Shown here: piece after piece, positions 1-64,000 of the stretch
How the letters are laid out: each line of letters begins with the position of its first letter
Numbering within the stretch: position 1 is the first letter of the stretch
Source: Paenibacillus andongensis
GTDB taxonomy: Bacteria; Bacillota; Bacilli; Paenibacillales; NBRC-103111
Length of the DNA stretch: 64,000 nt
Reading direction: 5' to 3'
Assembly (NCBI RefSeq): GCF_025369935.1
Contig: NZ_CP104467.1
Span: 5,711,001-5,775,000, forward strand
The notes under the pieces: model-generated
Told to the model about the DNA's origin: nothing
The model's input: the letters and a program-made list of their open reading frames with translations, nothing else
The model's database searches: none
Made by a program: the position numbers and the translations under genes

Positions 1-248
1 TGGTAGACGGAAATACAAGCTCCCCAGATCGTCAGCGGCAGCACATAGATGGTTAATTTGTAGTCTCTGCGCACGGCTGCAATCCCTAATAGAATAACTA
101 ATGGGTACATAAGAATGCGTTGGTACCAACATAATTTACAAGGAATAAAGTTCATAATCTCTGAGAAATACAGGCTTCCCAACGTGGCAATTAAGGCTAG
201 AAGCCATGATAGGTGCATGCCATTATCTCGTAACCATTTGTTTGACAT
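1..248 (-). CDS. bdbC: Disulfide bond formation protein BdbC/DsbB family (partial)
   Basis: Thiol-disulfide oxidoreductase of the membrane that reoxidises an extracytoplasmic DsbA/BdbD partner. Only the first 82 codons are present; the 3' end lies outside the window. The visible part has an N-terminal membrane segment, then the redox motif P-C-K-L-C-W-Y-Q-R, which is characteristic of DsbB/BdbC, then the next hydrophobic segments. The ATG is preceded by GGAGGAAGGGGAGGACG, and a TATAAT-like -10 lies at 275-280 on this strand. The gene follows a terminator at 313-350, so it is probably transcribed on its own. The family call is firm because of the CxxC context; the partner bdbD is not in view. 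Confidence 0.88.
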   Translation of the reverse strand, partial: MSNKWLRDNGMHLSWLLALIATLGSLYFSEIMNFIPCKLCWYQRILMYPLVILLGIAAVRRDYKLTIYVLPLTIWGACISVY

Positions 249-312
249 CAATACTCGTCCTCCCCTTCCTCCTTATTATAAAAAAATTGCCAAAGGAAGT
301 CTAACAAGAACG

Positions 313-350
313 AAAAATGACCAAGCAGGCATCAACATGCCTACTTGGTC
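313..350 (-). terminator. Rho-independent terminator of the GH15/glucose dehydrogenase operon
   Basis: Inverted repeat with arms 319-332 and 337-350 (one mismatch pair), followed on the minus strand by ATTTTTCG. It starts 8 bases past the dehydrogenase stop codon. Confidence 0.8.
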
Positions 351-357
351 ACTTCCG

Positions 358-1521
358 TTAAACGGAGAAGCTATACACCACTTCATTCGTTTGTTTCACG
401 AGATCATCCCACTGTTCCACGGGAACAATATCCACAACGGCTTTGATCGGTATGCTGTTAAAATCCAGCTTTGGCACGTCTTCCAAAGTCATCCGATTCG
501 TAACCAAGCGGTCGAGCCAGCCCGGAAACTGCTTCTCCATTTGCTGTAAGCGGTAAATGGCGGTCTCGAAATCTTTGCGCGAAGCATTGACCGAGCCGAT
601 CACGCACTTATTCTCCAGCACCATGCTCTGGTTGAGCATGTCGGACGAAATCTCCAGCTTACGATCCGCTGGTGTAACACCCAGCAGCGCCAAGACTCCG
701 TTTGGCGCTAGAACAGACATGGCCTCGAAGGCAAGCGGGCTGTAGCCCGTGCATTCGAGAATCAGATCTATCGGCTTGCCGAGACCCTCGGCATAAGCCG
801 TCATCGTCGCCGCGCTGCCGCCGTCAGCGACAGCCTCCTTAAACACACCTCCGCTGTCCTTCACAAGCTGCGCTTGTAAACTGTCCTGCGGAGATTTGGA
901 CCAGACATAGGCTTCCAGCCCCAGCAGGCGGCATGTCATTGCAGCGAGCAAACCAAGCGGTCCAGACCCGAGTATAAGCGCAGTTCTCGGCTCCCAGATC
1001 AAGCGCTGCTGGACCCGCAGCACTTGGTCCCAAACCTTCTCAACGATGCTCTGCGGCTCGACTAGCACCCCATGCTTCAGCAGTTCCTTCGGCACCTGAA
1101 CCAAATAGCGACCTTCCTCTTTGTAATACTCGGAGAGGAAGCCGTGAGCCCCTTTAATGCCCCGTTCGACAAACTCACCGGTCTGACAAAAATCCGAATG
1201 ACCATTGCGGCAATTGACGCAGCTTTGATTTCTGCAAGGCCGTCTTACAATGGCGGTTACGAGATCACCAGGTTGGAATCCACTATCCGCCCCAACCTCA
1301 GTCACAACCCCTAGTGACTCATGTCCTGTGGTCAAATCGTCTTCATCTTCGGGAGGAACGCCGTATTTCTCCTGCAGAATTTCCTTGTCCGTGCCGTCGA
1401 GACCAACCGCTAGCACTTTTACAATGACTTCTTGAGGCCCTGTAATTACGGGGTCCTTCACATTTTCAAGCTGAATAGTCGGATTCCCCTGTCGAAGCTG
1501 CTTGACGCGAATTGCCTTCAT
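358..1521 (-). CDS. Zinc-dependent glucose 1-dehydrogenase-like MDR protein
   Basis: Medium-chain dehydrogenase resembling archaeal-type glucose dehydrogenases, which oxidise glucose to gluconolactone with NAD(P). Visible features are an N-terminal GroES-like domain with G-L-D-G-T-D (Asp where many MDR enzymes have the catalytic Cys, as in glucose dehydrogenases), the zinc ligand region G-H-E-S, a structural zinc cluster with four Cys (C-R-N-Q-S-C-V-N-C then D-F-C), and a Rossmann motif L-G-S-G-P-L-G. The start is the ATG at 1521, which has AAGGAGAGG upstream; an in-frame TTG at 1539 overlaps that SD and is unlikely. It lies 18 bases behind the GH15 gene, so the two are probably co-transcribed, glucose released by one being the substrate of the other. 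Substrate is inferred. Confidence 0.8.
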   Translation of the reverse strand: MKAIRVKQLRQGNPTIQLENVKDPVITGPQEVIVKVLAVGLDGTDKEILQEKYGVPPEDEDDLTTGHESLGVVTEVGADSGFQPGDLVTAIVRRPCRNQSCVNCRNGHSDFCQTGEFVERGIKGAHGFLSEYYKEEGRYLVQVPKELLKHGVLVEPQSIVEKVWDQVLRVQQRLIWEPRTALILGSGPLGLLAAMTCRLLGLEAYVWSKSPQDSLQAQLVKDSGGVFKEAVADGGSAATMTAYAEGLGKPIDLILECTGYSPLAFEAMSVLAPNGVLALLGVTPADRKLEISSDMLNQSMVLENKCVIGSVNASRKDFETAIYRLQQMEKQFPGWLDRLVTNRMTLEDVPKLDFNSIPIKAVVDIVPVEQWDDLVKQTNEVVYSFSV

Positions 1522-1539
1522 GACTTCCTCTCCTTCCAA

Positions 1540-3576
1540 CTAATGAACGACGGGCTCCAGTACTTTGTCCTCACTCGCATCAACCGCTTGCTTCGTTCCC
1601 TTCGAGGTTAATAGCTTTAATTTCGACAAATATTCTTGCGTTACCTTAATAAAAGAAGCATGTGACCATGTTAATGGTGAAACGGACATAGGTTCTCCTG
1701 TGAAAGGATGCACTTGCTCAGCCATCGTTCCTGAAGGCGCAGCATGTAGAATAGCCCAACGCATCAATTTCTCCGCTTCCAACAAGTCCTGAACGGTTTT
1801 GGCAGACGCCACCAGCCATTCTGCGTACCAAAGGGTACATATAAACCAAGGATTGCCCGGTACTTTAGCGACATCATTGGTGACTTGATGATAATAGTCG
1901 TTCTCATAGCGGGCGATACCGCCGATATCTGTTTGTACCCATAATTTCTCTTTCAGAATCTTCATTGTTGCCACAATCCTCGGATCTTCAAGCTCAAACA
2001 AGCCGAAGTCAAATAGCGCATACATACTCATATCAAGCGTGTAGTCCGGCACATACGTATTTTGGTCATAATTCCAATATAAAGCCCGCAAAAAGCGATT
2101 CTGATCTGGCGCATACAGATGCTGTTCGGCAGCTTTCTTCACTTGACCTGCGATATCCGCGTAGTAAATGGAGCGTACTTTATCCTGATGATATTCGGCA
2201 AAACGAGCTGCTGCTATAAGACCGGCATATACCGATGACACCGTGAAAGCTAGTACACCATAACGCTCTTCCCAGAGATCATAAGAAGGCAAAGGAAGTC
2301 CGGATGCATCCCGATAACGAACGAGAAAGTCCGCTGCGGGTTTCACAAACTTCTCATAATCCTCGCGTGAGTTCTCGATCGTTCCAGCCAGCTTATGGTG
2401 ATGCCACAGCGTATACAATACGAGAGCTGTCTCATCCTCTTGAATCGCAAGCTGCTTATTCCCCCGACTATCCACCCAAGGATGCCAGCTCGAGCCTACT
2501 GAACTGTCCGGGTTATATTTGTGCATGAGATAGCCTTCAGGCGTTAGCACTTTCTTACAGAAATCAAAAAATTTCCTGGATAATTCATAATACCCTGCCC
2601 GGTCTAACGCATGTGACACCAAAGCGCCATCACGCGGCCACATATACGAGTAAGTATCCTTGGCAAATTTCAAAATATCCGAATCATTCGCCGCAATGAT
2701 AGCTCCTCGATTGTCGACATTTGTTCGGGTAATCAACAAGCATCGCTTATAAAATGATTCCAAATCAGGCTTCAGCAGCGATAGCTGGTGGGCATCTTGA
2801 TTCACCCATTTCACCCAATGATCGTGGGTTCTTTGTAATAAGGCTTGCGGAGTTGCTGTGCGAAGTAATCGCTCTAAACGCTCTACCTCCTGCTTCGTAC
2901 GCCCAAAACAGACCCAGAACCAAGCTTCTTTCGCGCTTTGTGGCGGCACCTTCATCGTCAATTCAATTACACCATCAACGGATCCCTGCGCGATGGCATT
3001 TCCCCCTAGATGACCATCTTCAGCATCACGCCATGTTCCTTCCAAACCGTGAATCCCTTTTTGTCCTGTTGCATAACCGCTAGGCATTGCTTTCGCTGTG
3101 TCTGGAGACAAGCAAGATAGTGACATATAACGATGACCCTTATAAAATAAGAGTGAATTCAACTCCGGATCAAAATAAATCGTATCTCCGACGCCATTTC
3201 CATAGATTTGGAGATCCAGATGAAAATACAGTTTAATTTCTCTTTCCACATCAAAACGGTTTTCCACCTTCACCTTGCGCAAAAACACATTCTGCTGTAC
3301 ATCAACCCCATCACGAATAACGAAGCTGAGACCTAACCTTTCATGAGCGCATTCCGCGTTAGTAACAAGCGAATCTTCCAAATAATTGAGCTTTTTTGAA
3401 ACCTCTGGATCGTCAATCCAGAAAAATCCTTCCGGACACCAAATGCCAAAATGTGAAAGATGATCACTAGATTGATTCTCTTGACCTACTAAAGGGTAAT
3501 ACATGTCACGAATATTATAAGCAGCGTCGAAATTAATGAGTACATTCCCGTTTCCTATGGGTAAATCTCTTGCCAT
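1540..3576 (-). CDS. Glycoside hydrolase family 15 protein (glucoamylase/trehalase-like)
   Basis: 678 aa with the usual bacterial GH15 layout: an N-terminal beta-sandwich (about 1-260) opening with L-P-I-G-N-G, and a C-terminal (alpha/alpha)6 barrel (about 280-650). Diagnostic barrel motifs are Y-M-W-P-R-D-G-A-L and Q-E-D-E-T-A-L; the latter resembles the region holding a catalytic Glu. No signal peptide is visible, so it should act in the cytoplasm on alpha-glucosides such as maltodextrin, glucodextran or trehalose; sequence alone does not decide which. It is the first gene of a two-gene operon with a glucose dehydrogenase and is divergent from the XRE regulator at 3750, which may control it. 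Confidence 0.85.
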   Translation of the reverse strand: MARDLPIGNGNVLINFDAAYNIRDMYYPLVGQENQSSDHLSHFGIWCPEGFFWIDDPEVSKKLNYLEDSLVTNAECAHERLGLSFVIRDGVDVQQNVFLRKVKVENRFDVEREIKLYFHLDLQIYGNGVGDTIYFDPELNSLLFYKGHRYMSLSCLSPDTAKAMPSGYATGQKGIHGLEGTWRDAEDGHLGGNAIAQGSVDGVIELTMKVPPQSAKEAWFWVCFGRTKQEVERLERLLRTATPQALLQRTHDHWVKWVNQDAHQLSLLKPDLESFYKRCLLITRTNVDNRGAIIAANDSDILKFAKDTYSYMWPRDGALVSHALDRAGYYELSRKFFDFCKKVLTPEGYLMHKYNPDSSVGSSWHPWVDSRGNKQLAIQEDETALVLYTLWHHHKLAGTIENSREDYEKFVKPAADFLVRYRDASGLPLPSYDLWEERYGVLAFTVSSVYAGLIAAARFAEYHQDKVRSIYYADIAGQVKKAAEQHLYAPDQNRFLRALYWNYDQNTYVPDYTLDMSMYALFDFGLFELEDPRIVATMKILKEKLWVQTDIGGIARYENDYYHQVTNDVAKVPGNPWFICTLWYAEWLVASAKTVQDLLEAEKLMRWAILHAAPSGTMAEQVHPFTGEPMSVSPLTWSHASFIKVTQEYLSKLKLLTSKGTKQAVDASEDKVLEPVVH

Positions 3577-3666
3577 GCCATCAGCCTCTTTCCAAGATAT
3601 TGCTACTAATTTACCAATTTGAGTGCTTAAATATGCACGCGGCGGTTCTTGACTGGATATTCAGGT

Positions 3667-3680
3667 AATTGGCACCAATT
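3667..3680. promoter_or_regulatory. Candidate operator dyad between GH15 operon and XRE regulator
   Basis: AATTGG-CA-CCAATT, a perfect inverted repeat with a 2-base centre in the 173-base divergent spacer. A related half site (ACCAATTTG) lies upstream near 3613. Binding by the neighbouring regulator is inference. Confidence 0.3.
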
Positions 3681-3749
3681 CGCGCCTTAAAGATGTTCAT
3701 TTCATTCGAATTCATTTACAATTAATCACATATGGAGGGATACGTTACT

Positions 3750-4409
3750 ATGAAACAATTTGAAGGATTCGGTAAATTTTTGGAAAGCTTGCGGGGGAAG
3801 ATGTCTTTGCGTGAAGCGGCTCATAAAAGCGGACTGTCACATGCCTACATCAGAGACCTTGAACTAGAGCGGAATCGTTCGACCAATGAGAAAATCAAAC
3901 CCTCTCCTGTCACGCTGAAAAAGCTGTCGGATGCCTACAACTTTTCATATACGGAACTTATGGAGAAAGCCGGTTATCTCGAGAAAGAGGACGTACAGGC
4001 AGTCAACGAGCAGGAGCTAGTCCCTATGTCGGATACACTGTTTATCGAAGTCAGCACGAAGGAAATTACGTATCATACACGAATTGGCAAAGTTAGCCGA
4101 AGTGTGATTTCATTACTGGATTTCAGTCATTTTCTAGATAAGCTCGAAGAGCAAGGATTTAAGAAGATGGATACTGACTTATTCGTCAACCTAAATCATG
4201 TACAGAAATACATCGAAAAAGAAGGAAAACTCTACTTCGATCCTCTAGGAGTCAGCAAATTTGTCGTTATCGCAGCGATTCGTCAGAAGAAATACCATGA
4301 GTTAATCATCCGCAGCGTAGCGAATAACACAGGAATGGGATTGGAGTTTCAATACGACCGTAATTCCGTTGCGGATACACGTTTTCAGACTTTAAAGCGG
4401 CCTATTTAG
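3750..4409 (+). CDS. XRE-family regulator with C-terminal LytTR-like domain
   Basis: About 219 aa. Residues 5-75 are a classic Cro/cI helix-turn-helix (S-L-R-E-A-A-H-K-S-G-L-S-H-A-Y-I-R-D-L-E), of the type that starts many Paenibacillus regulators. Residues about 90-170 (I-E-V-S-T-K-E-I-T-Y-H-T then L-E-E-Q-G-F-K-K-M-D-T-D-L-F-V-N-L-N-H-V) look like a LytTR DNA-binding domain, whose hallmark is a bulky-F-x-x-hydrophilic-VN-hydrophobic turn. If right, it has two DNA-binding domains, which is unusual. The ATG at 3750 is chosen because GGAGGG sits 10 bases upstream; the earlier ATG at 3732 overlaps that SD. It is divergent from the GH15 operon. Confidence 0.75.
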   Translation: MKQFEGFGKFLESLRGKMSLREAAHKSGLSHAYIRDLELERNRSTNEKIKPSPVTLKKLSDAYNFSYTELMEKAGYLEKEDVQAVNEQELVPMSDTLFIEVSTKEITYHTRIGKVSRSVISLLDFSHFLDKLEEQGFKKMDTDLFVNLNHVQKYIEKEGKLYFDPLGVSKFVVIAAIRQKKYHELIIRSVANNTGMGLEFQYDRNSVADTRFQTLKRPI

Positions 4410-4440
4410 GAATATTGAGAAAAACCTCAGTCTCTGCCTC

Positions 4441-4507
4441 AAGTGCAGGTATTTTTGCTAAAATGGTTTGAAAAGAGGTTAAAGTTCGCTCCAAACCGAA
4501 ACTCATA
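4441..4507. repeat. Dispersed intergenic repeat, copy 1
   Basis: Holds two modules that recur about 3.3 kb downstream: AAGTGCAGGTATTTTTGCT (4441-4459; cf. 7658-7676) and GTTAAAGTTCGC followed by CCAA and AAAC (4478-4507; cf. 7858-7887). No ORF is associated. Confidence 0.6.
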
Positions 4508-4524
4508 ATTTCATATCAACTTAC

Positions 4525-4576
4525 AAAAAAAGGAGAAAAGTTCAGTCATTATGAAACTTTTGCTCCTTTTCTTTCG
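4525..4576 (+). terminator. Terminator after the XRE regulator
   Basis: A-rich run, then AAGGAGAAAAGTT paired with AACTTTTGCTCCTT across a loop, followed by TTTTCTTTCG. Confidence 0.7.
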
Positions 4577-4606
4577 TTTATTTATAAGGATAGTTAGATT
4601 GAATAT

Positions 4607-5749
4607 ATGGCAGAGAGGATAGGTAAAGAAAACATGGCTGTACAACAAACCACCTCCCAGCAGTCTACTCGTCTAACGAGAGTTAAACGCAAGAGGTCTG
4701 CGGGAATGAGCTTTATCGTGTATGGAGTAGTTGGGTTTACCTTACTTTCTGTGATGTCCTTATGTTGGTTTTTCCTTACTTCCTCTGGTTCGAATGTAAG
4801 ATTAATGATGGCTGACACCTTGATTACAACCCAACACCGGGAGTGGGCCAAATATTTAATAGGATCTACAGAGCTACAGAAGCGCGTGGAAGCATATTGG
4901 GAGAAGTTCGACAAAATGGGTGATGAGAAAGATAAAGGATTCGTCGAAATTGACCATAACTCCCCCCTTACCCCAGTTGTTGCCAAGAAAGATTTGGTCA
5001 CCATAGAGCCAATTTCGGGGACAAATTTCAAAGGACAGCTCGTCACGATTTCAGATCCGAAAAAGCTTCGGATCGCCGTACCTGAGAAAGCAGGTAAAGG
5101 GGAGAAGGTTTCCTCTATGGTCAAAAGAACCGGAGCGATTCTCGGCGTTAATGGCGGAGGATTCATCGATCCCAATTGGGAAGGAAACGGCTTCCAACCT
5201 GAAGGCATTGTCATCTCCGGAGGCAAAATCTTTTATAATGACAAAGGCATGAACGGCACTGTGCAAGTCGTTGGTATCGATAAAGAAGGCCGCATGATTG
5301 CAGGCAAATATAAGGTTTCCGAGCTTGTGGACATGGGCGTACAGGAAGCTGTATCGTTCAGCCCTAGGTTCATCGTGAATGGCGTTGGGCAAATCAAGAG
5401 CCAAGCCGATGGCTGGGGAATTGCTCCGCGGACCAGTATGGCGCAGACCAAAGACGGCTCCATTCTATTCGCCATCATCGATGGCAGACAGAAGCATAGC
5501 ATCGGAGCGACGCTGTATGATGTACAGCAGATATTCCTAGAACATGGCGCTGTAACAGCTGCGAATCTAGACGGCGGTGCCTCAACGGTACTTGTTCATA
5601 AGAATGAGATCATCAACAAGCCATCAAGTGAATACGGGGAACGTTACCTCCCTACAGCGTGGCTTCTCTTCGATCATCCTGAAACGGCGAACATTAAGAA
5701 CGTTTGGGAAGGTCTTGATATTCGTAAAATTGATCCTTCCAAGTGGTAA
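4607..5749 (+). CDS. Phosphodiester glycosidase (NAGPA/DUF2233) family membrane-anchored protein
   Basis: 380 aa. One N-terminal transmembrane helix (about residues 33-58) after a basic cytoplasmic tail, then an extracytoplasmic domain. The C-terminal two thirds match the family of N-acetylglucosamine-1-phosphodiester alpha-N-acetylglucosaminidase-like proteins: G-V-N-G-G-G-F, R-T-S-M-A-Q, D-G-R and the ending N-L-D-G-G-A-S-T. Bacterial members are linked to wall or exopolysaccharide processing. Start is uncertain: ATG 4607 has AAGGA 16 bases upstream, ATG 4634 has AGAGAGGA 14 bases upstream; neither spacing is ideal. Monocistronic, with its own terminator. Confidence 0.85.
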   Translation: MAERIGKENMAVQQTTSQQSTRLTRVKRKRSAGMSFIVYGVVGFTLLSVMSLCWFFLTSSGSNVRLMMADTLITTQHREWAKYLIGSTELQKRVEAYWEKFDKMGDEKDKGFVEIDHNSPLTPVVAKKDLVTIEPISGTNFKGQLVTISDPKKLRIAVPEKAGKGEKVSSMVKRTGAILGVNGGGFIDPNWEGNGFQPEGIVISGGKIFYNDKGMNGTVQVVGIDKEGRMIAGKYKVSELVDMGVQEAVSFSPRFIVNGVGQIKSQADGWGIAPRTSMAQTKDGSILFAIIDGRQKHSIGATLYDVQQIFLEHGAVTAANLDGGASTVLVHKNEIINKPSSEYGERYLPTAWLLFDHPETANIKNVWEGLDIRKIDPSKW

Positions 5750-5755
5750 AGGAAA

Positions 5756-5795
5756 AAGCAGAAAGCTCTATTCTCAGAGCTTCCTGCTTTTTTTG
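5756..5795. terminator. Bidirectional terminator between the NAGPA gene and ytxH
   Basis: AGCAGAAAGCTCT and AGAGCTTCCTGCT arms with A-run on one side and T-run on the other, placed between two convergent stop codons. Confidence 0.8.
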
Positions 5796-5797
5796 TT

Positions 5798-6169
5798 TTA
5801 ACGATTTCCTAGAATGACCAAATCTTCCGCAGCCTCGCTAACTTCTTCTTCTGGAGAGTCCAGTTCTTCGTCACTTTTGGACTCTTTCCAGGAACGAACA
5901 GAATCTACGACGTTTACGGCTGTGTCTTTTGCTTTTCCATATAATTCCGATGTTGTTGTACTCACGGTTTTCGCAACTTCTTGTGTTTTTTGACTTACGT
6001 TGGTTGCAATTTGCACCGTTTTGTCGCTAACCGCTTGGGCTTGCTCCGCAATGTCACTTCTCAATTCACGACCTGATTTCGGTGCAAACAGAAGCGCCGT
6101 TGCTGCTCCGAGTATGCCTCCAACAATCGCACCGATGAGAAGATCTTTACCTTTTTTTTCATTGGACAT
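5798..6169 (-). CDS. ytxH: YtxH domain general stress-type protein
   Basis: 123 aa. A glycine-rich membrane segment near the N-terminus (L-L-I-G-A-I-V-G-G-I-L-G-A-A-T-A-L-L-F-A-P-K-S-G-R-E) is the YtxH hallmark; the rest is an amphipathic, Ala/Val/Thr-rich helix and an acidic tail. The biochemical role of the family is unknown; in Bacillus subtilis the homologue lies in a stress-induced operon. Start ATG 6169 has AAGGAGTGG 8-10 bases upstream; the longer reading to 6229 runs back into the preceding gene. It follows the DUF948 gene by 14 bases, the same order as ytxG-ytxH. Confidence 0.85.
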   Translation of the reverse strand: MSNEKKGKDLLIGAIVGGILGAATALLFAPKSGRELRSDIAEQAQAVSDKTVQIATNVSQKTQEVAKTVSTTTSELYGKAKDTAVNVVDSVRSWKESKSDEELDSPEEEVSEAAEDLVILGNR

Positions 6170-6183
6170 AAGAAATCCACTCC

Positions 6184-6630
6184 TTAATTGTCTGATTTGG
6201 CATGCTGGTAGGCCCGCCATCTTTGCCACAGCTCAAATCCCGTCGTTGCCCACTCCATGGCGTCTTGGATTCGCTTCTGGTGGGTATGTACAACCTTTTC
6301 CGCACCATGAATCGATTCATTCATCACACGTGAGGCGTTGCGAAGTGCAGAAGCGGCATCCCCTATAGCAGCTCCTGCCTTCTCCACAGATTGAATACTC
6401 GGCTCTAAGGCAAGTATCTGCATATGCACCTCTTCCGTGAGCAGCCCTACCTTCGTCATCAAATGCTCCGCTTGCACGGCTGTCTCCGCTAAGGTCATCT
6501 TAGCTTGTGCAGCCGTATCGCCCAATTTGCCTAATATCTGCACCATGGCAATCAACATGCGAATGGCAAAGCCGATGAGCACGATAAAAGCTACTGCTGA
6601 ACTGACGACACTTATCTCTATCCATGTCAT
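6184..6630 (-). CDS. ytxG: DUF948 (YtxG-like) membrane protein
   Basis: 148 aa. One N-terminal transmembrane helix (about residues 5-28), then a long soluble helical region rich in Ala, Glu and Gln with the pattern of a methyl-accepting-protein-like coiled coil, as in DUF948 proteins. ATG 6630 is the start since AGGAGGT lies 7 bases upstream; an in-frame GTG at 6639 sits on that SD. First gene of a two-gene unit with ytxH. Together they probably form a membrane-associated stress complex; this is inferred from conserved gene order only. Confidence 0.8.
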   Translation of the reverse strand: MTWIEISVVSSAVAFIVLIGFAIRMLIAMVQILGKLGDTAAQAKMTLAETAVQAEHLMTKVGLLTEEVHMQILALEPSIQSVEKAGAAIGDAASALRNASRVMNESIHGAEKVVHTHQKRIQDAMEWATTGFELWQRWRAYQHAKSDN

Positions 6631-6805
6631 GACGGGCACCTCCTGGACCTAAAAGCTATGCGGGTGGATGACGGCTTCTAGACGAATGCCTATGATTTAC
6701 TACAGTATAGGTAGGCGCAGCTTGTTTTGACACAAAAAAGCTGGAAAAATTTCTGAGACCTGTCATAATGAAAACAAATCAAACTAGAACACTTGGAGGA
6801 TTAAG

Positions 6806-7438
6806 ATGAACAGAGAGCAAGGACTTAAAGAAATCGAACGCACCCGTATCATTGCTATCGTTCGAGGTGTGCAAGAAGCTCACATTCTTTCTTTAGCTGA
6901 CGCACTTCTTAAAGGTGGCATTACCGTCATGGAGGTCACCCTCAATACACCTGGGGCTCTACGTATGATTAGCGAGCTGCAGGATAAATCGGGTCAGCAC
7001 ATGTTTATTGGCGCTGGTACTGTACTAGATCTAGAAGATGCTAAGAAAGCCGTCCAGGCCGGTGCTTCATTCTTGGTAACTCCGAATATGGATGAGGAAG
7101 TGATCCGGTGGGCTAGTACGGAGGGGATTCCGATTTTCCCAGGCGCAATGACACCAACCGAAATCGTTAAAGCATGGAAGGCAGGCGCTACGGCTGTGAA
7201 AGTATTTCCGAGTGCAAGCTTAGGTCTCACTTATATAAAAGAATTGATGGGTCCTCTAGACCAAATTCCATTGATAGCTGTCGGCGGGGTTACGGAGGAG
7301 AATATCAAACAATTCCTAAACATTGGTTGTTACGGACTAGGCATCGGTGGTTCCTTAATTAATCTCAAAGAAATCGCAGCAGGCCGCTTCGAGTGGGTGA
7401 CAGATAAAGCTGCCAGTCTTCTTGCTGCTTCGCAGTAG
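6806..7438 (+). CDS. eda: 2-keto-3-deoxy-6-phosphogluconate / 4-hydroxy-2-oxoglutarate aldolase
   Basis: 210 aa class I aldolase, full length for Eda. It splits KDPG into pyruvate and glyceraldehyde 3-phosphate (Entner-Doudoroff or hexuronate pathway). Seen: I-V-R-G near the N-terminus, the catalytic Glu in M-E-V-T-L-N-T-P, G-A-G-T-V-L, the Schiff-base Lys in A-V-K-V-F-P-S, and phosphate-binding G-G-V-T and G-I-G-G-S-L near the end. SD TTGGAGGA is 6 bases from the ATG. It is not in an operon with kdgK or uxaC-type genes here, which is unusual, so its physiological partner pathway cannot be read from context. Confidence 0.93.
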   Translation: MNREQGLKEIERTRIIAIVRGVQEAHILSLADALLKGGITVMEVTLNTPGALRMISELQDKSGQHMFIGAGTVLDLEDAKKAVQAGASFLVTPNMDEEVIRWASTEGIPIFPGAMTPTEIVKAWKAGATAVKVFPSASLGLTYIKELMGPLDQIPLIAVGGVTEENIKQFLNIGCYGLGIGGSLINLKEIAAGRFEWVTDKAASLLAASQ

Positions 7439-7444
7439 GACAAA

Positions 7445-7520
7445 GAACATATAAGCGCGGAAAACGCGCTTATTCAGGAGCGCCCGAACATATAAGCGCG
7501 AAAACCGCGCTTTCAGCGAG
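7445..7520. repeat. GCGC-hairpin repeat, copies 1 and 2
   Basis: GAACATATAAGCGCG occurs at 7445 and 7486, each opening a GC-rich hairpin (first one ATAAGCGCG-GAAAA-CGCGCTTAT; second AAGCGCG-AAAAC-CGCGCTT). The second continues TTTCAGCGAGA. A third copy is at 7944. No T-run follows, so these are not ordinary terminators. Confidence 0.7.
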
Positions 7521-7651
7521 AACTCTGCTAGCTGAAGCTCTTCGGTAGTGCCTGAGAAGCCGAAAATCGACTTCCCAGCAAGACCAACCTTAGCGTCCGT
7601 TCTGAATAAGCGGGGATCGTACGAGGAACTATCATTCAAAGGCCACAATTA

Positions 7652-7829
7652 CTGCAAAAGTGCAGATATTTTTGCTGAAATCGCTTAAAATTAGGAAAAG
7701 CCTGCTAAAATGCAGGAATTTTTGATTTTCCATCTTGATATAAAAAAAGACTGCAAAAAGCCTGCACAATTGCAGGAGGTATTTATGAATGGGAGCTATT
7801 CAAAAGAAAAAAGCCTGCACAATTGCAGG
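7652..7829. repeat. Cluster of TGCAGG palindromes
   Basis: Four related dyads: CTGCAAAAGTGCAG (about 7652), CCTGCTAAAATGCAGG (7701-7716), CCTGCACAATTGCAGG (7761-7776 and again 7814-7829). The last two lie in a longer identical stretch beginning AAAAAGCC. The first module is shared with the intergenic repeat at 4441. No coding potential is apparent. Confidence 0.7.
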
Positions 7830-7890
7830 TTTACCATAACTATAGTTACTCCTTCTTGTTAAAGTTCGCGCCAACCCAAAACACATATTT

Positions 7891-7938
7891 ATTTATACGT
7901 TTTTGGTTAAGCTTCTGCTTAACCAAAAACGTATAAAT
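7891..7938. repeat. Perfect 22-bp inverted repeat with 4-base loop
   Basis: Arms 7891-7912 and 7917-7938 pair without mismatch around TTCT (core TACGTTTTTGGTTAAGC). There is no T-run after it. It follows directly on the GTTAAAGTTCGCGCC module that is also found at 4478. Confidence 0.8.
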
Positions 7939-7943
7939 TCTTT

Positions 7944-7975
7944 GAACAAATAAGCGCGAAAACCGCGCTTTCAGC
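7944..7975. repeat. GCGC-hairpin repeat, copy 3
   Basis: GAACAAATAAGCGCGAAAAC then CGCGCTTTCAGC, nearly identical to the copy at 7486-7517. Confidence 0.7.
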
Positions 7976-8053
7976 AAGAGCATTGCGAGCCGAAGCTCGC
8001 CTACAGAGTCTGAACTGTCCCGCGCGTCCATGCAGATTAAGTTCCTAGACAAC

Positions 8054-8092
8054 AAAAAAACCATCTTCCTCCGTGTGTGAGGTTGATGGTTA
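8054..8092 (-). terminator. Terminator of the SufR-like regulator
   Basis: On the minus strand AACCATC-AAC-CTC pairs with GAG-GAA-GATGGTT and is followed by seven T. The stem begins at the stop codon. Confidence 0.75.
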
Positions 8093-8722
8093 TTTATTTT
8101 GACTAATGATATAGACACACTTGCTGGCACCCTTCGCTAAACACTCCGTTCGCTCCACGTTCGCGTCAAGCAAATTCCGAAACAAGGCTAACTCGCACTG
8201 ACACGCTTGCGTAAATGTATTCGCCACCTGCGTAATCGGACAGTTATGTTCACTAAACATATACGCGTCCTCTCCAAGCTGTGACCAATCCACCATGTAT
8301 CCATTCTCGTTCTGAATAAGCGCTAGCTCAGCCACCCGCTCTTCCAAGTTTTTCTCACTCATGCGCGGTTGATACCGCGATTCAAGCTTAGCTTGCCTGC
8401 CTTCAAAAAGACGTTCGATCTTCTCTTGACCTTCGCCTTCTACTAGCTCATCAAGCAAATCGAGCGTCAATTGCATGTATTTCTTGGGAAACAATTCATC
8501 CGCTTGCGGAGCTAATGTGTAAACGTTAGTCGGTCTTCCCATGGCTTGCCGAACAAGCTTCGTTTCGAGCAGATCATCTTTCTCCATGGAATGGATATGA
8601 CGCCTGACAGCCATTTCCGTAATTCCGAGCTGTTTGGAAATATCATGGACACTTAGCGGTCCCTGAGTTTTGAGCATAGAAAGAATCACTTTACGCGTGG
8701 ATGTCTCAAGTGTATGATTCAC
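8090..8722 (-). CDS. SufR-like winged-helix regulator with cysteine-rich C-terminus
   Basis: 210 aa. Residues about 8-70 form a winged helix (V-H-D-I-S-K-Q-L-G-I-T-E-M-A-V-R-R-H-I). The C-terminal domain has the H-N-C-P-I motif followed 12-15 residues later by C-Q-C and then E-C-L-A-K-G-A-S-K-C, the cysteine layout of the SufR/ArsR-like regulators that bind an iron-sulfur cluster or metal. It probably represses genes of Fe-S or redox metabolism, but no suf operon is adjacent, so the target is unknown. Start is GTG at 8722 with AGGTGAG upstream. Alternative: a metal sensor of the same fold. Confidence 0.75.
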   Translation of the reverse strand: MNHTLETSTRKVILSMLKTQGPLSVHDISKQLGITEMAVRRHIHSMEKDDLLETKLVRQAMGRPTNVYTLAPQADELFPKKYMQLTLDLLDELVEGEGQEKIERLFEGRQAKLESRYQPRMSEKNLEERVAELALIQNENGYMVDWSQLGEDAYMFSEHNCPITQVANTFTQACQCELALFRNLLDANVERTECLAKGASKCVYIISQNK

Positions 8723-8806
8723 GCTCTCACCTACCTCGGAACTGTCATTTACGTCTCATTTTACAGCATTGTTAACAATAAGTAAATTAAGAAACAACTA
8801 TGTATG

Positions 8807-9238
8807 TTATTCCAATTCACTCTTAATAAATGCTCGAACACTCCCTGCAAATTCTTCAAAAGCAGCTGGAAGTTTCGGAATTAACGGGTTCAATTCTTGA
8901 CGGTTCCAATCCACATAGTCCTGGACAAGAGGCTTTCTAAGCTTCACGAGCTCAAGCAGCGTTTCTTTCAATGCTTCTGAATAGGCGCCTTCTCCATGCA
9001 CAATTTCCACGATATCCTCATAGCTGCTGGCATCTCTTAGTATAAAAGCATCGATCAGCAAGCTTCCAACATCTGTCACTGTTTCGATTGCTAAGTGTAG
9101 AACACGTTCCTGCGCAAGCTGCCATACAAGATCATTGGTGCCTTTCGCCCACTGCTCTTCTAAATTCTTGCTTGCATCAGCTAAAGCAGCCAGAAACTGA
9201 ATTCTTTGATCGATCTGTTCATGATTAATAAAATACAT
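8807..9238 (-). CDS. DUF86 (HepT-like, YutE-like) protein
   Basis: 143 aa, all-helical, with the N-terminal Q-I-D-Q-R-I-Q-F-L and the central A-I-E-T-V-T-D-V-G-S-L-L-I-D-A-F typical of DUF86. Related HepT proteins are RNase toxins paired with an MntA nucleotidyltransferase. The catalytic RX4-6H motif cannot be recognised with certainty and no MntA gene is adjacent, so this is more like the solitary Bacillus YutE. It follows a 37-aa membrane peptide gene by 4 bases. Confidence 0.75.
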   Translation of the reverse strand: MYFINHEQIDQRIQFLAALADASKNLEEQWAKGTNDLVWQLAQERVLHLAIETVTDVGSLLIDAFILRDASSYEDIVEIVHGEGAYSEALKETLLELVKLRKPLVQDYVDWNRQELNPLIPKLPAAFEEFAGSVRAFIKSELE

Positions 9239-9242
9239 GGTG

Positions 9243-9356
9243 CTATCTCCGTCCTCTTTTTCGCCATTTCGTCCAAATCATCATTGCAAAAAAAGTAATA
9301 ATAACCAGAAATACTAACAATACAGCCTGCATGACGTATTCATAACTCACGTTCAT
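9243..9356 (-). CDS. Small single-pass membrane protein (37 aa)
   Basis: Short ORF: hydrophilic N-terminus M-N-V-S-Y-E-Y-V, one hydrophobic helix (about residues 9-28), then a basic tail ending R-G-R-R. AAGAGGGTG lies directly upstream; a GTG two codons in would have better SD spacing. Its TAG stop is 4 bases from the ATG of the DUF86 gene, so translation is probably coupled. Function unknown; the helix plus positive-inside tail argues that it is really translated. Confidence 0.6.
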   Translation of the reverse strand: MNVSYEYVMQAVLLVFLVIITFFAMMIWTKWRKRGRR

Positions 9357-9507
9357 TCACCCTCTTGACTCTCACTTGGTTCATACTACTCTCAGTTTAT
9401 CGTGGGTGCGGGGGAGCGTCAAGCCAGCAAGATTCTCTTGGAAACCGTATTGTTCTCTCATTTCTTTCATGATAGAGTAAAAAAAGTGAAAAAGGAGAGT
9501 CATAGAC

Positions 9508-10560
9508 ATGTTATCAAGGCCCAAGCTTATCGAAATCGATATCGTGCGCGCTATTGCGATCATCGCAGTCCTCGTCATTCATGGTACTTCAAGCGCGACT
9601 CAGCTACCGATAGGAACTGTATCTCATGCTGTATTTTTCATCCTCAACAAGGCCAGTTTGTTCACCGTTCCATTGTTTATTTGGATCAGTGGTGTTGTCT
9701 TATTCTATACGTACTACGACCGCTGGGAGTCGGGAATGTCGCGGGTTTTCTGGACAAAACGGTTGCGAAAAATTCTAATTCCCTATGTTCTTTGGTCACT
9801 TTTCTATTACCTATTCAATCAATTCGTATTTCATGGCAGACTTGGTTTTGACGTTATACACGTTATCAAACTGCTCATGTCGGGAAATGCTAGTTATCAT
9901 CTCTATTATATAGTCATTATTGTTCAGTTCTATCTCCTATTCCCTCTGATAATGACGGCCGCTAGACGGTCTCATTGGTTTCGTAAAGGACTTATTCCGA
10001 TAGGTATTGGGATTCAAACAGCAGCCTATTGCTTTCATCATTGGGTGTATCCTCTTCCCGAATACGCCTCGCTGTTTCTAAGCTATTCTGCCCTATTTGC
10101 TTTCGGCGCTTTCATGGGCATTCATTATGCGGCGATTGCTGCTTGGTCTAACCGCTTTAAAGCTGGGATTTGGAGTATTATGCTCTTAGCAGGTTTCGCA
10201 TTTGTGGGGATGCTATTGCTCCACGAATACGGACTCGCTTCTATCGAAAATACATGGTTCGAGCTATCACTCCTCCTCTATTGTATGGCAATCCCGCTAT
10301 GCTTCATCCAGTGGGGTCGTAAGCTGCTCGGGAGCGGCTCACCGATCGGCGTCGCGTTATCTGCCTTAGGCGGTGCTTCATTCGGCATCTACCTCGTGCA
10401 TCCCGCGCTATTAACGCTCTGGGATCGCATCGCGCCAGTGCAGGAGCAGCTCTGGCTGTACGATCTACACACAGTCGCGTCGGTTCTCATCGGACTGTTT
10501 GGCTCTTGGCTGCTCGTGCGGCTGTATGCGAGCGCACAAAGAAAAGGTTCCGCCAATTGA
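9508..10560 (+). CDS. Acyltransferase family 3 membrane protein
   Basis: 350 aa integral membrane protein with about ten hydrophobic segments. It begins with the family signature E-I-D-I-V-R-A-I-A-I-I-A-V-L-V-I-H, including the conserved His, and shows the R-K-I-L-I-P-Y-V-L-W-S block. Members O-acetylate or O-acylate surface polysaccharides, peptidoglycan or lipids; the substrate here is unknown. SD AAAGGAGAG precedes the ATG. The TGA stop falls in the loop of its terminator. Single gene, facing the TPR gene. Confidence 0.85.
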   Translation: MLSRPKLIEIDIVRAIAIIAVLVIHGTSSATQLPIGTVSHAVFFILNKASLFTVPLFIWISGVVLFYTYYDRWESGMSRVFWTKRLRKILIPYVLWSLFYYLFNQFVFHGRLGFDVIHVIKLLMSGNASYHLYYIVIIVQFYLLFPLIMTAARRSHWFRKGLIPIGIGIQTAAYCFHHWVYPLPEYASLFLSYSALFAFGAFMGIHYAAIAAWSNRFKAGIWSIMLLAGFAFVGMLLLHEYGLASIENTWFELSLLLYCMAIPLCFIQWGRKLLGSGSPIGVALSALGGASFGIYLVHPALLTLWDRIAPVQEQLWLYDLHTVASVLIGLFGSWLLVRLYASAQRKGSAN

Positions 10561-10576
10561 GCGGAACCTTTTTTCA
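10542..10576. terminator. Bidirectional terminator (acyltransferase / TPR gene)
   Basis: AAAGGTTCCGC and GCGGAACCTTT arms with T-runs in both directions. The acyltransferase stop codon lies in the loop, and the TPR gene's stop lies at the other flank. Confidence 0.85.
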
Positions 10577-11239
10577 TTTAAAGCGGGCTAATAGCGCCCA
10601 CCGCCGCTGCTGTCTGCGGCTGTAACGCGGCAAGCCGCGGTGAATATCCAGCGCTTCGCGATAAGCGTACTTGGCGTCTTCTGCGCGGCCGAGCTGTTGA
10701 TATAACTGGCCAAGGCGGTAGTAAGCTTCAACCGACGAAGAATGCAGGTCTCGGAATTGCTCGATGAATTGCGCCGCTCTCTCTGGGGAAGATGGAGCCA
10801 ACGCTTCACCAAGTCGTAAATAAGCTTCACCAAATTTGACTCGCGGGTTTAACTCTACCGCTTTGAGCATAAAGCTTTCCCCTTTGATGAGATTCCCAAG
10901 TTTAAGGTGGCAAAGACCAATTTCATAGTGGACGTCTGCGGATTCTTCCATAATAGGCAGAGTTTGTTCCAAGTAGGGAAGCGCTTCTCTGAACTTTTTG
11001 CGATCGATTAGAATCCTGGCCAACTCCAATTTAGCTGACGTATTATGCGGATTAGCGTGCAAGTCACTTCGCAATCTAGTTGCTCTGCGGCTTAACTGAA
11101 ATGGCTTGAAAATGTTTGGTGTTAACCCGACAAATCTTCTGTCCAGCACATACAGAATGACTAATAAAATAAGAAGAGCAAGAAACGGATTGCCAACGAG
11201 ACGCCATAATAAACCAAATGCAAGTAATTTGGTAAGCAC
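10574..11239 (-). CDS. Membrane-anchored tetratricopeptide repeat protein
   Basis: 221 aa. Two close N-terminal hydrophobic segments (about residues 3-34), then a soluble part with TPR-type repeats: A-K-L-E-L-A-R-I-L-I-D-R-K-K-F-R-E-A-L, D-V-H-Y-E-I-G-L-C-H-L-K-L-G-N, and A-Y-Y-R-L-G-Q-L-Y-Q-Q-L-G-R-A-E-D-A. Likely a protein-protein interaction scaffold at the inner face of the membrane. Start is GTG 11239, 7 bases after AAAGGAGGG; the upstream TTG at 11257 is part of the SD context. A weak hairpin at about 11309-11336 lies in its leader region. Partner unknown. Confidence 0.8.
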   Translation of the reverse strand: MLTKLLAFGLLWRLVGNPFLALLILLVILYVLDRRFVGLTPNIFKPFQLSRRATRLRSDLHANPHNTSAKLELARILIDRKKFREALPYLEQTLPIMEESADVHYEIGLCHLKLGNLIKGESFMLKAVELNPRVKFGEAYLRLGEALAPSSPERAAQFIEQFRDLHSSSVEAYYRLGQLYQQLGRAEDAKYAYREALDIHRGLPRYSRRQQRRWALLARFK

Positions 11240-11427
11240 GATAAACCCTCCTTTCAACTTCCTTATCCTACCATAATCTTCCTAGTTTGGTCATCCCTAT
11301 TCAAAGAAAAAGCACCCAGCCTTCAGCCAAGTGCTTCCCACTATTTCTTATTTATTTGAAAGATGGATCACTCATTCGAGATTTTTTTGAAGCAGTGCTA
11401 TAATGAAAAGAAAAAGGGAGTTTATCC

Positions 11428-11688
11428 ATGAGCGATCCACGTAAAGAAATTTGGAACAAAAGAAAACAACTGGGAAGATCCAAGTATTTAATTCTGTTCG
11501 GCCTGCTCCCTTGGGGCATCGGACTCACGTTATTGTTTAGTGTCATCGAATATCTTAGTTTTCATGAGCTCAGATGGGTTTGGCTGCCGATTCGTCTTCT
11601 CGTCTTCGTCTTCATTGGTTTCTTCGTGGCTAACGCACGCTGGCACGCTATGGAAAGCCGCTACGAACCATATACTAGACGACCTTAA
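11428..11688 (+). CDS. Small two-helix membrane protein, unknown function
   Basis: 86 aa. A charged N-terminus (M-S-D-P-R-K-E-I-W-N-K-R-K-Q) is followed by two transmembrane helices (about 22-42 and 50-68) and a basic C-terminal tail. AAAGGGAG is 8 bases upstream of the ATG. Not recognised. It stands alone, divergent from the TPR gene and convergent with the next hypothetical gene. Confidence 0.75.
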   Translation: MSDPRKEIWNKRKQLGRSKYLILFGLLPWGIGLTLLFSVIEYLSFHELRWVWLPIRLLVFVFIGFFVANARWHAMESRYEPYTRRP

Positions 11689-11701
11689 CGGTCGTTTTTT
11701 T
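11679..11701 (+). terminator. Terminator of the 86-aa membrane protein gene
   Basis: CGACC-TTAAC-GGTCG followed by seven T. The TAA stop lies in the loop. Confidence 0.8.
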
Positions 11702-12101
11702 AATGTAAAAAGGTCTGATCCTCCACATCGTCTACATGAAAAAGCGAAGCTGTGTGCGTGCGACGAAAATGCTCTTCCAGCTCTTTACGAATCGAACCAA
11801 ACGACAGGATCTCTTCTATGAACGCCTCGCGCTCGCCCCACTCCTTATCAAGCCCGTTGTTATTGAACAATTCCCCAGAAACATCTTTAAGCGCCTCATG
11901 TAAATTGTTATCATACCAGTCGATTTCATTCGATGCGTCTTTGCGATACACATGTCTCATGTCAAAATCGTTATCTTTCATGGCAGCGAATTCAGCTAGT
12001 AAAATCCCTTGTATCCCTTCAGCTTTTACCTCAACATCGGCGCACCGAACATCATTACGTTCCGTGAAGCGAACAATTTTCGCCTGTTTTATTTTCCTCA
12101 T
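11700..12101 (-). CDS. Hypothetical protein, 133 aa
   Basis: Soluble, acidic protein without signal peptide or membrane segment and without a motif I recognise. Several Asp/Glu/His-rich stretches (D-N-D-F-D-M-R-H-V, E-E-H-F-R-R-T-H-T-A). TTAGGAGGGTAGGAC precedes the ATG, a strong SD, so it is likely a real gene. It lies downstream of the SgrR-type regulator on the same strand, 60 bases away, and could be read from it. Confidence 0.7.
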   Translation of the reverse strand: MRKIKQAKIVRFTERNDVRCADVEVKAEGIQGILLAEFAAMKDNDFDMRHVYRKDASNEIDWYDNNLHEALKDVSGELFNNNGLDKEWGEREAFIEEILSFGSIRKELEEHFRRTHTASLFHVDDVEDQTFLH

Positions 12102-12161
12102 GTCCTACCCTCCTAATGTTACCTATCATAAAGAAGAGTATTTCCAGTTTTATAGGATTTA

Positions 12162-13988
12162 TCAAACGCTTGGAGTGAACCATATTTTTCGAAAATCCAC
12201 CCAACCCAAATCGTTAATACTTACTCCCTTAATCGAATCATGATACGTGGTTTGCTGAGAACGATGAAGCACAAAGAGAAACGATTTCTCCTCCTGCAGC
12301 ACTTCAATCAACTCATTTAACCTGCAAATGCGCGCTTCTCGATTTGGATTTCCTAGAATTTTGTCAATTTCTGTATCAACCCAAGCTATTCGTTCATGGT
12401 CTAAATGGGCACGGACATAGCTGTTGCTTTGCTTAAGCGTCTGAATAATATGAAGATCATATTCACTTTCCATACAAATGTGATAAAAAATGAGATCCGC
12501 TTCCTGGATCGTATCCAGCCTCATCATATCAGACTTACTCCGGGGCGTTAGTTCAATCCTGATTCCCGCTATTGCGCACTGCTTACAGATCCACAACGCA
12601 TCTTCGTTGTTGTTACTATAAATGTACATGTGAAGGGGCTCACCGTTATACCCCATTTCATCAAGAAGGCGCTTAGCCGTGGCGAAATCAGTACGATAAC
12701 CGGAGGCAGCCCCTTTGCGATCCAACGTCGGTAAAAAACTGCTGGCAGGTGCTTCTCTGAAGCCTCCAAGCTCCTCAATCATTCGATCACGATCCATAAT
12801 CAGGTCAATTGCTTTGCGGAATCGAGTATCCTGCTGTGGTCCTTTTTTATTCTGATTAAAAGTAAGCAGGCTGCAGCCGAGAATCGACTGCTCAATCTGG
12901 TGCCATTCCGTATCTTTACCGACAGCACCAACAGGTTTACGGGAATTCGTATGGTCGCAAAGCACTTGCACCATATCCCAACTAGGACCAACCTCCGATA
13001 AATCCTGCGGCAAAAGCCAAATTTCCACTTGATCCAGATGTGGCCTAACTCCAAAATAACCATCGAAAGCTCGAAGTTTACAGATATAATCATCATTTCG
13101 TTCAAGCCTGAATGGTCCTGTCCCAATGGGCATACGTCCGAAGATTCCCTCGTTATCCCGACAAATATCCTCTGGCAGGATAGCCATCGAGGAATGCGAT
13201 AACTGCTGCAAAAAGAGCACATTCGGCTGCATCAACTCGATAGCAATCGCATTTCGATTTAGTACCGTCATATTCTCAATACTTTCGCTCATCCAACCTT
13301 GACATGCCGAAAGGCCAAGCTCCTTCAATCTCGAAAATGTGTAAAAAACATCATGCGCCGTCATCTCTCTGCCATGATGAAACAGCACGCCTTTTCGCAA
13401 ATAGAACGTGTAATGCAAGCCATCCTCGCTAACTTCCCAATAATGCGCCAAATGGGGCTCAAAGATCGTTGTTTGCGGATTGTACACAATCAGGGTGTCA
13501 AAGATTTGATTAATGAGATGACCGTCGAATGCATAAAAAGAGTGCGCCGGATCCAAAGTCACCAACCATTTATAGACCGGAAACCGCAGTGTGTCCTTAT
13601 AACGCTCCTCAAGTTCGACTGCACGATAACCAAAAAAACTGAACAACCAATCGATGAAAGAGTCCTGCAGCCCCTCTCCCTTACCCAATTGGTGAATCAG
13701 TTCAATCGTCCCTTTATAATCGCCACGGCCCGCCAGCTCCATCGCCTGCTTTGAAATCATATCTTCCGAGGAAACAAGAAACGTTAGTTCGGAGACATTA
13801 CCTCTTCCTCTCCCAGGCTTCCAGGATACCCAGCCTTGCTCCATCATTTTTTTAAGCAAAATCTTGACATTTCGCGTTGTACAATACAATCTATCTGCCA
13901 ATTCATCTAACGTTATAGGTTGCGGTTCATGTTCTACCCCATGTTCAAAACTAGCTCGAAGCTCCAAGAAATGGGTCAAAAGCTGCAT
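12162..13988 (-). CDS. SgrR-type regulator with fused peptide/solute-binding domain
   Basis: About 608 aa. An N-terminal winged helix (about 1-110; L-D-E-L-A-D-R-L-Y-C-T-T-R-N-V-K-I-L-L-K-K-M) is followed by an SBP_bac_5 fold (about 155-600) containing the family motif N-Q-I-F-D-T-L-I-V-Y and the block L-R-K-G-V-L-F-H-H-G-R-E-M-T-A-H-D-V. In SgrR of enterics the binding domain senses sugar-phosphate stress. Bacillales carry many homologues next to transporters. Start at ATG 13988, with AAAGGATG 8 bases upstream; ATGs at 14006 and 13997 overlap that SD. It is divergent from the 49-aa ORF at 14103. Confidence 0.85.
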   Translation of the reverse strand: MQLLTHFLELRASFEHGVEHEPQPITLDELADRLYCTTRNVKILLKKMMEQGWVSWKPGRGRGNVSELTFLVSSEDMISKQAMELAGRGDYKGTIELIHQLGKGEGLQDSFIDWLFSFFGYRAVELEERYKDTLRFPVYKWLVTLDPAHSFYAFDGHLINQIFDTLIVYNPQTTIFEPHLAHYWEVSEDGLHYTFYLRKGVLFHHGREMTAHDVFYTFSRLKELGLSACQGWMSESIENMTVLNRNAIAIELMQPNVLFLQQLSHSSMAILPEDICRDNEGIFGRMPIGTGPFRLERNDDYICKLRAFDGYFGVRPHLDQVEIWLLPQDLSEVGPSWDMVQVLCDHTNSRKPVGAVGKDTEWHQIEQSILGCSLLTFNQNKKGPQQDTRFRKAIDLIMDRDRMIEELGGFREAPASSFLPTLDRKGAASGYRTDFATAKRLLDEMGYNGEPLHMYIYSNNNEDALWICKQCAIAGIRIELTPRSKSDMMRLDTIQEADLIFYHICMESEYDLHIIQTLKQSNSYVRAHLDHERIAWVDTEIDKILGNPNREARICRLNELIEVLQEEKSFLFVLHRSQQTTYHDSIKGVSINDLGWVDFRKIWFTPSV

Positions 13989-14102
13989 TCTCAACATCCT
14001 TTCCATAAAAGGGGAAATCGTTAAAGAGAATTATACTCTTTTTGTTCCCCTTATTCTAGATGTAAACTAGACCTAACAAGAAAAGAAAGGAAGGTGAACC
14101 GT

Positions 14103-14252
14103 ATGCAACCTACAGATCTATACGTATCCGAGAAGCTGATGCAATGGCAACAGCAACATTTGGAAAACGAAGCTCGCGAGCATTGGAAATGGAAATCGAT
14201 TAAAAAAAGAAAAGTCTACATGCTTCTAACTAACTTATTCTTCTTCGTTTAA
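14103..14252 (+). CDS. Small ORF of 49 aa divergent from the SgrR-type regulator
   Basis: M-Q-P-T-D-L-Y-V-S-E-K-L-M-Q-W-Q-Q-Q-H-L, then a basic stretch W-K-W-K-S-I-K-K-R-K and a short hydrophobic end L-T-N-L-F-F-F-V. AAAGGAAGGTG is 6 bases upstream of the ATG. The last 23 bases overlap the 3' end of the convergent VanZ gene. Unrecognised; the good SD and amphipathic composition favour translation. Confidence 0.5.
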   Translation: MQPTDLYVSEKLMQWQQQHLENEAREHWKWKSIKKRKVYMLLTNLFFFV

Positions 14253-14745
14253 TCCTAGTTCTCACCCAAAGAACAACTAGAACGAGGAGAATAGCCAGAA
14301 GTATACCCATGGCATCGACCGCAACATCAATCCCATGACCCGTTCGATCCTTTACAAAAGTTTGATGCCATTCATCGGAAGCCGCATAAAGTAACGAAAT
14401 GATGGAGGAGGTGAGCAGCGCTATGAAGACTTTTACAAGCTTAGAGAGCAGAGCTAAGGACCAAAGCAGGGCAAGGATAGCGTACTCGCTAACATGCCCT
14501 GCTTTTCTTATGAAAAACTCGATGGCACCGATAGGATCTTGCCACGAGATCATTTGGTGGTCATAGGAGAACTCCCATTGAGGGAATATATTCATCAGTT
14601 GAACACCTGCAAGCTTGGATTCCAACAATGGCCTCAAGCTCTGTTGTTGATACGATTCTGCCGACTTTAAAAAAATAAACGCCATCCATAGGACGGCAGC
14701 AGTCAAGAAGAAATAGTAATAAAATTTTGAAGATGTTCTAGACAT
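14230..14745 (-). CDS. VanZ family membrane protein
   Basis: 171 aa with about four transmembrane segments. The VanZ pattern is seen in R-K-A-G-H-V-S-E-Y-A-I-L-A-L-L and A-S-D-E-W-H-Q-T-F-V-K-D-R-T-G-H-G-I-D-V-A-V-D-A-M-G, with conserved His, Glu and Asp residues. VanZ-like proteins of Firmicutes are common orphans; a few affect glycopeptide susceptibility. It lies just after the 95-aa membrane protein gene on the same strand (16 bases). Confidence 0.85.
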   Translation of the reverse strand: MSRTSSKFYYYFFLTAAVLWMAFIFLKSAESYQQQSLRPLLESKLAGVQLMNIFPQWEFSYDHQMISWQDPIGAIEFFIRKAGHVSEYAILALLWSLALLSKLVKVFIALLTSSIISLLYAASDEWHQTFVKDRTGHGIDVAVDAMGILLAILLVLVVLWVRTRIKRRRIS

Positions 14746-14761
14746 AACTAGTTCCTTCCCC

Positions 14762-15049
14762 TTAAGAATTCAATTTTTTACGAATGCTGAATAAAGCAAA
14801 AAATTCAATAACCATCAAATTTACTGCAGATACCCCATAAAAGGCCATCCCAAACATCATGCGGAACGGATCAACTGTCACCGATTTCCACCAAAACGCA
14901 GCTGCCAACGTCATTACTATATTCAAAGCTGTTGTTATCCAGAAAGAGAATCCTAATCGATTCGTTTTCCGCATTAACCACACACCAATGACAAACGGAA
15001 TTACAAAAGCTGCACCTAAGAAAACCCAATACAACACCGCATTCGACAC
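14762..15049 (-). CDS. Hypothetical three-helix membrane protein, 95 aa
   Basis: Three hydrophobic segments (about 5-25, 35-54, 62-85) separated by short basic loops; not recognised. Start is GTG at 15049, with TAGGAG 9 bases upstream. It shares an apparent two-gene unit with the VanZ gene. Convergence and spacing support a real gene, the product is unknown. Confidence 0.7.
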   Translation of the reverse strand: MSNAVLYWVFLGAAFVIPFVIGVWLMRKTNRLGFSFWITTALNIVMTLAAAFWWKSVTVDPFRMMFGMAFYGVSAVNLMVIEFFALFSIRKKLNS

Positions 15050-15198
15050 TCTCCGTCACTCCTACACAATCAACTAGTTTATTCTAATAGGTTAGCATGA
15101 ATAAGCGGCTGAAAACAACGTTTGCCGCCGTTTGCAACAGAAACGTCAAATGGCTAGGCATGGAAGAAATGCTATAGGAAAATTCTCCGACGTATGGC

Positions 15199-15227
15199 TT
15201 GCTTGAGCTGAATATTTCATGTATAAT
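15199..15227 (+). promoter_or_regulatory. Sigma-A promoter of the tRNA-Ala gene
   Basis: TTGCTT and TATAAT separated by 17 bases, with an extended TG before the -10. The tRNA starts 34 bases further on. Confidence 0.75.
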
Positions 15228-15260
15228 ACGATAAGTCGACATTCATTGAGCGACACTTTC

Positions 15261-15333
15261 GGGGCCTTAGCTCAGCTGGGAGAGCGCATCGCTGGCAGCG
15301 ATGAGGTCAGGGGTTCGATCCCCCTAGGCTCCA
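15261..15333 (+). tRNA. tRNA-Ala (GGC anticodon)
   Basis: 73-base cloverleaf. Acceptor arms GGGGCCT / AGGCTCC pair with one G-T wobble; D arm GCTCAGCTGGGAGAGC; anticodon stem CATCG/CGATG with loop CTGGCAG giving anticodon GGC; T arm AGGGG-TTCGATC-CCCCT; discriminator A. The CCA end is not encoded. It reads GCC codons. A terminator follows. Confidence 0.97.
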
Positions 15334-15340
15334 TAGAAAT

Positions 15341-15374
15341 AAACGGACATCCACTTGGGTGTCCGTTTTATTTT
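15341..15374 (+). terminator. Terminator of tRNA-Ala
   Basis: AAACGGACATCC paired with GGGTGTCCGTTT, followed by TATTTT. Confidence 0.85.
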
Positions 15375-15477
15375 GGAGCCTTGGGGAGAGAACCCCGAAA
15401 GGTTCGCCCGAGCGGACGGAACGGATGATTAAGCTTCAAAGCTAATCTTCAAGTGCAGGAGCACGGCGTCTGAATCT
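15374..15477 (+). repeat. Post-tRNA direct repeat, copy 1
   Basis: Begins TGGAG, contains GAGAACCCC and GGTTCGCC, and then a 46-base block (15413-15458) identical to 15634-15679, followed by AGCACGGCGTCTGAATCT in both copies. It directly follows the tRNA terminator. No ORF of note. Confidence 0.8.
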
Positions 15478-15536
15478 ACCGCTAAATTCGTCTTCGTCGA
15501 GTCTTCTTCGTCAGCCATTTAAATCAAGATTCATAC

Positions 15537-15554
15537 ATCCCCCTAGGCTCCATA
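15537..15554 (+). repeat. Duplicated 3' end of tRNA-Ala
   Basis: 18 bases (ATCCCCCTAGGCTCCATA) identical to 15318-15335, i.e. the 3' half of the T arm, acceptor strand and discriminator. The rest of the tRNA is missing. It heads the second repeat copy. Confidence 0.8.
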
Positions 15555-15560
15555 ATAATA

Positions 15561-15592
15561 AAGGTGGTACCTTCGGGTATCACCTTTTTTTA
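15561..15592 (+). terminator. Terminator-like hairpin after the tRNA remnant
   Basis: AAGGTGGTACC paired with GGGTATCACCTT, then a T-run. It holds the same relative position as the tRNA terminator but has a different stem sequence. Confidence 0.75.
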
Positions 15593-15595
15593 TTA

Positions 15596-15698
15596 TGGAG
15601 TTGGGGGTGAGAACCCCTTAGGGTTCGCCTGCGCGGACGGAACGGATGATTAAGCTTCAAAGCTAATCTTCAAGTGCAGAAGCACGGCGTCTGAATCT
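15596..15698 (+). repeat. Post-tRNA direct repeat, copy 2
   Basis: Parallel to 15374-15477: TGGAG, GAGAACCCC, GGGTTCGCC, the identical 46-base block, and GCACGGCGTCTGAATCT. Differences are concentrated in the first 40 bases. Confidence 0.8.
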
Positions 15699-15733
15699 CC
15701 CCCTCTTTTAGAAGACATTTCTGACAAATTCGA

Positions 15734-15761
15734 TTGGCCCTCTGGTCAATCTTGATATAAT
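15734..15761 (+). promoter_or_regulatory. Candidate promoter of the His-Pro repeat gene
   Basis: TTGGCC, 16 bases, TATAAT, with an upstream TGA extended element. It would give a leader of about 105 bases. Confidence 0.45.
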
Positions 15762-15875
15762 CGGACAAATCGTTTCTTTGAAATCGTTCAAAAAGCCCAA
15801 TTCGATATAGTCAAGCATCCAGTTATTACATTATTACATAGGTTGGTGTATCAAAGATCTGGAGGAGATTACTCA

Positions 15876-16160
15876 ATGAGTTACAACCAAGGTCATTATG
15901 TTAATCCGCATCATCCGCATCATCCGCATCATCCGCATCATCCGCATCATCCGCACCATCCGCATCATCCACACCATCCATATCACCCATATCACCCTCA
16001 TCATCACTACTATCATCCACATATGCATCATCATCCAGTGATCATTTATCCTATTCCATATCCGCATCATCCACATCACTATCCACATCACTATCCAATG
16101 CCTTATCATGGTATGACCGGCCAACAAGGTGGGCACAGAGAAGAACAAACTAATAAATAA
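15876..16160 (+). CDS. His-Pro-rich tandem repeat protein
   Basis: 94 aa. After M-S-Y-N-Q-G-H-Y-V-N-P come eight H-H-P units and two Y-H-P units, followed by further His/Tyr/Pro-rich sequence with H-P-H-H-Y-P-H-H-Y-P and a hydrophilic end. There is no signal peptide or membrane segment. Such composition usually means binding of nickel, zinc, copper or cobalt, or a spore-coat or inner-matrix role; neither is shown. The start ATG 15876 follows GGAGGAG by 8 bases; an in-frame TTG at 15843 is rejected. The opposite strand gives a Met/Arg-rich shadow ORF. Confidence 0.75.
   Translation: MSYNQGHYVNPHHPHHPHHPHHPHHPHHPHHPHHPYHPYHPHHHYYHPHMHHHPVIIYPIPYPHHPHHYPHHYPMPYHGMTGQQGGHREEQTNK
15909..15998 (+). 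repeat. 9-bp coding tandem repeat (CATCATCCG units)
   Basis: Ten in-frame 9-base units; the first five are identical CATCATCCG, later ones drift (CACCATCCG, CATCATCCA, TATCACCCA). A candidate for slippage-driven length change. Confidence 0.9.
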
Positions 16161-16306
16161 ATTTCTAACAGAGTCGGGCGAATTTGTCGTGCGGCTCTGT
16201 TCTACTTCTTTATCTAATAGCGAAATATCGCATACTTCTCAATAAAAGATTAAAATTCTTCACTTTTGACGATAATTCAAGTATTAAAATAACGGGACTG
16301 ATAATT

Positions 16307-16786
16307 ATGGATAGGGTCATTCTTTACTCCGTTTGGATCGTTACGGCTGTTCTTCTGCTGATATTCATTAAACGGAAAAATTCGATCAAAGCACAGGTAA
16401 GTTTTTTATTCATGCAAATTCCCAGTTGGTTATTTGGTGCTTGGGTTATCCAAAAAGGATTAATCGAATACCCGGTTGGATTTCTAAAAATGGTTTACAA
16501 ATCTAGTTTTACTTTTGAATTTTTCGTCTTCCCTGCCGTAAGTGCCATTTTTAATGTTCATTTCCCTAAAGACAGATCATGGTTTGTTCAATTCATTTAC
16601 ATCCTAAGTTTTCCAGCGGTAATTACTATAATTGAAGTCAATCTTGAAAAGTATACTCAACTGATTAAATATTTAAATTGGGCCTGGTATTGGAGTTTCA
16701 TAACCATAACCTTCACTCTGTTACTTTCATATGGTTACTATCTGTGGTTTTTCAAAAAAATAAAGAAAATATATGGACAACCATAA
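16307..16786 (+). CDS. CBO0543 family membrane protein
   Basis: 159 aa, about five transmembrane segments. The pattern F-F-V-F-P-A-V-S-A-I-F-N-V-H-F-P and V-I-T-I-I-E-V-N-L-E-K-Y-T-Q-L-I-K-Y-L-N-W-A-W-Y-W is that of the uncharacterised CBO0543 family, common in multiple copies in Bacillales and clostridia. Function unknown. The start at ATG 16307 is chosen because the family begins at this point; the upstream extension to 16184 is not hydrophobic and overlaps the preceding gene's downstream region. The SD is weak. Confidence 0.75.
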   Translation: MDRVILYSVWIVTAVLLLIFIKRKNSIKAQVSFLFMQIPSWLFGAWVIQKGLIEYPVGFLKMVYKSSFTFEFFVFPAVSAIFNVHFPKDRSWFVQFIYILSFPAVITIIEVNLEKYTQLIKYLNWAWYWSFITITFTLLLSYGYYLWFFKKIKKIYGQP

Positions 16787-16861
16787 ATATAAAAAAATTC
16801 CTATTCAACCTCTAACCAATTGTGATAGATTGATTTTATAACCAGTTGGAGGTATATCATT

Positions 16862-17083
16862 TTGAATCCTGTCACCGAGAATCTTGTTATGAAACATCAA
16901 ACCTATTTGTCCGATAACCCCAACGAATTAGAGAATTTTAGCTCGATCTATGATCACATGCTATTTTACTTTACCAGAATTCTAGGTATTGATGAGGAGC
17001 AAGCTTTGCAGTGTATCCTTGATCTCAAAGCTGATATATCTTGTGATCTTATTCCGTACATAGTTAAAAGCGAAATAATTTGA
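16862..17083 (+). CDS. Hypothetical protein, 73 aa
   Basis: Soluble, acidic, helical; not recognised. Start is TTG at 16862, 9 bases after GGAGG. A terminator follows at 17153. It lies alone between the CBO0543 gene and the EamA remnant. Confidence 0.65.
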   Translation: MNPVTENLVMKHQTYLSDNPNELENFSSIYDHMLFYFTRILGIDEEQALQCILDLKADISCDLIPYIVKSEII

Positions 17084-17152
17084 AAACGGTTTAACCACTG
17101 GTTAAATTGGATCCTAGTTACGAGCTATTACCATCCAATCCGACAATCCAAC

Positions 17153-17185
17153 AATCCGTACCCTCTAAGGTTGCGGATTTTTTTG
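17153..17185 (+). terminator. Terminator of the 73-aa gene
   Basis: AATCCG-TA-CC loop GG-TTG-CGGATT followed by a T-run. Confidence 0.7.
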
Positions 17186-17288
17186 TTTGTTCACATCTCA
17201 CATTTATGCACAACTTCCAATATAAGTAATTTGATTACGTATGATAATATTCAGAGTTTCAAATCAAAAAAGGAGAATACTAGACATC

Positions 17289-18197
17289 ATGAAAGAACTA
17301 TCACGCTCTAAAACAATTGGTCTTATTACATTTTTAGTTGTTGTATGGGGGATTTCTTGGCCCATTTACAAAATTGCTTTGGCTTACACACCACCGCTAT
17401 TGTTCGCAGGGATGCGCACACTTGTAGGTGGTTTTCTATTGGCTAGCCTATATGTCCCTAAGTGGAAACAAATTCGTTGGAGAGAAAATTGGCAGATCTA
17501 TGTGCTTTCTTCTATCTTCAACTTCATTCTATTTTATGCCTTGCAAACAGTCGGCCTATTGTACATGCCTTCAGGATTATTCTCAGTTATCGTTTATCTT
17601 CAGCCTGTGCTTGTAGGAATTTTTGCATGGGTTTGGTTGGGAGAAGCGATGAACGCAATCAAAATAATGGGATTAATTATTGGGTTTCTTGGTGTGGCGG
17701 CGGTTAGCGCAGGAGGATTATCAGGCCATATCGCAATCCTAGGTATTATTCTGGCACTCCTAACTTCACTGGCTTGGTCGATAGGTACGGTTTATGTTAA
17801 AAAAGTGAGCCCCCGCGTTGATTCCATCTGGCTTGTGGCTTTTCAATGTATAATTGGTGGAATTATCCTAACAGCGTTAGGGTCCAGTAAAGAGAAATGG
17901 TCAGACATTACGTGGAACGCTCCCTATCTCTTCGGACTTATTTTCGGGATCATTTTAGGAATAGCAGCTTCTTGGGTTGTCTATTTTATGCTTGTTAATG
18001 CCGGGGATGCCAGTAAGGTAGCCTCTTACACATTTCTCGTCCCTCTGATCTCGGTTCTTAGCGGGACATTGTTGAAGTATTGTCATCGCTACAGTTCTTT
18101 TTCATCTATTCGGGTATATCGGATTGCTGTCTGGCAATGTCGCTCTGACCTGGATATCCATTATATGTATTGGTATCGCTGTAGGATCAAGCATTAG
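17289..18197 (+). pseudogene. EamA (DMT superfamily) transporter, 3' end lost
   Basis: About 262 residues of a ten-helix drug/metabolite exporter are intact, from W-G-I-S-W-P-I-Y-K through the second EamA repeat to V-P-L-I-S-V-L-S-G-T-L. The conserved continuation (F-L-x-E and the last helix) is absent. From about 18072 the reading frame runs out of frame through MFS coding DNA and stops at 18197 after a nonsense tail rich in Tyr, Arg and Cys. Start ATG 17289 follows AAAGGAG. Loss of the last helix probably destroys transport, though a truncated product cannot be excluded. Confidence 0.8.
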
Positions 18198-18478
18198 CTT
18201 GGCGCTTGCTTTCTTTGGACTTCGCACGCAAAATGCTAATCAAGCTGCCGAATTGTCTGGGATGGCTCAGTCCATTGGGTTTCTTCTGGCCGCTATTGGA
18301 CCGATTTTGTTCGGCTACCTGCATGATTTAACAAATGTCTGGTCCATTCCACTGTTGATCATGGTGGCAGCTTTCTTTGCTTTTACTCTTTGTAGGTTTG
18401 GGTGCCGGTCGCAATGCTTATCTGAGCTCAAGCGGTCAAAGCAAGGCGCGTAAAAATAGGTCTGTCCGCAATCCATGA
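18076..18478 (+). pseudogene. C-terminal remnant of an MFS (CynX/YycB-like) transporter
   Basis: Read in the frame starting after a TGA at 18073, the DNA encodes the last third of a cyanate-permease-like MFS protein: A-L-A-F-F-G-L-R-T-Q-N-A-N-Q-A-A-E-L-S-G-M-A-Q-S-I-G and P-I-L-F-G-Y-L-H-D-L-T. The N-terminal two thirds and start are missing. Near 18390 a second frameshift moves the natural ending (V-G-L-G-A-G-R-N-A-Y-L-S) into another frame that stops at 18478. It abuts the truncated EamA gene, so a deletion joined the two. Confidence 0.8.
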
Positions 18479-18488
18479 ATGACTAAGA

Positions 18489-19367
18489 TCATAGCTTAGC
18501 GAAATAGTCCACGATAAACTGCTGAAACCGCTCAGCAGCTTGTGAAAGATAACGACTTTTTGACCAAGCCATTCCGATTGTTCGGTGACAGGCAGGATTC
18601 GTGATCCGAAGCCGTATAGGTGAAGGAATAGATGCATCCGGTAGGGACAAGGCAGGCACGAAGGCAACGCCCAACCCTTTGCGTACCAAGCTGCCGATAA
18701 TATTCGGTTCATCCCCTTCGAAAGCAATATTAGGCGTGAAGCCAGCCTCCCGGCAAAATGCATCCGTCAGGTTCCGAAAGCCGTACCCCTCGTTCATACT
18801 AATAAATGGCTCATCCTTTACTTCAGAAAGAGAGATCGCATCGCGCCCCGCTAACCGATGTTCAGGCGGGACTAACAGGAAGATTTCCTCCGTCATGAGC
18901 GGTTTCCATTCGATGTCGGATCCTTCGATCGGAATTGAAGAAATGCACAAGTCGATTTCCCCGTTTTCCAGCAGGCGCCTCATGGAGGAAGTCGATTCAA
19001 TAAACTGCCTAAGCCTTACATTTGGATATTGCGTTAGAAAAGCTCCAAGCAGTTCCGGCAATATTCGGGGAATCGTCACGGCCAACGTGACCGTTCCTTC
19101 ATGCAGCCCTGCTAAATCATGGAGTTCCCTTCTCCCCTCGTTCAATTCCATGAATGCACGTTCGACCCTAGCAAGAAAAGCTTGGCCGAACGGATTCAAG
19201 CGGATTTGACGGCCTTTGCGGTCAAATAAAGGCACGCCCAAATCTTTTTCCAGACGAGCAATCGTCTTGCTTAAGGAAGGTTGGGCGATTTGAAGTTCTT
19301 CCGCCGCTTTTGTCATGTGCTCTAAGCGGGCAACGGTTTGAAAATAGTGTAGCTGTATAAACTCCAA
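18489..19367 (-). CDS. LysR-family transcriptional regulator
   Basis: 292 aa, full length. Winged helix at 1-60 (H-Y-F-Q-T-V-A-R-L-E-H-M-T-K-A-A-E-E-L-Q-I-A-Q-P-S-L-S-K-T-I), then the periplasmic-binding-like effector domain. Start is TTG at 19367, with GAGGGA about 12 bases upstream; a nearby ATG is out of frame. It faces the YhgE/Pip gene across a 141-base spacer with a strong dyad, and it lies tail-to-tail with the decayed MFS gene, the type of transporter such regulators often accompany. Effector unknown. Confidence 0.88.
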   Translation of the reverse strand: MEFIQLHYFQTVARLEHMTKAAEELQIAQPSLSKTIARLEKDLGVPLFDRKGRQIRLNPFGQAFLARVERAFMELNEGRRELHDLAGLHEGTVTLAVTIPRILPELLGAFLTQYPNVRLRQFIESTSSMRRLLENGEIDLCISSIPIEGSDIEWKPLMTEEIFLLVPPEHRLAGRDAISLSEVKDEPFISMNEGYGFRNLTDAFCREAGFTPNIAFEGDEPNIIGSLVRKGLGVAFVPALSLPDASIPSPIRLRITNPACHRTIGMAWSKSRYLSQAAERFQQFIVDYFAKL

Positions 19368-19387
19368 TGCGTATCATTCCCTCACAC

Positions 19388-19407
19388 TAATAGCCTTAAA
19401 GCTATTA
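19388..19407. promoter_or_regulatory. Candidate LysR operator
   Basis: TAATAGC-CTTAAA-GCTATTA, a perfect 7-bp dyad containing a T-N11-A core, in the divergent spacer between the LysR gene and the YhgE gene. Confidence 0.5.
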
Positions 19408-19508
19408 TTTTATAATCAATTATGTATTATACTTTATCATTTGGAGTAGCTACAATAAAGGATGTGAGTTCAATAAAAACCAACTTATAAGGAAGTGAAG
19501 ATAGGATT

Positions 19509-21506
19509 ATGAAGAGTATTCAACTCATCCTAAGGGATTGGAAAGCTCTGCTTCAGCATAAGCACGGACGAATTGCACTCGGCTTTTTGGTTCTGGTTCC
19601 CCTAATCTATGCCGGATTATTTTTAGCTGGGTACTGGAATCCCTATGGCAGACTGACTGAATTACCTGTCGCTATTGTGAATATGGACCAAGGATCTATG
19701 CTCGACAACAAGCCCATCCACGCGGGTGACGATTTTGTTGCCGAGCTTCAAAAAAACAAAGAGCTAGACTTTCATTTCGTTACCTCAGTTGAAGCCGAAG
19801 ACGGCTTAAAAGACGGACGATATTATATGACGATCATGGTGCCTGAAAATTTCTCCAAAGAAGTCGGGACACTCATGGATGAACATCCGAAGCCGGCACA
19901 GTTGATTTATAGAACGAATGCCGGAACCAACTACGTTGCTTCCCAAGTCGGCTCTTCGGCCGTCAAGGAGATGAAGGCAAAAATCGACGCGAGCATAACC
20001 AAATCTTATGCTGACGGCGTATTCTCTAATATGCAGGAGCTGGCAAAAGGTATTAGCGACGCTGGCAACGGCGCAAAATCCTTAAATCAAGGCACATCCC
20101 AGGCCAAAGATGGGTTCTCCCAGCTGACGGATGGCATTCGCCAAATATCCGGAGGTGCCTTGCAGTTACAAGAGCACAGCAGCCAACTAACTGAAACCGA
20201 ACAACAGCTGCAGCATGGAGTCCAGAGCATTGCTGAAGGAACTGCCACTATGGCTGATCATATGAAACGGCTTGCTGATAGCCATCAGTCGATCGAATTA
20301 GGCTCGTCTCAGGTCTCTCAAGGCTTGAAAGAGTGGTCGGACGGCAGCAAACAAGCCGCTCAGGGACAAGCTCAAGCTGCACAGGACGCTAAAAGTCTGA
20401 ACATGGCATTGACTGACTATGTCAGCGCACATCCTGATGCTGCTAATGATGACAAGCTACAAAGCCTAGTGAAAACATCCGAAGGATTGACATCAAACTT
20501 AGAACGAATGTCCGCAGCTTTGTCCAAGCTTGCGGATAGCTCCCAAAAGTTAAGTGATGGACAAGTCCAAACGAATGAAGGTATTCAAACCTTCGGCAAC
20601 AAGCTGAAGCTGGCTGCTGACGGAGTTACTCAATTATCCGATGGCGCAGCGAAGCTTCAGATGGGCTTTGTGAAATGGGGCAACGGTTTTGAACAATTTG
20701 CCGGAGGAGTTCATACACTCGCGAACGGCGGTCAACGGCTAGATACAGGTGCAAATGAACTGATGAACGGACTCATTCAGTTGACAGACGGTTCCGGAGA
20801 ACTATCGAGCAAACTAAATGATGCCGCACTGAAAACATCAGGAATTCATACGGATGATGCCAGGTCATCGATGTTTGCCGAACCTGTTCAACTTGTCGAA
20901 TCGAAGTTGACGAACGTACCTAATTACGGCAGCGGCATTGCTCCGTATTTCCTTTGCCTAGCCTTCTTCGTCGGTGGCATCATGGCGGCCAATATCCTTC
21001 CTCTTGGTCGTCGGCAGGAACCTGATATTGCTGGAAGCACGCACTTTACCAATAAACTTGGCCTATTCTATACAATCGGTTTAATCCAAACGGCTATTGT
21101 GGATACAATCGTTCTTCTTGGGTTCAAATTGCAGGTTACCAGTATTCCGCTGTTCGTTTTATTTACCTTGTTAGTATCCTTTACGTTCCTGACGATTATT
21201 CTCATGCTCGTAAACGTATTTGGTCTGGTCGGTAAATTCGCAGCGGTGACCTTGTTAATTCTGCAGCTTGCCACATGCGGCGGAACGTTTCCAACGGAAC
21301 TGAGCTCGCCAGTTATGAAAGCGATCGGTCAATGCTTGCCGATGACGTATGCTCTCCACGGGCTTCAACATGTCATTACGCTGGGTGGCAACAAACAAAT
21401 CGGGCATTATGCCTTGATTATGCTTGGGTACTTGTTCATCGCAGCATTGATGGGTTTGGCAGCAACGATGATCCAACATGGTAAGCTGGGTAACGCGGCC
21501 CATTAA
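19509..21506 (+). CDS. YhgE/Pip family membrane protein
   Basis: 665 aa. One N-terminal transmembrane helix (about 22-45) followed by the extracytoplasmic P-V-A-I-V-N-M-D-Q-G block, then a long coiled-coil region with repeated L-x-D-G and L-A-x-G units (about 180-460), and five or six C-terminal helices of the ABC-2 permease type (about 475-660). This is the layout of phage infection protein Pip and YhgE; cellular function is not settled (surface receptor, export or type VII-related). AAGGAAGTG precedes the ATG. It is probably under the divergent LysR regulator. Confidence 0.88.
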   Translation: MKSIQLILRDWKALLQHKHGRIALGFLVLVPLIYAGLFLAGYWNPYGRLTELPVAIVNMDQGSMLDNKPIHAGDDFVAELQKNKELDFHFVTSVEAEDGLKDGRYYMTIMVPENFSKEVGTLMDEHPKPAQLIYRTNAGTNYVASQVGSSAVKEMKAKIDASITKSYADGVFSNMQELAKGISDAGNGAKSLNQGTSQAKDGFSQLTDGIRQISGGALQLQEHSSQLTETEQQLQHGVQSIAEGTATMADHMKRLADSHQSIELGSSQVSQGLKEWSDGSKQAAQGQAQAAQDAKSLNMALTDYVSAHPDAANDDKLQSLVKTSEGLTSNLERMSAALSKLADSSQKLSDGQVQTNEGIQTFGNKLKLAADGVTQLSDGAAKLQMGFVKWGNGFEQFAGGVHTLANGGQRLDTGANELMNGLIQLTDGSGELSSKLNDAALKTSGIHTDDARSSMFAEPVQLVESKLTNVPNYGSGIAPYFLCLAFFVGGIMAANILPLGRRQEPDIAGSTHFTNKLGLFYTIGLIQTAIVDTIVLLGFKLQVTSIPLFVLFTLLVSFTFLTIILMLVNVFGLVGKFAAVTLLILQLATCGGTFPTELSSPVMKAIGQCLPMTYALHGLQHVITLGGNKQIGHYALIMLGYLFIAALMGLAATMIQHGKLGNAAH

Positions 21507-21590
21507 TTACAGATGTTACATCATTTTTTATGCTAAAATTAACCATAAGTACTCAGTAAAAGCCACTACGAATAATAAGGAGAAATGATG

Positions 21591-22004
21591 ATGACAAAAG
21601 AATTTTGGCTCAATCTGCCGGTAAAAGACCTCAAGAAATCAAAAGAGTTTTTCACCGCGCTTGGATTTTCGTTTCATCCGCGACATCAAAATAGCCATGA
21701 TGCCGCTGGCTTACTAATCGGAAATAGCAATGTTATCGTGATGCTTTTTCCGGAGTCCAGCTTCAAAAGTTTTACGAAAAATGAGATTGCAGATACCAAG
21801 CTAGGCACCGAAGTATTGCTTTCCTTTGATGCCGAGAGCAAAGAAGAAGTAGATGAAATGTTAGAGAAAGCGGTTAAGGCAGGCGGCACAATCTATGGTG
21901 AACCCCATGACCAGGGCTGGATGTACGGCGCCGGATTTACTGATTTGGATGGCCATCGGTGGAATGTGTTATACATGGATATGAGTAAGATGCCGAAGGA
22001 GTAA
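21591..22004 (+). CDS. VOC (glyoxalase/bleomycin-resistance) family protein
   Basis: 137 aa with the paired beta-alpha-beta-beta-beta layout of VOC proteins: F-W-L-N-L-P-V-K-D-L-K-K-S-K-E-F-F at the start and G-A-G-F-T-D-L-D-G-H-R-W-N-V-L-Y at the end. These resemble dioxygenase-like or antibiotic-binding members rather than true glyoxalase I, and the substrate is unknown. Three ATGs occur in a row; the third, 21591, is 8 bases from GGAG and is taken as the start. Own terminator. Confidence 0.85.
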   Translation: MTKEFWLNLPVKDLKKSKEFFTALGFSFHPRHQNSHDAAGLLIGNSNVIVMLFPESSFKSFTKNEIADTKLGTEVLLSFDAESKEEVDEMLEKAVKAGGTIYGEPHDQGWMYGAGFTDLDGHRWNVLYMDMSKMPKE

Positions 22005-22019
22005 GAACGTAAGTATATG

Positions 22020-22055
22020 AAGAACACTGTAGCCATGTAGGTTACAGTGTTCTTC
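22020..22055. terminator. Bidirectional terminator (VOC gene / permease)
   Basis: AAGAACACTGTA and TTACAGTGTTCTT arms with T-rich downstream sequence, between convergent genes. Confidence 0.8.
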
Positions 22056-22078
22056 TTTTTACATCCTAAACCAACAAG

Positions 22079-22951
22079 TCATTCCTTGACGGCACCGATA
22101 GAGATCCCTTTTACAAAGAAACGTTGCAGGAAAACGTAGACCATCAATACAGGCAGCGCGCCGATAAATATCTGTGATGCGCGAATCGTTCGTTGCGATT
22201 GATTGGCAACTGCAGACAGATCAATCTTCGACATATCCGCTTGAACTATGATGGTTTGCATGAAACTTGCAAGCGGAAGATGCTCAGCATCTTTCATGTA
22301 GATTAAGCCGTCAAAATAAGCGTTCCAATGTCCAACCATCGTGAACAATGCAATTGTCGCTATGGCCGGTAATGAGATCGGCAAGTAAATCATGAAGAAG
22401 GTTCGGAAATGACCGGCTCCGTCAATAAAGGCAGCTTCCTCAAGATCTTTAGGAACGTTGCGGAAGAAATTAAGAAGTAGAATGAGGTTATAGACTGTTA
22501 CCATTCCTGGCAGGATAAGCGCCATCATCGTGTTCATCAAACCGAGCTTATAAATAAGGATATAGTTTGGAATCAGGCCCCCGTTGAACAGCATGGTTAT
22601 GACTAAATACCAGAGATAGCCAGTGCGAGCGCGAAAGACACGGACATCTTTGGAGAGTGCGTAAGCTGCAATTGCGTTAACGAACATCCCAAGCGCCGTT
22701 CCAAGGATAGTCCGTTTGATGGATACCCCAAGTGATGTAAGAAACTGGGCATTGTTAAACGTTTTTTCGTAGGCTTCAAGTGTAAAACCGATCGGCCAAA
22801 ACGTAACCATCCCGGCGTTGGCAGGGGCATTTGAGCTAAAAGACACCATCAGTAAGTGGTACAACGGCAGTAGGCAAAGAATAGAGATTATGATCAATAA
22901 CACATTGTTAAACACAGAAAATATGCGATATGATAACGTTTTGTGGTACAT
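22079..22951 (-). CDS. Carbohydrate ABC transporter permease, LplC/YtcP-like (system A)
   Basis: 290 aa, six transmembrane segments, MalG-type. The EAA loop is seen as E-E-A-A-F-I-D-G-A-G-H-F-R-T-F-F-M-I-Y-L-P, which contacts the ATPase. Pairs with the permease at 23040 to form the membrane channel for an oligosaccharide or uronide. No ATPase gene is present; related systems share MsmX. ATG at 22951 has its SD TAAGGAGG inside a repeated leader element (22959-23000). Confidence 0.9.
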   Translation of the reverse strand: MYHKTLSYRIFSVFNNVLLIIISILCLLPLYHLLMVSFSSNAPANAGMVTFWPIGFTLEAYEKTFNNAQFLTSLGVSIKRTILGTALGMFVNAIAAYALSKDVRVFRARTGYLWYLVITMLFNGGLIPNYILIYKLGLMNTMMALILPGMVTVYNLILLLNFFRNVPKDLEEAAFIDGAGHFRTFFMIYLPISLPAIATIALFTMVGHWNAYFDGLIYMKDAEHLPLASFMQTIIVQADMSKIDLSAVANQSQRTIRASQIFIGALPVLMVYVFLQRFFVKGISIGAVKE

Positions 22952-22958
22952 ATGTTGT

Positions 22959-23037
22959 CCTCCTTAGAGTTTTCGCTAGAAAACTGGCCTCGTAAGCGTT
23001 ACTGAGTTTTCGTAGAAAACTGGCTTCTTAAGCATTC
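22959..23037 (-). repeat. SD-containing leader repeat, two tandem copies
   Basis: On the minus strand two copies of a hairpin unit CAGTTTTCTA(G)CGAAAACTC, each preceded by a GCTTA-containing stretch, lie between the two permease genes. The copy next to the ATG continues into TAAGGAGG, the SD. A diverged copy is at 51520-51560 upstream of ytaF. Confidence 0.75.
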
Positions 23038-23039
23038 AC

Positions 23040-23990
23040 TTAGAAAATTCGATATCCAGCGAATCTATAAGCAAGACGATAGGATATGATGATTAAAATT
23101 AAGCTGATAAATGATTTAAATAGACCAACTGCCGTAGCGAAGCTGAATTGTCCACTAAGAAGACCTTCCCGGTACACAAACGTATCGATAATATCCCCCT
23201 GCTGATAGATCAAAGGACTGTACAAGTTAAACACTTGGTCGAAGTTCGCATTCAGTACATTGCCCAGAGCCAAAGTTGCAACTACGATTGCAATCGGTAT
23301 AAGTGATGGTATGGTAATATGCATCGCTTGCTTGAAGCGGCTAGCTCCGTCAACTTCTGCTGCTTCGTACAGCGCTGGATTAATGGCCGTAAGCGCTGCT
23401 AGGAAGAAAATTGTATTGAACCCAAATTCTTTCCAGACATCACTGAAAATAATGGTAAATCGGAACCAACTACCGTCGCCTAGAAAGAAAATTGGCTTAA
23501 TGCCGAACACATTGGAAAGGAACTGGTTGACAAGCCCAGTCTGAGCGAGCATATCAATCAGAATTCCTGCGAGTGTGACCCATGATAGAAAGTGGGGAAA
23601 GTAGACAAGTGTTTGGATGGACCTTTTGAGTCCCATGTTCCTTACTTCATTCAATAACAAGGCGAAAATAAATGGAATGATTAAGTTCAACACGATTTTG
23701 GTACAAGCAAAGAACAGGGTATTCCACGTAATTTTCAAAAAATAATCATTCTCAAACATATAACGAAAATGCTTCAAGCCAACCCACGGGGAGCCGGTTA
23801 TTCCCAAACCTGATTTATAATCCTGAAACGCCATAACGATCCCCGACATTGGAAGATAAGAAAAAATGAAAACCAATAGGATAGCAGGCAGCACCATGAG
23901 ATGAAGCATCCATGGTTGTTTGTAGCTGCTTTTCCTTTTCACGCTTTCGGTGGCCTTGTGGGTCACTTGATGTACCGTCTTTGCGTCCAT
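23040..23990 (-). CDS. Carbohydrate ABC transporter permease, LplB/YteP-like (system A)
   Basis: 316 aa, MalF-type, six transmembrane segments following a hydrophilic N-terminus of about 30 residues. Typical features are F-S-Y-L-P-M-S-G-I-V-M-A-F-Q-D-Y near the start and the EAA loop L-Y-E-A-A-E-V-D-G-A-S-R-F-K-Q-A. Partner of the permease that follows it after an 88-base gap filled by a repeat. Divergent from the sensor kinase at 24137, so the regulators and binding protein of the same system lie on the other strand. Confidence 0.9.
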   Translation of the reverse strand: MDAKTVHQVTHKATESVKRKSSYKQPWMLHLMVLPAILLVFIFSYLPMSGIVMAFQDYKSGLGITGSPWVGLKHFRYMFENDYFLKITWNTLFFACTKIVLNLIIPFIFALLLNEVRNMGLKRSIQTLVYFPHFLSWVTLAGILIDMLAQTGLVNQFLSNVFGIKPIFFLGDGSWFRFTIIFSDVWKEFGFNTIFFLAALTAINPALYEAAEVDGASRFKQAMHITIPSLIPIAIVVATLALGNVLNANFDQVFNLYSPLIYQQGDIIDTFVYREGLLSGQFSFATAVGLFKSFISLILIIISYRLAYRFAGYRIF

Positions 23991-24136
23991 AGCTCTCTAC
24001 CCCGTTCCATAAAAACTCATTTGTGTATTTTGAGAAACCCTGATATATATAGTATCAACAAACGCTAACCTTAAACTATAAGACAATGTTAGGATGGATA
24101 GGGTTTTGTTAGGGATATCTTCTGGGGGGATCGGTT

Positions 24137-25951
24137 ATGGAGCTGCAAAGAAGTCTTGAGTTTGTCAAAAGAAGGGTCGGTTCCAGATTTAGTCTGTTTG
24201 CCAAAATGAACGGTCTTATTATCATTTTGTTCATCCCGATCATTATCGTATTTACATATTCCAATCGAATCGCATTCGATGTTATAGGCAAGGAGCTGCA
24301 GGTATCTAATATCAAACAGCTCTCTTTTCTATCCAGCCAAATTGACTCGAGGATCAATCAGATGATGGACTTTGTCATGACCTTTTCGAAAGATCCGAAT
24401 GTTCAGAAATTCAATGGATTAAACATCTGGGAAGATCGCTATGATCGGATGCAGACTAGATATGTGGTTCAGGAGAAGATGGTGCTGCAGTCCGGCATTA
24501 TGAACATATGGCCAGTTAAATACACGGTGTATTCCCAACAGAACAAAGAAGCCATTACTAATGCCATCAAAACGTCCGAGTATGATGAGAATTATTTGAA
24601 AAGGAATATGACCGGAAAATGGACTTATGGGGATGGCGAAAGCCTGCCTCAAGGTGAACCGAAGGCCTTTTACTGGTTCTATACGGATTCTTTCGGCCAA
24701 CAGGATACGCTCAGTGGAAGTAATTTGGTGGTTGAAGCCAGCTTTGGTCATGAAAATATTCAAAATATGCTGGACACTTATAAGGCAGGCGGTCAAGGAG
24801 ATCCTTTCTTTTACCACAAGGGAGAGGCTCCAATCCTGAATCGCAGCGCGTCCACACAGCTATTAAGTGACCTCATCCACTATTTGGATGGGCAATCTTT
24901 GGAAGATACCATGCAGAATGTCGTGAGATTAGAAAATAAAAATTATTTGGTAAGTAGCGTGAAGTCTCCTCAATTGGACTGGCATCTAGTTGACATTGTT
25001 CCACTGGATCAAATCTTGGGACCAATTTCGTTCAGCCGCAATCTATTTTATTTATCGATGGTCCTACTTTTTGTGGTCGGTATTTCTTCCTCCGTGCTGC
25101 TTTACCGGAACGTTCAGCGTCCGATTAGAAAACTGATTCGCGGATTACAGAGCGTGCAGCGTGGGGATTTCTCGGTAAGGATCATCACCGCTGCGCACAA
25201 TGAGTTTTCTTTTCTGTTTCACCGATTTAATGATATGTCTCAGCAAATTCAAGGTTTAATTGAAAACGTGCTCAATGAGAAACTACGGGCCAGGGATGCG
25301 ACTTTGAAGCAATTGCAGGCTCAAATTAATCCGCATTTTCTTTATAACTGCCTAGGCTACATTGTTAACATGGCCCAGATGAAGAACGAAGAAGCTGTCG
25401 TATCCATGGCGTATAATCTGAGCGCATACTACCGTTACACGACCCGAATGGAGCGGGAAACGGCTAGTCTGGACGAAGAAATTCGACTGATCGTCAACTA
25501 TCTCGACATTCAGAAGCTGCGTAACGGCAGAATTGATTATCATATCGATATACCCGAAGAACTGCTAAACCTACAAGTTCCGCGCTTGCTGCTGCAGCCG
25601 ATTGTGGAAAATGCAGTCATCCATGGAGTTGGGAAATCGTATTCATCGGGTGAAATTCGAATCAGCGGCGAGATGTCAAACGGCTATTGCAGGATTTATA
25701 TCGATGACGACGGTCCTGGGTTGACGGAGGATCAGCAAAAAGCGTTAAATCATAAAATGCGGGAGCCCTTACAAGAGAAAATGGGCTGCGGACTTTGGAA
25801 TACCAACCAGCGGATCATTCACCAATTTGGTGATAATTCTTATCTCTATTTCACGAAATCGCTTCTAGGAGGATTTCGAACAGAGATTATTTGGGAAATA
25901 ACCTCTGGAGAGGAACATCGCCATCATCCCTTCATACAAGGAGACACGTAA
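24137..25951 (+). CDS. YesM-type sensor histidine kinase (system A)
   Basis: 604 aa. Transmembrane helix at about 27-48, extracytoplasmic sensor, second helix at about 300-321, HAMP, then the His_kinase domain with phospho-acceptor His400 in A-Q-I-N-P-H-F-L-Y-N and an HATPase domain with the N box V-E-N-A-V-I-H-G and G-P-G-L. Probably senses the sugar, or the loaded binding protein, and phosphorylates the RR that starts 1 base past its stop. Strong SD (GGGGGGATC). Confidence 0.92.
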   Translation: MELQRSLEFVKRRVGSRFSLFAKMNGLIIILFIPIIIVFTYSNRIAFDVIGKELQVSNIKQLSFLSSQIDSRINQMMDFVMTFSKDPNVQKFNGLNIWEDRYDRMQTRYVVQEKMVLQSGIMNIWPVKYTVYSQQNKEAITNAIKTSEYDENYLKRNMTGKWTYGDGESLPQGEPKAFYWFYTDSFGQQDTLSGSNLVVEASFGHENIQNMLDTYKAGGQGDPFFYHKGEAPILNRSASTQLLSDLIHYLDGQSLEDTMQNVVRLENKNYLVSSVKSPQLDWHLVDIVPLDQILGPISFSRNLFYLSMVLLFVVGISSSVLLYRNVQRPIRKLIRGLQSVQRGDFSVRIITAAHNEFSFLFHRFNDMSQQIQGLIENVLNEKLRARDATLKQLQAQINPHFLYNCLGYIVNMAQMKNEEAVVSMAYNLSAYYRYTTRMERETASLDEEIRLIVNYLDIQKLRNGRIDYHIDIPEELLNLQVPRLLLQPIVENAVIHGVGKSYSSGEIRISGEMSNGYCRIYIDDDGPGLTEDQQKALNHKMREPLQEKMGCGLWNTNQRIIHQFGDNSYLYFTKSLLGGFRTEIIWEITSGEEHRHHPFIQGDT

Positions 25952-25952
25952 C

Positions 25953-27560
25953 ATGCAAATGATCATAGTAGACGATGAAGCTCATTGGGTAGACAACCTA
26001 TCCATGCACAAACCTTGGCATACGCTCGGCATCGAACAGGTTCATAAAGCTTATTCTGCGCATGAGGCGCTTCAAATCCTCGAGACGCACCCTATCGATA
26101 TTGTCATATCCGATGTGCTCATGCCCGAAATGACCGGCATAGAGCTGATCGAGCAAATTCGCATGTTTGATAAAAAAATAAAATGCATTATTTTATCCGG
26201 TCATTCCGACTTTGAGTTTACGAAAGAGGCCGTTCGGCACCAGGCGGTGGATTATCTGCTTAAACCGCCGACCGACAACGAATTGTTTGACGCAGTCAAG
26301 GCTGCGATCGATCAATTGAATACGGAATGGGAAAGCATTAGCTCCTATGAACGCACCCAATACACCCTTCGGGAAAACTTACCGCTTCTTCGTGGCCAAT
26401 TGCTTCTTGATGCCTTTCGAGGTCATCGCATGTCCTCCGACGAATGGAGTCGGAAGCTGGAGAATTACGGATTACCGTTCCGTTATGGGGACTGTGCCCT
26501 CCTGCTCGTCCGAATGGAGGAAGAGTTCGGGCAATATAAAAACAATGGGCAGCAGTTGATGGAATATGCCATCATCAATATGGCCGAAGAGATTATCGGA
26601 GAATTTACAGAGGTCTGGGGAGTTAAGGAAGAGCATGGGTATCTTGCCTTCCTGCTTCAGCTCAAGGAAGATCATTCTGACGTTGGGAAAGAAACGATTT
26701 TAGAAAAGCTTGCCATGCAGCTTCAGTATAAAGTGAAACAGTTCTTGAAAGGATCTCTGTCCATCGTGATTACGGAGTGGTTCCAATTTCCGAACCAGTT
26801 ATCAGACCATTATAGGCAGGCCTCGGGCTATTTCCGGCAAATCGTAGGGGATGAACGGGAGTTCGTCATGAGCGTTGGTGATTATGAGCAAAACGTTTCG
26901 AAGGGAACCTTGGACGCTATCCATATGCCTCCGACATTGATAAACCTGCTCGAGGTCGGGCGTTGGGATGCGGCGGAAGATAAACTAGGGACCGTGTTCG
27001 CTGAACTTGATGAGAGATGGTCCGAATCCTGGGAGCACTGTATGGAAGCTGGATTTTCAATCGCTTCTTCCTTCACGCATATTGCGCATCGGAACGGCTA
27101 CTCATTGGCCAACTTAATAGGACCAGAGATTGAATCCTTGCAGAGCGGAGAGGCCTTCTCTTCCATTAGCAAACTTAGAAAGTGGTCTCTGGGTGTGCTT
27201 GGCAAGCTAAAAGAGAATGCATCGAATGAAATCAAAGATATACGATCCACGTATGTGAAAAAAGTTCAGGATTTTGCGGAGAAAAACCTTCATCTTGATG
27301 TTTCGCTGCGCGCTCTTGCAGACCACGTAAATTTGCACCCGACACATTTATCCAAAATTTATAAGATTGAAACCGGTGAAGGAATAAGTGATTATATGTC
27401 CTCTCTCCGAATGGAGCGCGCTTGTCATTTGCTAAAGACAACCGACAAAAAGGTGTATCAAATCAGCATGGAAGTCGGTTATTTGGATCCGGCTTACTTT
27501 ATCAAAGTGTTTAAACGCCAGTTCGGTGTAACACCACAAGAATTTAGAGACGGCATTTAA
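25953..27560 (+). CDS. YesN-type response regulator, REC plus AraC domains (system A)
   Basis: 535 aa. Receiver domain 1-120 with acidic pair D8/D9, phosphorylation site D54 in I-S-D-V-L-M-P-E-M-T-G and the Lys of Y-L-L-K-P-P; a long central linker; two AraC helix-turn-helix units at about 440-535 (S-L-R-A-L-A-D-H-V-N-L-H-P-T-H-L-S-K and I-S-M-E-V-G-Y-L-D-P-A-Y-F-I-K-V-F-K). Expected to activate the divergent permease genes and the downstream binding protein. Follows the kinase by 1 base; SD AAGGAG. Confidence 0.93.
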   Translation: MQMIIVDDEAHWVDNLSMHKPWHTLGIEQVHKAYSAHEALQILETHPIDIVISDVLMPEMTGIELIEQIRMFDKKIKCIILSGHSDFEFTKEAVRHQAVDYLLKPPTDNELFDAVKAAIDQLNTEWESISSYERTQYTLRENLPLLRGQLLLDAFRGHRMSSDEWSRKLENYGLPFRYGDCALLLVRMEEEFGQYKNNGQQLMEYAIINMAEEIIGEFTEVWGVKEEHGYLAFLLQLKEDHSDVGKETILEKLAMQLQYKVKQFLKGSLSIVITEWFQFPNQLSDHYRQASGYFRQIVGDEREFVMSVGDYEQNVSKGTLDAIHMPPTLINLLEVGRWDAAEDKLGTVFAELDERWSESWEHCMEAGFSIASSFTHIAHRNGYSLANLIGPEIESLQSGEAFSSISKLRKWSLGVLGKLKENASNEIKDIRSTYVKKVQDFAEKNLHLDVSLRALADHVNLHPTHLSKIYKIETGEGISDYMSSLRMERACHLLKTTDKKVYQISMEVGYLDPAYFIKVFKRQFGVTPQEFRDGI

Positions 27561-27667
27561 TTGCCTAACAAAGTCTTACGGAAACTAAAATAATCATATA
27601 GATACCTTCCCCAATAAGTTGGTAGAGTTAGCATGTAGTAATCTTACACCGTAGGGGGAAAACAAAA

Positions 27668-29341
27668 ATGAGTACATTCAAAAAATCATGGCTGCTGCTC
27701 GTGGCGACTTCACTCATCGTGGTCTCGGCTTGCAGCACAAAGCCCGCAGACAACGCGCAGCCAGTCAATACCGCATCGAATGGAACCACTGCGTCCGATG
27801 CTGCATTCAAGAAAGGCAAATACGATCCGCCAATTGAGATCAGTACCGTATTGATGCCAAAGAAGTACGTTAAAGGCGACACTAAAGAGAACAATGTCCA
27901 CGACCGTTGGATGCTGGAGCAGTTTGGTATCAAGCACAAAGATACTTGGTACCCTGCCGGCGGGGATCAATATAAGCAAAAGCTTCAGCTAGCTATTGCT
28001 TCCGGAGAGAAACTTCCTGATTTCGTCTTCGTACCGACTGACCCCGTATTGACGAACCAACTGATCGATTCCGGCCAGTTTATTGCCATTGACGAGCTGT
28101 TTGAAAAGTACGCCAACAAAACTTGGAAAGACCATACCATTCAACACCCAGAACTATGGTATCCTTTCATAAGGAATGGCAAGAAGTATAACCTGCCAAT
28201 TCTTGAATATACCGACAATGACGATACAATGTTATGGCTTCGGGAAGATTGGATGGAAAAGCTGAATCTTACGGCTCCCAAAACGATCGCAGATTTAGAG
28301 AACGTGATGGACAAATTCAAGAATCAGAATCCGGACGGGCTTGCTGCTAAGGACGTCTATCCGCTCGCGATTTCCTTGAAAAACAATACGAACACATGGA
28401 TGGGCGGCCTCGATTGGTTATTCGGGGCATACGGCTCTGTTGAGGAACAATGGAACAAAGACGCAAATGGTAAGCTTGAATATGGTTCCGTCAACCCAGG
28501 GGCCAAAAAAGCGCTAGCGAAACTTCAAGAATGGATGAACAAAGGCTATATTCATCCTGATGCAGCTTTATGGGACGAAGGTAAATCTGCTGAGATCTGG
28601 ACAAAAGGAAATGCAGGCGTATTGCCTGGAGCAAACTGGGTTCCTGACTGGCCTGCTCCAGATTTGGTCAAGAACGTAAAAAATTCGAAATATAAAGCCT
28701 ATCCGGTTCCCGCAGGTCCAGACGGACTGGCAGGAACCAAATGGCAAAATTCCGGCGTGAACAGCTCCTTCATGATTAATAAAGACGCAAAACATCCGGA
28801 AGCATTTTTCATATATTACAACTACATGCTTGACAACTTGGCTAACCCGCCAACCGGCAGCAAATTCGAATATGGCTTTGCCCAAGGCTACGACTGGGAT
28901 ATCGTGGATGGAAAACCAACTAGTGATAAAGAAAAAATTAAGGACTTCTCCAATGAGTTCCATTTCATAGCTGGACCAGCGCGGATTCCAGACCTGTATA
29001 TGAAGACCTTGGTTAAGCTTGCAGACGGCAAAAAGCCGGAAACTCCTTATGAGAAGCAGATCGCGGATTTCCGCAAACCTGAAAACTGGTATGCCGCGAA
29101 AATCGTCATGTCACAAATGGACATTCGCAAGCAAAACTATTTTACAGGTGCTGCGACACCGACCATGATTTCGAAATGGAACCTTCTGCGTCAGTCTGAA
29201 ATGGAAACATTCAACAAAATCATCTATGGCAAATTGCAGGTAAATGCGTTTGACGAATTCGTCGCTAGTTGGAAGACTAATGGCGGTGATCAGGTGACGA
29301 AGGAAGTTAACGAGTGGTTCACGTCTGTAACCAAAAAATAA
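27668..29341 (+). CDS. Extracellular solute-binding lipoprotein, LplA-like (system A)
   Basis: 557 aa. Lipoprotein signal peptide with lipobox V-S-A-C (Cys22), then a low-complexity Ala/Asn/Thr linker and a large binding-protein fold with A-S-G-E-K-L-P-D-F-V-F near residue 110 and W-L-R-E-D-W-M-E-K-L-N-L, as in the LplA/YtcQ family. Binds the sugar for the permeases at 22079-23990. SD GTAGGGGGAAAAC. A terminator follows. Substrate is not evident from sequence; LplA-type proteins often serve pectin, xylan or algal polysaccharide fragments. Confidence 0.92.
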   Translation: MSTFKKSWLLLVATSLIVVSACSTKPADNAQPVNTASNGTTASDAAFKKGKYDPPIEISTVLMPKKYVKGDTKENNVHDRWMLEQFGIKHKDTWYPAGGDQYKQKLQLAIASGEKLPDFVFVPTDPVLTNQLIDSGQFIAIDELFEKYANKTWKDHTIQHPELWYPFIRNGKKYNLPILEYTDNDDTMLWLREDWMEKLNLTAPKTIADLENVMDKFKNQNPDGLAAKDVYPLAISLKNNTNTWMGGLDWLFGAYGSVEEQWNKDANGKLEYGSVNPGAKKALAKLQEWMNKGYIHPDAALWDEGKSAEIWTKGNAGVLPGANWVPDWPAPDLVKNVKNSKYKAYPVPAGPDGLAGTKWQNSGVNSSFMINKDAKHPEAFFIYYNYMLDNLANPPTGSKFEYGFAQGYDWDIVDGKPTSDKEKIKDFSNEFHFIAGPARIPDLYMKTLVKLADGKKPETPYEKQIADFRKPENWYAAKIVMSQMDIRKQNYFTGAATPTMISKWNLLRQSEMETFNKIIYGKLQVNAFDEFVASWKTNGGDQVTKEVNEWFTSVTKK

Positions 29342-29370
29342 ATACTGTAGTAAGAAAACTACAATTTCAA

Positions 29371-29394
29371 AACGGGCGAAAGCCCGTTTTTTTT
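29371..29394 (+). terminator. Terminator after system A binding protein
   Basis: AACGGGC-GAAA-GCCCGTT followed by a T-run; a GAAA tetraloop. Confidence 0.9.
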
Positions 29395-29423
29395 ACGTCC
29401 TATTTGAGTGGCGGTCTCCTAAA

Positions 29424-31022
29424 CTATTGGTTTTTTTTATATTCTGTCGGCGTAAACCCGGTATAAGCTTTGAACAGCTTGCAAAAATAACGATAATTGT
29501 CTACGCCGACAGCCTCTGCTACCTCATATATTTTCATCGTCGTCTGCGTCAGCAATTCTTCGGCCTTCTTCATTCGGTATCGGCTTAAATAATCGGTAAA
29601 ATGCTCACCCGTCTCTTGCTTGAACAATTGCCCCGCATAAGAAGGATGAAGCTGCACGCGCTCCGCAAGATCGGAAATTTGAATATCCTCTGCATATTTT
29701 TCGTGAATAAAGCGGCACATGCTTTGAACTTCCTTGCGGTAAGTCAGCCTCTCATGCTCCCCGAATGCCCGATCCAGCTCGTTAACCGTTTGATCCCACC
29801 AGCAGCCAAACTCCTCCCAAGTCTCAACCGATGCAAGATCGGTCATTCGCTCCGTAACGGAAGCTGGAATTTCCGATAAAGCCGGATCGAGCAGCTTGTG
29901 CGAGACATGGATCAGCTCCGCAGGACGCAAGGGTGGAACTCCCTCTTGCAGCAGTGGCGTGATCGCCTCGCGGAACGAGATGGTTGAACGCTGCTGCAGT
30001 GCTTTTCGAACCGCTGCAGCCCACTCCCGATACTGCGAAGGGGGAATCACCGCGAACCGCTCAGGCGTCGCGTCGGAAATCATCGGTGTCGGATGATAAA
30101 AGAAAGCGTCTAGAGCATCCGCTCCCGCGCGGACCAACTCCGCCCAATTCACTTCGCCCATCTGTCTAAGATGGGCATGTGCATGCCCCCGAACGCCAGT
30201 TACAGTACGTACATCATCCAGAACAGCCCCTGCTTCCACACGAAGAAAGCTAAGTCTAGCGGCAGCGCTATGGATATTCGGCACACGCATAAACACAAAC
30301 AGCTTGTCGTTTCTCCAAGGCACAGTGACAGCGACGAACTTGCCAACACTCACGCTATCTCTGTACCGTCGCTCAATAACTTGTCCTGCCTCAGACTGCA
30401 GACGTATTGCCTGCTCGCCCTGCTGACTCGCGGTTCCAAATAACTCCCGCCCGCTCCAACCGATGGACAGTAAAGCGACGATGCCCGACTGCCTTTCGAT
30501 TGTATCAAGTCCCGGCGGCAGTGGGTGTGCACCCAAGGAAGCCGGAGCAGATAACATCCGCTCCAGCCATTGTCGTCTTTCTTGCCAGTCGCTTTGCCGC
30601 TGCTGAAGCCCTTGAAGCTGCAGCCGGTGCGCCACGTCCATGTCACGGTAGATTTCTTCGGCGACCTTACGACAAGCTGTCAGTAGCTGATCAGCCTCCT
30701 GCACCTGCTTGATCATGTAACCTGACACGCCAATCGATATGGCGCGCTTGGCGAAATCAAATTCCCCATACGTTGTCAAAATCATGATATGAACCTGCGG
30801 GTATCTCTCCCGCACATACTCGGCTAGCTCCAGTCCGTCCATATCAGGCATCATGATGTCAGTTAGCAGGAGGTGGGGAATTTCCTGCTCCATGATGCGG
30901 ATCGCTTCTTTCGCACTAGAGGCTGGTCCGATCAGCGTGAAACCAGCAGAAGCCCAGTCGATCCACTGTGAATAATGCTCCCTTACCCACTGCTCGTCGT
31001 CCACTAACAACAGCTTCAGCAT
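29424..31022 (-). CDS. YesN-type response regulator, REC plus AraC domains (system B)
   Basis: 532 aa. Receiver 1-120 with D55 in L-T-D-I-M-M-P-D-M-D-G and conserved Lys in G-Y-M-I-K-Q; linker; AraC DNA-binding domain at about 430-532 (I-S-D-L-A-E-R-V-Q-L-H-P-S-Y-A-G-Q-L-F-K and V-A-E-A-V-G-V-D-N-Y-R-Y-F-C-K-L-F-K). Last gene of the five-gene system B operon, overlapping the kinase by 7 bases. The DNA of this operon is clearly more GC-rich than system A, which hints at a different origin. Confidence 0.93.
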   Translation of the reverse strand: MLKLLLVDDEQWVREHYSQWIDWASAGFTLIGPASSAKEAIRIMEQEIPHLLLTDIMMPDMDGLELAEYVRERYPQVHIMILTTYGEFDFAKRAISIGVSGYMIKQVQEADQLLTACRKVAEEIYRDMDVAHRLQLQGLQQRQSDWQERRQWLERMLSAPASLGAHPLPPGLDTIERQSGIVALLSIGWSGRELFGTASQQGEQAIRLQSEAGQVIERRYRDSVSVGKFVAVTVPWRNDKLFVFMRVPNIHSAAARLSFLRVEAGAVLDDVRTVTGVRGHAHAHLRQMGEVNWAELVRAGADALDAFFYHPTPMISDATPERFAVIPPSQYREWAAAVRKALQQRSTISFREAITPLLQEGVPPLRPAELIHVSHKLLDPALSEIPASVTERMTDLASVETWEEFGCWWDQTVNELDRAFGEHERLTYRKEVQSMCRFIHEKYAEDIQISDLAERVQLHPSYAGQLFKQETGEHFTDYLSRYRMKKAEELLTQTTMKIYEVAEAVGVDNYRYFCKLFKAYTGFTPTEYKKNQ

Positions 31023-32785
31023 GCTTCTCTCCCCCCTTCAACCTTTACCCGCCAAGCTTCAGGGCCATCCGGCTCAGGTAGTCTAACGCAAATTAGCAAA
31101 CCCTCCTCTGACTCCTCAGGAAAGCTTAGACCGTAAGACTCGCCGAAATGAAGCCGGATTCGCTCGTGAATGTTGCGCAAGCCTAAATTGTTCAGACCTT
31201 TATGTCGCCCCAATGAAGGAACGCCGGCGAGAAGAGATTTTAGCTTAGAAGGTTCGATGCCAGGGCCCGTATCCGACACTTCAAGCCATGTTTCCCCTTC
31301 AGCGGACGCCATACCTGCCACGATAATATGATTCGTTTCGCCCGTTCCGAGTCCGTAAAAAATACTATTCTCGACGAGTGTAATCAACGTGAGCTTGGGT
31401 ATTGGGGCAACGAGCGACTCGTCGCGTACAACGAGATCGAGTCGGAAGACGTCCCCGTACCGCAGCTTCATGAGTACATCGTATTGCTCCAGCTGCCGCA
31501 ATTCCTCCTCCACCGTTACGATGTCTCCCGTTTTGTCCGTCGAATACTGCAGCAAGCCAGTCAGGGCGCGCAGCATCCCTGCCATCTCCGCCGCACGTCC
31601 CGCCTGATCCAAACAATAGATCGCGCTTAGCGTATTATGAAGGAAATGTGGGTGAATTTGCGATTGCAGAGCTTTCAACTCGAGCTGCCGCTTCTTCTCC
31701 TCTACCAAGCGCAGATCGTCGAACAACGTCTGAATGCTTTCCATCATTCGATTAAATGCATCGGTAATAAAGGCGAACTCATCGCTACGCTTGAGCGATA
31801 CCCTTGCATCAAGCGCTCCGCGTGCTCCCACCTTCATTTGCTTAGTTATTGCGCCAACGGGTACTTGGATATACCTAGCAATCCACATAGACAGGAAAGC
31901 CGCTAGTATAACCGCCACTAGAAGCACCACCACTATCTGCTGCTCCAGTAAGGCGAGCAACGGATAGGCTTCCGATTCCTTTACGATGGAGAAGACAACC
32001 CAGTTCCAGCGGTTCTGATCGCTCCTTAGCACCTTATATGCAGCGGTCTCCGTGTGAACCCTATCGTAGTACCTTTGATTGGCAGAGGTAAGAGACTGCA
32101 GGTGACCGACGATAGACTCATACTCCATCATTCCGGCCCGTGATGTTAACGGCATATTAAAGGCGATAGGCTGACCATGCTCGGTAAACAGGAACACAGC
32201 CTTTTCCTTGTTCTGTACAACCGAAGGACCCGTCAGTGAAGACAAATTCAAATCGAACACGATAATCCGCTTCGCATCGATCCGTTTGGCGACCGATAGC
32301 GACTGCCTTCCCCCCGATTGATAAGGTGGACTCCACCATACACCGCTATCACCGGACATTTGACGCACAATATCAGCAACCTGTTTTTCTGGGACGAAAA
32401 ATTGATACGAAAAAGGAGAGCAGCTTGAAATCGCCTCTCCCTCAATCAAAAAAATAGCATCGAATTCCTCTGAGTGCTGGGTCATCATGGTTTCCAGCAG
32501 TCTTGCGATATCCTCTTTCCCCAGACTGTCGTTAATGATTGGATTGGACAAAAGCAGCAGCAAGCCTTGAATATTGTTCATAAATGTTTTCAAATAATTC
32601 TCGACCTGCACGACCGAATCCTGAAGCACGGCCTCGTTGTTTTGTTTGATCGGATTGAACAGCCGTTGATAGCCGAACAACCCGATCACCAAAAACAGCC
32701 CAACTACTGACAGAAAGACAAGAACGAACAGCTTTGTGCTAATCCCCGTGTACCTTCGGTTCCTTAACCTGCGCAATAGCCACAT
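31016..32785 (-). CDS. YesM-type sensor histidine kinase (system B)
   Basis: 589 aa. Transmembrane helix about 16-38, extracytoplasmic sensor, second helix about 280-302, HAMP, phospho-acceptor His380 in S-Q-I-H-P-H-F-L-H-N, HATPase with V-E-N-S-I-F-Y-G and D-T-G-P-G-I. ATG 32785 is preferred, 9 bases after AAAGGAG; a TTG two codons upstream is too close to it. Co-transcribed with its regulator and with the transporter genes upstream. Confidence 0.92.
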   Translation of the reverse strand: MWLLRRLRNRRYTGISTKLFVLVFLSVVGLFLVIGLFGYQRLFNPIKQNNEAVLQDSVVQVENYLKTFMNNIQGLLLLLSNPIINDSLGKEDIARLLETMMTQHSEEFDAIFLIEGEAISSCSPFSYQFFVPEKQVADIVRQMSGDSGVWWSPPYQSGGRQSLSVAKRIDAKRIIVFDLNLSSLTGPSVVQNKEKAVFLFTEHGQPIAFNMPLTSRAGMMEYESIVGHLQSLTSANQRYYDRVHTETAAYKVLRSDQNRWNWVVFSIVKESEAYPLLALLEQQIVVVLLVAVILAAFLSMWIARYIQVPVGAITKQMKVGARGALDARVSLKRSDEFAFITDAFNRMMESIQTLFDDLRLVEEKKRQLELKALQSQIHPHFLHNTLSAIYCLDQAGRAAEMAGMLRALTGLLQYSTDKTGDIVTVEEELRQLEQYDVLMKLRYGDVFRLDLVVRDESLVAPIPKLTLITLVENSIFYGLGTGETNHIIVAGMASAEGETWLEVSDTGPGIEPSKLKSLLAGVPSLGRHKGLNNLGLRNIHERIRLHFGESYGLSFPEESEEGLLICVRLPEPDGPEAWRVKVEGGREAC

Positions 32786-32816
32786 TGCCAATGTCTCCTT
32801 TGGATCAAACAGTGTC

Positions 32817-34445
32817 TCAGTTATCGCTCATAAATTTGATCGATTTACCGGATGCCTGCGTCACTTGCTCGGCGTAATAACCGAAGATGTTTTTGCCGCC
32901 GTATTTGTTCATCAGCTCAGCCCGGTATTGCGGCCAATTGGAAGCATCTTTTTCCTTGAATAAAATCTGGATGTGATACTCGCTCATTTTTTTACGGAGT
33001 GTCGCCAAATCCATACCTTCTTTGATCGTCAGGCTGGTTCCGACCGAAGGCAGCAGCTTGTAGGACTTCAGCTTCTCGGAAATCTCTTTATCCCTTGCCG
33101 TGATGTTTTTGTCGATAATCTCAAGGCCAAACTTATCCGTCTGACCCTGTACAAAATTAGCAAACCAATTATAGATATTGAGGAAATTTCCGTTATCAAG
33201 AACATCTCTTCTGTAAGCATCCTCGATCCGCTCGATTTGCTTTCCATTGCGCTTGTAGTGAACGCCTTCTAACCCATATTGAGTTAGCAAGTACCCCTCC
33301 TCGCTTGCCAGCCAATCCAAAATCTCGATCGATCGCTTCGCCTTCTCTTCTGACGTTTTGGAGCTGATCAGGAATGGGTTGCCCGGGAGCAGCTCGACCC
33401 ATGTTCCGGTCTTGGCTCCGATATGGAACGGCTGCCAATCGACGTTCGCCACGCCGGTTACCGCCTTCGTCTTCACCTGCAAGCCGTTTGCATTATTGTC
33501 ATAGGCGTCGTTGCCCCCCGCAGACAGTACGATGCCGACTTTGCCCTGCGTCGCTTTCTCGATGTGCTGCCCGCTTTTATTTAGCAACCAGTCAGGGTCG
33601 ACCACATTCATGGCTAGCAGTTTACGGACATCCTCCAGCACTTTTTGCATCCGGATATCGGTACGGACATCAACAAACTGATCGTTCTCGATCACGAAAT
33701 CACCTACGAGGCCGTTCTTAATGAATTCCGGGAAATCGAAAGGCAGTGATGTGCCGTTACCGCTTGTCGAAAAGCCGAAGGTGTCGTTCTTGCCATTGCC
33801 ATCCGGATCTTTTTCAGTGAAAGCTTTCATGACGGTAACCATTTCATCGTATGTTTCAGGCATCTTCAAGCCCAGCTTATCAAGCCAATCCTTACGGACG
33901 TAATACGAGCGATACACCTTCTTCGTATACGGAACCGGAGCACGTTTGAAAACGTTTTGCACCTGGTACTGTGCGAGATCGGTTGGCGTAATCCAATATT
34001 TAAAGTAGTTCGGCATCGCTGCAGGGGTGACGAGATTGGTCATATCTCTTGCGATGCCGTCCTTGATGTACTTGACTGACTCCAGTCCGTCCATATAAAA
34101 CAGATCCGGGATGTCGCCGGAAGCGATCATTGTATTGATTTTACTGAGATAGTCAGGCCCCGACGCCATATACAAAAGTTTCAAATCGACGTTGAATTTT
34201 TCTGCGATTGCTTTTTTAACGAAATCTTTGTCTGCTGCCGGCAATTGCGAACTGTTTGCCGCATTGACAAACCAAGTGAGCGCCAGCTTTTCTTTCTTCG
34301 CCGGGGCCGCAGGCGACTCTCCAGCTTTTACTGAAACGGAAGGAGAGGAATTCGTCCCTACGTCTGATTTACTGCTGCATGCTGCTGCGATAAGTGCCGT
34401 TGCTAATAGAAATGCCGTTATTGTCGCTGTCTTTTTCATACGCAT
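32817..34445 (-). CDS. Extracellular solute-binding lipoprotein, LplA-like (system B)
   Basis: 542 aa. Signal peptide with lipobox I-A-A-A-C (Cys23), Ser/Pro/Ala linker, then a binding fold with A-S-G-D-I-P-D-L-F-Y and Y-V-R-K-D-W-L-D-K-L-G-L, plus an EF-hand-like calcium loop D-P-D-G-N-G-K-N-D-T often seen in these proteins. Start ATG 34445 is 5 bases after AGGAGG; ATG 34439 two codons on is also possible. Third gene of the operon. Ligand unknown. Confidence 0.92.
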   Translation of the reverse strand: MRMKKTATITAFLLATALIAAACSSKSDVGTNSSPSVSVKAGESPAAPAKKEKLALTWFVNAANSSQLPAADKDFVKKAIAEKFNVDLKLLYMASGPDYLSKINTMIASGDIPDLFYMDGLESVKYIKDGIARDMTNLVTPAAMPNYFKYWITPTDLAQYQVQNVFKRAPVPYTKKVYRSYYVRKDWLDKLGLKMPETYDEMVTVMKAFTEKDPDGNGKNDTFGFSTSGNGTSLPFDFPEFIKNGLVGDFVIENDQFVDVRTDIRMQKVLEDVRKLLAMNVVDPDWLLNKSGQHIEKATQGKVGIVLSAGGNDAYDNNANGLQVKTKAVTGVANVDWQPFHIGAKTGTWVELLPGNPFLISSKTSEEKAKRSIEILDWLASEEGYLLTQYGLEGVHYKRNGKQIERIEDAYRRDVLDNGNFLNIYNWFANFVQGQTDKFGLEIIDKNITARDKEISEKLKSYKLLPSVGTSLTIKEGMDLATLRKKMSEYHIQILFKEKDASNWPQYRAELMNKYGGKNIFGYYAEQVTQASGKSIKFMSDN

Positions 34446-34520
34446 ATAGACCTCCTAATGCTTTTTTATGTATTTCCTTCGTATGCTGCTCAAGTCGGCA
34501 AGCCTATGAAGAATGACACG

Positions 34521-35408
34521 TCATCCTTTGATTGAACCAATCAGCATGCCTTTCATAAAATATTTTTGCAGAAACGGATAAAGGACAAGTACAGGTACGA
34601 TTGCAATGACGACGACCGCCATTTTGACTGTCTCTGGAGGGAGTGATTGCAAATCCGATTGCGGCACCGACAGCTCTTGGCTGACGCTTGGCGTCATAAT
34701 CATGTTGCGCAGTACGACTTGTAGCGGATACAGCTCGCGCTCATGCAAATACATGATGCCGGCGAAATAGGTATTCCAATGTCCGACTGCGAAAAAAAGC
34801 GTGAGTGTCGCGAGAATCGGCAGCGAGAGCGGCAGTACAATGCGCAGCAGCGTTGCCAAATCGCCGGCGCCGTCCACCTTCGCCGCCTCCTCTACCTCGT
34901 GCGGCAGTCCTTCGAAATACGTCTTCATGATCAGCAGATTGAAGGACGAAATCATGCCGGGAATGACTAGCGCCCACAAGGTATTCATCATTCCGAGCGC
35001 TTTGACGATCATATAGACGGGGATAAGTCCACCCGAGAACAACATCGTAAAGATGATAGCAAGCAGCATGGCGTTCCTGCCCGGCAAAAACTTTTTGGAC
35101 AATGGGTAAGCAAGCGCCGTCGTGGCTATCAAATTGAGCATGGTTCCGGCTACGGTAATAAATAGGGTCACCTGCAGTGCATTTGGCACAACATTGCTGC
35201 CCAGCACAGTCCGGAACGCATCAAGTGTGAAGACACTGGGGAATAGTACGAATCCACCACTGCGCAGCACCTCGGTATAGGGTGTAACGGATACGATGAA
35301 AACATAGTAAAGCGGAAAGAGGGTCGCTAAACAGAACAAGCCTAGCCCTGCGTACAAAACGACATCGAATATCTTGTCGGGTGTTTTCTTTTTTAATACA
35401 ATCGACAT
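34521..35408 (-). CDS. Carbohydrate ABC transporter permease, LplC/YtcP-like (system B)
   Basis: 295 aa MalG-type permease with six transmembrane helices and the EAA loop E-E-A-A-K-V-D-G-A-G-D-L-A-T-L-L. The C-terminal G-M-L-I-G-S-I-K-G matches the G-I-S-I-G-A-V-K-E end of the system A paralogue. Lies 15 bases behind the first permease and ahead of the binding protein. Confidence 0.9.
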   Translation of the reverse strand: MSIVLKKKTPDKIFDVVLYAGLGLFCLATLFPLYYVFIVSVTPYTEVLRSGGFVLFPSVFTLDAFRTVLGSNVVPNALQVTLFITVAGTMLNLIATTALAYPLSKKFLPGRNAMLLAIIFTMLFSGGLIPVYMIVKALGMMNTLWALVIPGMISSFNLLIMKTYFEGLPHEVEEAAKVDGAGDLATLLRIVLPLSLPILATLTLFFAVGHWNTYFAGIMYLHERELYPLQVVLRNMIMTPSVSQELSVPQSDLQSLPPETVKMAVVVIAIVPVLVLYPFLQKYFMKGMLIGSIKG

Positions 35409-35423
35409 GTCAGCATCCTCCTG

Positions 35424-36386
35424 TCACCATATGCCCGATCCTCCGAATCGTTTGGCGAGCTTGTTTGCGCCGAGCACCAGGATGAGCCCGATCACTGACT
35501 TAAATACGCCCATTGCGGTTGGGACGCTGAAGTCCAGCTGCTCAATCCCTCGCCGGAATATCCAGGTATCGAGAATGTCGCCAACGTCATACACCCTTGC
35601 ATTTAGAAAAATGTACACCTGATCGAAGCCCGCATCCAAAATATGTCCGATTCGCAAAATGATCATCAGCATGAACACATCGCGTATACCGGGCAGGGTA
35701 ACATGCCACATTTGTTGCCCTCTGCCAGCCCCGTCCATAACAGCCGCCTCGTACAGCTCTGGATTGATCGATGATAAGGCTGCCAAATAAATGATCGCCC
35801 CGAAGCCCGTATTTTTCCAGATGTCCGTTATCAGCAGCATCGGCCGAAACGTATCGGAATTCGTCATGATGTCGATATTGCCCCAGCTCATATCACGAAA
35901 CAGTGTCGTCACCAGACCTGATCCCGGCGCGAAGAATGAGAACACAAGGCCGTAGACGATAATCCACGATAAGAAGTGCGGACCATACGTAATGGTCTGA
36001 ACGATCCGTTTGAACCAGTTGACCCGAACCTCATTCAACAGCAGTGCGAGGATAACGTCGGGGAACATATTGAATAATATCCGGTAAGTACTTAGCAATA
36101 CTGTGTTTTTGAGCAGCAGAGGGAATTCTGGCGAGTTAAAAATTTTACGAAAGTTGTCCAGTCCTATCCAGTCGCTGGCCCAAAAGCCTTTCATCAGATT
36201 GTAGTCCTTGAAAGCAATAACCAAGCCTACCATCGGCGCATAATGAAACACTAGATAATAGAGCAGCCCCGGCGCTGTAAGTATATAAAGCCAGCGATAC
36301 TTTGCGATCGTCCGCCAAAAACCGCGCTTTACGCCTTTAGGCGGTACGATAGTTTGTCCCGTTATGGTCAACTTGCTGGCTTGCAT
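35424..36386 (-). CDS. Carbohydrate ABC transporter permease, LplB/YteP-like (system B)
   Basis: 320 aa MalF-type permease. Typical blocks are Y-L-V-F-H-Y-A-P-M-V-G-L-V-I-A-F-K-D-Y and the EAA loop L-Y-E-A-A-V-M-D-G-A-G-R. ATG 36386 follows AAGGGGGAATTAT; the reading from 36428 includes the SD and is rejected. First gene of the operon, so the promoter lies in 36387-36500, where a cre-like sequence is found. Confidence 0.9.
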   Translation of the reverse strand: MQASKLTITGQTIVPPKGVKRGFWRTIAKYRWLYILTAPGLLYYLVFHYAPMVGLVIAFKDYNLMKGFWASDWIGLDNFRKIFNSPEFPLLLKNTVLLSTYRILFNMFPDVILALLLNEVRVNWFKRIVQTITYGPHFLSWIIVYGLVFSFFAPGSGLVTTLFRDMSWGNIDIMTNSDTFRPMLLITDIWKNTGFGAIIYLAALSSINPELYEAAVMDGAGRGQQMWHVTLPGIRDVFMLMIILRIGHILDAGFDQVYIFLNARVYDVGDILDTWIFRRGIEQLDFSVPTAMGVFKSVIGLILVLGANKLAKRFGGSGIW

Positions 36387-36431
36387 ATAATTCCCCCTTC
36401 TCCAGTGCTCCGGTATTCTTATCCCCATAAG

Positions 36432-36444
36432 TGAAGCGCTTACA
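36432..36444 (-). promoter_or_regulatory. Candidate cre site (CcpA) upstream of system B operon
   Basis: Minus strand TGTAAGCGCTTCA matches the palindromic cre core TGTAAGCGCTTACA at 11 positions from the left. A TATACT -10-like hexamer is at 36462-36467, so the site would fall in the early transcribed region, a position typical for repression. No convincing -35 is seen. Confidence 0.5.
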
Positions 36445-36732
36445 AACTCTCTCTATAAAATAGTATAGGAGTGAATCCGAACCGAAAATAGCACCACATT
36501 TCAATAAAATGTCCAAAAATTAAAGAACTGCGCACTTTTGTTTTAAGTTTGGCCGTAATAATGAGCCGCCCATCATGCAGGACGTGATTCGCAAATAAAC
36601 CGAGGCTGCAGCCAAAAGAATTATTCGGATTTAAACACGAAACAGATATGAGCACTCCGGTGATCTTCGTGATTCATTCCGTGTGCCTCATCATAACGGT
36701 TTTAAGGCAAGTAGGTTACAGCTATTACCAAT

Positions 36733-36915
36733 GTTGTATATACTGCAACAATTCATATGCCAAATGGCCATTTTGTTCGTTGAAGTTGCAGTACGTACAA
36801 CATTTTAGACCCCAATTGTTGCAAAATGGCCTTATAATTTTTGTTGTACGTTATACAACATCTTGGGAGATAAGCGGGATTTAGGCAGAAATTGTTGCAC
36901 TTTTTACAATATGTT
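36733..36915. repeat. Non-coding cluster of GTTGTA/TACAAC and GGCCATTTTG dyads
   Basis: Within the 0.6 kb gap between the system B operon and the chemoreceptor gene. GGCCATTTTG (36766-36775) and CAAAATGGCC (36822-36831) form an inverted repeat; TGTTGTA and TACAACA flank a 5-base loop near 36843-36861; further GTTGTA, GTACAACA and ATTGTTGCA elements recur. Nothing coding is seen here. Confidence 0.6.
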
Positions 36916-36970
36916 GCTAAAAATCATAGACAGGGTGTAATCATCGCTTACCCCAACACCCCAAACATAC

Positions 36971-37001
36971 AAAAAAGGACAACCCCTTAAAGGTTGTCTT
37001 T
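36971..37001 (-). terminator. Terminator of the chemoreceptor gene
   Basis: Minus strand AGACAACCT-TTAAG-GGGTTGTCCT followed by TTTTT. Confidence 0.8.
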
Positions 37002-37009
37002 GTTCAATT

Positions 37010-38995
37010 CTAGGTTCTAAACTTTTCATTTATCTCTTGAAGTTCAATAGCCATCTTAGATAATGACTCTGATGACGCTGCGATTTCTTCCATCGATGCT
37101 AATTGCTCTTGTGCCGCTGCGGAAACATTCTGAGTAGCCGATGCGCTTTTCTCCACAACATTGAAAATGGTATCCATAGCCATAATCGTTTGCTCTGCAC
37201 CGCTTGAAAGCTGCTGCGAAGACGCCGAAACGGATTGAATTTGTGCTTCTAATTCTACGACGGAATGCTGAATCTGGCGAAATAACTCTCCAGCCCTATT
37301 CATGATATCAATGCCTCCCGTCACTTCTGTGTATGTCTCATCCATGGATTTAACGGCTTGCTGCGACTCGGTTTGAATAATCTGAATCATATCGATGATT
37401 TGATGAGATGACTTAGCTGTCTGCTCCGATAATTTCTTCACCTCTTTGGCAACGACCTGGAATCCTCGGCCATGTTCTCCTGCTCGAGCTGCTTCAATCG
37501 ATGCATTCAAAGATAACAGGTTCGTTTGAGACGATATTTCACTTATCAGAGATACAATCCCTTCAATTTGATTCGATTGTTTCATTAGATTTTGAATGAC
37601 ATGAGACAAGCTTTCGACAGTTCCTTTTATGGAGTTCATTTGAGCTACTGCCGTTTGGATGGTCACATTGCCTTCTTTGGATATATGAGTGGCTTGCGTT
37701 GCTTTATCCGAAACCGCTTGAGCGCTTGAAGCAATTTCTAAGACATCTTTGGACATTTCATCCACGATTCGCGCCCCTTGCTTGACGGTTCCAACCTGCT
37801 TCTCTGCACCTTCTGCCATTTGCTGAATATTTTCGGCGATGAAGTGGGTGGCATTCGAAGTTTGCTCCGAGCTTGCCGTAAGCTGCTCTGACGAAGCTGC
37901 TAACATGCTCGATTTCTCGCTTACCTCCATTAATACTAACTTCAACGAATCAATCATCTTGTTAAAAGTACGCCCAAGCTCTGAAATTTCATCTTTGGCC
38001 ATCGTCTCTTTTACTCGCACGCACAGATTGCCTTCGCTAACTTGTTGCGAAACCGTAATTAAGCTTTTTACAGGAATGATGATCGAACGAATTATGAAAT
38101 AAATCAATACAGCACCGATAATCATAGCGATCAGGACGATATACAAGGTATTTCTCAAAATCCCCGAAGCTTCTTTCATAATTTCCTGAAGAGAAATGGT
38201 CCCCGTTAACTTCCAGCCTGTTAAGCTGTTTGTTACGAATATCGATCTCATCGCTTCCCCATTTTGTTGGAACACGAAAGTGGACTCATCCGCTGCAAAC
38301 ATGGGTTGGGAGATATCAACCGGTACTGGAGTCCCTGCTTTCATAGTAGGGTGTACGAGATATGTTTTTGACTTGTCGACAATGGACATAAATCCGTTTT
38401 CTCCGATTTTAACCTTCAGCACTTCTTTTGCAAATTCGGTCATATTCAAATCGACCCCAATGACTTTGGAGCCATCCGCCGTCATTCTTGCAAGTGTAAT
38501 AACAATTTCTCCATTTGTCGCATTGACGTATGGATCTGTAATGATCGTTTGGCCTTTGTTCTTCAGCGCATTTTCGTACCAGGGTCTTTTTCTAGGATCA
38601 AAACCTTCCGGTAGTGTCCCCTCCGGGTTTAGGATCATAACCCCATCCGATGTCCCAACATACGTTGATTCCAATTCGGGGTGAACGGCTTGAAACTTGG
38701 CGATTAAACTTTTGACTGTCGGTTCCGCACTACTAGTACTGCTCAGCTTATTCGGCAAACTATCAGCCAAAAAAGTGACATCCTTTTGGATCGGTTTGAT
38801 GTATTCATCGATCAGCTTATTTAATGATTTAACATTTTGGGTCGTTTCCCCCATAATTTGTTGTTCTGCTTTATTTTTGGAGGTCTCATAGGAAAACCAA
38901 CCTAGCGTTAAACAAGGAATGAACAAAATAGCGGCGAATGAAATAATCAGTTTGCTTTGCAATGACATGCGGAATGATCTCGCGGTTAGTTTCAA
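37010..38995 (-). CDS. Methyl-accepting chemotaxis protein with Cache sensor
   Basis: 661 aa. Transmembrane helix about 13-33, dCache-type extracytoplasmic domain (about 35-280; D-P-R-K-R-P-W-Y and G-V-D-L-N-M are typical for amine/amino-acid or carboxylate receptors), second helix about 285-307, HAMP, then a signalling domain whose tip reads [24 protein letters not shown]. Start is TTG 38995 after AGAGGAG. Single gene. It may report sugar or amino acid gradients; the ligand is not predictable. Confidence 0.93.
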
Positions 38996-39155
38996 TTGAA
39001 TTCTCCTCTTGTTGCCTAAAATAGATGCATGAATTCAATCATATCTGGAACATGTTAAATGTCTTCTGGTTGAAATGTTTAATTACTATTAGATTCCCGT
39101 TAGGTATCTTAACAAGCAGTTCATAATTTGTAAGCTCACGTTTGAAGGGTACGGA

Positions 39156-40325
39156 TCATTGGGGACTATAACTGTGTACCTTCTTTCCCGTAGAAAAACT
39201 GACTAAGGCAGCCGCTAACCCGAGCACAATTACGATGCTTGCCATCCATGGATGATAGTAGACAGTCGAAGTAGCGTTCGCCATCACTCCCCCCGCTCCA
39301 GCTCCTACCGCTAATCCCAAATGAATGATGGATGTGTTCAAACTGAGAACGAGATTGGATGACTGCGTCGCTTGTTGAATAAAATACGTTTGGATAGCTG
39401 GGCCGGTCACGAACATAGAGAATACCATAAGGGCGATTAACACTAAACTCATGATTAATGATCCGGACATAATAGGCAGTAGAGCAAGAGCTGCTGCATG
39501 AACAATAATACTCTGCGTAATGACGCGAGCCGCTCCCCATCGATCAACGCCATAACCACCTAAACGAGAACCGACGGCTCCGAAAATACCGAAAGCAAGC
39601 ATAACGATACTTATGTTGGAAGCTTTCAAATGTAGGACGTCTTGTAAAAATGGCGTCAGATACGTAAATAAAATCGAATTACCCGACTCCCTAAAAAAGG
39701 TGAGAAACAAGCCGCTAACGATGACGAGACTTCCCAACACTTTAAATTGCTGCCTGAATGGAACCGGAGCGTCCCCCTCAATCTCTGGAAGAAGGCGGAA
39801 GATTACAAATGTAATTAACAGACTGAATAAGCCTAAAATAATGAAAATGGCTTGCCAACTCCACCAGTTCGTAATGGCAATTCCTATCGGAACCCCTAAG
39901 ATCATAGCGCTGCTAAACCCAAGTACGATCGTGCCAATCGCACTTCCTAGTTTCTCCGCAGGCACTAATTTGGCAACCGCACCAAACACTACGACAAGAT
40001 AAACGCCTGCGCTTACCCCAAGAATAATACGAGAAACCATTAGGACCGAAATCTCTGAACTCCCAAAAGAAGCCAAGCAGCCCAAGATAAATACAAACAT
40101 TGAACCAAGCAGCACTTTCCTGCGCCCCATCCGGGAAGTAAGTGACACCACAATGGGAGTTCCAATCGCAAACGCAAGAGAATAGGCTGTGATTAGCTGC
40201 CCCGCAACAGCGATAGAAATGTTTAAGTCTTCAGCAATGACTTTAAGAATTCCGGCAACAACCAACTCGGAGGTCGCCGTTAGAAATACCCCTAGGGCAA
40301 GGATGTAGATAGACAGTCGATTCAT
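39156..40325 (-). CDS. MFS transporter (DHA1 / AraJ-like)
   Basis: 389 aa, twelve transmembrane helices. Opens L-G-V-F-L-T-A-T-S-E-L-V-V-A-G-I-L, as in AraJ/YdhP/PbuE-type exporters, and has motif A as S-R-M-G-R-R-K-V-L. Likely a drug or metabolite exporter. ATG 40325 is used since AAAGGA lies 9 bases upstream; ATG 40334 touches it. It is divergent from an HxlR regulator, which probably controls it. Confidence 0.88.
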   Translation of the reverse strand: MNRLSIYILALGVFLTATSELVVAGILKVIAEDLNISIAVAGQLITAYSLAFAIGTPIVVSLTSRMGRRKVLLGSMFVFILGCLASFGSSEISVLMVSRIILGVSAGVYLVVVFGAVAKLVPAEKLGSAIGTIVLGFSSAMILGVPIGIAITNWWSWQAIFIILGLFSLLITFVIFRLLPEIEGDAPVPFRQQFKVLGSLVIVSGLFLTFFRESGNSILFTYLTPFLQDVLHLKASNISIVMLAFGIFGAVGSRLGGYGVDRWGAARVITQSIIVHAAALALLPIMSGSLIMSLVLIALMVFSMFVTGPAIQTYFIQQATQSSNLVLSLNTSIIHLGLAVGAGAGGVMANATSTVYYHPWMASIVIVLGLAAALVSFSTGKKVHSYSPQ

Positions 40326-40464
40326 TCGATTCATTCCTTTCTGCTATTCCGTGATCGTTTTATTGAAGTATAATAAAGTTACGATAATCATGTAAGAAGG
40401 CAAAGTATTTGGACATTATCCAAGTATTTTGACTAACTAACTATAAGTAAGAAGGTGAAGCCAT

Positions 40465-40797
40465 ATGGAACCTCTACAAAAAGAAGTACATGACTTCTCT
40501 AACATCTGTTCCGTATTGACAATACTTGGTGCCAAATGGGCATTCCTAGTGATCGCGGAGCTATCTAAAGGCCCGAAACGATTTAAACAGCTTCATCGAG
40601 ATTTAGTGATCGTCAAGACACAATCCTTAACGGATGTGCTGAGGCATTTAGAGCAGAACGGGATTGTTCTACGTGAAGTAACTCCAACTGTACCCATCAT
40701 GGTAGAATATTCATTGACGGAAAAAGGAATTGATTTTCAGACCGCTCTCAAAGAAATGGATAAATGGGCCAAGAGATGGGGAAGCAATAACCATTAA
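40465..40797 (+). CDS. HxlR-family transcriptional regulator
   Basis: 110 aa winged helix typical of HxlR/YodB: C-S-V-L-T-I-L-G-A-K-W-A-F-L-V-I-A-E-L-S-K-G-P-K-R-F-K-Q-L and the wing L-T-D-V-L-R-H-L-E-Q-N-G-I-V. Cys15 is the only N-terminal Cys and could act as a thiol sensor as in YodB; this is inference. SD AGAAGGTGAAG. Divergent from the MFS gene across 139 bases. Confidence 0.9.
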   Translation: MEPLQKEVHDFSNICSVLTILGAKWAFLVIAELSKGPKRFKQLHRDLVIVKTQSLTDVLRHLEQNGIVLREVTPTVPIMVEYSLTEKGIDFQTALKEMDKWAKRWGSNNH

Positions 40798-40835
40798 CGC
40801 AAATTCGATACAATTGATGAGAAAGGTGTGATAGG

Positions 40836-41495
40836 TTGAACGTCCTTCTTTTCGGAGCTACGGGCATGGTCGGACAGAGCGTGCTGCGCGAATGCCTTCT
40901 CGATCCTCAAGTTCAAAGCGTACTAACAGTAGGTAGAAACACCACCGGTCAGAATCATCCCAAATTACACGAACAGGTTCAAACTAATCTTCTGGATCTA
41001 TCAGACATTGAGCATATGCTGTCGGGCTTCGACGCTTGTTTTTTCTGCCTTGGTGTCTCTTCCGCGGGAATGACCGAAGACCGCTATCGGGCAATAACCT
41101 ATGATATGACCATGCATGTTGCGGAGACATTAGTGAAATTGAACCCTAACATGTCATTCTTCTATGTAACAGGAATGGGAACAGATAGTACGGAAAAGGG
41201 GCGCAGTATGTGGGCGCGGGTGAAGGGAAAAACGGAGAATGATTTGCTTAAACTGCCTTTTAAGGCGGCTTACATGTTCCGTCCAGGAGGTATTCTTCCA
41301 TTGCACGGCGTCAAATCCAAGACTAAACTGTACCAGAGCATTTACACCATAACGAAACCTCTCTACCCTTTGTTAGAAAAATGGTTCCCGAATTCGATTA
41401 CAACTTCAGAGAAGCTCGGACGCGCAATGATCAAAATTGCCAAACATGGGTATCCAAAATCAATCATTGAGGGCCGAGATATCAATCTCATTTGA
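40836..41495 (+). CDS. Atypical SDR / NAD(P)-binding protein
   Basis: 219 aa. Rossmann motif G-A-T-G-M-V-G at residues 7-13; no Tyr-x3-Lys catalytic pair of classical SDRs is evident, but Y-V-T-G-M-G-T-D and R-P-G-G-I-L-P fit the atypical SDR group (HTATIP2/YbjT-like). Start is TTG, with AAAGGTGTG upstream. Lies 38 bases after the HxlR gene and 20 bases before the MmcQ gene, so an operon is plausible. Substrate unknown. Confidence 0.82.
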   Translation: MNVLLFGATGMVGQSVLRECLLDPQVQSVLTVGRNTTGQNHPKLHEQVQTNLLDLSDIEHMLSGFDACFFCLGVSSAGMTEDRYRAITYDMTMHVAETLVKLNPNMSFFYVTGMGTDSTEKGRSMWARVKGKTENDLLKLPFKAAYMFRPGGILPLHGVKSKTKLYQSIYTITKPLYPLLEKWFPNSITTSEKLGRAMIKIAKHGYPKSIIEGRDINLI

Positions 41496-41515
41496 GAAAT
41501 TGAGAGGAGATGCTC

Positions 41516-41869
41516 ATGGTTACTGCTGATGAAATAAGAAGCATCGCGCTGTCATTACCGGAAACGGAAGAACATGACCATTGGGAAAAACCTTCCTTTC
41601 GTGTACGCAACAAAATTTATGCGGTCATCCAACCTGACGGTGTGTCACTCGTGATTAAAACGACCAAAGAGGATCGATTAGCTTACACCACGATGGATCC
41701 CGATGTTTATCAGCTGCCAGACAACTTCCAAAACTTAGCATTCATGATTATTCGAATGGATCGTGTCAATCACGAGGAATGTCGTACTATGCTTATTCTG
41801 GCCTGGAGCCTTGTAGCTCCGAAGAAAGTCGTTAAAGCTTTTAATGAAACATCAAAAGGTAAAAGCTAA
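41516..41869 (+). CDS. MmcQ/YjbR family protein
   Basis: 117 aa with the CyaY-like fold signature: I-A-L-S-L-P-E-T-E-E-H-D-H-W-E-K-P-S-F-R-V, K-I-Y-A-V-I and the end L-I-L-A-W-S-L-V-A-P-K-K. Family members are described as double wing DNA-binding-like proteins without firm function. ATG 41516 is 8 bases from GAGG; ATG 41510 overlaps the SD. Last gene before a terminator. Confidence 0.85.
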   Translation: MVTADEIRSIALSLPETEEHDHWEKPSFRVRNKIYAVIQPDGVSLVIKTTKEDRLAYTTMDPDVYQLPDNFQNLAFMIIRMDRVNHEECRTMLILAWSLVAPKKVVKAFNETSKGKS

Positions 41870-41901
41870 AACAAGACTAACTTATATACACAGCCTATTA
41901 T

Positions 41902-41926
41902 CGCTTGGGTAGCCAAGCGTTTTTTG
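41902..41926 (+). terminator. Terminator after the MmcQ/YjbR gene
   Basis: CGCTTGG and CCAAGCG arms followed by six T. Confidence 0.85.
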
Positions 41927-42007
41927 TTGTTTCCACAAGTAAGGGCTAGATAAATAGCCTATTGACTGATGATTGAAAATGATTTAAGCTACAGATAAGA
42001 AATTTTA

Positions 42008-42028
42008 ATGAATGAATTATTCATTCAT
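42008..42028. promoter_or_regulatory. Palindrome, probable TetR operator
   Basis: Arms ATGAATGAAT and ATTCATTCAT around a central T, perfect over 10 bp per arm. ATGAATGA/TCATTCAT dyads are the usual operator type of QacR/AcrR-like TetR regulators, and a TetR gene is the last gene of the unit that starts here. Confidence 0.65.
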
Positions 42029-42050
42029 AAATAAGAATAGAGGTGCACGA

Positions 42051-43127
42051 ATGAATAAAAAACATTTAGTTTGGGATCTGCTCCTACGAAAGCTAAATCA
42101 GCGTAAAAATGCTAAGAAGCTAAACTACCATACTCCAAATGGCATCGCCCTGGAACGATTCATTCCGATTGGCGGCATTGATCAATGGATCACCATTCGC
42201 GGTGAAGATCGCAGCAAGCCCATCCTGTTCTTCATACACGGCGGTCCCGCATCAACTTATACCGTCTTCTCTCCATTGCTGCGTTCATGGGAGAAGCACT
42301 TTACCATCGTCCAATGGGACCAGCGCGGTGCAGGTAAGACGTTCCGCAGGAATGGTGTGAATGGGAGCGGAGATATTACTTTTGAAAAACTGGCAAGTGA
42401 TGGACTCGAGGTTGCCGAATTCCTATGTAAGCATCTCAATCAGGAAAAAATGATTCTTGTTGGCAGCTCTATGGGAAGCATTATAGGTGTCATGATGGCT
42501 AAGCGCCGACCAGACCTCTTCCATGCTTATGTCGGAACTGATCAGAACGTTGGCCCAGATCCGGATCATCTATCTTACCAGATGACGCTAGAAGGACTTC
42601 GCGCTGCTGGGAACAAAAAGGGCATGCAGGCTATCGAGAGAATTGGACCCGATCCTTTGAAGTGGAGCCGCAAGGACTTCGATGAAAGGAACCAGTGGAT
42701 CATTAAATCTACCACAACGGTTCCTAATATGATAATGGACATCATGCTGCCTGCTATTTTGTCGTCGCCGGGCCACACCATTCGTGACATTATAGACATT
42801 TTCAAAGGCATGAACTTCTCCTTGGACCTTCTTTTTGATGAACTCATGACCTTTGACATCCGCAATCTCGGGTTGGAATTTGACATACCATTTTTCATCT
42901 TCCAAGGTGATACTGATTTCATAACACCAACCGCATTAGCCCAAGCCTATTTCAATGATATTAGAGCTCCTCACAAAGAAATGGTTCTTATCCAAAATGC
43001 CGGCCATCTCGCTGCTTTTGCTCGGACAGATCAATTTCTAGATGAACTAAGAATGAGGATAAGTCCGCTTGTAGACTCGGCAAGCAAGAAGGTTGATATT
43101 TCACTTCATCTTGTGAAGCCTATATAA
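42051..43127 (+). CDS. Alpha/beta hydrolase (proline iminopeptidase-like)
   Basis: 358 aa. Oxyanion loop H-G-G-P-A-S, D-Q-R-G-A-G, nucleophile elbow V-G-S-S-M-G-S (Ser), and catalytic Asp/His in F-Q-G-D-T-D and N-A-G-H-L-A, all in the order of the S33 peptidase/lipase group. No signal peptide. ATG 42051 follows AGAGGTG by 5 bases; the reading from 42012 would begin inside the operator palindrome. Followed after 45 bases by the TetR gene. Substrate unknown. Confidence 0.88.
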   Translation: MNKKHLVWDLLLRKLNQRKNAKKLNYHTPNGIALERFIPIGGIDQWITIRGEDRSKPILFFIHGGPASTYTVFSPLLRSWEKHFTIVQWDQRGAGKTFRRNGVNGSGDITFEKLASDGLEVAEFLCKHLNQEKMILVGSSMGSIIGVMMAKRRPDLFHAYVGTDQNVGPDPDHLSYQMTLEGLRAAGNKKGMQAIERIGPDPLKWSRKDFDERNQWIIKSTTTVPNMIMDIMLPAILSSPGHTIRDIIDIFKGMNFSLDLLFDELMTFDIRNLGLEFDIPFFIFQGDTDFITPTALAQAYFNDIRAPHKEMVLIQNAGHLAAFARTDQFLDELRMRISPLVDSASKKVDISLHLVKPI

Positions 43128-43172
43128 TAAGTTTATAGAAATGTCATTATACAGATCGGAGATTGACGACCC

Positions 43173-43763
43173 TTGTCCCCATTAAATGAACAACAATTGA
43201 CTCAGATTCGTGATGATCGCAGAGAACAGATTAAGAAAGCCGCACTAACGGTATTTGCCCGCCATGGAATTGCAGGAACTAAAATGAGCATGATCGCGGC
43301 AGAAGCTGGTATCAGTCAAGGCCTCTTCTACCGTTATTATAGCTCCAAAGATTCACTATTCATTGCACTCGTTCAAGAACTCATGGAAGAAGCAGGAAAG
43401 GAAATTGCTTACATTGCTCAAATACCTGGCACTCCCGTGGAACAACTTAAAGCGTTAACTCAAGGAATGCTGGATGAAGACAATAAACATGCCTTCATGC
43501 TTATTCAACAGGCACGAAAAAATGAGGATGTACCCGAAGAGGTCAAACAAGCCCTTGAAAAACACTCACCGAAAGTTCTAATTGATTTGCTAGTCCCACT
43601 ATTTATCAAAGGACAGCAAGCCGGAGAATTCTCCGCAGGTGATCCCAGGGAGCTATTATCGTGGTATTTTAACATCATCAATAGTCTGATTATGCAAGAA
43701 CAAGAATATGAAGAATATGGGTTCCCAAGCGTGGATATTCTCATGCGGATTATTACGAAATAA
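43173..43763 (+). CDS. TetR-family transcriptional regulator
   Basis: 196 aa. N-terminal helix-turn-helix (I-K-K-A-A-L-T-V-F-A-R-H-G-I-A-G-T-K-M-S-M-I-A-A-E-A-G-I-S-Q-G-L-F-Y-R-Y-Y) and a helical ligand domain. Start is TTG with GGAG 11 bases upstream. It probably represses its own unit, with the hydrolase gene, through the palindrome at 42008. Confidence 0.9.
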   Translation: MSPLNEQQLTQIRDDRREQIKKAALTVFARHGIAGTKMSMIAAEAGISQGLFYRYYSSKDSLFIALVQELMEEAGKEIAYIAQIPGTPVEQLKALTQGMLDEDNKHAFMLIQQARKNEDVPEEVKQALEKHSPKVLIDLLVPLFIKGQQAGEFSAGDPRELLSWYFNIINSLIMQEQEYEEYGFPSVDILMRIITK

Positions 43764-43792
43764 CTCAAAAGAAACGATATCGTAAATAAAAA

Positions 43793-43843
43793 AAAGATTG
43801 CCCCTATCCGGTCTTTCATGACCAGGTGGTTGGCAATCTTTTT
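43793..43843. terminator. Bidirectional terminator (TetR gene / YhgE-like gene)
   Basis: AAAGATTGCC and GGCAATCTTT arms with an inner GGTC/GACC stem, A-run and T-run on either side. Confidence 0.8.
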
Positions 43844-43851
43844 GGTTTCAC

Positions 43852-45030
43852 TTAATGAGCGTTAGTTGGGAGAAAGTCTAACTGTTTTTTTGTCTCAATG
43901 CCGTTAACCTGTTTCTCTTGCTTCTTAAACATGGTAACCAAAACCGTTAGCAAGATACTGCTTAAAATGGTTGCAAAAAGAATCCATACATCTTTCCCCG
44001 TTTGAATTCCGCCAAATTGTACATTCATGATTCCTTCAACCGCATAGGTTGCCGGGAGAAATTGGCCCAAAGATTGATAAAAATCGCTTAACATTTGTTT
44101 CGGTACAATGGTTCCGGAAGTGACTAGCTGTAAAGATAGCATAGCCATATTTACAAACATGCCTGCCATCCCCAATAACGTAAGGAACGTCTGGGCGAAA
44201 AACATGAATGCCAAAAGAGTTAAACAATGAAACAACCAGAAGGTACCGAAGCCACTTCCCATTTGGCCGCCAAGCAAAGCGATCACAGAAGAACCAACAA
44301 TCGAGATAAGGAATGCAGCAAATACTGTAATCAATGAACGGATGGCAACATGTCGCCATTTAGAAATAACTGTTCCTATCGATTCGGTTGCCTGATGGAG
44401 ATTCATAGCCATTAACATCGCACCCACATAAGAGGCTAACACCAACATCATAGGTACCATTTGATTATGCATGCCGCGGACGGGATTCAAAAGTTGTTCA
44501 TTTGACTTTACTTTATTCAAAAGATTTTGTGCAGTTTCTGACGCCTCCTGAGCAGGTAATTTTAATTGTTGTAAGGCGATCTGTGTTCCTTGAAGAGAAG
44601 CCTTGTGATTCAATTCATAGGTAACTTTGGTAACTAGGGTTTGCATAACGCTTTTAGTTAACTGTGGATTAGATTCGTTAATGAGATAGGATAGCTCCGC
44701 TTGCTTACCGGGTGTTGTTAATGATTGGCCAAAGTTAGTCGGGATCGTCAAAACTAAATGAACATCACGCCCAAGCAGATCAACCATCGCCTGCTCTTTT
44801 GTCGAGGATATGATTTCAAAAAGCAAATTACTTTGTAATTGGTTTTCGATGCTTTTACCGAACTCGCCATCTTCATTGACGATAGCAATTTTCAGATGAG
44901 AAACCCGATCCTGTACGCCATCATAGGCTGTCATCCAAACAACACAAAAAATAAGTTGAGCCATCAAGGCCACGACTACGGCCACAATGGTTTGTGGCTT
45001 TTTTAAATACATGAATAAAGAGTTCTTCAT
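43852..45030 (-). CDS. YhgE/Pip-type ABC-2 membrane protein
   Basis: 392 aa. N-terminal helix (about 12-35), extracytoplasmic I-A-I-V-N-E-D-G-E-F-G and S-Y-L-I-N-E-S-N-P blocks, and six C-terminal helices with G-T-I-V-P as in ABC-2 exporters of the YhgE group; it is shorter than the protein at 19509 and lacks the long coiled-coil. ATG 45030 follows GGGGAAACG; the reading from 45069 runs into an operator. Divergent from the PadR gene, with three dyads between. Confidence 0.85.
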   Translation of the reverse strand: MKNSLFMYLKKPQTIVAVVVALMAQLIFCVVWMTAYDGVQDRVSHLKIAIVNEDGEFGKSIENQLQSNLLFEIISSTKEQAMVDLLGRDVHLVLTIPTNFGQSLTTPGKQAELSYLINESNPQLTKSVMQTLVTKVTYELNHKASLQGTQIALQQLKLPAQEASETAQNLLNKVKSNEQLLNPVRGMHNQMVPMMLVLASYVGAMLMAMNLHQATESIGTVISKWRHVAIRSLITVFAAFLISIVGSSVIALLGGQMGSGFGTFWLFHCLTLLAFMFFAQTFLTLLGMAGMFVNMAMLSLQLVTSGTIVPKQMLSDFYQSLGQFLPATYAVEGIMNVQFGGIQTGKDVWILFATILSSILLTVLVTMFKKQEKQVNGIETKKQLDFLPTNAH

Positions 45031-45067
45031 TTCGTTTCCCCATTCCATTTGATTGGTTACTATTAAC

Positions 45068-45177
45068 ATAGGTCAATATTAACCTATAAAATTTAATGAG
45101 TCAACAAAAATATAAGTTAAATTTAACCTATGTAAAAAAGTTGTTAATCATAAAGTTATAGATTAAAATGAACCTAT
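45068..45177. promoter_or_regulatory. Three spaced operator dyads, probable PadR sites
   Basis: ATAGGTCAATATTAACCTAT (45068-45087), ATAAGTTAAATTTAACCTAT (45112-45131) and ATAGATTAAAATGAACCTAT (45158-45177). Together they give ATAGGTT-N6-AACCTAT. Centres are 44 and 46 bases apart, about four helical turns, so the sites fall on one face of the DNA. Confidence 0.7.
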
Positions 45178-45217
45178 TACATAAAAACAATTCATTATAC
45201 GAGGAGTTGTCGTCCAC

Positions 45218-45775
45218 ATGAGCTCAATTCGCTATGCCCTCCTTACCTTATTGGCTCGCGAGCCTCTTAGCGGTTATGATATCAAGCAGCAGATGAACAG
45301 TCGAATCGGACCTTTTTGGAAAGTAGGCAGCAATCAAGTATATCCTGAACTGTCAAAAATGGAGGCCGAAGGCTTGGTGGCCCTGCAAACTGTAGAGCAG
45401 CTTAGCTATCGCCCTGCCAGGAAATTGTATGAGATAACAGAGGTTGGTCGTGAGGCGTTAATTCAATGGACGCTAAATCCGGAGGAAGTTGAAAATGTTC
45501 GTGATGACTTTCTTTTGAAAGCTTATAATTCATGGTTGATTGAGCCAGAGAAGATGATCATACGAATTGAGGAGAAAAAGAAGCAGCACCAAGAGCGTTT
45601 AACCGCCTATCTGGACAAGGTTGCGGAGCTTACGCAATTACTTGGTCATTCCAAGGGCGATCAACCTCTTGATTCGAGCATCTCGGTGGTGGAATTCGGC
45701 ATTGAATATGAACGTATGTATATGGATTGGTGCGATAAGCTCATAGAAAAGCTGCAAAAAATTCATAGTGAATGA
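45218..45775 (+). CDS. PadR-family transcriptional regulator
   Basis: 185 aa. Winged helix 1-90 (I-R-Y-A-L-L-T-L-L-A-R-E-P-L-S-G-Y-D-I-K-Q, then N-Q-V-Y-P-E-L-S-K-M-E-A-E-G-L-V) and a C-terminal helical dimerisation domain, the PadR subfamily 1-like/Vir layout. Divergent from a YhgE-type exporter, with three dyads between, so it most likely represses that gene and itself. SD ACGAGGAG. Confidence 0.92.
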   Translation: MSSIRYALLTLLAREPLSGYDIKQQMNSRIGPFWKVGSNQVYPELSKMEAEGLVALQTVEQLSYRPARKLYEITEVGREALIQWTLNPEEVENVRDDFLLKAYNSWLIEPEKMIIRIEEKKKQHQERLTAYLDKVAELTQLLGHSKGDQPLDSSISVVEFGIEYERMYMDWCDKLIEKLQKIHSE

Positions 45776-45779
45776 AATA

Positions 45780-45808
45780 TTGACAATAAAATTAATGAAT
45801 GTTATAAA
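45780..45808 (+). promoter_or_regulatory. Sigma-A promoter of htpG
   Basis: TTGACA, 17 bases, TATAAA; a near-consensus vegetative promoter. A CIRCE-like repeat begins 8 bases downstream. Confidence 0.85.
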
Positions 45809-45816
45809 AGTAAGGA

Positions 45817-45843
45817 ATGGCACTCAGCAATTGAGAGTGCTAA
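45817..45843 (+). promoter_or_regulatory. CIRCE element (HrcA operator) in front of htpG
   Basis: GCACTC-N9-GAGTGC core with right arm GAGTGCTAA exact and left arm ATGGCACTC (7 of 9 to TTAGCACTC). Spacing and place, just after the -10, fit HrcA repression. Confidence 0.8.
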
Positions 45844-45889
45844 TAACCATCTCTGACTAATTTCTACATATTTGAAAGGAGATCTCCCA

Positions 45890-47770
45890 TTGGAAAAGAA
45901 ACAGTTTCAAGCCGAATCCAAACGCTTATTGGAAATGATGATCAATTCGATTTATACGCAAAGAGAGATATTTCTAAGAGAGCTTATCTCCAATGCCAGT
46001 GATGCTATCGACAAAATTTACTACAAAGCTTTGACCGATGACACGTTGGTTTTTGACAAAGATAGTTATTTCATCAAAGTGATTGCCGATAAAACGAATC
46101 GCACACTCACACTTCGTGATACAGGTATTGGGATGACAAAGGAAGATTTGGAGAATAACCTGGGGATCATTGCGAAGAGCGGATCTTTGGCCTTCAAAAA
46201 AGAAAATGAAGCAAAGGACGGTCACAATATCATCGGCCAGTTCGGCGTTGGCTTCTATTCAGCTTTTATGGTTGCAGATGTCGTTACGGTTATTAGTAGA
46301 GCGCTAGGCAGCGATGTAGCTTACAAGTGGGAGTCCACTGGTGCTGATGGCTACACGATTGAAACGGCGGAGAAAGACGAAGTGGGCACGGAGATTATCC
46401 TGAAAATTAAGGATAATACGGAAGATGAGAATTTCGATGAGTATTTAGACGAGTATCGTTTAAAAGCGATCATCAAAAAGTATTCCGATTTCATCCGTTA
46501 CCCTATTAAAATGGATATTACCGGAAAAAGGCTGAAAGAAGGCAGCGAAAGCGACTTCGAGGATTACCAAGAAGAGCAGCATGTCAACAGCATGGTTCCA
46601 ATCTGGAGAAAAAACAAAAGTGAACTGACTCCGGAAGATTACGAGAAATTCTATCACGAGAAACATTACGGCTTCGATAAGCCGCTTAAACATATTCACG
46701 TCAGCGCAGATGGCGCTGTCGTCTATCAAGCAATCCTCTTTATCCCGGAAAATATCCCTTTTGACTATTATTCCAAAGAGTACGAAAAGGGCTTGGAGCT
46801 CTACGCCAATGGCGTATTGATCATGAACAAATGTGCAGACTTACTTCCTGACTATTTCAGCTTCGTTAAAGGAATGGTTGATTCCGAAAGCCTGTCGCTC
46901 AACATTTCCAGAGAAATGCTGCAGCATGACCGTCAATTGAAGCTGATTGCCAAGAACATTTCGAGCAAAATCAAAGGCCAGCTGCAAAGCCTGCTGAAGG
47001 ACGAAAGGGAGAAATATGAGCAATTCTACAAATCCTTCGGCCGTCAGCTCAAATTCGGTGTCTACAGCGATTACGGAAGCCATAAGGACGTCTTGCAGGA
47101 TCTATTGATGTTCCATTCCTCCAAGGAGAAAAAGCTGGTTACGCTCGACGAGTACGTAGCAAGAATGCCGGAAGATCAGAAGTACATTTACTACGCTTCC
47201 GGTGAATCGATGGAAAGAATCGATAAGCTACCACAAACAGAGCTTGTCACTGATAAAGGCTATGAGATTTTGTATTTCACCGATGATATCGATGAATTCG
47301 CGATCAAAATGATCATGACCTACAAAGAAAAAGAGTTTAAATCCGTTTCAAGCGGCGATCTTGGTATTGAAGTTGATGACAACCAATCAGAAACCGATGC
47401 TGACAAAAATGACAACAAAGAGCTTTTCGATTATATGAAAAATCTGTTGTCAGGCAAAGTTTCAAACGTAAAAGCATCCAAGCGTCTCAAAAAACACCCT
47501 GTGTGCTTATCGACAGACGGCGATGTGACGATCGAAATGGAAAAAATCTTAAATGCGATGCCGAATAATCCTAACGTGAAGGCTGAGAAGGTACTGGAAA
47601 TCAACATCAATCACGAAGTGTTCGCATCCTTAAAAGACGCATATGACAAAGATAAAGAGAAGCTGAATCTTTATACAGCCCTGCTGTACAATCAAGCGCT
47701 CTTAATCGAAGGTTTGCCTCTTCAAGATCCAGTTGAATTCACGAACGATATTTGCAAAATCATGGTTTAA
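45890..47770 (+). CDS. htpG: Molecular chaperone HtpG (Hsp90)
   Basis: 626 aa, full length. GHKL ATPase domain with [19 protein letters not shown] and [11 protein letters not shown]; middle domain with [13 protein letters not shown]-terminal dimerisation domain. Start is TTG 45890, 8 bases after AAAGGAG; the earlier TTG 45872 overlaps the SD. Monocistronic with strong promoter, CIRCE and terminator. The CIRCE would place it in the HrcA regulon, unlike B. subtilis htpG. Confidence 0.97.
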
Positions 47771-47777
47771 TATATCA

Positions 47778-47818
47778 AAGCACTACAACGATGACACTGT
47801 TGTAGTGCTTTTTTTATA
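47778..47818 (+). terminator. Terminator of htpG
   Basis: AAGCACTACAAC and GTTGTAGTGCTT arms, then seven T. Confidence 0.9.
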
Positions 47819-47821
47819 CGA

Positions 47822-47995
47822 TCAACCACTCTTATAGTCGGGAAAGGTTTCCTTTACCTCATATTGTTTCTTCGAGTCCGAGTTTGCATACACATAAGCC
47901 AATAACCGATCTTGATCAATTCCCAGAGAGCTAGCCACTTTTACGATATCTAATTCATAAGAAATGCTTGGAATTTGATTGGACTTGACGGACAT
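47822..47995 (-). CDS. Hypothetical protein, 57 aa
   Basis: Short soluble ORF (M-S-V-K-S-N-Q-I-P-S-I-S-Y-E-L-D, ending F-P-D-Y-K-S-G). AAGGATGG is about 12 bases upstream of the ATG, so the SD is poor. The longer reading to 48154 is antisense to the riboswitch and is rejected. Not recognised; coding status uncertain. Confidence 0.4.
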   Translation of the reverse strand: MSVKSNQIPSISYELDIVKVASSLGIDQDRLLAYVYANSDSKKQYEVKETFPDYKSG

Positions 47996-48076
47996 ATGCT
48001 TCAACCATCCTTCGAATAATGTAATTAATGGAAACTCAATCCGTAAATATGATATAGTTTTCTTACAAACATAAAT

Positions 48077-48172
48077 CGGTACGATAAAGGCAAAACCACT
48101 GAAAAGTGGTGACGCAAAGCTACAGGGACTAAAATGGCATTCTTGAATGTCCAAAATGTCAGCCAGCTACCG
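48077..48172 (+). ncRNA. Cyclic di-GMP-I riboswitch (GEMM)
   Basis: P1 CGGTA (48077-48081) pairs TACCG (48168-48172). Then AAAGGCAAAACC, hairpin ACCACT-GAAA-AGTGGT with the GNRA loop, the invariant GACGCAAAGC, CAGGGAC, a second stem GGAC...CATTC-TT-GAATG-TCC, and AATGTCAGCCAGC. These are in order the conserved parts of the class I c-di-GMP aptamer. It sits on the leader of the 63-aa gene at 48215. Confidence 0.93.
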
Positions 48173-48206
48173 CCTCCGTCCGATTGTATGTAGAAAGACT
48201 AGGAGG
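48173..48206 (+). promoter_or_regulatory. Riboswitch expression platform: SD-sequestering stem
   Basis: CCTCCGTC (48173-48180), directly after P1, can pair with GAC-TA-GGAGG (48197-48206), burying the SD of the downstream gene with a 2-base bulge. No U-run follows, so control of translation rather than termination is suggested. Confidence 0.6.
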
Positions 48207-48214
48207 GAACAAAG

Positions 48215-48406
48215 ATGATGGGAAAAATTACGGTGGATGGTAGAATGAGTTTAGATGTACAGCAATTAATTGATAACTTGCATCTTCCAGAAAGTGATCT
48301 TTTGGATATGTTCTCCTTTAAGTTTGATAACAACGTTTTAACGCAGGATGAAGCTATTCGGTTTATTCATTTTCTCAGAAGTGAACTGGACAAACGGACT
48401 CAATAA
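48215..48406 (+). CDS. Unrecognised 63-aa protein under c-di-GMP riboswitch control
   Basis: M-M-G-K-I-T-V-D-G-R-M-S-L-D-V-Q-Q-L, then an acidic middle (L-P-E-S-D-L-L-D-M-F-S-F-K-F-D) and a helical end (D-E-A-I-R-F-I-H-F-L-R-S-E-L-D-K-R). Soluble, no signal peptide or membrane segment, no motif I can name. AGGAGGG is 8 bases upstream of the ATG. It is the only gene between the riboswitch and a strong terminator, so it is the sole output of the switch. Confidence 0.8.
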   Translation: MMGKITVDGRMSLDVQQLIDNLHLPESDLLDMFSFKFDNNVLTQDEAIRFIHFLRSELDKRTQ

Positions 48407-48510
48407 AGGAATTATGCACGAAAGCATACAAAAATACAGTCGGTTGATGTCTAAAGATTTATTTTTTTCAAATAAATTTTAATCGCATGATTGCTGATTT
48501 CACGGGAAAA

Positions 48511-48556
48511 ACTAAGAAAAGACAACGGGAATCCCGCTGTCTTTTTCTTAGTTTTT
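48511..48556. terminator. Bidirectional terminator (63-aa gene / nrdR)
   Basis: ACTAAGAAAAGACAACGGG against CCCGCTGTCTTTTTCTTAG, a stem of about 18 bp followed by TTTTTG. Confidence 0.85.
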
Positions 48557-48590
48557 GTCATATTTAGAGATTAATTTATTCATTTTGGCT

Positions 48591-49070
48591 TTATTTATCC
48601 CGGAGCAGTCCGGTGTCATGCTTTCCCAATATTTGCGTAAGCTCCTTCAAGAACATATTTATGTCCTTAAACTGTCGGTATACGGAGGCAAAGCGAATGT
48701 ACGCCACTTCATCGACGGGGTACAGCTGTTCCATGACGATTTCTCCAATGCTTAAACTATCCACTTCAGCGTGAGCCGTGGTGCGAAGCTGCATTTCCAC
48801 TTCAGATACCATCATCTCAAGCCTCTCCATCGATACCGGGCGCTTCTCACAAGCTCGAATCAAGCCTCTTAATACTTTCTCTCGACTAAATTCTTCCCTA
48901 CTTCCATCTTTCTTAATCACGATTAAAGGCGTTTCTTCCACCATCTCAAATGTGGTGAATCTTCTTGCGCACTTCTCACATTCTCGACGACGACGAATCG
49001 ATTTGTTTTCATTGGCTGAACGTGAATCAAGAACTTTCGTACCGGAATAGTCACAGAACGGACACTTCAT
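48591..49070 (-). CDS. nrdR: Transcriptional repressor NrdR
   Basis: 159 aa, family length. Zinc ribbon C-P-F-C and C-E-K-C with R-R-R-R-E-C between, then an ATP-cone ([16 protein letters not shown] and [13 protein letters not shown]). Represses ribonucleotide reductase genes according to ATP/dATP state. Its targets are not in the window. Confidence 0.97.
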
Positions 49071-49130
49071 TCGCTATCTCTCCTTTCTCTTCTTTCTCTT
49101 CTTTGATCTATTACCATATGTTACATGTCA

Positions 49131-49159
49131 TGAACTTAGGAGATATGCACACAATACTA
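49131..49159 (+). promoter_or_regulatory. Candidate sigma-G promoter of the spore protein gene
   Basis: TGAACT, 16 bases, AATACTA, close to the forespore sigma-G pattern (-10 CATACTA), 28 bases before the start codon. Confidence 0.4.
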
Positions 49160-49187
49160 TTACCAAACGACAAGGAGGTGAACAGAC

Positions 49188-49412
49188 ATGGGCGCAGGAC
49201 AATCCCGCAGCAGCAATACATTAGTCGTTCCTCAAGCTAACGCAGCGTTGGATCAGTTGAAATACGAAGTAGCTCAAGAGCTAGGTATCGCCATCCCTCA
49301 AGATGGATATATGGGCAATATGGCTACTCGTGATGCTGGTTCTATTGGTGGTAACATCACTCGTCGACTGGTACAAATCGCAGAACAATCCTTGGCTGGT
49401 CAATTCAAGTAA
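49188..49412 (+). CDS. Alpha/beta-type small acid-soluble spore protein
   Basis: 74 aa. The family signatures are complete: N-T-L-V-V-P-Q-A-N-A-A-L-D-Q-L-K-Y-E-V-A-Q-E-L-G with the GPR protease site at E-V-A, and G-S-I-G-G-N-I-T-R-R-L-V. Coats spore DNA and protects it from UV and heat; made in the forespore. SD CAAGGAGGTG. Shows the organism sporulates. Confidence 0.97.
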   Translation: MGAGQSRSSNTLVVPQANAALDQLKYEVAQELGIAIPQDGYMGNMATRDAGSIGGNITRRLVQIAEQSLAGQFK

Positions 49413-49450
49413 TCTTGAAGATTAGCTAATGAATCTGCAAAACAGGAAGT

Positions 49451-49496
49451 ATTGGACTCTAAGCCCCCACAAGGAGCTAGTCCAATGCTTCTTTGT
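49451..49496 (+). terminator. Terminator-like hairpin after the spore protein gene
   Basis: ATTGGACT and AGTCCAAT arms with a 20-base loop; downstream GCTTCTTTG is only moderately T-rich. It also lies at the end of the convergent transglycosylase gene. Confidence 0.5.
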
Positions 49497-50087
49497 TTAT
49501 GAAGAGAAGGTAGTCTTCTTCCCCCATTGCTCCGAGTATAGCTTCGTGTATTTCTCGTAATAATAGAGCACTCGCTGCACATAATGACGTGTTTCTCCGA
49601 ATGGTATTTGATTAATATGCGCTTCCGAACCATCCCAGATGTCATTTTGCTTCCATTTATTCACATTCCCTTGACCTGCATTATAAGCCGCAATCGCATA
49701 AATTAAATTACCATTATAATGCTTTTTTAGCCAGCTTAAATACCAAGAACCAAGATTAATATTTACGTCCACTTTTAATAAATCTTCCTGCACATGAGGA
49801 CCTAAATTCGTAGATTCTACAATCCAGTCTGCTGTGTCAGGCATAAGCTGCATCAGGCCAAGTGCGCCTTTTCTTGACTCCAAATGATATTTGTAATTCG
49901 TCTCAACTTTAATAATCGCAGCAATTAAAAATGGATCTATATTGTGTTTCGCCGCGCTCTGCCTAATTTCCTGCTCAAAGTAGATCGGGTACAGCTTTCT
50001 TCCGATAAAATCGCTATTCATAAAGAGAACCAGAACAAAAAAGACAAGAAGCAAGGCAAAAACTCTTTTTTTTCGTAAAAAGGTCAT
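49497..50087 (-). CDS. Membrane-anchored lytic transglycosylase (SLT, YjbJ/Slt70-like)
   Basis: 196 aa. N-terminal helix (about 8-25), then an SLT domain with catalytic Glu in I-I-K-V-E-T-N-Y and G-A-L-G-L-M-Q-L-M-P-D-T-A, plus I-A-A-Y-N-A-G-Q-G-N-V. Cleaves peptidoglycan glycan strands with 1,6-anhydro product; likely anchored on the outer face. ATG overlaps the coaE stop as ATGA, with AGAAGGGG upstream, so translation is coupled to coaE. This coaE-transglycosylase order is common in Paenibacillus. Confidence 0.92.
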   Translation of the reverse strand: MTFLRKKRVFALLLVFFVLVLFMNSDFIGRKLYPIYFEQEIRQSAAKHNIDPFLIAAIIKVETNYKYHLESRKGALGLMQLMPDTADWIVESTNLGPHVQEDLLKVDVNINLGSWYLSWLKKHYNGNLIYAIAAYNAGQGNVNKWKQNDIWDGSEAHINQIPFGETRHYVQRVLYYYEKYTKLYSEQWGKKTTFSS

Positions 50088-50680
50088 GAAAGCCCCTTCT
50101 CTAGCCAAAACCGCTCCACTTCAGCGAAAGTTTCTTCCCAAGTACCGCTGTTGTCAATGACAACATCCGCGTATTTACGTTTCTCCTCAATGGACATTTG
50201 AGCTTCAATGCGATTATTCGCCGCACTTTCCGTCAGTCCATCTCTTTGCATAAGCCGCTCCAACTGGATAGAACGCGGCACATAAACAACCATAACCTCA
50301 TGAAACATGAAGGATAAATTAGATTCGATTAATAAAGGGACATCGACCACAACAAGCTTGTCCGGGAACTGCCTTTCATAGGCTTCCATCTGTTCGCGTA
50401 TTTGTGCACGAATTGGCGGATGTAGAATACTTTCCAGCTGCTTGCGCGCCTCGGTATTCCCAAAAATGATCTCGCCAAGCTTCTTGCGATGCAGTGAGCC
50501 GTCTGGCTGAAGAACGGCTTGTCCAAAATGTGCAGCAACCTGTTCAAGAACAGGGCTGCCGGGCTCAACGACATCGCGGGCTATCATATCCGCATCTACT
50601 AATAGGGCGCCGCGGCTAACCAGCATGGTGCTAACCGTACTTTTGCCGCAAGCGATTCCTCCTGTTAACCCGATATTCAT
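50084..50680 (-). CDS. coaE: Dephospho-CoA kinase
   Basis: 198 aa. P-loop G-L-T-G-G-I-A-C-G-K-S-T at the N-terminus, D-A-D-M-I-A-R substrate loop, V-V-D-V-P-L-L-I-E and the R-x4-R lid (R-S-I-Q-L-E-R-L-M-Q-R-D). Last step of coenzyme A synthesis in the cytosol. Coupled to the lytic transglycosylase by a 4-base overlap. Confidence 0.97.
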   Translation of the reverse strand: MNIGLTGGIACGKSTVSTMLVSRGALLVDADMIARDVVEPGSPVLEQVAAHFGQAVLQPDGSLHRKKLGEIIFGNTEARKQLESILHPPIRAQIREQMEAYERQFPDKLVVVDVPLLIESNLSFMFHEVMVVYVPRSIQLERLMQRDGLTESAANNRIEAQMSIEEKRKYADVVIDNSGTWEETFAEVERFWLEKGLS

Positions 50681-50769
50681 GGGTATCTCTCCTAATCGTT
50701 TTCCACTCGGAAAACTTTCTCATATCCCAAGGATTTACGAAATGAATGACTTCCTAGTAAAGAGAAATG

Positions 50770-51513
50770 CTATAACATTTTCAAAAGTCCCATGATGATG
50801 AGTACACATCCCGGAAGTACAGACAGTTTCTTCATCCAATTCATCTCCGAATACCGTAAACCAAACCGCAAACCAATTGCAATAAATGAACCACTTGATA
50901 TCGAAATGACAGAAGCCGTTAACAGTGGAACGAATCCAATTAATGCGGCTCCAATGCCTGCACCGAACGCATCTAAAGATAACGCCAAACCAAGCAAGGT
51001 AGCCTCTGAAGCTGAAATATTACCCGATTTGTCAACGTCTGCTATGGATGGTGTGCGCAAAATTTGAATAACCAGTCCGAAGCGTTTCAGCTCAATATTC
51101 AATATTTCCTTCGTTCGCTGCAAAGTATCAAACGTTAGAATCTCTCCAGAACCAGTGTGCTTCCCCTCTGATGAAGGTTGAACACTGCTTATTGATGCTT
51201 GATCTACAGATAAGACTCCCTCTCGTTCCTGTTTCTCTTGCGACTTTTGTTGTCTCGTTTGTACTAATGCCCAGATACCAATCCCGATCAAGACAAGAGC
51301 ACCGATACGCTTAGCTACCAAGGGAGACATGAAGGAAGACATCAGAACACCGATCTGCATCGAGCTGTAGATAATGATACCTGACCAAAGCGATATAATC
51401 GCAATAGATAGGAACGGAATTCGTATTTTACGTAAGCCATACATCACTCCGACGCCGAAGCCGTCCAAAGAAACTGCGAAAGCAAGAATAAGTAGTGAAA
51501 CTACAGGAAGCAT
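50770..51513 (-). CDS. ytaF: Sporulation membrane protein YtaF
   Basis: 247 aa, six transmembrane segments in two repeats: F-A-V-S-L-D-G-F-G-V-G-V at the N-terminus and A-L-S-L-D-A-F-G-A-G-I-G in the second half, the MntP/YtaF duplicated motif with Asp that could bind a cation. A hydrophilic loop of about 75 residues joins the halves. Probably exports or moves divalent cations during sporulation; the role is poorly known. Its leader holds a copy of the SD-containing repeat. Confidence 0.93.
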   Translation of the reverse strand: MLPVVSLLILAFAVSLDGFGVGVMYGLRKIRIPFLSIAIISLWSGIIIYSSMQIGVLMSSFMSPLVAKRIGALVLIGIGIWALVQTRQQKSQEKQEREGVLSVDQASISSVQPSSEGKHTGSGEILTFDTLQRTKEILNIELKRFGLVIQILRTPSIADVDKSGNISASEATLLGLALSLDAFGAGIGAALIGFVPLLTASVISISSGSFIAIGLRFGLRYSEMNWMKKLSVLPGCVLIIMGLLKML

Positions 51514-51519
51514 AATACC

Positions 51520-51560
51520 CCTCCTAAGAGTTTTACCTAGAAACTAGCTTATAAGCCGTT
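51520..51560 (-). repeat. SD-containing leader repeat, ytaF copy
   Basis: Minus strand AACGGCTTATAAGCTAG, TTTCTAGGTAAAACTC, TTAGGAGG, a diverged form of the unit at 22959-23000. The SD of ytaF is the last part of the element. Confidence 0.65.
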
Positions 51561-51610
51561 AATCTAGGCTAAGTACTCCATATCATATGGGAAGGGCAGG
51601 CTTCACGTGC

Positions 51611-52471
51611 CTATTTCTCTAACTTCTTTCGGGTTCTCGTCTTCTTTAGCGGTTGACAGGTTGGGCAAATATGCGTACCTCTGCCGCCAACAACGGTCTT
51701 ATAAATCTCGCTCCCGCATGTTTTACACGGTTGAGACTGTCGGCCATAAATGTTCAGTTGATGCTGGAACAAGCCAATTTCGCCTTGTCCATTCACGTAC
51801 GATTTAATCGAGGATCCTCCCACTTCAACCGATTCACGAAGCGTACGAATGATGGCGGAGTGAAGGAGTTCGAGCTCCGTCTTGCTCAGTGAAGAGGCTT
51901 CGCGTTCGGGATGGATGCCAGCCAAGAAAAGGGACTCGTCTACATAAATATTCCCGATTCCCACGATATATTCTTGATTGAGCAGCAGTGGTTTAATCTT
52001 CGTCGAACGATGAGCGATCCGGTCTCGAAAAGCCTCGAAGGTGAAGTCTTCATCTAACGGCTCAAGTCCGAGCTTATGCAGAGGAGGCTGCGTGAGCTCT
52101 TCGCCCTTGGGGAACAGATGCATCGTTCCAAATTGTCTAACATCCTTATAGCGGAGCTCGCTGCCATCGGTGAAACGGAACAACACATGGGTGTGCGGCT
52201 CCAACGGATCTTCACCGTCATACAGGCCGTACCGTCCTTCCATACGCAGATGCGAAACCATGACGTAATCGGTAAGTATGAAGCGCAGAAATTTCCCTCT
52301 GCGTTCTATGGTCTCAACGGTCTGACCTTGCAGCATAACCTCAAACATATGAATATCGTCCGGCTTTTGGATAATGCGAGGCAGTCTGACCTGAACATGC
52401 TCAATCGTTTTACCGGTGATTAAATTGTTCAGCGTTCGTCTGACCGTTTCGACTTCGGGTAGTTCAGGCAC
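51611..52471 (-). CDS. mutM: Formamidopyrimidine-DNA glycosylase
   Basis: 286 aa. Catalytic N-terminus M-P-E-L-P-E-V-E-T-V (Pro after processing of Met), central V-G-I-G-N-I-Y-V-D-E-S, and the zinc finger C-K-T-C, R-G-T-H-I-C-P-T-C near the C-terminus. Removes 8-oxoguanine and nicks the strand. Downstream of polA on the same strand, as in other Bacillales. Confidence 0.97.
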   Translation of the reverse strand: MPELPEVETVRRTLNNLITGKTIEHVQVRLPRIIQKPDDIHMFEVMLQGQTVETIERRGKFLRFILTDYVMVSHLRMEGRYGLYDGEDPLEPHTHVLFRFTDGSELRYKDVRQFGTMHLFPKGEELTQPPLHKLGLEPLDEDFTFEAFRDRIAHRSTKIKPLLLNQEYIVGIGNIYVDESLFLAGIHPEREASSLSKTELELLHSAIIRTLRESVEVGGSSIKSYVNGQGEIGLFQHQLNIYGRQSQPCKTCGSEIYKTVVGGRGTHICPTCQPLKKTRTRKKLEK

Positions 52472-52576
52472 GGATGTTCACCTCTTTTTGTGTTGTTAAT
52501 TGTGATTGAGAGGCTGAGGTGCCAGATTGGCTCGCTCAGCGGTAAAATCCGATCGGCTCACCGATTCGGCGTGCTA

Positions 52577-55237
52577 TTACTTAGCGTCATACCAAGTAAG
52601 GCCGAAGTCAACATCCGCGCTCAGCGGGACATCCAGCTTAAGGGCTGAGGCCATGACTTCCGGTACTACGCGGCGCATGGTCTCCAGCTCCTCTTCTGGG
52701 ACTTCAAAGACAAGCTCATCGTGTACTTGAAGCAGCATGCGGCTTTTGAGTCCATCTTGTTTCAAACGGTCGGCCATCTGAACCATGGCCAGTTTAATGA
52801 TATCGGCAGCCGTACCTTGAATCGGCGTATTCATGGCTGTTCGTTCTGCAAAGGAACGAAGATTAAAGTTCGATGCTGTGATCTCGGGAAGATAACGGCG
52901 GCGCTGCAGCAAGGTCGTGACATAACCGTCCCTGCGAGCATCCTTCACGATCTCATCCATATATTTGCGAACCCCTTGGAATACAGCAAAGTATTGTTCA
53001 ATGAACTGAGCTGCATCCCTGCGGGTAATGTCTAAGTTCTGGGACAAGCCGTAGTCGCTGATGCCGTAAACGATCCCGAAGTTGACGGCTTTGGCCTGAC
53101 GGCGCATGTTCGCGTCGACAGCGCTCTCTTCCACCCCGAAGACGTCCATGGCCGTCTTCGTGTGGATGTCCATATTCTGAAGGAACGCTTCCTTCAGATT
53201 GTCATCCTGCGAGATGTGCGCAAGCACGCGCAGCTCGATCTGTGAGTAATCCGCAGCAAGCATGTACCATCCTGGCTCGGATGGAACGAATACCTTGCGG
53301 ATCTTACGCCCCTCCTCCAGACGAATAGGAATATTCTGGAGGTTCGGGAACTGGCTGCTGAGCCGGCCCGTGGCGGCAATCGTCTGCCGGTAATAGGTGT
53401 GCACCTTACCGGTCTCTGGCCGCACCTCTTTGAGCAGCCCCTCGACGTACGTCGATTGCAGCTTCGCGAGCGAGCGGTAGTTCAGAATCTCCCCTACGAC
53501 TTCATGGTAGGGAGCAAGGCGCTCAAGCACCTCGGCATCCGTCGAGTAGCCGGTTTTGGTCTTCTTCCAAGCTGGCAGCCCCAGCTTCTCGAACAAGATC
53601 TCGCCAAGCTGTTTCGGCGAGTTGATGTTGAACTCTACGCCGGCGAGCGTATAGATTCGGGTCATGATCGCATCCAGCTTGCTTGCAAGCTCCACGCCGA
53701 ACGCTTTGAGGCCCTCGGCATCCAGTGCGATGCCGCGCAGCTCCATCTCCGCGAGCACGCCCGCGAGAGGCAGCTCTAGCTCGTAGAAGAGGCTATGCAT
53801 CTCGCTCTTCTCCAGCTCTTCGCGCAGCACCGGCACGATGCGCGCAATGGCCATCGCTTTTCGACCCAAGTGGTCACTAAGCGCAGCAAGCTCAGGCAAG
53901 CGGAACTTCGCTCCCTTGCCGAACACTTCCTCGTCCGTCTTAACGCCCGGCAAGCCGTACTTGCCCGTCAGGCCGCTCAAGCTAAGATTCGACTCTGTCG
54001 GGTCGAGTAAGTAAGCGGCCAGCAGAGCATCGAAGTCCACTCCTTTGAGGTGGACATCTTGCCAAGCCAGTACCAGCTGGGCACGGTGCTGGTCGAAGAG
54101 CTGCTTCTTCTTGGAATCATCGCCTAGCCAAGTACGCAGCGGCTCGCCCGCTTCACTCTTCAGAAGCTCTAAAGGCACGAAGTAAGATGTATTCGTTTCC
54201 CCATCAAACGTAAACCAGACTACACCAACCACCACCGCTTGGTGCGGATTTTCCCCTACAGCCTCAACATGGATCGCTGCGTTATCGCCTAATTTGCCAA
54301 TCAGCTCATCCATGTTGTCTTTCGTTACAACAACCGCATTCAAACTCTCGACAACTTGTTCCTCCGCTATGCTGCTTGGACCGAAATCCATCTTCTCTAA
54401 GAGGGATTTGAATTCCAGCTTGCGGAACATACTGGATAAAGCTTGTCCATCAAAACCATCATAACGGAAGACATCCCACTCCGTTTCCATCGGCACCTCA
54501 CGGAAAATGGTCGCGAGTTCTTTACTCATGATGGCACTTTGTGCATGCTCCTCGACTTTTTCCTTCATTTTGCCTTTGAGGCTTGATGCATTAGCAAGCA
54601 CTTCTTCAACGGTTCCAAATTCATGCAGCATCTTGAGTGCCGTTTTTTCCCCAACACCCGGAATACCTGGGATATTATCCGACGTATCGCCCATCAACCC
54701 TTTGAGGTCGATAATTTGCGCAGGCGTGAGGCCGTATTTTTCTTTTATTTCAGCAGGGTTATAAAGATCAACTTCACTAATTCCTTTCCGAGTGATCGCA
54801 ACGGTCACATGCTCGGAAGCCAGCTGCAGCATATCCTTATCTCCCGAAACGAGAAGCACCTTCTCGCCTCTTTCATCGGCAGCCTTGGTTAAGGTTCCAA
54901 TAATATCGTCAGCCTCATAGCCTGTCAGCTCAAACTGTGGAATCTTGAAAGCTTTAAGCAACTCTTTGATCAGTGGAAACTGCTCGGAGAGCTCAGACGG
55001 CGTTTTGGCACGTCCGCCTTTATATTCCGTATATTCTTTGTGTCTAAACGTAATTTTCCCGGCGTCGAATGCAACGAGAAAATGCGTAGGCTTTTCTTCT
55101 TCTATCAACTTCAGCAGCATCGTTGTAAATCCATAGACTGCATTCGTGTGTAAACCACTGGAATTACTGAGCAAAGGTAAAGCATAAAAAGCTCGATTCG
55201 CGATAGAGTTACCATCAATAATAATTAGCTTATCCAT
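52577..55237 (-). CDS. polA: DNA polymerase I
   Basis: 886 aa. 5' nuclease domain (1-290; D-G-N-S, L-V-A-F-D-A-G, Y-E-A-D-D-I-I-G, G-D-K-D), a middle domain in which the proofreading acids are replaced (I-H-V-E-A-V-G where E. coli has D-T-E-T), so 3'-5' exonuclease activity is not expected, and the polymerase domain with motif A A-A-D-Y-S-Q-I-E-L-R, motif B R-R-Q-A-K-A-V-N-F-G-I-V-Y-G and motif C Q-V-H-D-E-L-V. ATG 55237 begins M-D-K-L-I-I-I-D-G-N-S, with CGGGGTG upstream; the longer reading to 55333 is rejected. Confidence 0.97.
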   Translation of the reverse strand: MDKLIIIDGNSIANRAFYALPLLSNSSGLHTNAVYGFTTMLLKLIEEEKPTHFLVAFDAGKITFRHKEYTEYKGGRAKTPSELSEQFPLIKELLKAFKIPQFELTGYEADDIIGTLTKAADERGEKVLLVSGDKDMLQLASEHVTVAITRKGISEVDLYNPAEIKEKYGLTPAQIIDLKGLMGDTSDNIPGIPGVGEKTALKMLHEFGTVEEVLANASSLKGKMKEKVEEHAQSAIMSKELATIFREVPMETEWDVFRYDGFDGQALSSMFRKLEFKSLLEKMDFGPSSIAEEQVVESLNAVVVTKDNMDELIGKLGDNAAIHVEAVGENPHQAVVVGVVWFTFDGETNTSYFVPLELLKSEAGEPLRTWLGDDSKKKQLFDQHRAQLVLAWQDVHLKGVDFDALLAAYLLDPTESNLSLSGLTGKYGLPGVKTDEEVFGKGAKFRLPELAALSDHLGRKAMAIARIVPVLREELEKSEMHSLFYELELPLAGVLAEMELRGIALDAEGLKAFGVELASKLDAIMTRIYTLAGVEFNINSPKQLGEILFEKLGLPAWKKTKTGYSTDAEVLERLAPYHEVVGEILNYRSLAKLQSTYVEGLLKEVRPETGKVHTYYRQTIAATGRLSSQFPNLQNIPIRLEEGRKIRKVFVPSEPGWYMLAADYSQIELRVLAHISQDDNLKEAFLQNMDIHTKTAMDVFGVEESAVDANMRRQAKAVNFGIVYGISDYGLSQNLDITRRDAAQFIEQYFAVFQGVRKYMDEIVKDARRDGYVTTLLQRRRYLPEITASNFNLRSFAERTAMNTPIQGTAADIIKLAMVQMADRLKQDGLKSRMLLQVHDELVFEVPEEELETMRRVVPEVMASALKLDVPLSADVDFGLTWYDAK

Positions 55238-55370
55238 AAGTTCGCACCCCGATTTTTGACATACTTCCTTCATCATAGCATACGAAATTAAAATAAAAAA
55301 ACGGTTCCGCACATAAACATGTATGGAAACCATTATTCAATGGGCCGGTCTTCAGAAGGAGGTTCTCCAT

Positions 55371-56120
55371 ATGAGCCCTTTTTTCTCACCAATTCGCAAA
55401 AAGGTTATATTTTTTGATATGAATAATACGATTCTGGATCGCAGACAATGCTTTGATTCGGCATTCCTTGAAGTCATGAACGACTTTACAGCGAGATGGG
55501 ATCCGGGCGAAATGCTTTTTACATCCCAAGAAGCCCTGCAAAGCTATAAGCTGGAGTGGAGCCGTCACCGAAAGGCACCGATAAGGAGTCCCATATCCCC
55601 TGATGAGCTGCGCCACATTTGTTTACGTAAGGCTCTTCAGCCTATGCCGGTGAACGTCAGCCCTGCTTTTACACGGTCTTTTTTCGAACAGGTAGAAGAA
55701 CAGGAAGATAACTTCGTTGCCCTCTTTCCCGGCGTTGAAGACACACTTGAGGCATTATCACAAAACTATAAACTGGCTATCATCAGTAACGGAAATCGGA
55801 AAAGGTTGCAAAGCAATTTGGAGAAAATGAAACTCACCAGATGGATCGATCAAGATCGTTTATTTAGTTCAGAGAAGGATGGACCGCGAAAGCCGCACCC
55901 CGCGATCTTTGAAAGAGCCCTAAAGACGATGAGCACGGCTTCAAACCAAAGTGTAATGGTTGGAAATTCGTGGCGCAATGATGTGGTGGGGGCCGCGTCA
56001 AGCGGCATGGATGCGATCTGGATACATCCGGGGAATATCAAAAAAATATCCGAGCGCCGAATCGGCAAACAGAAGGTCATTATTATCCGTTCTTTTAAAC
56101 AATTGTTATACACTTTCTAA
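55371..56120 (+). CDS. HAD-superfamily hydrolase with atypical motif I
   Basis: 249 aa. HAD layout with cap: motif I F-F-D-M-N-N-T-I, motif II A-I-I-S-N-G, motif III Lys in R-K-P-H-P and motif IV G-N-S-W-R-N-D-V. In motif I the acid/base Asp (third position of DxD) is Asn, which normally removes or slows phosphatase activity; S-N-G replaces the more usual S/T-N in motif II acceptably. ATG 55371 follows AAGGAGG. The 3' end overlaps the convergent EAL/GGDEF gene by 15 bases. Confidence 0.85.
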   Translation: MSPFFSPIRKKVIFFDMNNTILDRRQCFDSAFLEVMNDFTARWDPGEMLFTSQEALQSYKLEWSRHRKAPIRSPISPDELRHICLRKALQPMPVNVSPAFTRSFFEQVEEQEDNFVALFPGVEDTLEALSQNYKLAIISNGNRKRLQSNLEKMKLTRWIDQDRLFSSEKDGPRKPHPAIFERALKTMSTASNQSVMVGNSWRNDVVGAASSGMDAIWIHPGNIKKISERRIGKQKVIIIRSFKQLLYTF

Positions 56121-57875
56121 TTCAAGTCCATTTGAGCCAATTTTTTCGAAATAATAAATACTTCCTTGATGCGCTTTTGCTTTCTTTTTGAGCAAGGCGG
56201 CTGTTTGGGAAATGTGTTCAAGTGAAATGGGAGATTCGCAGACACAGACGACTAAAGAGAGCGAAAGCGTAACTCCCTCGCTCTTGATCTTGTTGCCGCT
56301 CCGATCCCATACATATTCAAACTCCTCATCATCATAGAACATCTGCACACCCTGTTCGAAGCGGCGAATGATTTCCTGACACAGTTGTTTTGGAGATAAC
56401 GTGGCAGATATCGCGATAAAATCATCGCCTCCCACATGCCCGACAAAATCATGCGGTGTCCCACAAACCGCAATGGATTGCTGCATAACATCCGCTGTAT
56501 ATTGAATCAGTTGATCCCCTTTTTGAAATCCAAACCGATCATTGAACCATTTGAAGTAATCGAGATCCGCATAAACCACATGAAACGGTTTGTTCTCACT
56601 AATCCTCTTGTTCAACTCGCGATTGATTTGCAAATTCCCTGGCAGTCCTGTTAATGGATTGGCCACACGCGCAGACTCCATTCGTACATTCGTTATACTC
56701 TCAAGAATCGTTCTGATCGATGCTACGCCTGCCATCTTCCCATTGCTTGTAACGATAACTAGGTCATATAAGTGGTTTATTGCGCGTGAGGTAGCCATCT
56801 GTGATACTTCCTCAACAGGCATGAACTCGTCCACGATTAGCGGTGATTCATCCATAATGCTGTCAATGGTTCGATTCCAGAACAAGGAGAAGGCGTATTG
56901 CCCAGTTAATTGTTGAAATAAGCGATCTCTCATCATGAGGCCAACCGGCACTTCTGCATCCACGATAACAGCACCCACTGCCTCTTGATTTTTTTTGAAG
57001 AAATCCGCTACTTCCGAAATCAGTTTTTTCTTCTCAAACACCTTCACAGGCGTTTTCAGGTCGCCAATGCTCCAAGTCATACTGCTTCCTTGTACTTTGC
57101 GATGCTGCCATATCAACATTTTATGGATGTCCTGCACAATCGCGGGAGATTCATTGGGCTTTCCTAGCAAATAACCTTGGGCATAATGCACGCCGAGCCG
57201 TGTTAATTTGGTTAGTTCATCCGCATGTTCAATGCCTTCGGCAATGAGGGAAATGTTCATTTTATGGGCAAAAGTAACGAACGTTTCAAGAATATACTCT
57301 TTGACTTTGTTTTTATGTATATTTTCTATGAGGGAACGATCTATTTTAATAAAATCCGGTTGAAGTTCCGCAATCGCTTGAAGAGAGGAATATCCAGCCC
57401 CCGCATCATCTATGGCAATTCGATAGCCTTGTTTACGGTAATGCTCCAGAATCTTTTGGGCTAAGGAGAAATCCTCAATCGAGCTTCTTTCCGTAATTTC
57501 AAATACGACATTGCTTGGGCGGAGTCCGTATCTCTGTAAAATCTCAAGCGTTTTACCGGGAACAAACCCTGGATCGTACAGCACTTGGGATGAAATATTA
57601 ATAAAAAGCAATTGCTGCGGATGCTCCAAAATGGATCCTTTAATCGCTTTCTCACGAGCAAGCTGCTCCAGCATATAGAGCTCGCCTTGCTGCTCTGCGA
57701 ATTGAAACATGGTCAAAGGTGAATGAAAGGGACTATCTTTGGGACCTCGCGTTAACGCTTCATACCCCATTACCTGTCCATCCTGCAGCGAGATAATAGG
57801 TTGATAAACGGAATAAATGTACTCTTTATCTATCATCTTATAGAATTGTTCCAGCATTTCTGACTGAGCATTCAT
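56106..57875 (-). CDS. EAL-CBS-GGDEF cyclic di-GMP enzyme
   Basis: 589 aa. EAL phosphodiesterase domain (about 15-245) with Y-E-A-L-T-R, N-I-S-S-Q, E-I-T-E-R, I-D-D-A-G-A-G, I-K-I-D and A-E-G-I-E, so the metal and catalytic residues look intact. A pair of CBS motifs (about 265-390) follows, then GGDEF (about 405-575) with N-D-R-F-G-F-Q-K-G-D and the signature G-G-D-D-F. No inhibitory R-x-x-D site is evident. CBS domains could sense adenine nucleotides. ATG 57875 is preferred (AAGG 10 bases upstream). Soluble; could make or destroy c-di-GMP. Confidence 0.92.
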   Translation of the reverse strand: MNAQSEMLEQFYKMIDKEYIYSVYQPIISLQDGQVMGYEALTRGPKDSPFHSPLTMFQFAEQQGELYMLEQLAREKAIKGSILEHPQQLLFINISSQVLYDPGFVPGKTLEILQRYGLRPSNVVFEITERSSIEDFSLAQKILEHYRKQGYRIAIDDAGAGYSSLQAIAELQPDFIKIDRSLIENIHKNKVKEYILETFVTFAHKMNISLIAEGIEHADELTKLTRLGVHYAQGYLLGKPNESPAIVQDIHKMLIWQHRKVQGSSMTWSIGDLKTPVKVFEKKKLISEVADFFKKNQEAVGAVIVDAEVPVGLMMRDRLFQQLTGQYAFSLFWNRTIDSIMDESPLIVDEFMPVEEVSQMATSRAINHLYDLVIVTSNGKMAGVASIRTILESITNVRMESARVANPLTGLPGNLQINRELNKRISENKPFHVVYADLDYFKWFNDRFGFQKGDQLIQYTADVMQQSIAVCGTPHDFVGHVGGDDFIAISATLSPKQLCQEIIRRFEQGVQMFYDDEEFEYVWDRSGNKIKSEGVTLSLSLVVCVCESPISLEHISQTAALLKKKAKAHQGSIYYFEKIGSNGLELESV

Positions 57876-58032
57876 GTCCATCATCCCTTACCTGAATATA
57901 CTTATTACACTAGTCTATCAAACCAAATGATTGGCTTTATTATCCAAATGTAAAATGTATGTAAAGACTTCAAAAAAAAAAGAGGGAATTCAATCTTTTT
58001 CCCGAAAAAGAGAGGGATGGATTGTTAGGTGC

Positions 58033-58046
58033 GTACAAGCTTGTAC
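58033..58046. promoter_or_regulatory. Palindrome upstream of the REC-PAS kinase
   Basis: GTACAAGCTTGTAC, perfect 14-bp palindrome, 20 bases before the start codon. Role unknown. Confidence 0.3.
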
Positions 58047-58066
58047 ATGCACGGAAAGGATTTGAA

Positions 58067-59644
58067 ATGGAACAACAAGTAAAAATCTTGGCGGTAGATG
58101 ACCGCTACGAGAACTTGCTGGCTCTGAATAGCATTCTGGCCTCTTCCAACTATGACGTTATTTCTTTGCAATCAGGCGAGGAAGTTCTGAGATATTTATT
58201 AAAAGAACCCGCTGATCACATCGCTGTAATCTTAATGGATGTGCAAATGCCTGGACTTAGCGGCTTCGAGACGGCCGAACTGATCAAGCAGCGGAAAGCT
58301 TGTCAGGATATTCCCATCATCTTCCTAACGGCTCTCAGCACCTCTATCGAGCATGTGTTGAAGGGCTATCATGTGGGCTCTATTGATTATTTATTCAAAC
58401 CTATTCATCCTAAAATGTTGCGCATGAAAGTCGATGGCTTCGTTAACATGCACCTCAATCATCAAAAGATCAAAATTCAAAGTGAACTGCTGCATAAGCG
58501 AACGCTAGATCTCGAAGAGACGAATCGCAAGTTGGCTGAAGCGGAAGAGAAATTAAAGCAGCAAAATTTTCTTTTGGAACAATGGGTGGAAGAGCGAACC
58601 TCCGAATTAGTGGATGCCCATGAAAAGCTGATAAAATCACAAGAACATTTCAAGAAAATGTTCATGCTATCCCCTTCTTTGATGGCCATCCGCCGTCTAC
58701 CAGACCTCACCTATCTCGAAATTAATGAAAGCTGGAAACAATATACAGGATACGGCGATGAAATCATTGGAACAACACTAGATCTCTTACGAGCTGAAGT
58801 GGGAGATTCAAGGAACTTTAGTGATGTCATCCATAATTGCAAGGTCAAGTACGAAACGAAGTCCAAGGAAATTCGAACTGCTCTGCTTTCAACGGAAATC
58901 ATTGATATCGAAAATGAAAGCTGTTTGCTCGAAGTTGCCGTCGATATCACGGAAAGCTTGCGATTTGAATCTGAAATGGCGCGTCTAGCTCAACTCAATC
59001 TAGTTGGGGAAATGGCCGCCGGCATTGCCCATGAGATTCGCAACCCGATGACGACCATTCGCGGCTTCCTCCAATTATTTCGCGAGAACGATCGTCATAT
59101 GCAGAAAGAATACATTCCCATCATGCTCGAAGAGTTGGATAGAGCGAATGAAATTATTACCGAATATTTATCCCTGGCCAAAAATAAGCAGTCCCATCAA
59201 CAGCCTGAAAATATCAACCGTATTATCGAAACGCTCATCCCCCTCATCCAAGCAGAAGCCGTTATGTCCGGCAAGCATGTTCATTTCCAATTCAAGGACT
59301 GTCCTGTCATTCAACTCGACGATAAAGAAATGCGTCAACTCATATTGAACATGTGTATGAATGGTTTGGAAGCGATGAGCCTCGGCGGTAAGCTGAGAAT
59401 TGAAACCTACCTAGAAGCAGAACACGTCGTCCTGCTTATCGCTGATGAAGGGACAGGCATTAATGAAGAACACCTAGAGAAGCTAGGAAGACCTTTCTTC
59501 ACGACCAAAGATGAAGGGACAGGACTCGGTCTAGCTATCTGCTACAGCATCGCTGCCAGGCACCAGGCTTCGATTGAAGTTCAGTCAAGTAGGAAAGGAA
59601 CAACCTTCCTCATTCGCTTTCCTATTACAGCCTTAAGAACATAG
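58067..59644 (+). CDS. Hybrid REC-PAS sensor histidine kinase
   Basis: 525 aa with receiver first: residues 1-120 hold D-D near the start and D in I-L-M-D-V-Q-M-P-G, K in L-F-K-P-I; then a coiled coil (about 130-195), a PAS domain (about 200-310), HisKA with H in G-I-A-H-E-I-R-N-P-M-T-T-I-R-G-F, and HATPase (N-M-C-M-N-G-L-E-A-M, D-E-G-T-G-I, G-T-G-L-G-L-A-I). Cytosolic. The HisKA resembles sporulation kinases KinA-KinE, so feeding the Spo0A phosphorelay is possible. ATG 58067 follows AAAGGA. No response regulator gene adjoins. Confidence 0.9.
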   Translation: MEQQVKILAVDDRYENLLALNSILASSNYDVISLQSGEEVLRYLLKEPADHIAVILMDVQMPGLSGFETAELIKQRKACQDIPIIFLTALSTSIEHVLKGYHVGSIDYLFKPIHPKMLRMKVDGFVNMHLNHQKIKIQSELLHKRTLDLEETNRKLAEAEEKLKQQNFLLEQWVEERTSELVDAHEKLIKSQEHFKKMFMLSPSLMAIRRLPDLTYLEINESWKQYTGYGDEIIGTTLDLLRAEVGDSRNFSDVIHNCKVKYETKSKEIRTALLSTEIIDIENESCLLEVAVDITESLRFESEMARLAQLNLVGEMAAGIAHEIRNPMTTIRGFLQLFRENDRHMQKEYIPIMLEELDRANEIITEYLSLAKNKQSHQQPENINRIIETLIPLIQAEAVMSGKHVHFQFKDCPVIQLDDKEMRQLILNMCMNGLEAMSLGGKLRIETYLEAEHVVLLIADEGTGINEEHLEKLGRPFFTTKDEGTGLGLAICYSIAARHQASIEVQSSRKGTTFLIRFPITALRT

Positions 59645-59760
59645 GTGAAACCGGCTTACGCTATCCTTGGATAATCGAGTTGCACAAGTTGATGCAATGG
59701 GCTCCCAACGATACGCAGCTAATACTAATAAACAAGGTAATCTTCGCTTAGCCAAAACCC

Positions 59761-59806
59761 AAAAAGGGACGCTCACAAGTCATAATTGACTTAGGAGCGT
59801 CCCTTC
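59761..59806. terminator. Bidirectional terminator (kinase / phoU)
   Basis: AAGGGACGCTCACAAGTC against GACTTAGGAGCGTCCCTT, A-run on one side; strong in the phoU direction (TTTTTGG). Confidence 0.8.
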
Positions 59807-59820
59807 CATATTTCATTTAC

Positions 59821-60480
59821 TTACACATTCAAATCTTTACGTTTCCCTGTGACCATATAAATAACGCCTTCACCGATGTTCGTTGTATGATCAGCTACAC
59901 GCTCTAAGAAATGGGCAACAAACAATAAATGGGTCAATTGACGGTTACGATTGAAATCCGATCCCATCATTCCCATTAATTCCTGCATCACCGAGCTGTA
60001 CAGCTTATCCACGCGGTCATCTTTCTCGGCAAGCGCTGCGGCCCTATGAACATCACGTTCTGTATAAGAGACAAGGCTCTCATGCAGCATCTCAATGGCA
60101 ATATCGGCCATTTCAGGAATGACTTCGAGCGGCTTAACAAGCTCTTCCCCCGCGAAACGGATCGTAATCTTCGCGATATCTACGGCATGATCAGCAATTC
60201 GTTCCAAGTCTGTTGCAATCTTAAGTGCGGTACCAATGATTCGCAGATCACTTGCCATTGGTTGTTGCAAAGCAATTAATCGAAGACAAAGCTCATCGAT
60301 TGTCGTTAAATAATCATCAATATGATCATCATTCTTAATGACTTGCCGTGCCGTATTCTCATCCAACTTGGCCAAAGACTCCACCGATTTGAGAATTAAA
60401 TCCTTAACGCTTTCACCCATATTCTGCAATTCTTTTTGTAAAATTGACAATGATTGATGAAACCCAGGTCTTGCATCCAT
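59821..60480 (-). CDS. phoU: Phosphate transport regulator PhoU
   Basis: 219 aa, two three-helix bundles, each with the metal-binding E/D-x3-D pattern (D-L-E-R-I-A-D-H-A-V-D-I and F-L-E-R-V-A-D-H-T-T-N-I). Restrains PstSCAB and PhoR signalling when phosphate is ample. Last gene of the pst operon. Confidence 0.97.
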   Translation of the reverse strand: MDARPGFHQSLSILQKELQNMGESVKDLILKSVESLAKLDENTARQVIKNDDHIDDYLTTIDELCLRLIALQQPMASDLRIIGTALKIATDLERIADHAVDIAKITIRFAGEELVKPLEVIPEMADIAIEMLHESLVSYTERDVHRAAALAEKDDRVDKLYSSVMQELMGMMGSDFNRNRQLTHLLFVAHFLERVADHTTNIGEGVIYMVTGKRKDLNV

Positions 60481-60506
60481 TTCGTGTCTCTCCCCTCAGT
60501 TGTTGG

Positions 60507-61268
60507 TTAACCGAATCTTCCCGTAATATAATCTTCCGTACGTTGATCATTAGGATTAGTGAAAATTTTATCTGTCTTGTCCGTTTCAACTAAGTATCCA
60601 TTTAGGAAGAAGGAGGTCATATCCGAAATCCTTGCCGCCTGCTGCATGTTGTGCGTAACGATGATGATGGTGTATTTCTCTTTCAATGTTTGAGTCAACT
60701 CTTCAACTTTGAGCGTTGAGATTGGATCTAGCGCGGATGTAGGCTCATCCATAAGAAGTACGTCCGGCTCTACTGCTAATAAGCGGGCGATACATAAACG
60801 CTGCTGCTGTCCACCGGACAGGCCTAACGCAGATTTATGCAAACGATCCTTGACTTCATCCCACAAAGCCGCCTGTACAAGACTGCGCTCTACGATTTCG
60901 TCTAGGACCGCTTTCTTCTTCGTTCCATGGATGCGTGGTCCGTAGGCAATGTTGTCATAAATGCTCATTGGAAATGGATTTGGACGTTGAAATACCATCC
61001 CTACACGCTTACGCAGTGAAACAACATCGGAATCAGAATCATAGATATTGTGACCATCTACGGCTACATTTCCAGTAATTCGTACACTATCAATGAGATC
61101 ATTCATACGGTTCAAGGTACGCAGGAAAGTGGATTTCCCACAACCTGAAGGACCGATCAAAGCGGCGATTGTTCCCGTTTCAATAGCTAATTCAATATCG
61201 TGGAGAGCATGGTTATCTCCGTAAAATAAATTTAATTTGTCCGCTTTAATCTTATGCTTGGTCGCCAC
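60507..61268 (-). CDS. pstB: Phosphate ABC transporter ATP-binding protein
   Basis: 253 aa. Walker [11 protein letters not shown]-loop, signature L-S-G-G-Q-Q-Q-R, Walker B V-L-L-M-D-E-P, and the Pst-specific N-R-M-N-D-L and S-A-L-D-P-I-S-T. Starts at GTG 61268 with GGGGGGAAATAAATC upstream. Energises phosphate uptake. Confidence 0.97.
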
Positions 61269-61271
61269 GAT

Positions 61272-62129
61272 TTATTTCCCCCCGGAAAGTCTTTTTTGTA
61301 AAATTCGGCTAGGTATACTGACAAGTAGGTTAAAGATGAGTACGACGATCAGAAGCAGCGCGGCGCTTCCTTTAGCAATTTCCTTTGCATCTGGAACTAA
61401 CGCTTCAGCGCCAACATACCAGAGATGAACGGATAGCGTCTCCCCCATCTTCAGTGGATTGAAATCCGGGAAGAAGCGAGAAACCGATAAGCCGGCCGTG
61501 TAAATGAGAATGGCAGATTCGCCTAACGCGCGTCCTGCAATCAACGTAATCCCAGTAATTAAGCTTGGCAGCGACGCAGGGATGAGTACTTTGCGAATAG
61601 CCTGCCATCTGGTGGAACCAAGAGCAAGGCTTGCCTCCCAATAAGATTCAGGAACCGTACGGATTGCCACCTCTGTGACCCTTACCATAACAGGTAAATT
61701 AAGCAGGGCAACCGTCGCGGCCCCACCAATAATGGAGAACTTCAGACCTAGCAAATTGGCAAATAATAAGAAACCGAACAATCCAAATACGATAGAAGGA
61801 ACAGAAGCCAGAGCTTCAACCGAGATACGAACGAGATCAGTGAACCAATTTTTTTGTGCGTATATCGCCAAATATATCCCCGAGAATAAACCGATTGGAA
61901 TGGATATCACCAAGGATAGAATTAGGACATAGAAAGAGTTGAACAATTGCGGTCCTACACCGCCGCCGGCTTTGATCTCTTCCGACTTCCCGAAGATGAA
62001 ATTCCAAGATAAATGTGGAAGTCCATCACCTAATATACGGAATAGAAACCAAGCCAAAATCAATATAATAACAATGCCCGATGCCCAAAAATACACCGTG
62101 GCCAAACGATCAGTCGTTTTGCTTTTCAT
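61272..62129 (-). CDS. pstA: Phosphate ABC transporter permease PstA
   Basis: 285 aa, six transmembrane helices, with the loop W-E-A-S-L-A-L-G-S-T-R-W-Q-A-I and G-R-A-L-G-E-S-A. Begins inside the end of pstC (ATGA overlap) and ends 3 bases before pstB, so the genes are translationally coupled. Confidence 0.96.
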   Translation of the reverse strand: MKSKTTDRLATVYFWASGIVIILILAWFLFRILGDGLPHLSWNFIFGKSEEIKAGGGVGPQLFNSFYVLILSLVISIPIGLFSGIYLAIYAQKNWFTDLVRISVEALASVPSIVFGLFGFLLFANLLGLKFSIIGGAATVALLNLPVMVRVTEVAIRTVPESYWEASLALGSTRWQAIRKVLIPASLPSLITGITLIAGRALGESAILIYTAGLSVSRFFPDFNPLKMGETLSVHLWYVGAEALVPDAKEIAKGSAALLLIVVLIFNLLVSIPSRILQKRLSGGK

Positions 62130-63061
62130 TTCAGTTCACTCCTTTTGGCTACGATACGGATAATAAGAATTAAGGACAAGGAGATCACGAGTAAAAGTAG
62201 CGCCATCAAATAGAGCGCATTATTCCAAGTGCTTCCGTAATTCGTATTCCCCATATCCTTCACAATCGCGGTCGTTAAAACCGTGGTTGAGTCAAGGAGT
62301 GATTTCGGCATTTGCGGAGAATTACCAATAACCATGAATACAGCCATGGTTTCACCGATTGCACGTCCCATGCCAAGGATGATTGCGGTCAGGATACCGG
62401 GTCTAGCAGCAGGCAAAAGCACACGCCACATCGTTTGCCAACGTGTTGCACCTAATGCGAGTGATGCTTCTTCCAGACGACTAGGCAATGCGCGGATAGC
62501 ATCTTCTGATATGGAAAGAATGGTTGGTAAGATCATGATGGCTAGAATGATGGAAGCTGGTAAAATACCGTATCCAACCCCGCCTGTGATTTTACCAAGC
62601 GCAGGGACGATAACTGTCATACCGATTAGACCATAAACTACCGAAGGTATACCTACGAACAGATCTGTTGCAGGCCGCATGATTTCACGCATCCATTTCG
62701 GTGCAATTTTAGCCATGAATAATGCCCCTGACAAAGCAAGCGGCACTGAAAACACAACCGAAACCAATGTCATGAGCAGCGTGCTGTATAAAAAAGGAAA
62801 AGCTCCGAATTTATTTTGACCTGGCGTCCAATCTGTAGAGAAGAAAAATTCAAAAGGATTGACTCCTTGAAACGTCTTAATCCCTTGCATTCCCACGAAA
62901 ACAATGATAGAAAAAATGATGGCAGACACTAGGGCGGCACTTCCAACAAACACCCACCTCATGATGTTATCTTGTCTATGTTGTCCTTGGGTCCATTTCG
63001 TGACGAGTGGACGACTTTCGTCTGATTTCGCGTTCGTAAGTTTGTCTGCTACGGAATTCAA
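62126..63061 (-). CDS. pstC: Phosphate ABC transporter permease PstC
   Basis: 311 aa. A cytosolic N-terminus of about 30 residues, then six helices; the EAA loop E-E-A-S-L-A-L-G-A-T-R-W-Q-T-M and G-R-A-I-G-E-T-M-A-V are as in PstC. Second gene of the operon, after pstS and an intervening hairpin. Confidence 0.96.
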   Translation of the reverse strand: MNSVADKLTNAKSDESRPLVTKWTQGQHRQDNIMRWVFVGSAALVSAIIFSIIVFVGMQGIKTFQGVNPFEFFFSTDWTPGQNKFGAFPFLYSTLLMTLVSVVFSVPLALSGALFMAKIAPKWMREIMRPATDLFVGIPSVVYGLIGMTVIVPALGKITGGVGYGILPASIILAIMILPTILSISEDAIRALPSRLEEASLALGATRWQTMWRVLLPAARPGILTAIILGMGRAIGETMAVFMVIGNSPQMPKSLLDSTTVLTTAIVKDMGNTNYGSTWNNALYLMALLLLVISLSLILIIRIVAKRSELK

Positions 63062-63170
63062 TGGGTAATTCCCCTTTCTCTTAAATACACATTACTCTTA
63101 TGATAGAGCATGATTGTAATTGGATCGTCAATGAATTGTTAAGGGAATGTAAAAGTTTCGTTTATGTAAC

Positions 63171-63209
63171 TAAAAAAAGAGCGCGGCATAGGATGCTCGC
63201 GCTCTTAGT
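63171..63209 (-). terminator. Attenuating terminator between pstS and pstC
   Basis: AAGAGCGCG and CGCGCTCTT arms followed on the minus strand by seven T, inside the operon. Partial read-through would give more binding protein than membrane complex. Confidence 0.8.
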
Positions 63210-63221
63210 TTGTTCTATTTC

Positions 63222-64000
63222 TTACTTTTTAAGCAAATCAGCGGGTAAGAATTTCAAGTCACGAACTTGTTTACCTTGGAATTCTTTGCTTGAGATGTAA
63301 GCGATGAATGCTTTAGCAGGATCTTTCGCTTCACCTTTTGTGTACATATGCTCAACACCAAACAATTTGTAAGTTCCGTTTTTGATGTTATCTTCGGAGA
63401 ACGCTACACCATCAATTTTCAACGCTTTAACAGTGTCATCAATGTAAGGTGTATCTACATAACCAATGGAGCTGGACTGACCAGCAACAGCTGTTTTCAT
63501 TGCACCGCTGTTTTCTTGTGTAATACCGTCTTTTGTGAATTCTTTGTTATCAAGAATGATTTGTTGAACAAGTTTCCGGGAACCTGAGCTATCTGGACGG
63601 TGGACAAGAACTATTTTCGCGTCATTGCCGCCAACTTCTTTCCAGTTCGTTACTTTACCCATGTAAATGTCAGCAGCTTGTGCTTTTGTAAGGTTATCTA
63701 CTTTTACATCTTTGTTTACGATCAATGCGAATGGAGCAATCGCTACTTGATGGTCAACAAGACCTTTATCTTTATATTCAGCAGCTGGCTCAACGTCGGA
63801 GTTACCGATGTCTGAAGTACCGTCTGCTACGTTTTTAATTCCTGTGCCTGATCCGCCTGCAGTAACGTTGATCGTTACTTTTGGATTTTTCTCCATAAAC
63901 TCAGTAGCTGCTTGTTTAACTAATGGAAGAAGCGCACTTGAGCCGGAAGCTGTAATCGTACCGCTTAATTCTGTTTTTGGAGCATCGCTTGGCTTAACTG
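63222..64000 (-). CDS. pstS: Phosphate-binding protein PstS (partial, N-terminus outside window)
   Basis: 259 codons present, ending at TAA 63222. Phosphate-binding loops seen: G-T-I-T-A-S-G-S-S-A-L, G-G-S-G-T-G, S-D-I-G-N-S-D-V-E-P-A, and H-R-P-D-S-S-G-S-R. Lipid-anchored outside the cell in Gram-positives. Start, signal peptide and PhoP boxes lie beyond 64000. Confidence 0.96.
   Translation of the reverse strand, partial: VKPSDAPKTELSGTITASGSSALLPLVKQAATEFMEKNPKVTINVTAGGSGTGIKNVADGTSDIGNSDVEPAAEYKDKGLVDHQVAIAPFALIVNKDVKVDNLTKAQAADIYMGKVTNWKEVGGNDAKIVLVHRPDSSGSRKLVQQIILDNKEFTKDGITQENSGAMKTAVAGQSSSIGYVDTPYIDDTVKALKIDGVAFSEDNIKNGTYKLFGVEHMYTKGEAKDPAKAFIAYISSKEFQGKQVRDLKFLPADLLKK

Follow-up and report, generated by a model that had tools for sequence, protein, structure and literature searches.

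A c-di-GMP-I riboswitch of Paenibacillus andongensis and a proposed decoy of an XRE repressor's C-terminal domain

What does a riboswitch for cyclic di-GMP command when the gene behind it encodes only a 63-residue protein of no known family? The question is raised by a locus in a 64,000-nucleotide stretch of Paenibacillus andongensis DNA (the window, whose positions are used below), which forms part of a single-contig genome of 7.64 Mb; close relatives include Paenibacillus alginolyticus, P. phytorum, P. chondroitinus and P. pectinilyticus, and the arrangement is shared by a group of soil-dwelling Paenibacillus. A preliminary description of the locus had proposed a c-di-GMP-I aptamer, a stem sequestering the Shine-Dalgarno (SD) sequence and a small, possibly undescribed effector or adaptor under c-di-GMP command. 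The answer put forward here, and judged reasonably probable, is that an OFF switch controls a decoy of the C-terminal domain of an XRE repressor, the decoy acting as antirepressor of a regulator of exopolysaccharide (EPS), S-layer-homology and adhesin genes.

The aptamer and the gene behind it

The covariance model RF01051 matches the forward strand at 48079-48174 over its full length (model positions 1-87 of 87), scoring 72.2 bits where the gathering score is 35, in agreement with the class first assigned to this c-di-GMP-I (GEMM-I) riboswitch aptamer. The P1 stem described earlier is also present, as CGGU (48077-48080) and ACCG (48169-48172), which pair in the folded aptamer. The genome carries 14 or more such aptamers, a lower bound because scoring covered 150 of 592 first-look candidates, and the window copy ranks sixth by score. 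Inspection by eye places a T-run within about 100 bases 3' of 12 of the other 13, and the genes behind them resemble GGDEF, SLH and other proteins. The window aptamer, unlike most of the others, has CCTCC opposite the SD sequence GGAGG in place of a T-run. One further aptamer (L010; G000:C1:3298302-3298388) has no clear T-run, and there the frame of a short ORF overlaps the aptamer end. An EAL-CBS-GGDEF gene does lie 8 kb from the riboswitch locus, at 56106-57884, as had been pointed out, but its closeness carries little weight because the genome holds so many aptamers of the same class; nothing links it to the window aptamer, and it was dropped as a dedicated partner.

The SD sequence (48202-48206) is followed on the forward strand by the gene for the 63-aa protein (48215-48406, ATG start). 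Downstream, a strong hairpin with T and A runs can be recognised by eye at 48506-48558 (stem at about 48509-48556), before a convergent nrdR-like gene with which this probable terminator is shared. Across 20 of the 25 genus orthologues, pN was below pS in 190 of 190 pairs (mean pN 0.133, mean pS 0.548), so a chance ORF is rejected and the frame is a real gene under purifying selection. Of 30 same-genus genomes, its own among them, 25 carry it, at 66-100% identity. The preliminary description had staked its reading on conservation of the ORF behind the aptamer in relatives, and a c-di-GMP-I aptamer lies upstream on the same strand in 25/25 of these orthologues. All 25 loci share an HtpG-like gene upstream and an NrdR-like gene downstream, and part of the conservation of aptamer and gene is therefore simple inheritance. 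The five genus genomes without the 63-aa gene retain the NrdR-like gene, and the aptamer core string is absent within the 3.5 kb examined.

Beyond the genus, aptamer and short gene occur together at five loci in two other genera of the family (L093, L094, L095, L096 and L102). No aptamer above the gathering score was detected at the short-frame relatives L097, L103, L104, L105, L106, L107 and L108, nor at L046, L047, L183, L184 and L185, the negative for L047 being limited by a start only 180 bases from the contig end. Overall, among the matches listed, to which more may be added, 30 of the 42 short-frame relatives examined have an aptamer and 12 do not.

Predicted competing structures in the leader

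The proposed pairing of CCUCC (48173-48177) with GGAGG over the SD holds as a prediction, yet it appears to form only half of a switch. Both motifs are present in 27 of 30 leaders, separated by a loop of 23-27 nt; L102 has no CCTCC, and L095 and L096 have no GGAGG. Variants of P1 in relatives read GGU/ACC, GGU/GCC and GGC/GCC. The other half was suggested by unconstrained folds, in which, for most leaders, a long helix joins bases 5' of the aptamer to bases 3' of CCTCC. In the window, the 5' arm of this anti-P1 helix (48070-48083) contains the P1 5' strand CGGU, and its 3' arm (48177-48190) has one bulged base, at 48186. The helix is supported by covariation in an alignment of 25 of the 30 leaders, from which L024 and L026 (near-duplicates), L095, L096 and L102 were omitted. 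Its 13 pairs are formed in 92.9% of cells, as against 20-43% when the arms are slid, and the covariation score is 0.300, compared with 0.104 in shuffles, none of 500 reaching 0.300. In six of the 13 pairs both partners have changed (the shuffles average 4.6 and reach six in 18 of 500), and further pair types in the helix were not above shuffles (387/500). One sub-clade has some of these changes in common, and the number of events is therefore smaller than that of cells.

Energy-model folding was applied to 27 of the 30 leaders, leaving out L095 and L096 (no GGAGG) and L102 (no P1 motif). The mean unpaired probability of the SD is predicted to fall from 0.64 in the apo state to 0.11 when P1 and P3 are forced, with a drop in 27 of 27 leaders. 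Unforced accessibility exceeds 0.5 in 20 of the 27, and on forcing, the CCUCC:GGAGG pairing reaches a probability of 0.45 or more in 22 and stays under that value in five. In the weakest cases, L033 remains 0.60 open and L038, L039 and L093 show a small drop. Shuffled flanks, tried for four of the 27 leaders, match the SD effect in 0, 0, 1 and 0 of 100. These leaders are therefore predicted, from sequence and folding, to adopt mutually exclusive SD-freeing and SD-sequestering structures, of which the latter is compatible with the folded aptamer, and the leader is likely to be a translational OFF switch in which the anti-P1 helix competes with P1. Without ligand, the 13-bp anti-P1 helix would capture the P1 5' strand together with the base of the anti-SD hairpin, which would leave the SD free and allow the 63-aa protein to be made. 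When c-di-GMP is bound, P1 would close, CCUCC would be released to pair with GGAGG, and translation would fall.

An ON switch has also to be considered, in which the ligand-bound form keeps the AUGAAU/AUUCAU part of the helix as an extension of P1, with CCUCC bulged out and the SD freed. The outer helix pairs are, by eye, compatible with P1, and, with an antirepressor as its output, an ON switch would restore the customary effect of c-di-GMP. Nevertheless, the inner pairs (columns 14-20 with 157-162), which are incompatible with P1, are conserved, and one of them covaries, being C-G in 20 of 25 leaders and U-A in 5 of 25, probably through one event in one sub-clade. The loss of SD accessibility in every leader folded with P1 and P3 forced also argues against this arrangement, which is regarded as quite improbable.

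Homology with an XRE regulator and candidate operators

The preliminary description had called the 63-aa protein unrecognised, and this stands as far as family databases are concerned. Pfam gave nothing above cut-off (one sub-threshold match, E 0.082), NCBIfam and PHROG gave no match, and a search of the PDB by sequence returned no convincing relative (best E values 0.33 and 0.12). It does not stand for relatives at large, and the notion of an ORF without any was rejected. When the genus was searched with the 63-aa protein, the C-terminal end (~50 residues) of a helix-turn-helix (HTH) protein of ~125 aa was also matched in 30 of 30 genomes. In the organism's own genome, a profile search admitting E values up to 10 returned the 63-aa gene (2.6e-40), this XRE protein (7.7e-12) and otherwise noise from 1.09 upward, so that the XRE C-terminus is the only relative found there. 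Profile-profile comparison of the two proteins gave 99.1% (E 6.6e-19) over 51 columns at 37% identity, the aligned columns ending near the C-terminus of the regulator. By sequence, the ~50 C-terminal residues of the 125-aa XRE/HTH regulator have a stand-alone paralogue in the 63-aa protein. The small protein has no HTH itself; a domain shared with the C-terminus of an HTH regulator, and the HTH missing, are the two features looked for in SinI-like working. Membership of the SinI family was rejected, neither PF08671 nor NF046031 being matched.

The XRE regulator has an HTH_3 domain (PF01381, 68.7 bits against a cut-off of 23) and no match to the SinI domain. Its profile aligns with PDB chain 9sf2_A, the nearest solved chain, at positions 4-120 of 122 (E 9.2e-16), and regulators of this type end in KFxLTxDGxxLTxEEAxRFIAFxRAE. 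The gene lies 0.77 Mb from the 63-aa gene. It is apparently intact in four genomes from which the 63-aa gene is absent (G002, G008, G017 and G023), and the regulator therefore works without the 63-aa protein. The XRE gene is frameshifted in one of the 30 genus genomes (G022). The same genome (locus L063) has no 63-aa gene, which may reflect co-loss or an assembly error.

As the 63-aa protein copies the tail of the XRE regulator, it probably neutralises it. The two proteins would form mixed complexes through the homologous, probably oligomerising, C-terminal domain, which would lessen DNA binding by the regulator, as SinI does for SinR. The 63-aa protein is read here as a SinI-like antirepressor by logic rather than by family. 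The small effector or adaptor originally suggested persists as a prediction, with the XRE regulator as its likely partner.

A different target is conceivable, the likeness to the XRE regulator then reflecting ancestry only, and one example would be the product of a divergent 57-aa gene (47822-47995, reverse strand). All 25 genus genomes that carry the 63-aa gene have this one too, and none of the five that lack the 63-aa gene does. The 57-aa gene adjoins the 63-aa gene in G068 and G086 as well. On the other side, three genomes with the aptamer and the short gene (G047, G070 and G076) yielded no relative of the 57-aa protein, and in G044 a relative located ~0.28 kb downstream of the XRE gene ties the 57-aa family to the regulator too. 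Since, moreover, the only further copy of the domain that the genome yielded is the XRE C-terminus, a target other than the XRE regulator is considered improbable. The 57-aa protein, aligned from 11 sequences, has the core ELDIxKVAxxLGIDxxRLLAYVY, and relatives occur in L093, L102 and L224:2595-2765. For the 57-aa protein, Pfam and PHROG gave nothing convincing and the PDB nothing meaningful. Homology to the HTH of the XRE regulator found no support, profile comparison giving a probability of only 2.1%.

The surroundings of the XRE gene often include exopolysaccharide genes. Within the stretches examined, Wzz or Wzc homologues are encoded nearby at 14 of 30 genus loci, and two SinR-like genes are found at 22 of 30. 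In the organism's own genome, two SlrR/SinR-like proteins are encoded near the gene, one with a SinI domain above cut-off, and an epsC RNA lies 15 kb away. The epsC RNA is 3 to 5 kb from the XRE gene at the genus loci L048, L049 and L050, and was found at none (0/7) of the further genus loci scanned, L053-L059, within the stretch examined. In other genera of the family, Wzz or Wzc occurs at 8 of the 15 loci where the regulator was found (17 stretches searched), and the epsC RNA at 2 of 8 loci scanned; in another family of the order, the epsC RNA occurs at 6 of 10. The link between the XRE gene and exopolysaccharide genes thus recurs across the order and is not universal in the stretches examined. 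No c-di-GMP-I aptamer was found near the XRE gene at eight loci of other genera, and in the other family one of ten XRE loci has such an aptamer ~4.5 kb off (L194:9562-9642). Two further genes recur at these loci. A conserved ~145-aa protein is encoded opposite the XRE gene (L045:5011-5448, reverse strand, and relatives) and its gene heads the EPS operon in several genomes; it appears PilZ-like by eye, an identity for which Pfam gave no match in four of four proteins tested. A short gene named by eye as tyrosine-recombinase-like (~172 aa; L045:6180-6695, reverse strand, and relatives) is present at 29 of 30 genus XRE loci.

The palindrome GATACANNNTGTATC was found with up to two mismatches in the 150 bases 5' of the XRE gene at 37 of 55 loci, a set that includes close relatives, against 0.51 expected from shuffles, and was absent at that tolerance from the other 18. 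It is exact in five of these 55 regions and within one mismatch in 32. In the other family, it occurs at 4 of 10 XRE loci, none of them among the six with an epsC RNA. Summed over the 30 genus genomes, there are 204 exact copies as against 6 control copies. In the organism's own genome, the corresponding figures at up to two mismatches are 299 and 220, and single inexact copies are therefore unsafe. Five copies with at most one mismatch lie within 3 kb of the XRE gene of this genome. Gene context was read at 13 loci hand-picked from the 31 own-genome sites listed at that tolerance. The Wzz-Wzc operon is preceded by two copies with one mismatch each, one of which overlaps the -35 to -10 stretch, and exact copies precede two S-layer-homology proteins. 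A collagen-binding adhesin gene, itself downstream of another aptamer-preceded gene, has two copies upstream, and one copy stands before each of the genes for an Hcp-like protein and a PD40-repeat protein, all with one mismatch. Four of the 13 loci are intragenic (L199, L209, L217 and L218) and others have no clear link. The copies, exact or with one mismatch, before the XRE, EPS, S-layer-homology and adhesin genes are at G000:C1 6526459, 6527118, 6527797, 6529240, 6529311, 6573769, 6573805, 3936244, 5476669, 254737 and 254768.

Read in the direction of the EPS genes, a TTGAC-like -35 element can be seen by eye directly 5' of the palindrome in 25 of the 37 XRE upstream regions, and at least six (L064, L141, L146, L190, L191 and L194) also show a -10-like hexamer 17-18 bases further along, a position where a repressor would sit. 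The XRE regulator probably binds this candidate 15-bp operator, although another regulator may be the one that recognises it, given how often two SinR-like genes are near. By way of GATACANNNTGTATC, the XRE regulator would govern its own gene together with exopolysaccharide, S-layer-homology and adhesin genes. Ahead of the 63-aa gene, the palindrome occurs in 0 of 30 leaders at up to one mismatch and in 1 of 30 at two, and the 63-aa gene therefore seems to be outside the palindrome regulon.

Taken with the predicted OFF switch, this arrangement has a consequence for polarity. At high c-di-GMP, no 63-aa protein would be made and the XRE regulator would be free; if it represses the matrix genes, c-di-GMP would shut them off. 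Such a polarity would be unusual, as c-di-GMP as a rule promotes matrix production. A chain running from c-di-GMP through a translational OFF switch to the dose of a decoy, and from there to a scattered matrix regulon under a master XRE repressor with inverted polarity, is proposed only tentatively. The same protein pair may instead act with the opposite sign, the 63-aa protein being an anti-activator or a co-repressor; the matrix genes would then stay off at low c-di-GMP and come on at high c-di-GMP. This would reconcile the predicted OFF switch with the usual rule for c-di-GMP and matrix, and activation is known among XRE proteins alongside repression. However, GATACANNNTGTATC appears by eye in or next to the -35 and -10 elements of several EPS-side promoters, the usual place of a repressor, and a domain without an HTH would more naturally weaken than strengthen DNA binding. 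The opposite sign is therefore thought rather unlikely, and antirepression of the XRE regulator by the 63-aa protein is retained as the preferred reading.

Comparison with known systems

Among c-di-GMP-I riboswitches, Bc1 and Bc2 of Bacillus thuringiensis are examples (PMC11218506, PMC4933901). The present aptamer belongs to the same class, with its full-length RF01051 match, and differs from other c-di-GMP-I riboswitches in that its proposed output is a regulator-domain decoy rather than an adhesin or an enzyme, and in that its platform is predicted to sequester the SD. No report of a c-di-GMP riboswitch before such an antirepressor was found in searches of openly licensed papers. The nearest is a proposal for Paenibacillus sp. 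FSL P4, where a cis-antisense c-di-GMP-I riboswitch would act on an XRE gene of SinR-like type (PMC9943018). Both proposals link an aptamer of this class with a SinR-like XRE regulator, in cis-antisense there and by way of a separate small protein in trans here. In the available passages of a paper on the EPS clusters of Paenibacillus polymyxa (PMC7911366), c-di-GMP and riboswitches are not mentioned. From XRE regulators near 9sf2_A, the 63-aa protein is set apart by the lack of an HTH and of a convincing PDB relative.

If the proposal is correct, Paenibacillus would possess a direct c-di-GMP route to a matrix master regulator, by way of a decoy dosed in trans by a riboswitch. With the partner, the candidate operator and the target promoters named, each step is open to test, and two small conserved proteins (63 and 57 aa) without known family acquire a testable role.

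The closest functional parallel is provided by SinI and SinR of Bacillus subtilis (PF08671, NF046031), where a biofilm regulator of HTH type likewise has a small homologue of its C-terminal domain. In the passages available of one study of SinR-SinI, the residues shared by both proteins form the heterodimer surface (PMC3163267). The present pair differs in protein family, the C-terminus of the XRE partner not being a SinI domain, in the separation of the small gene from that of its partner, and in control, which is exerted by Spo0A there and would be exerted by a c-di-GMP riboswitch here. The logic of SinR and SinI would then have been reinvented with another domain family, with c-di-GMP as its input.
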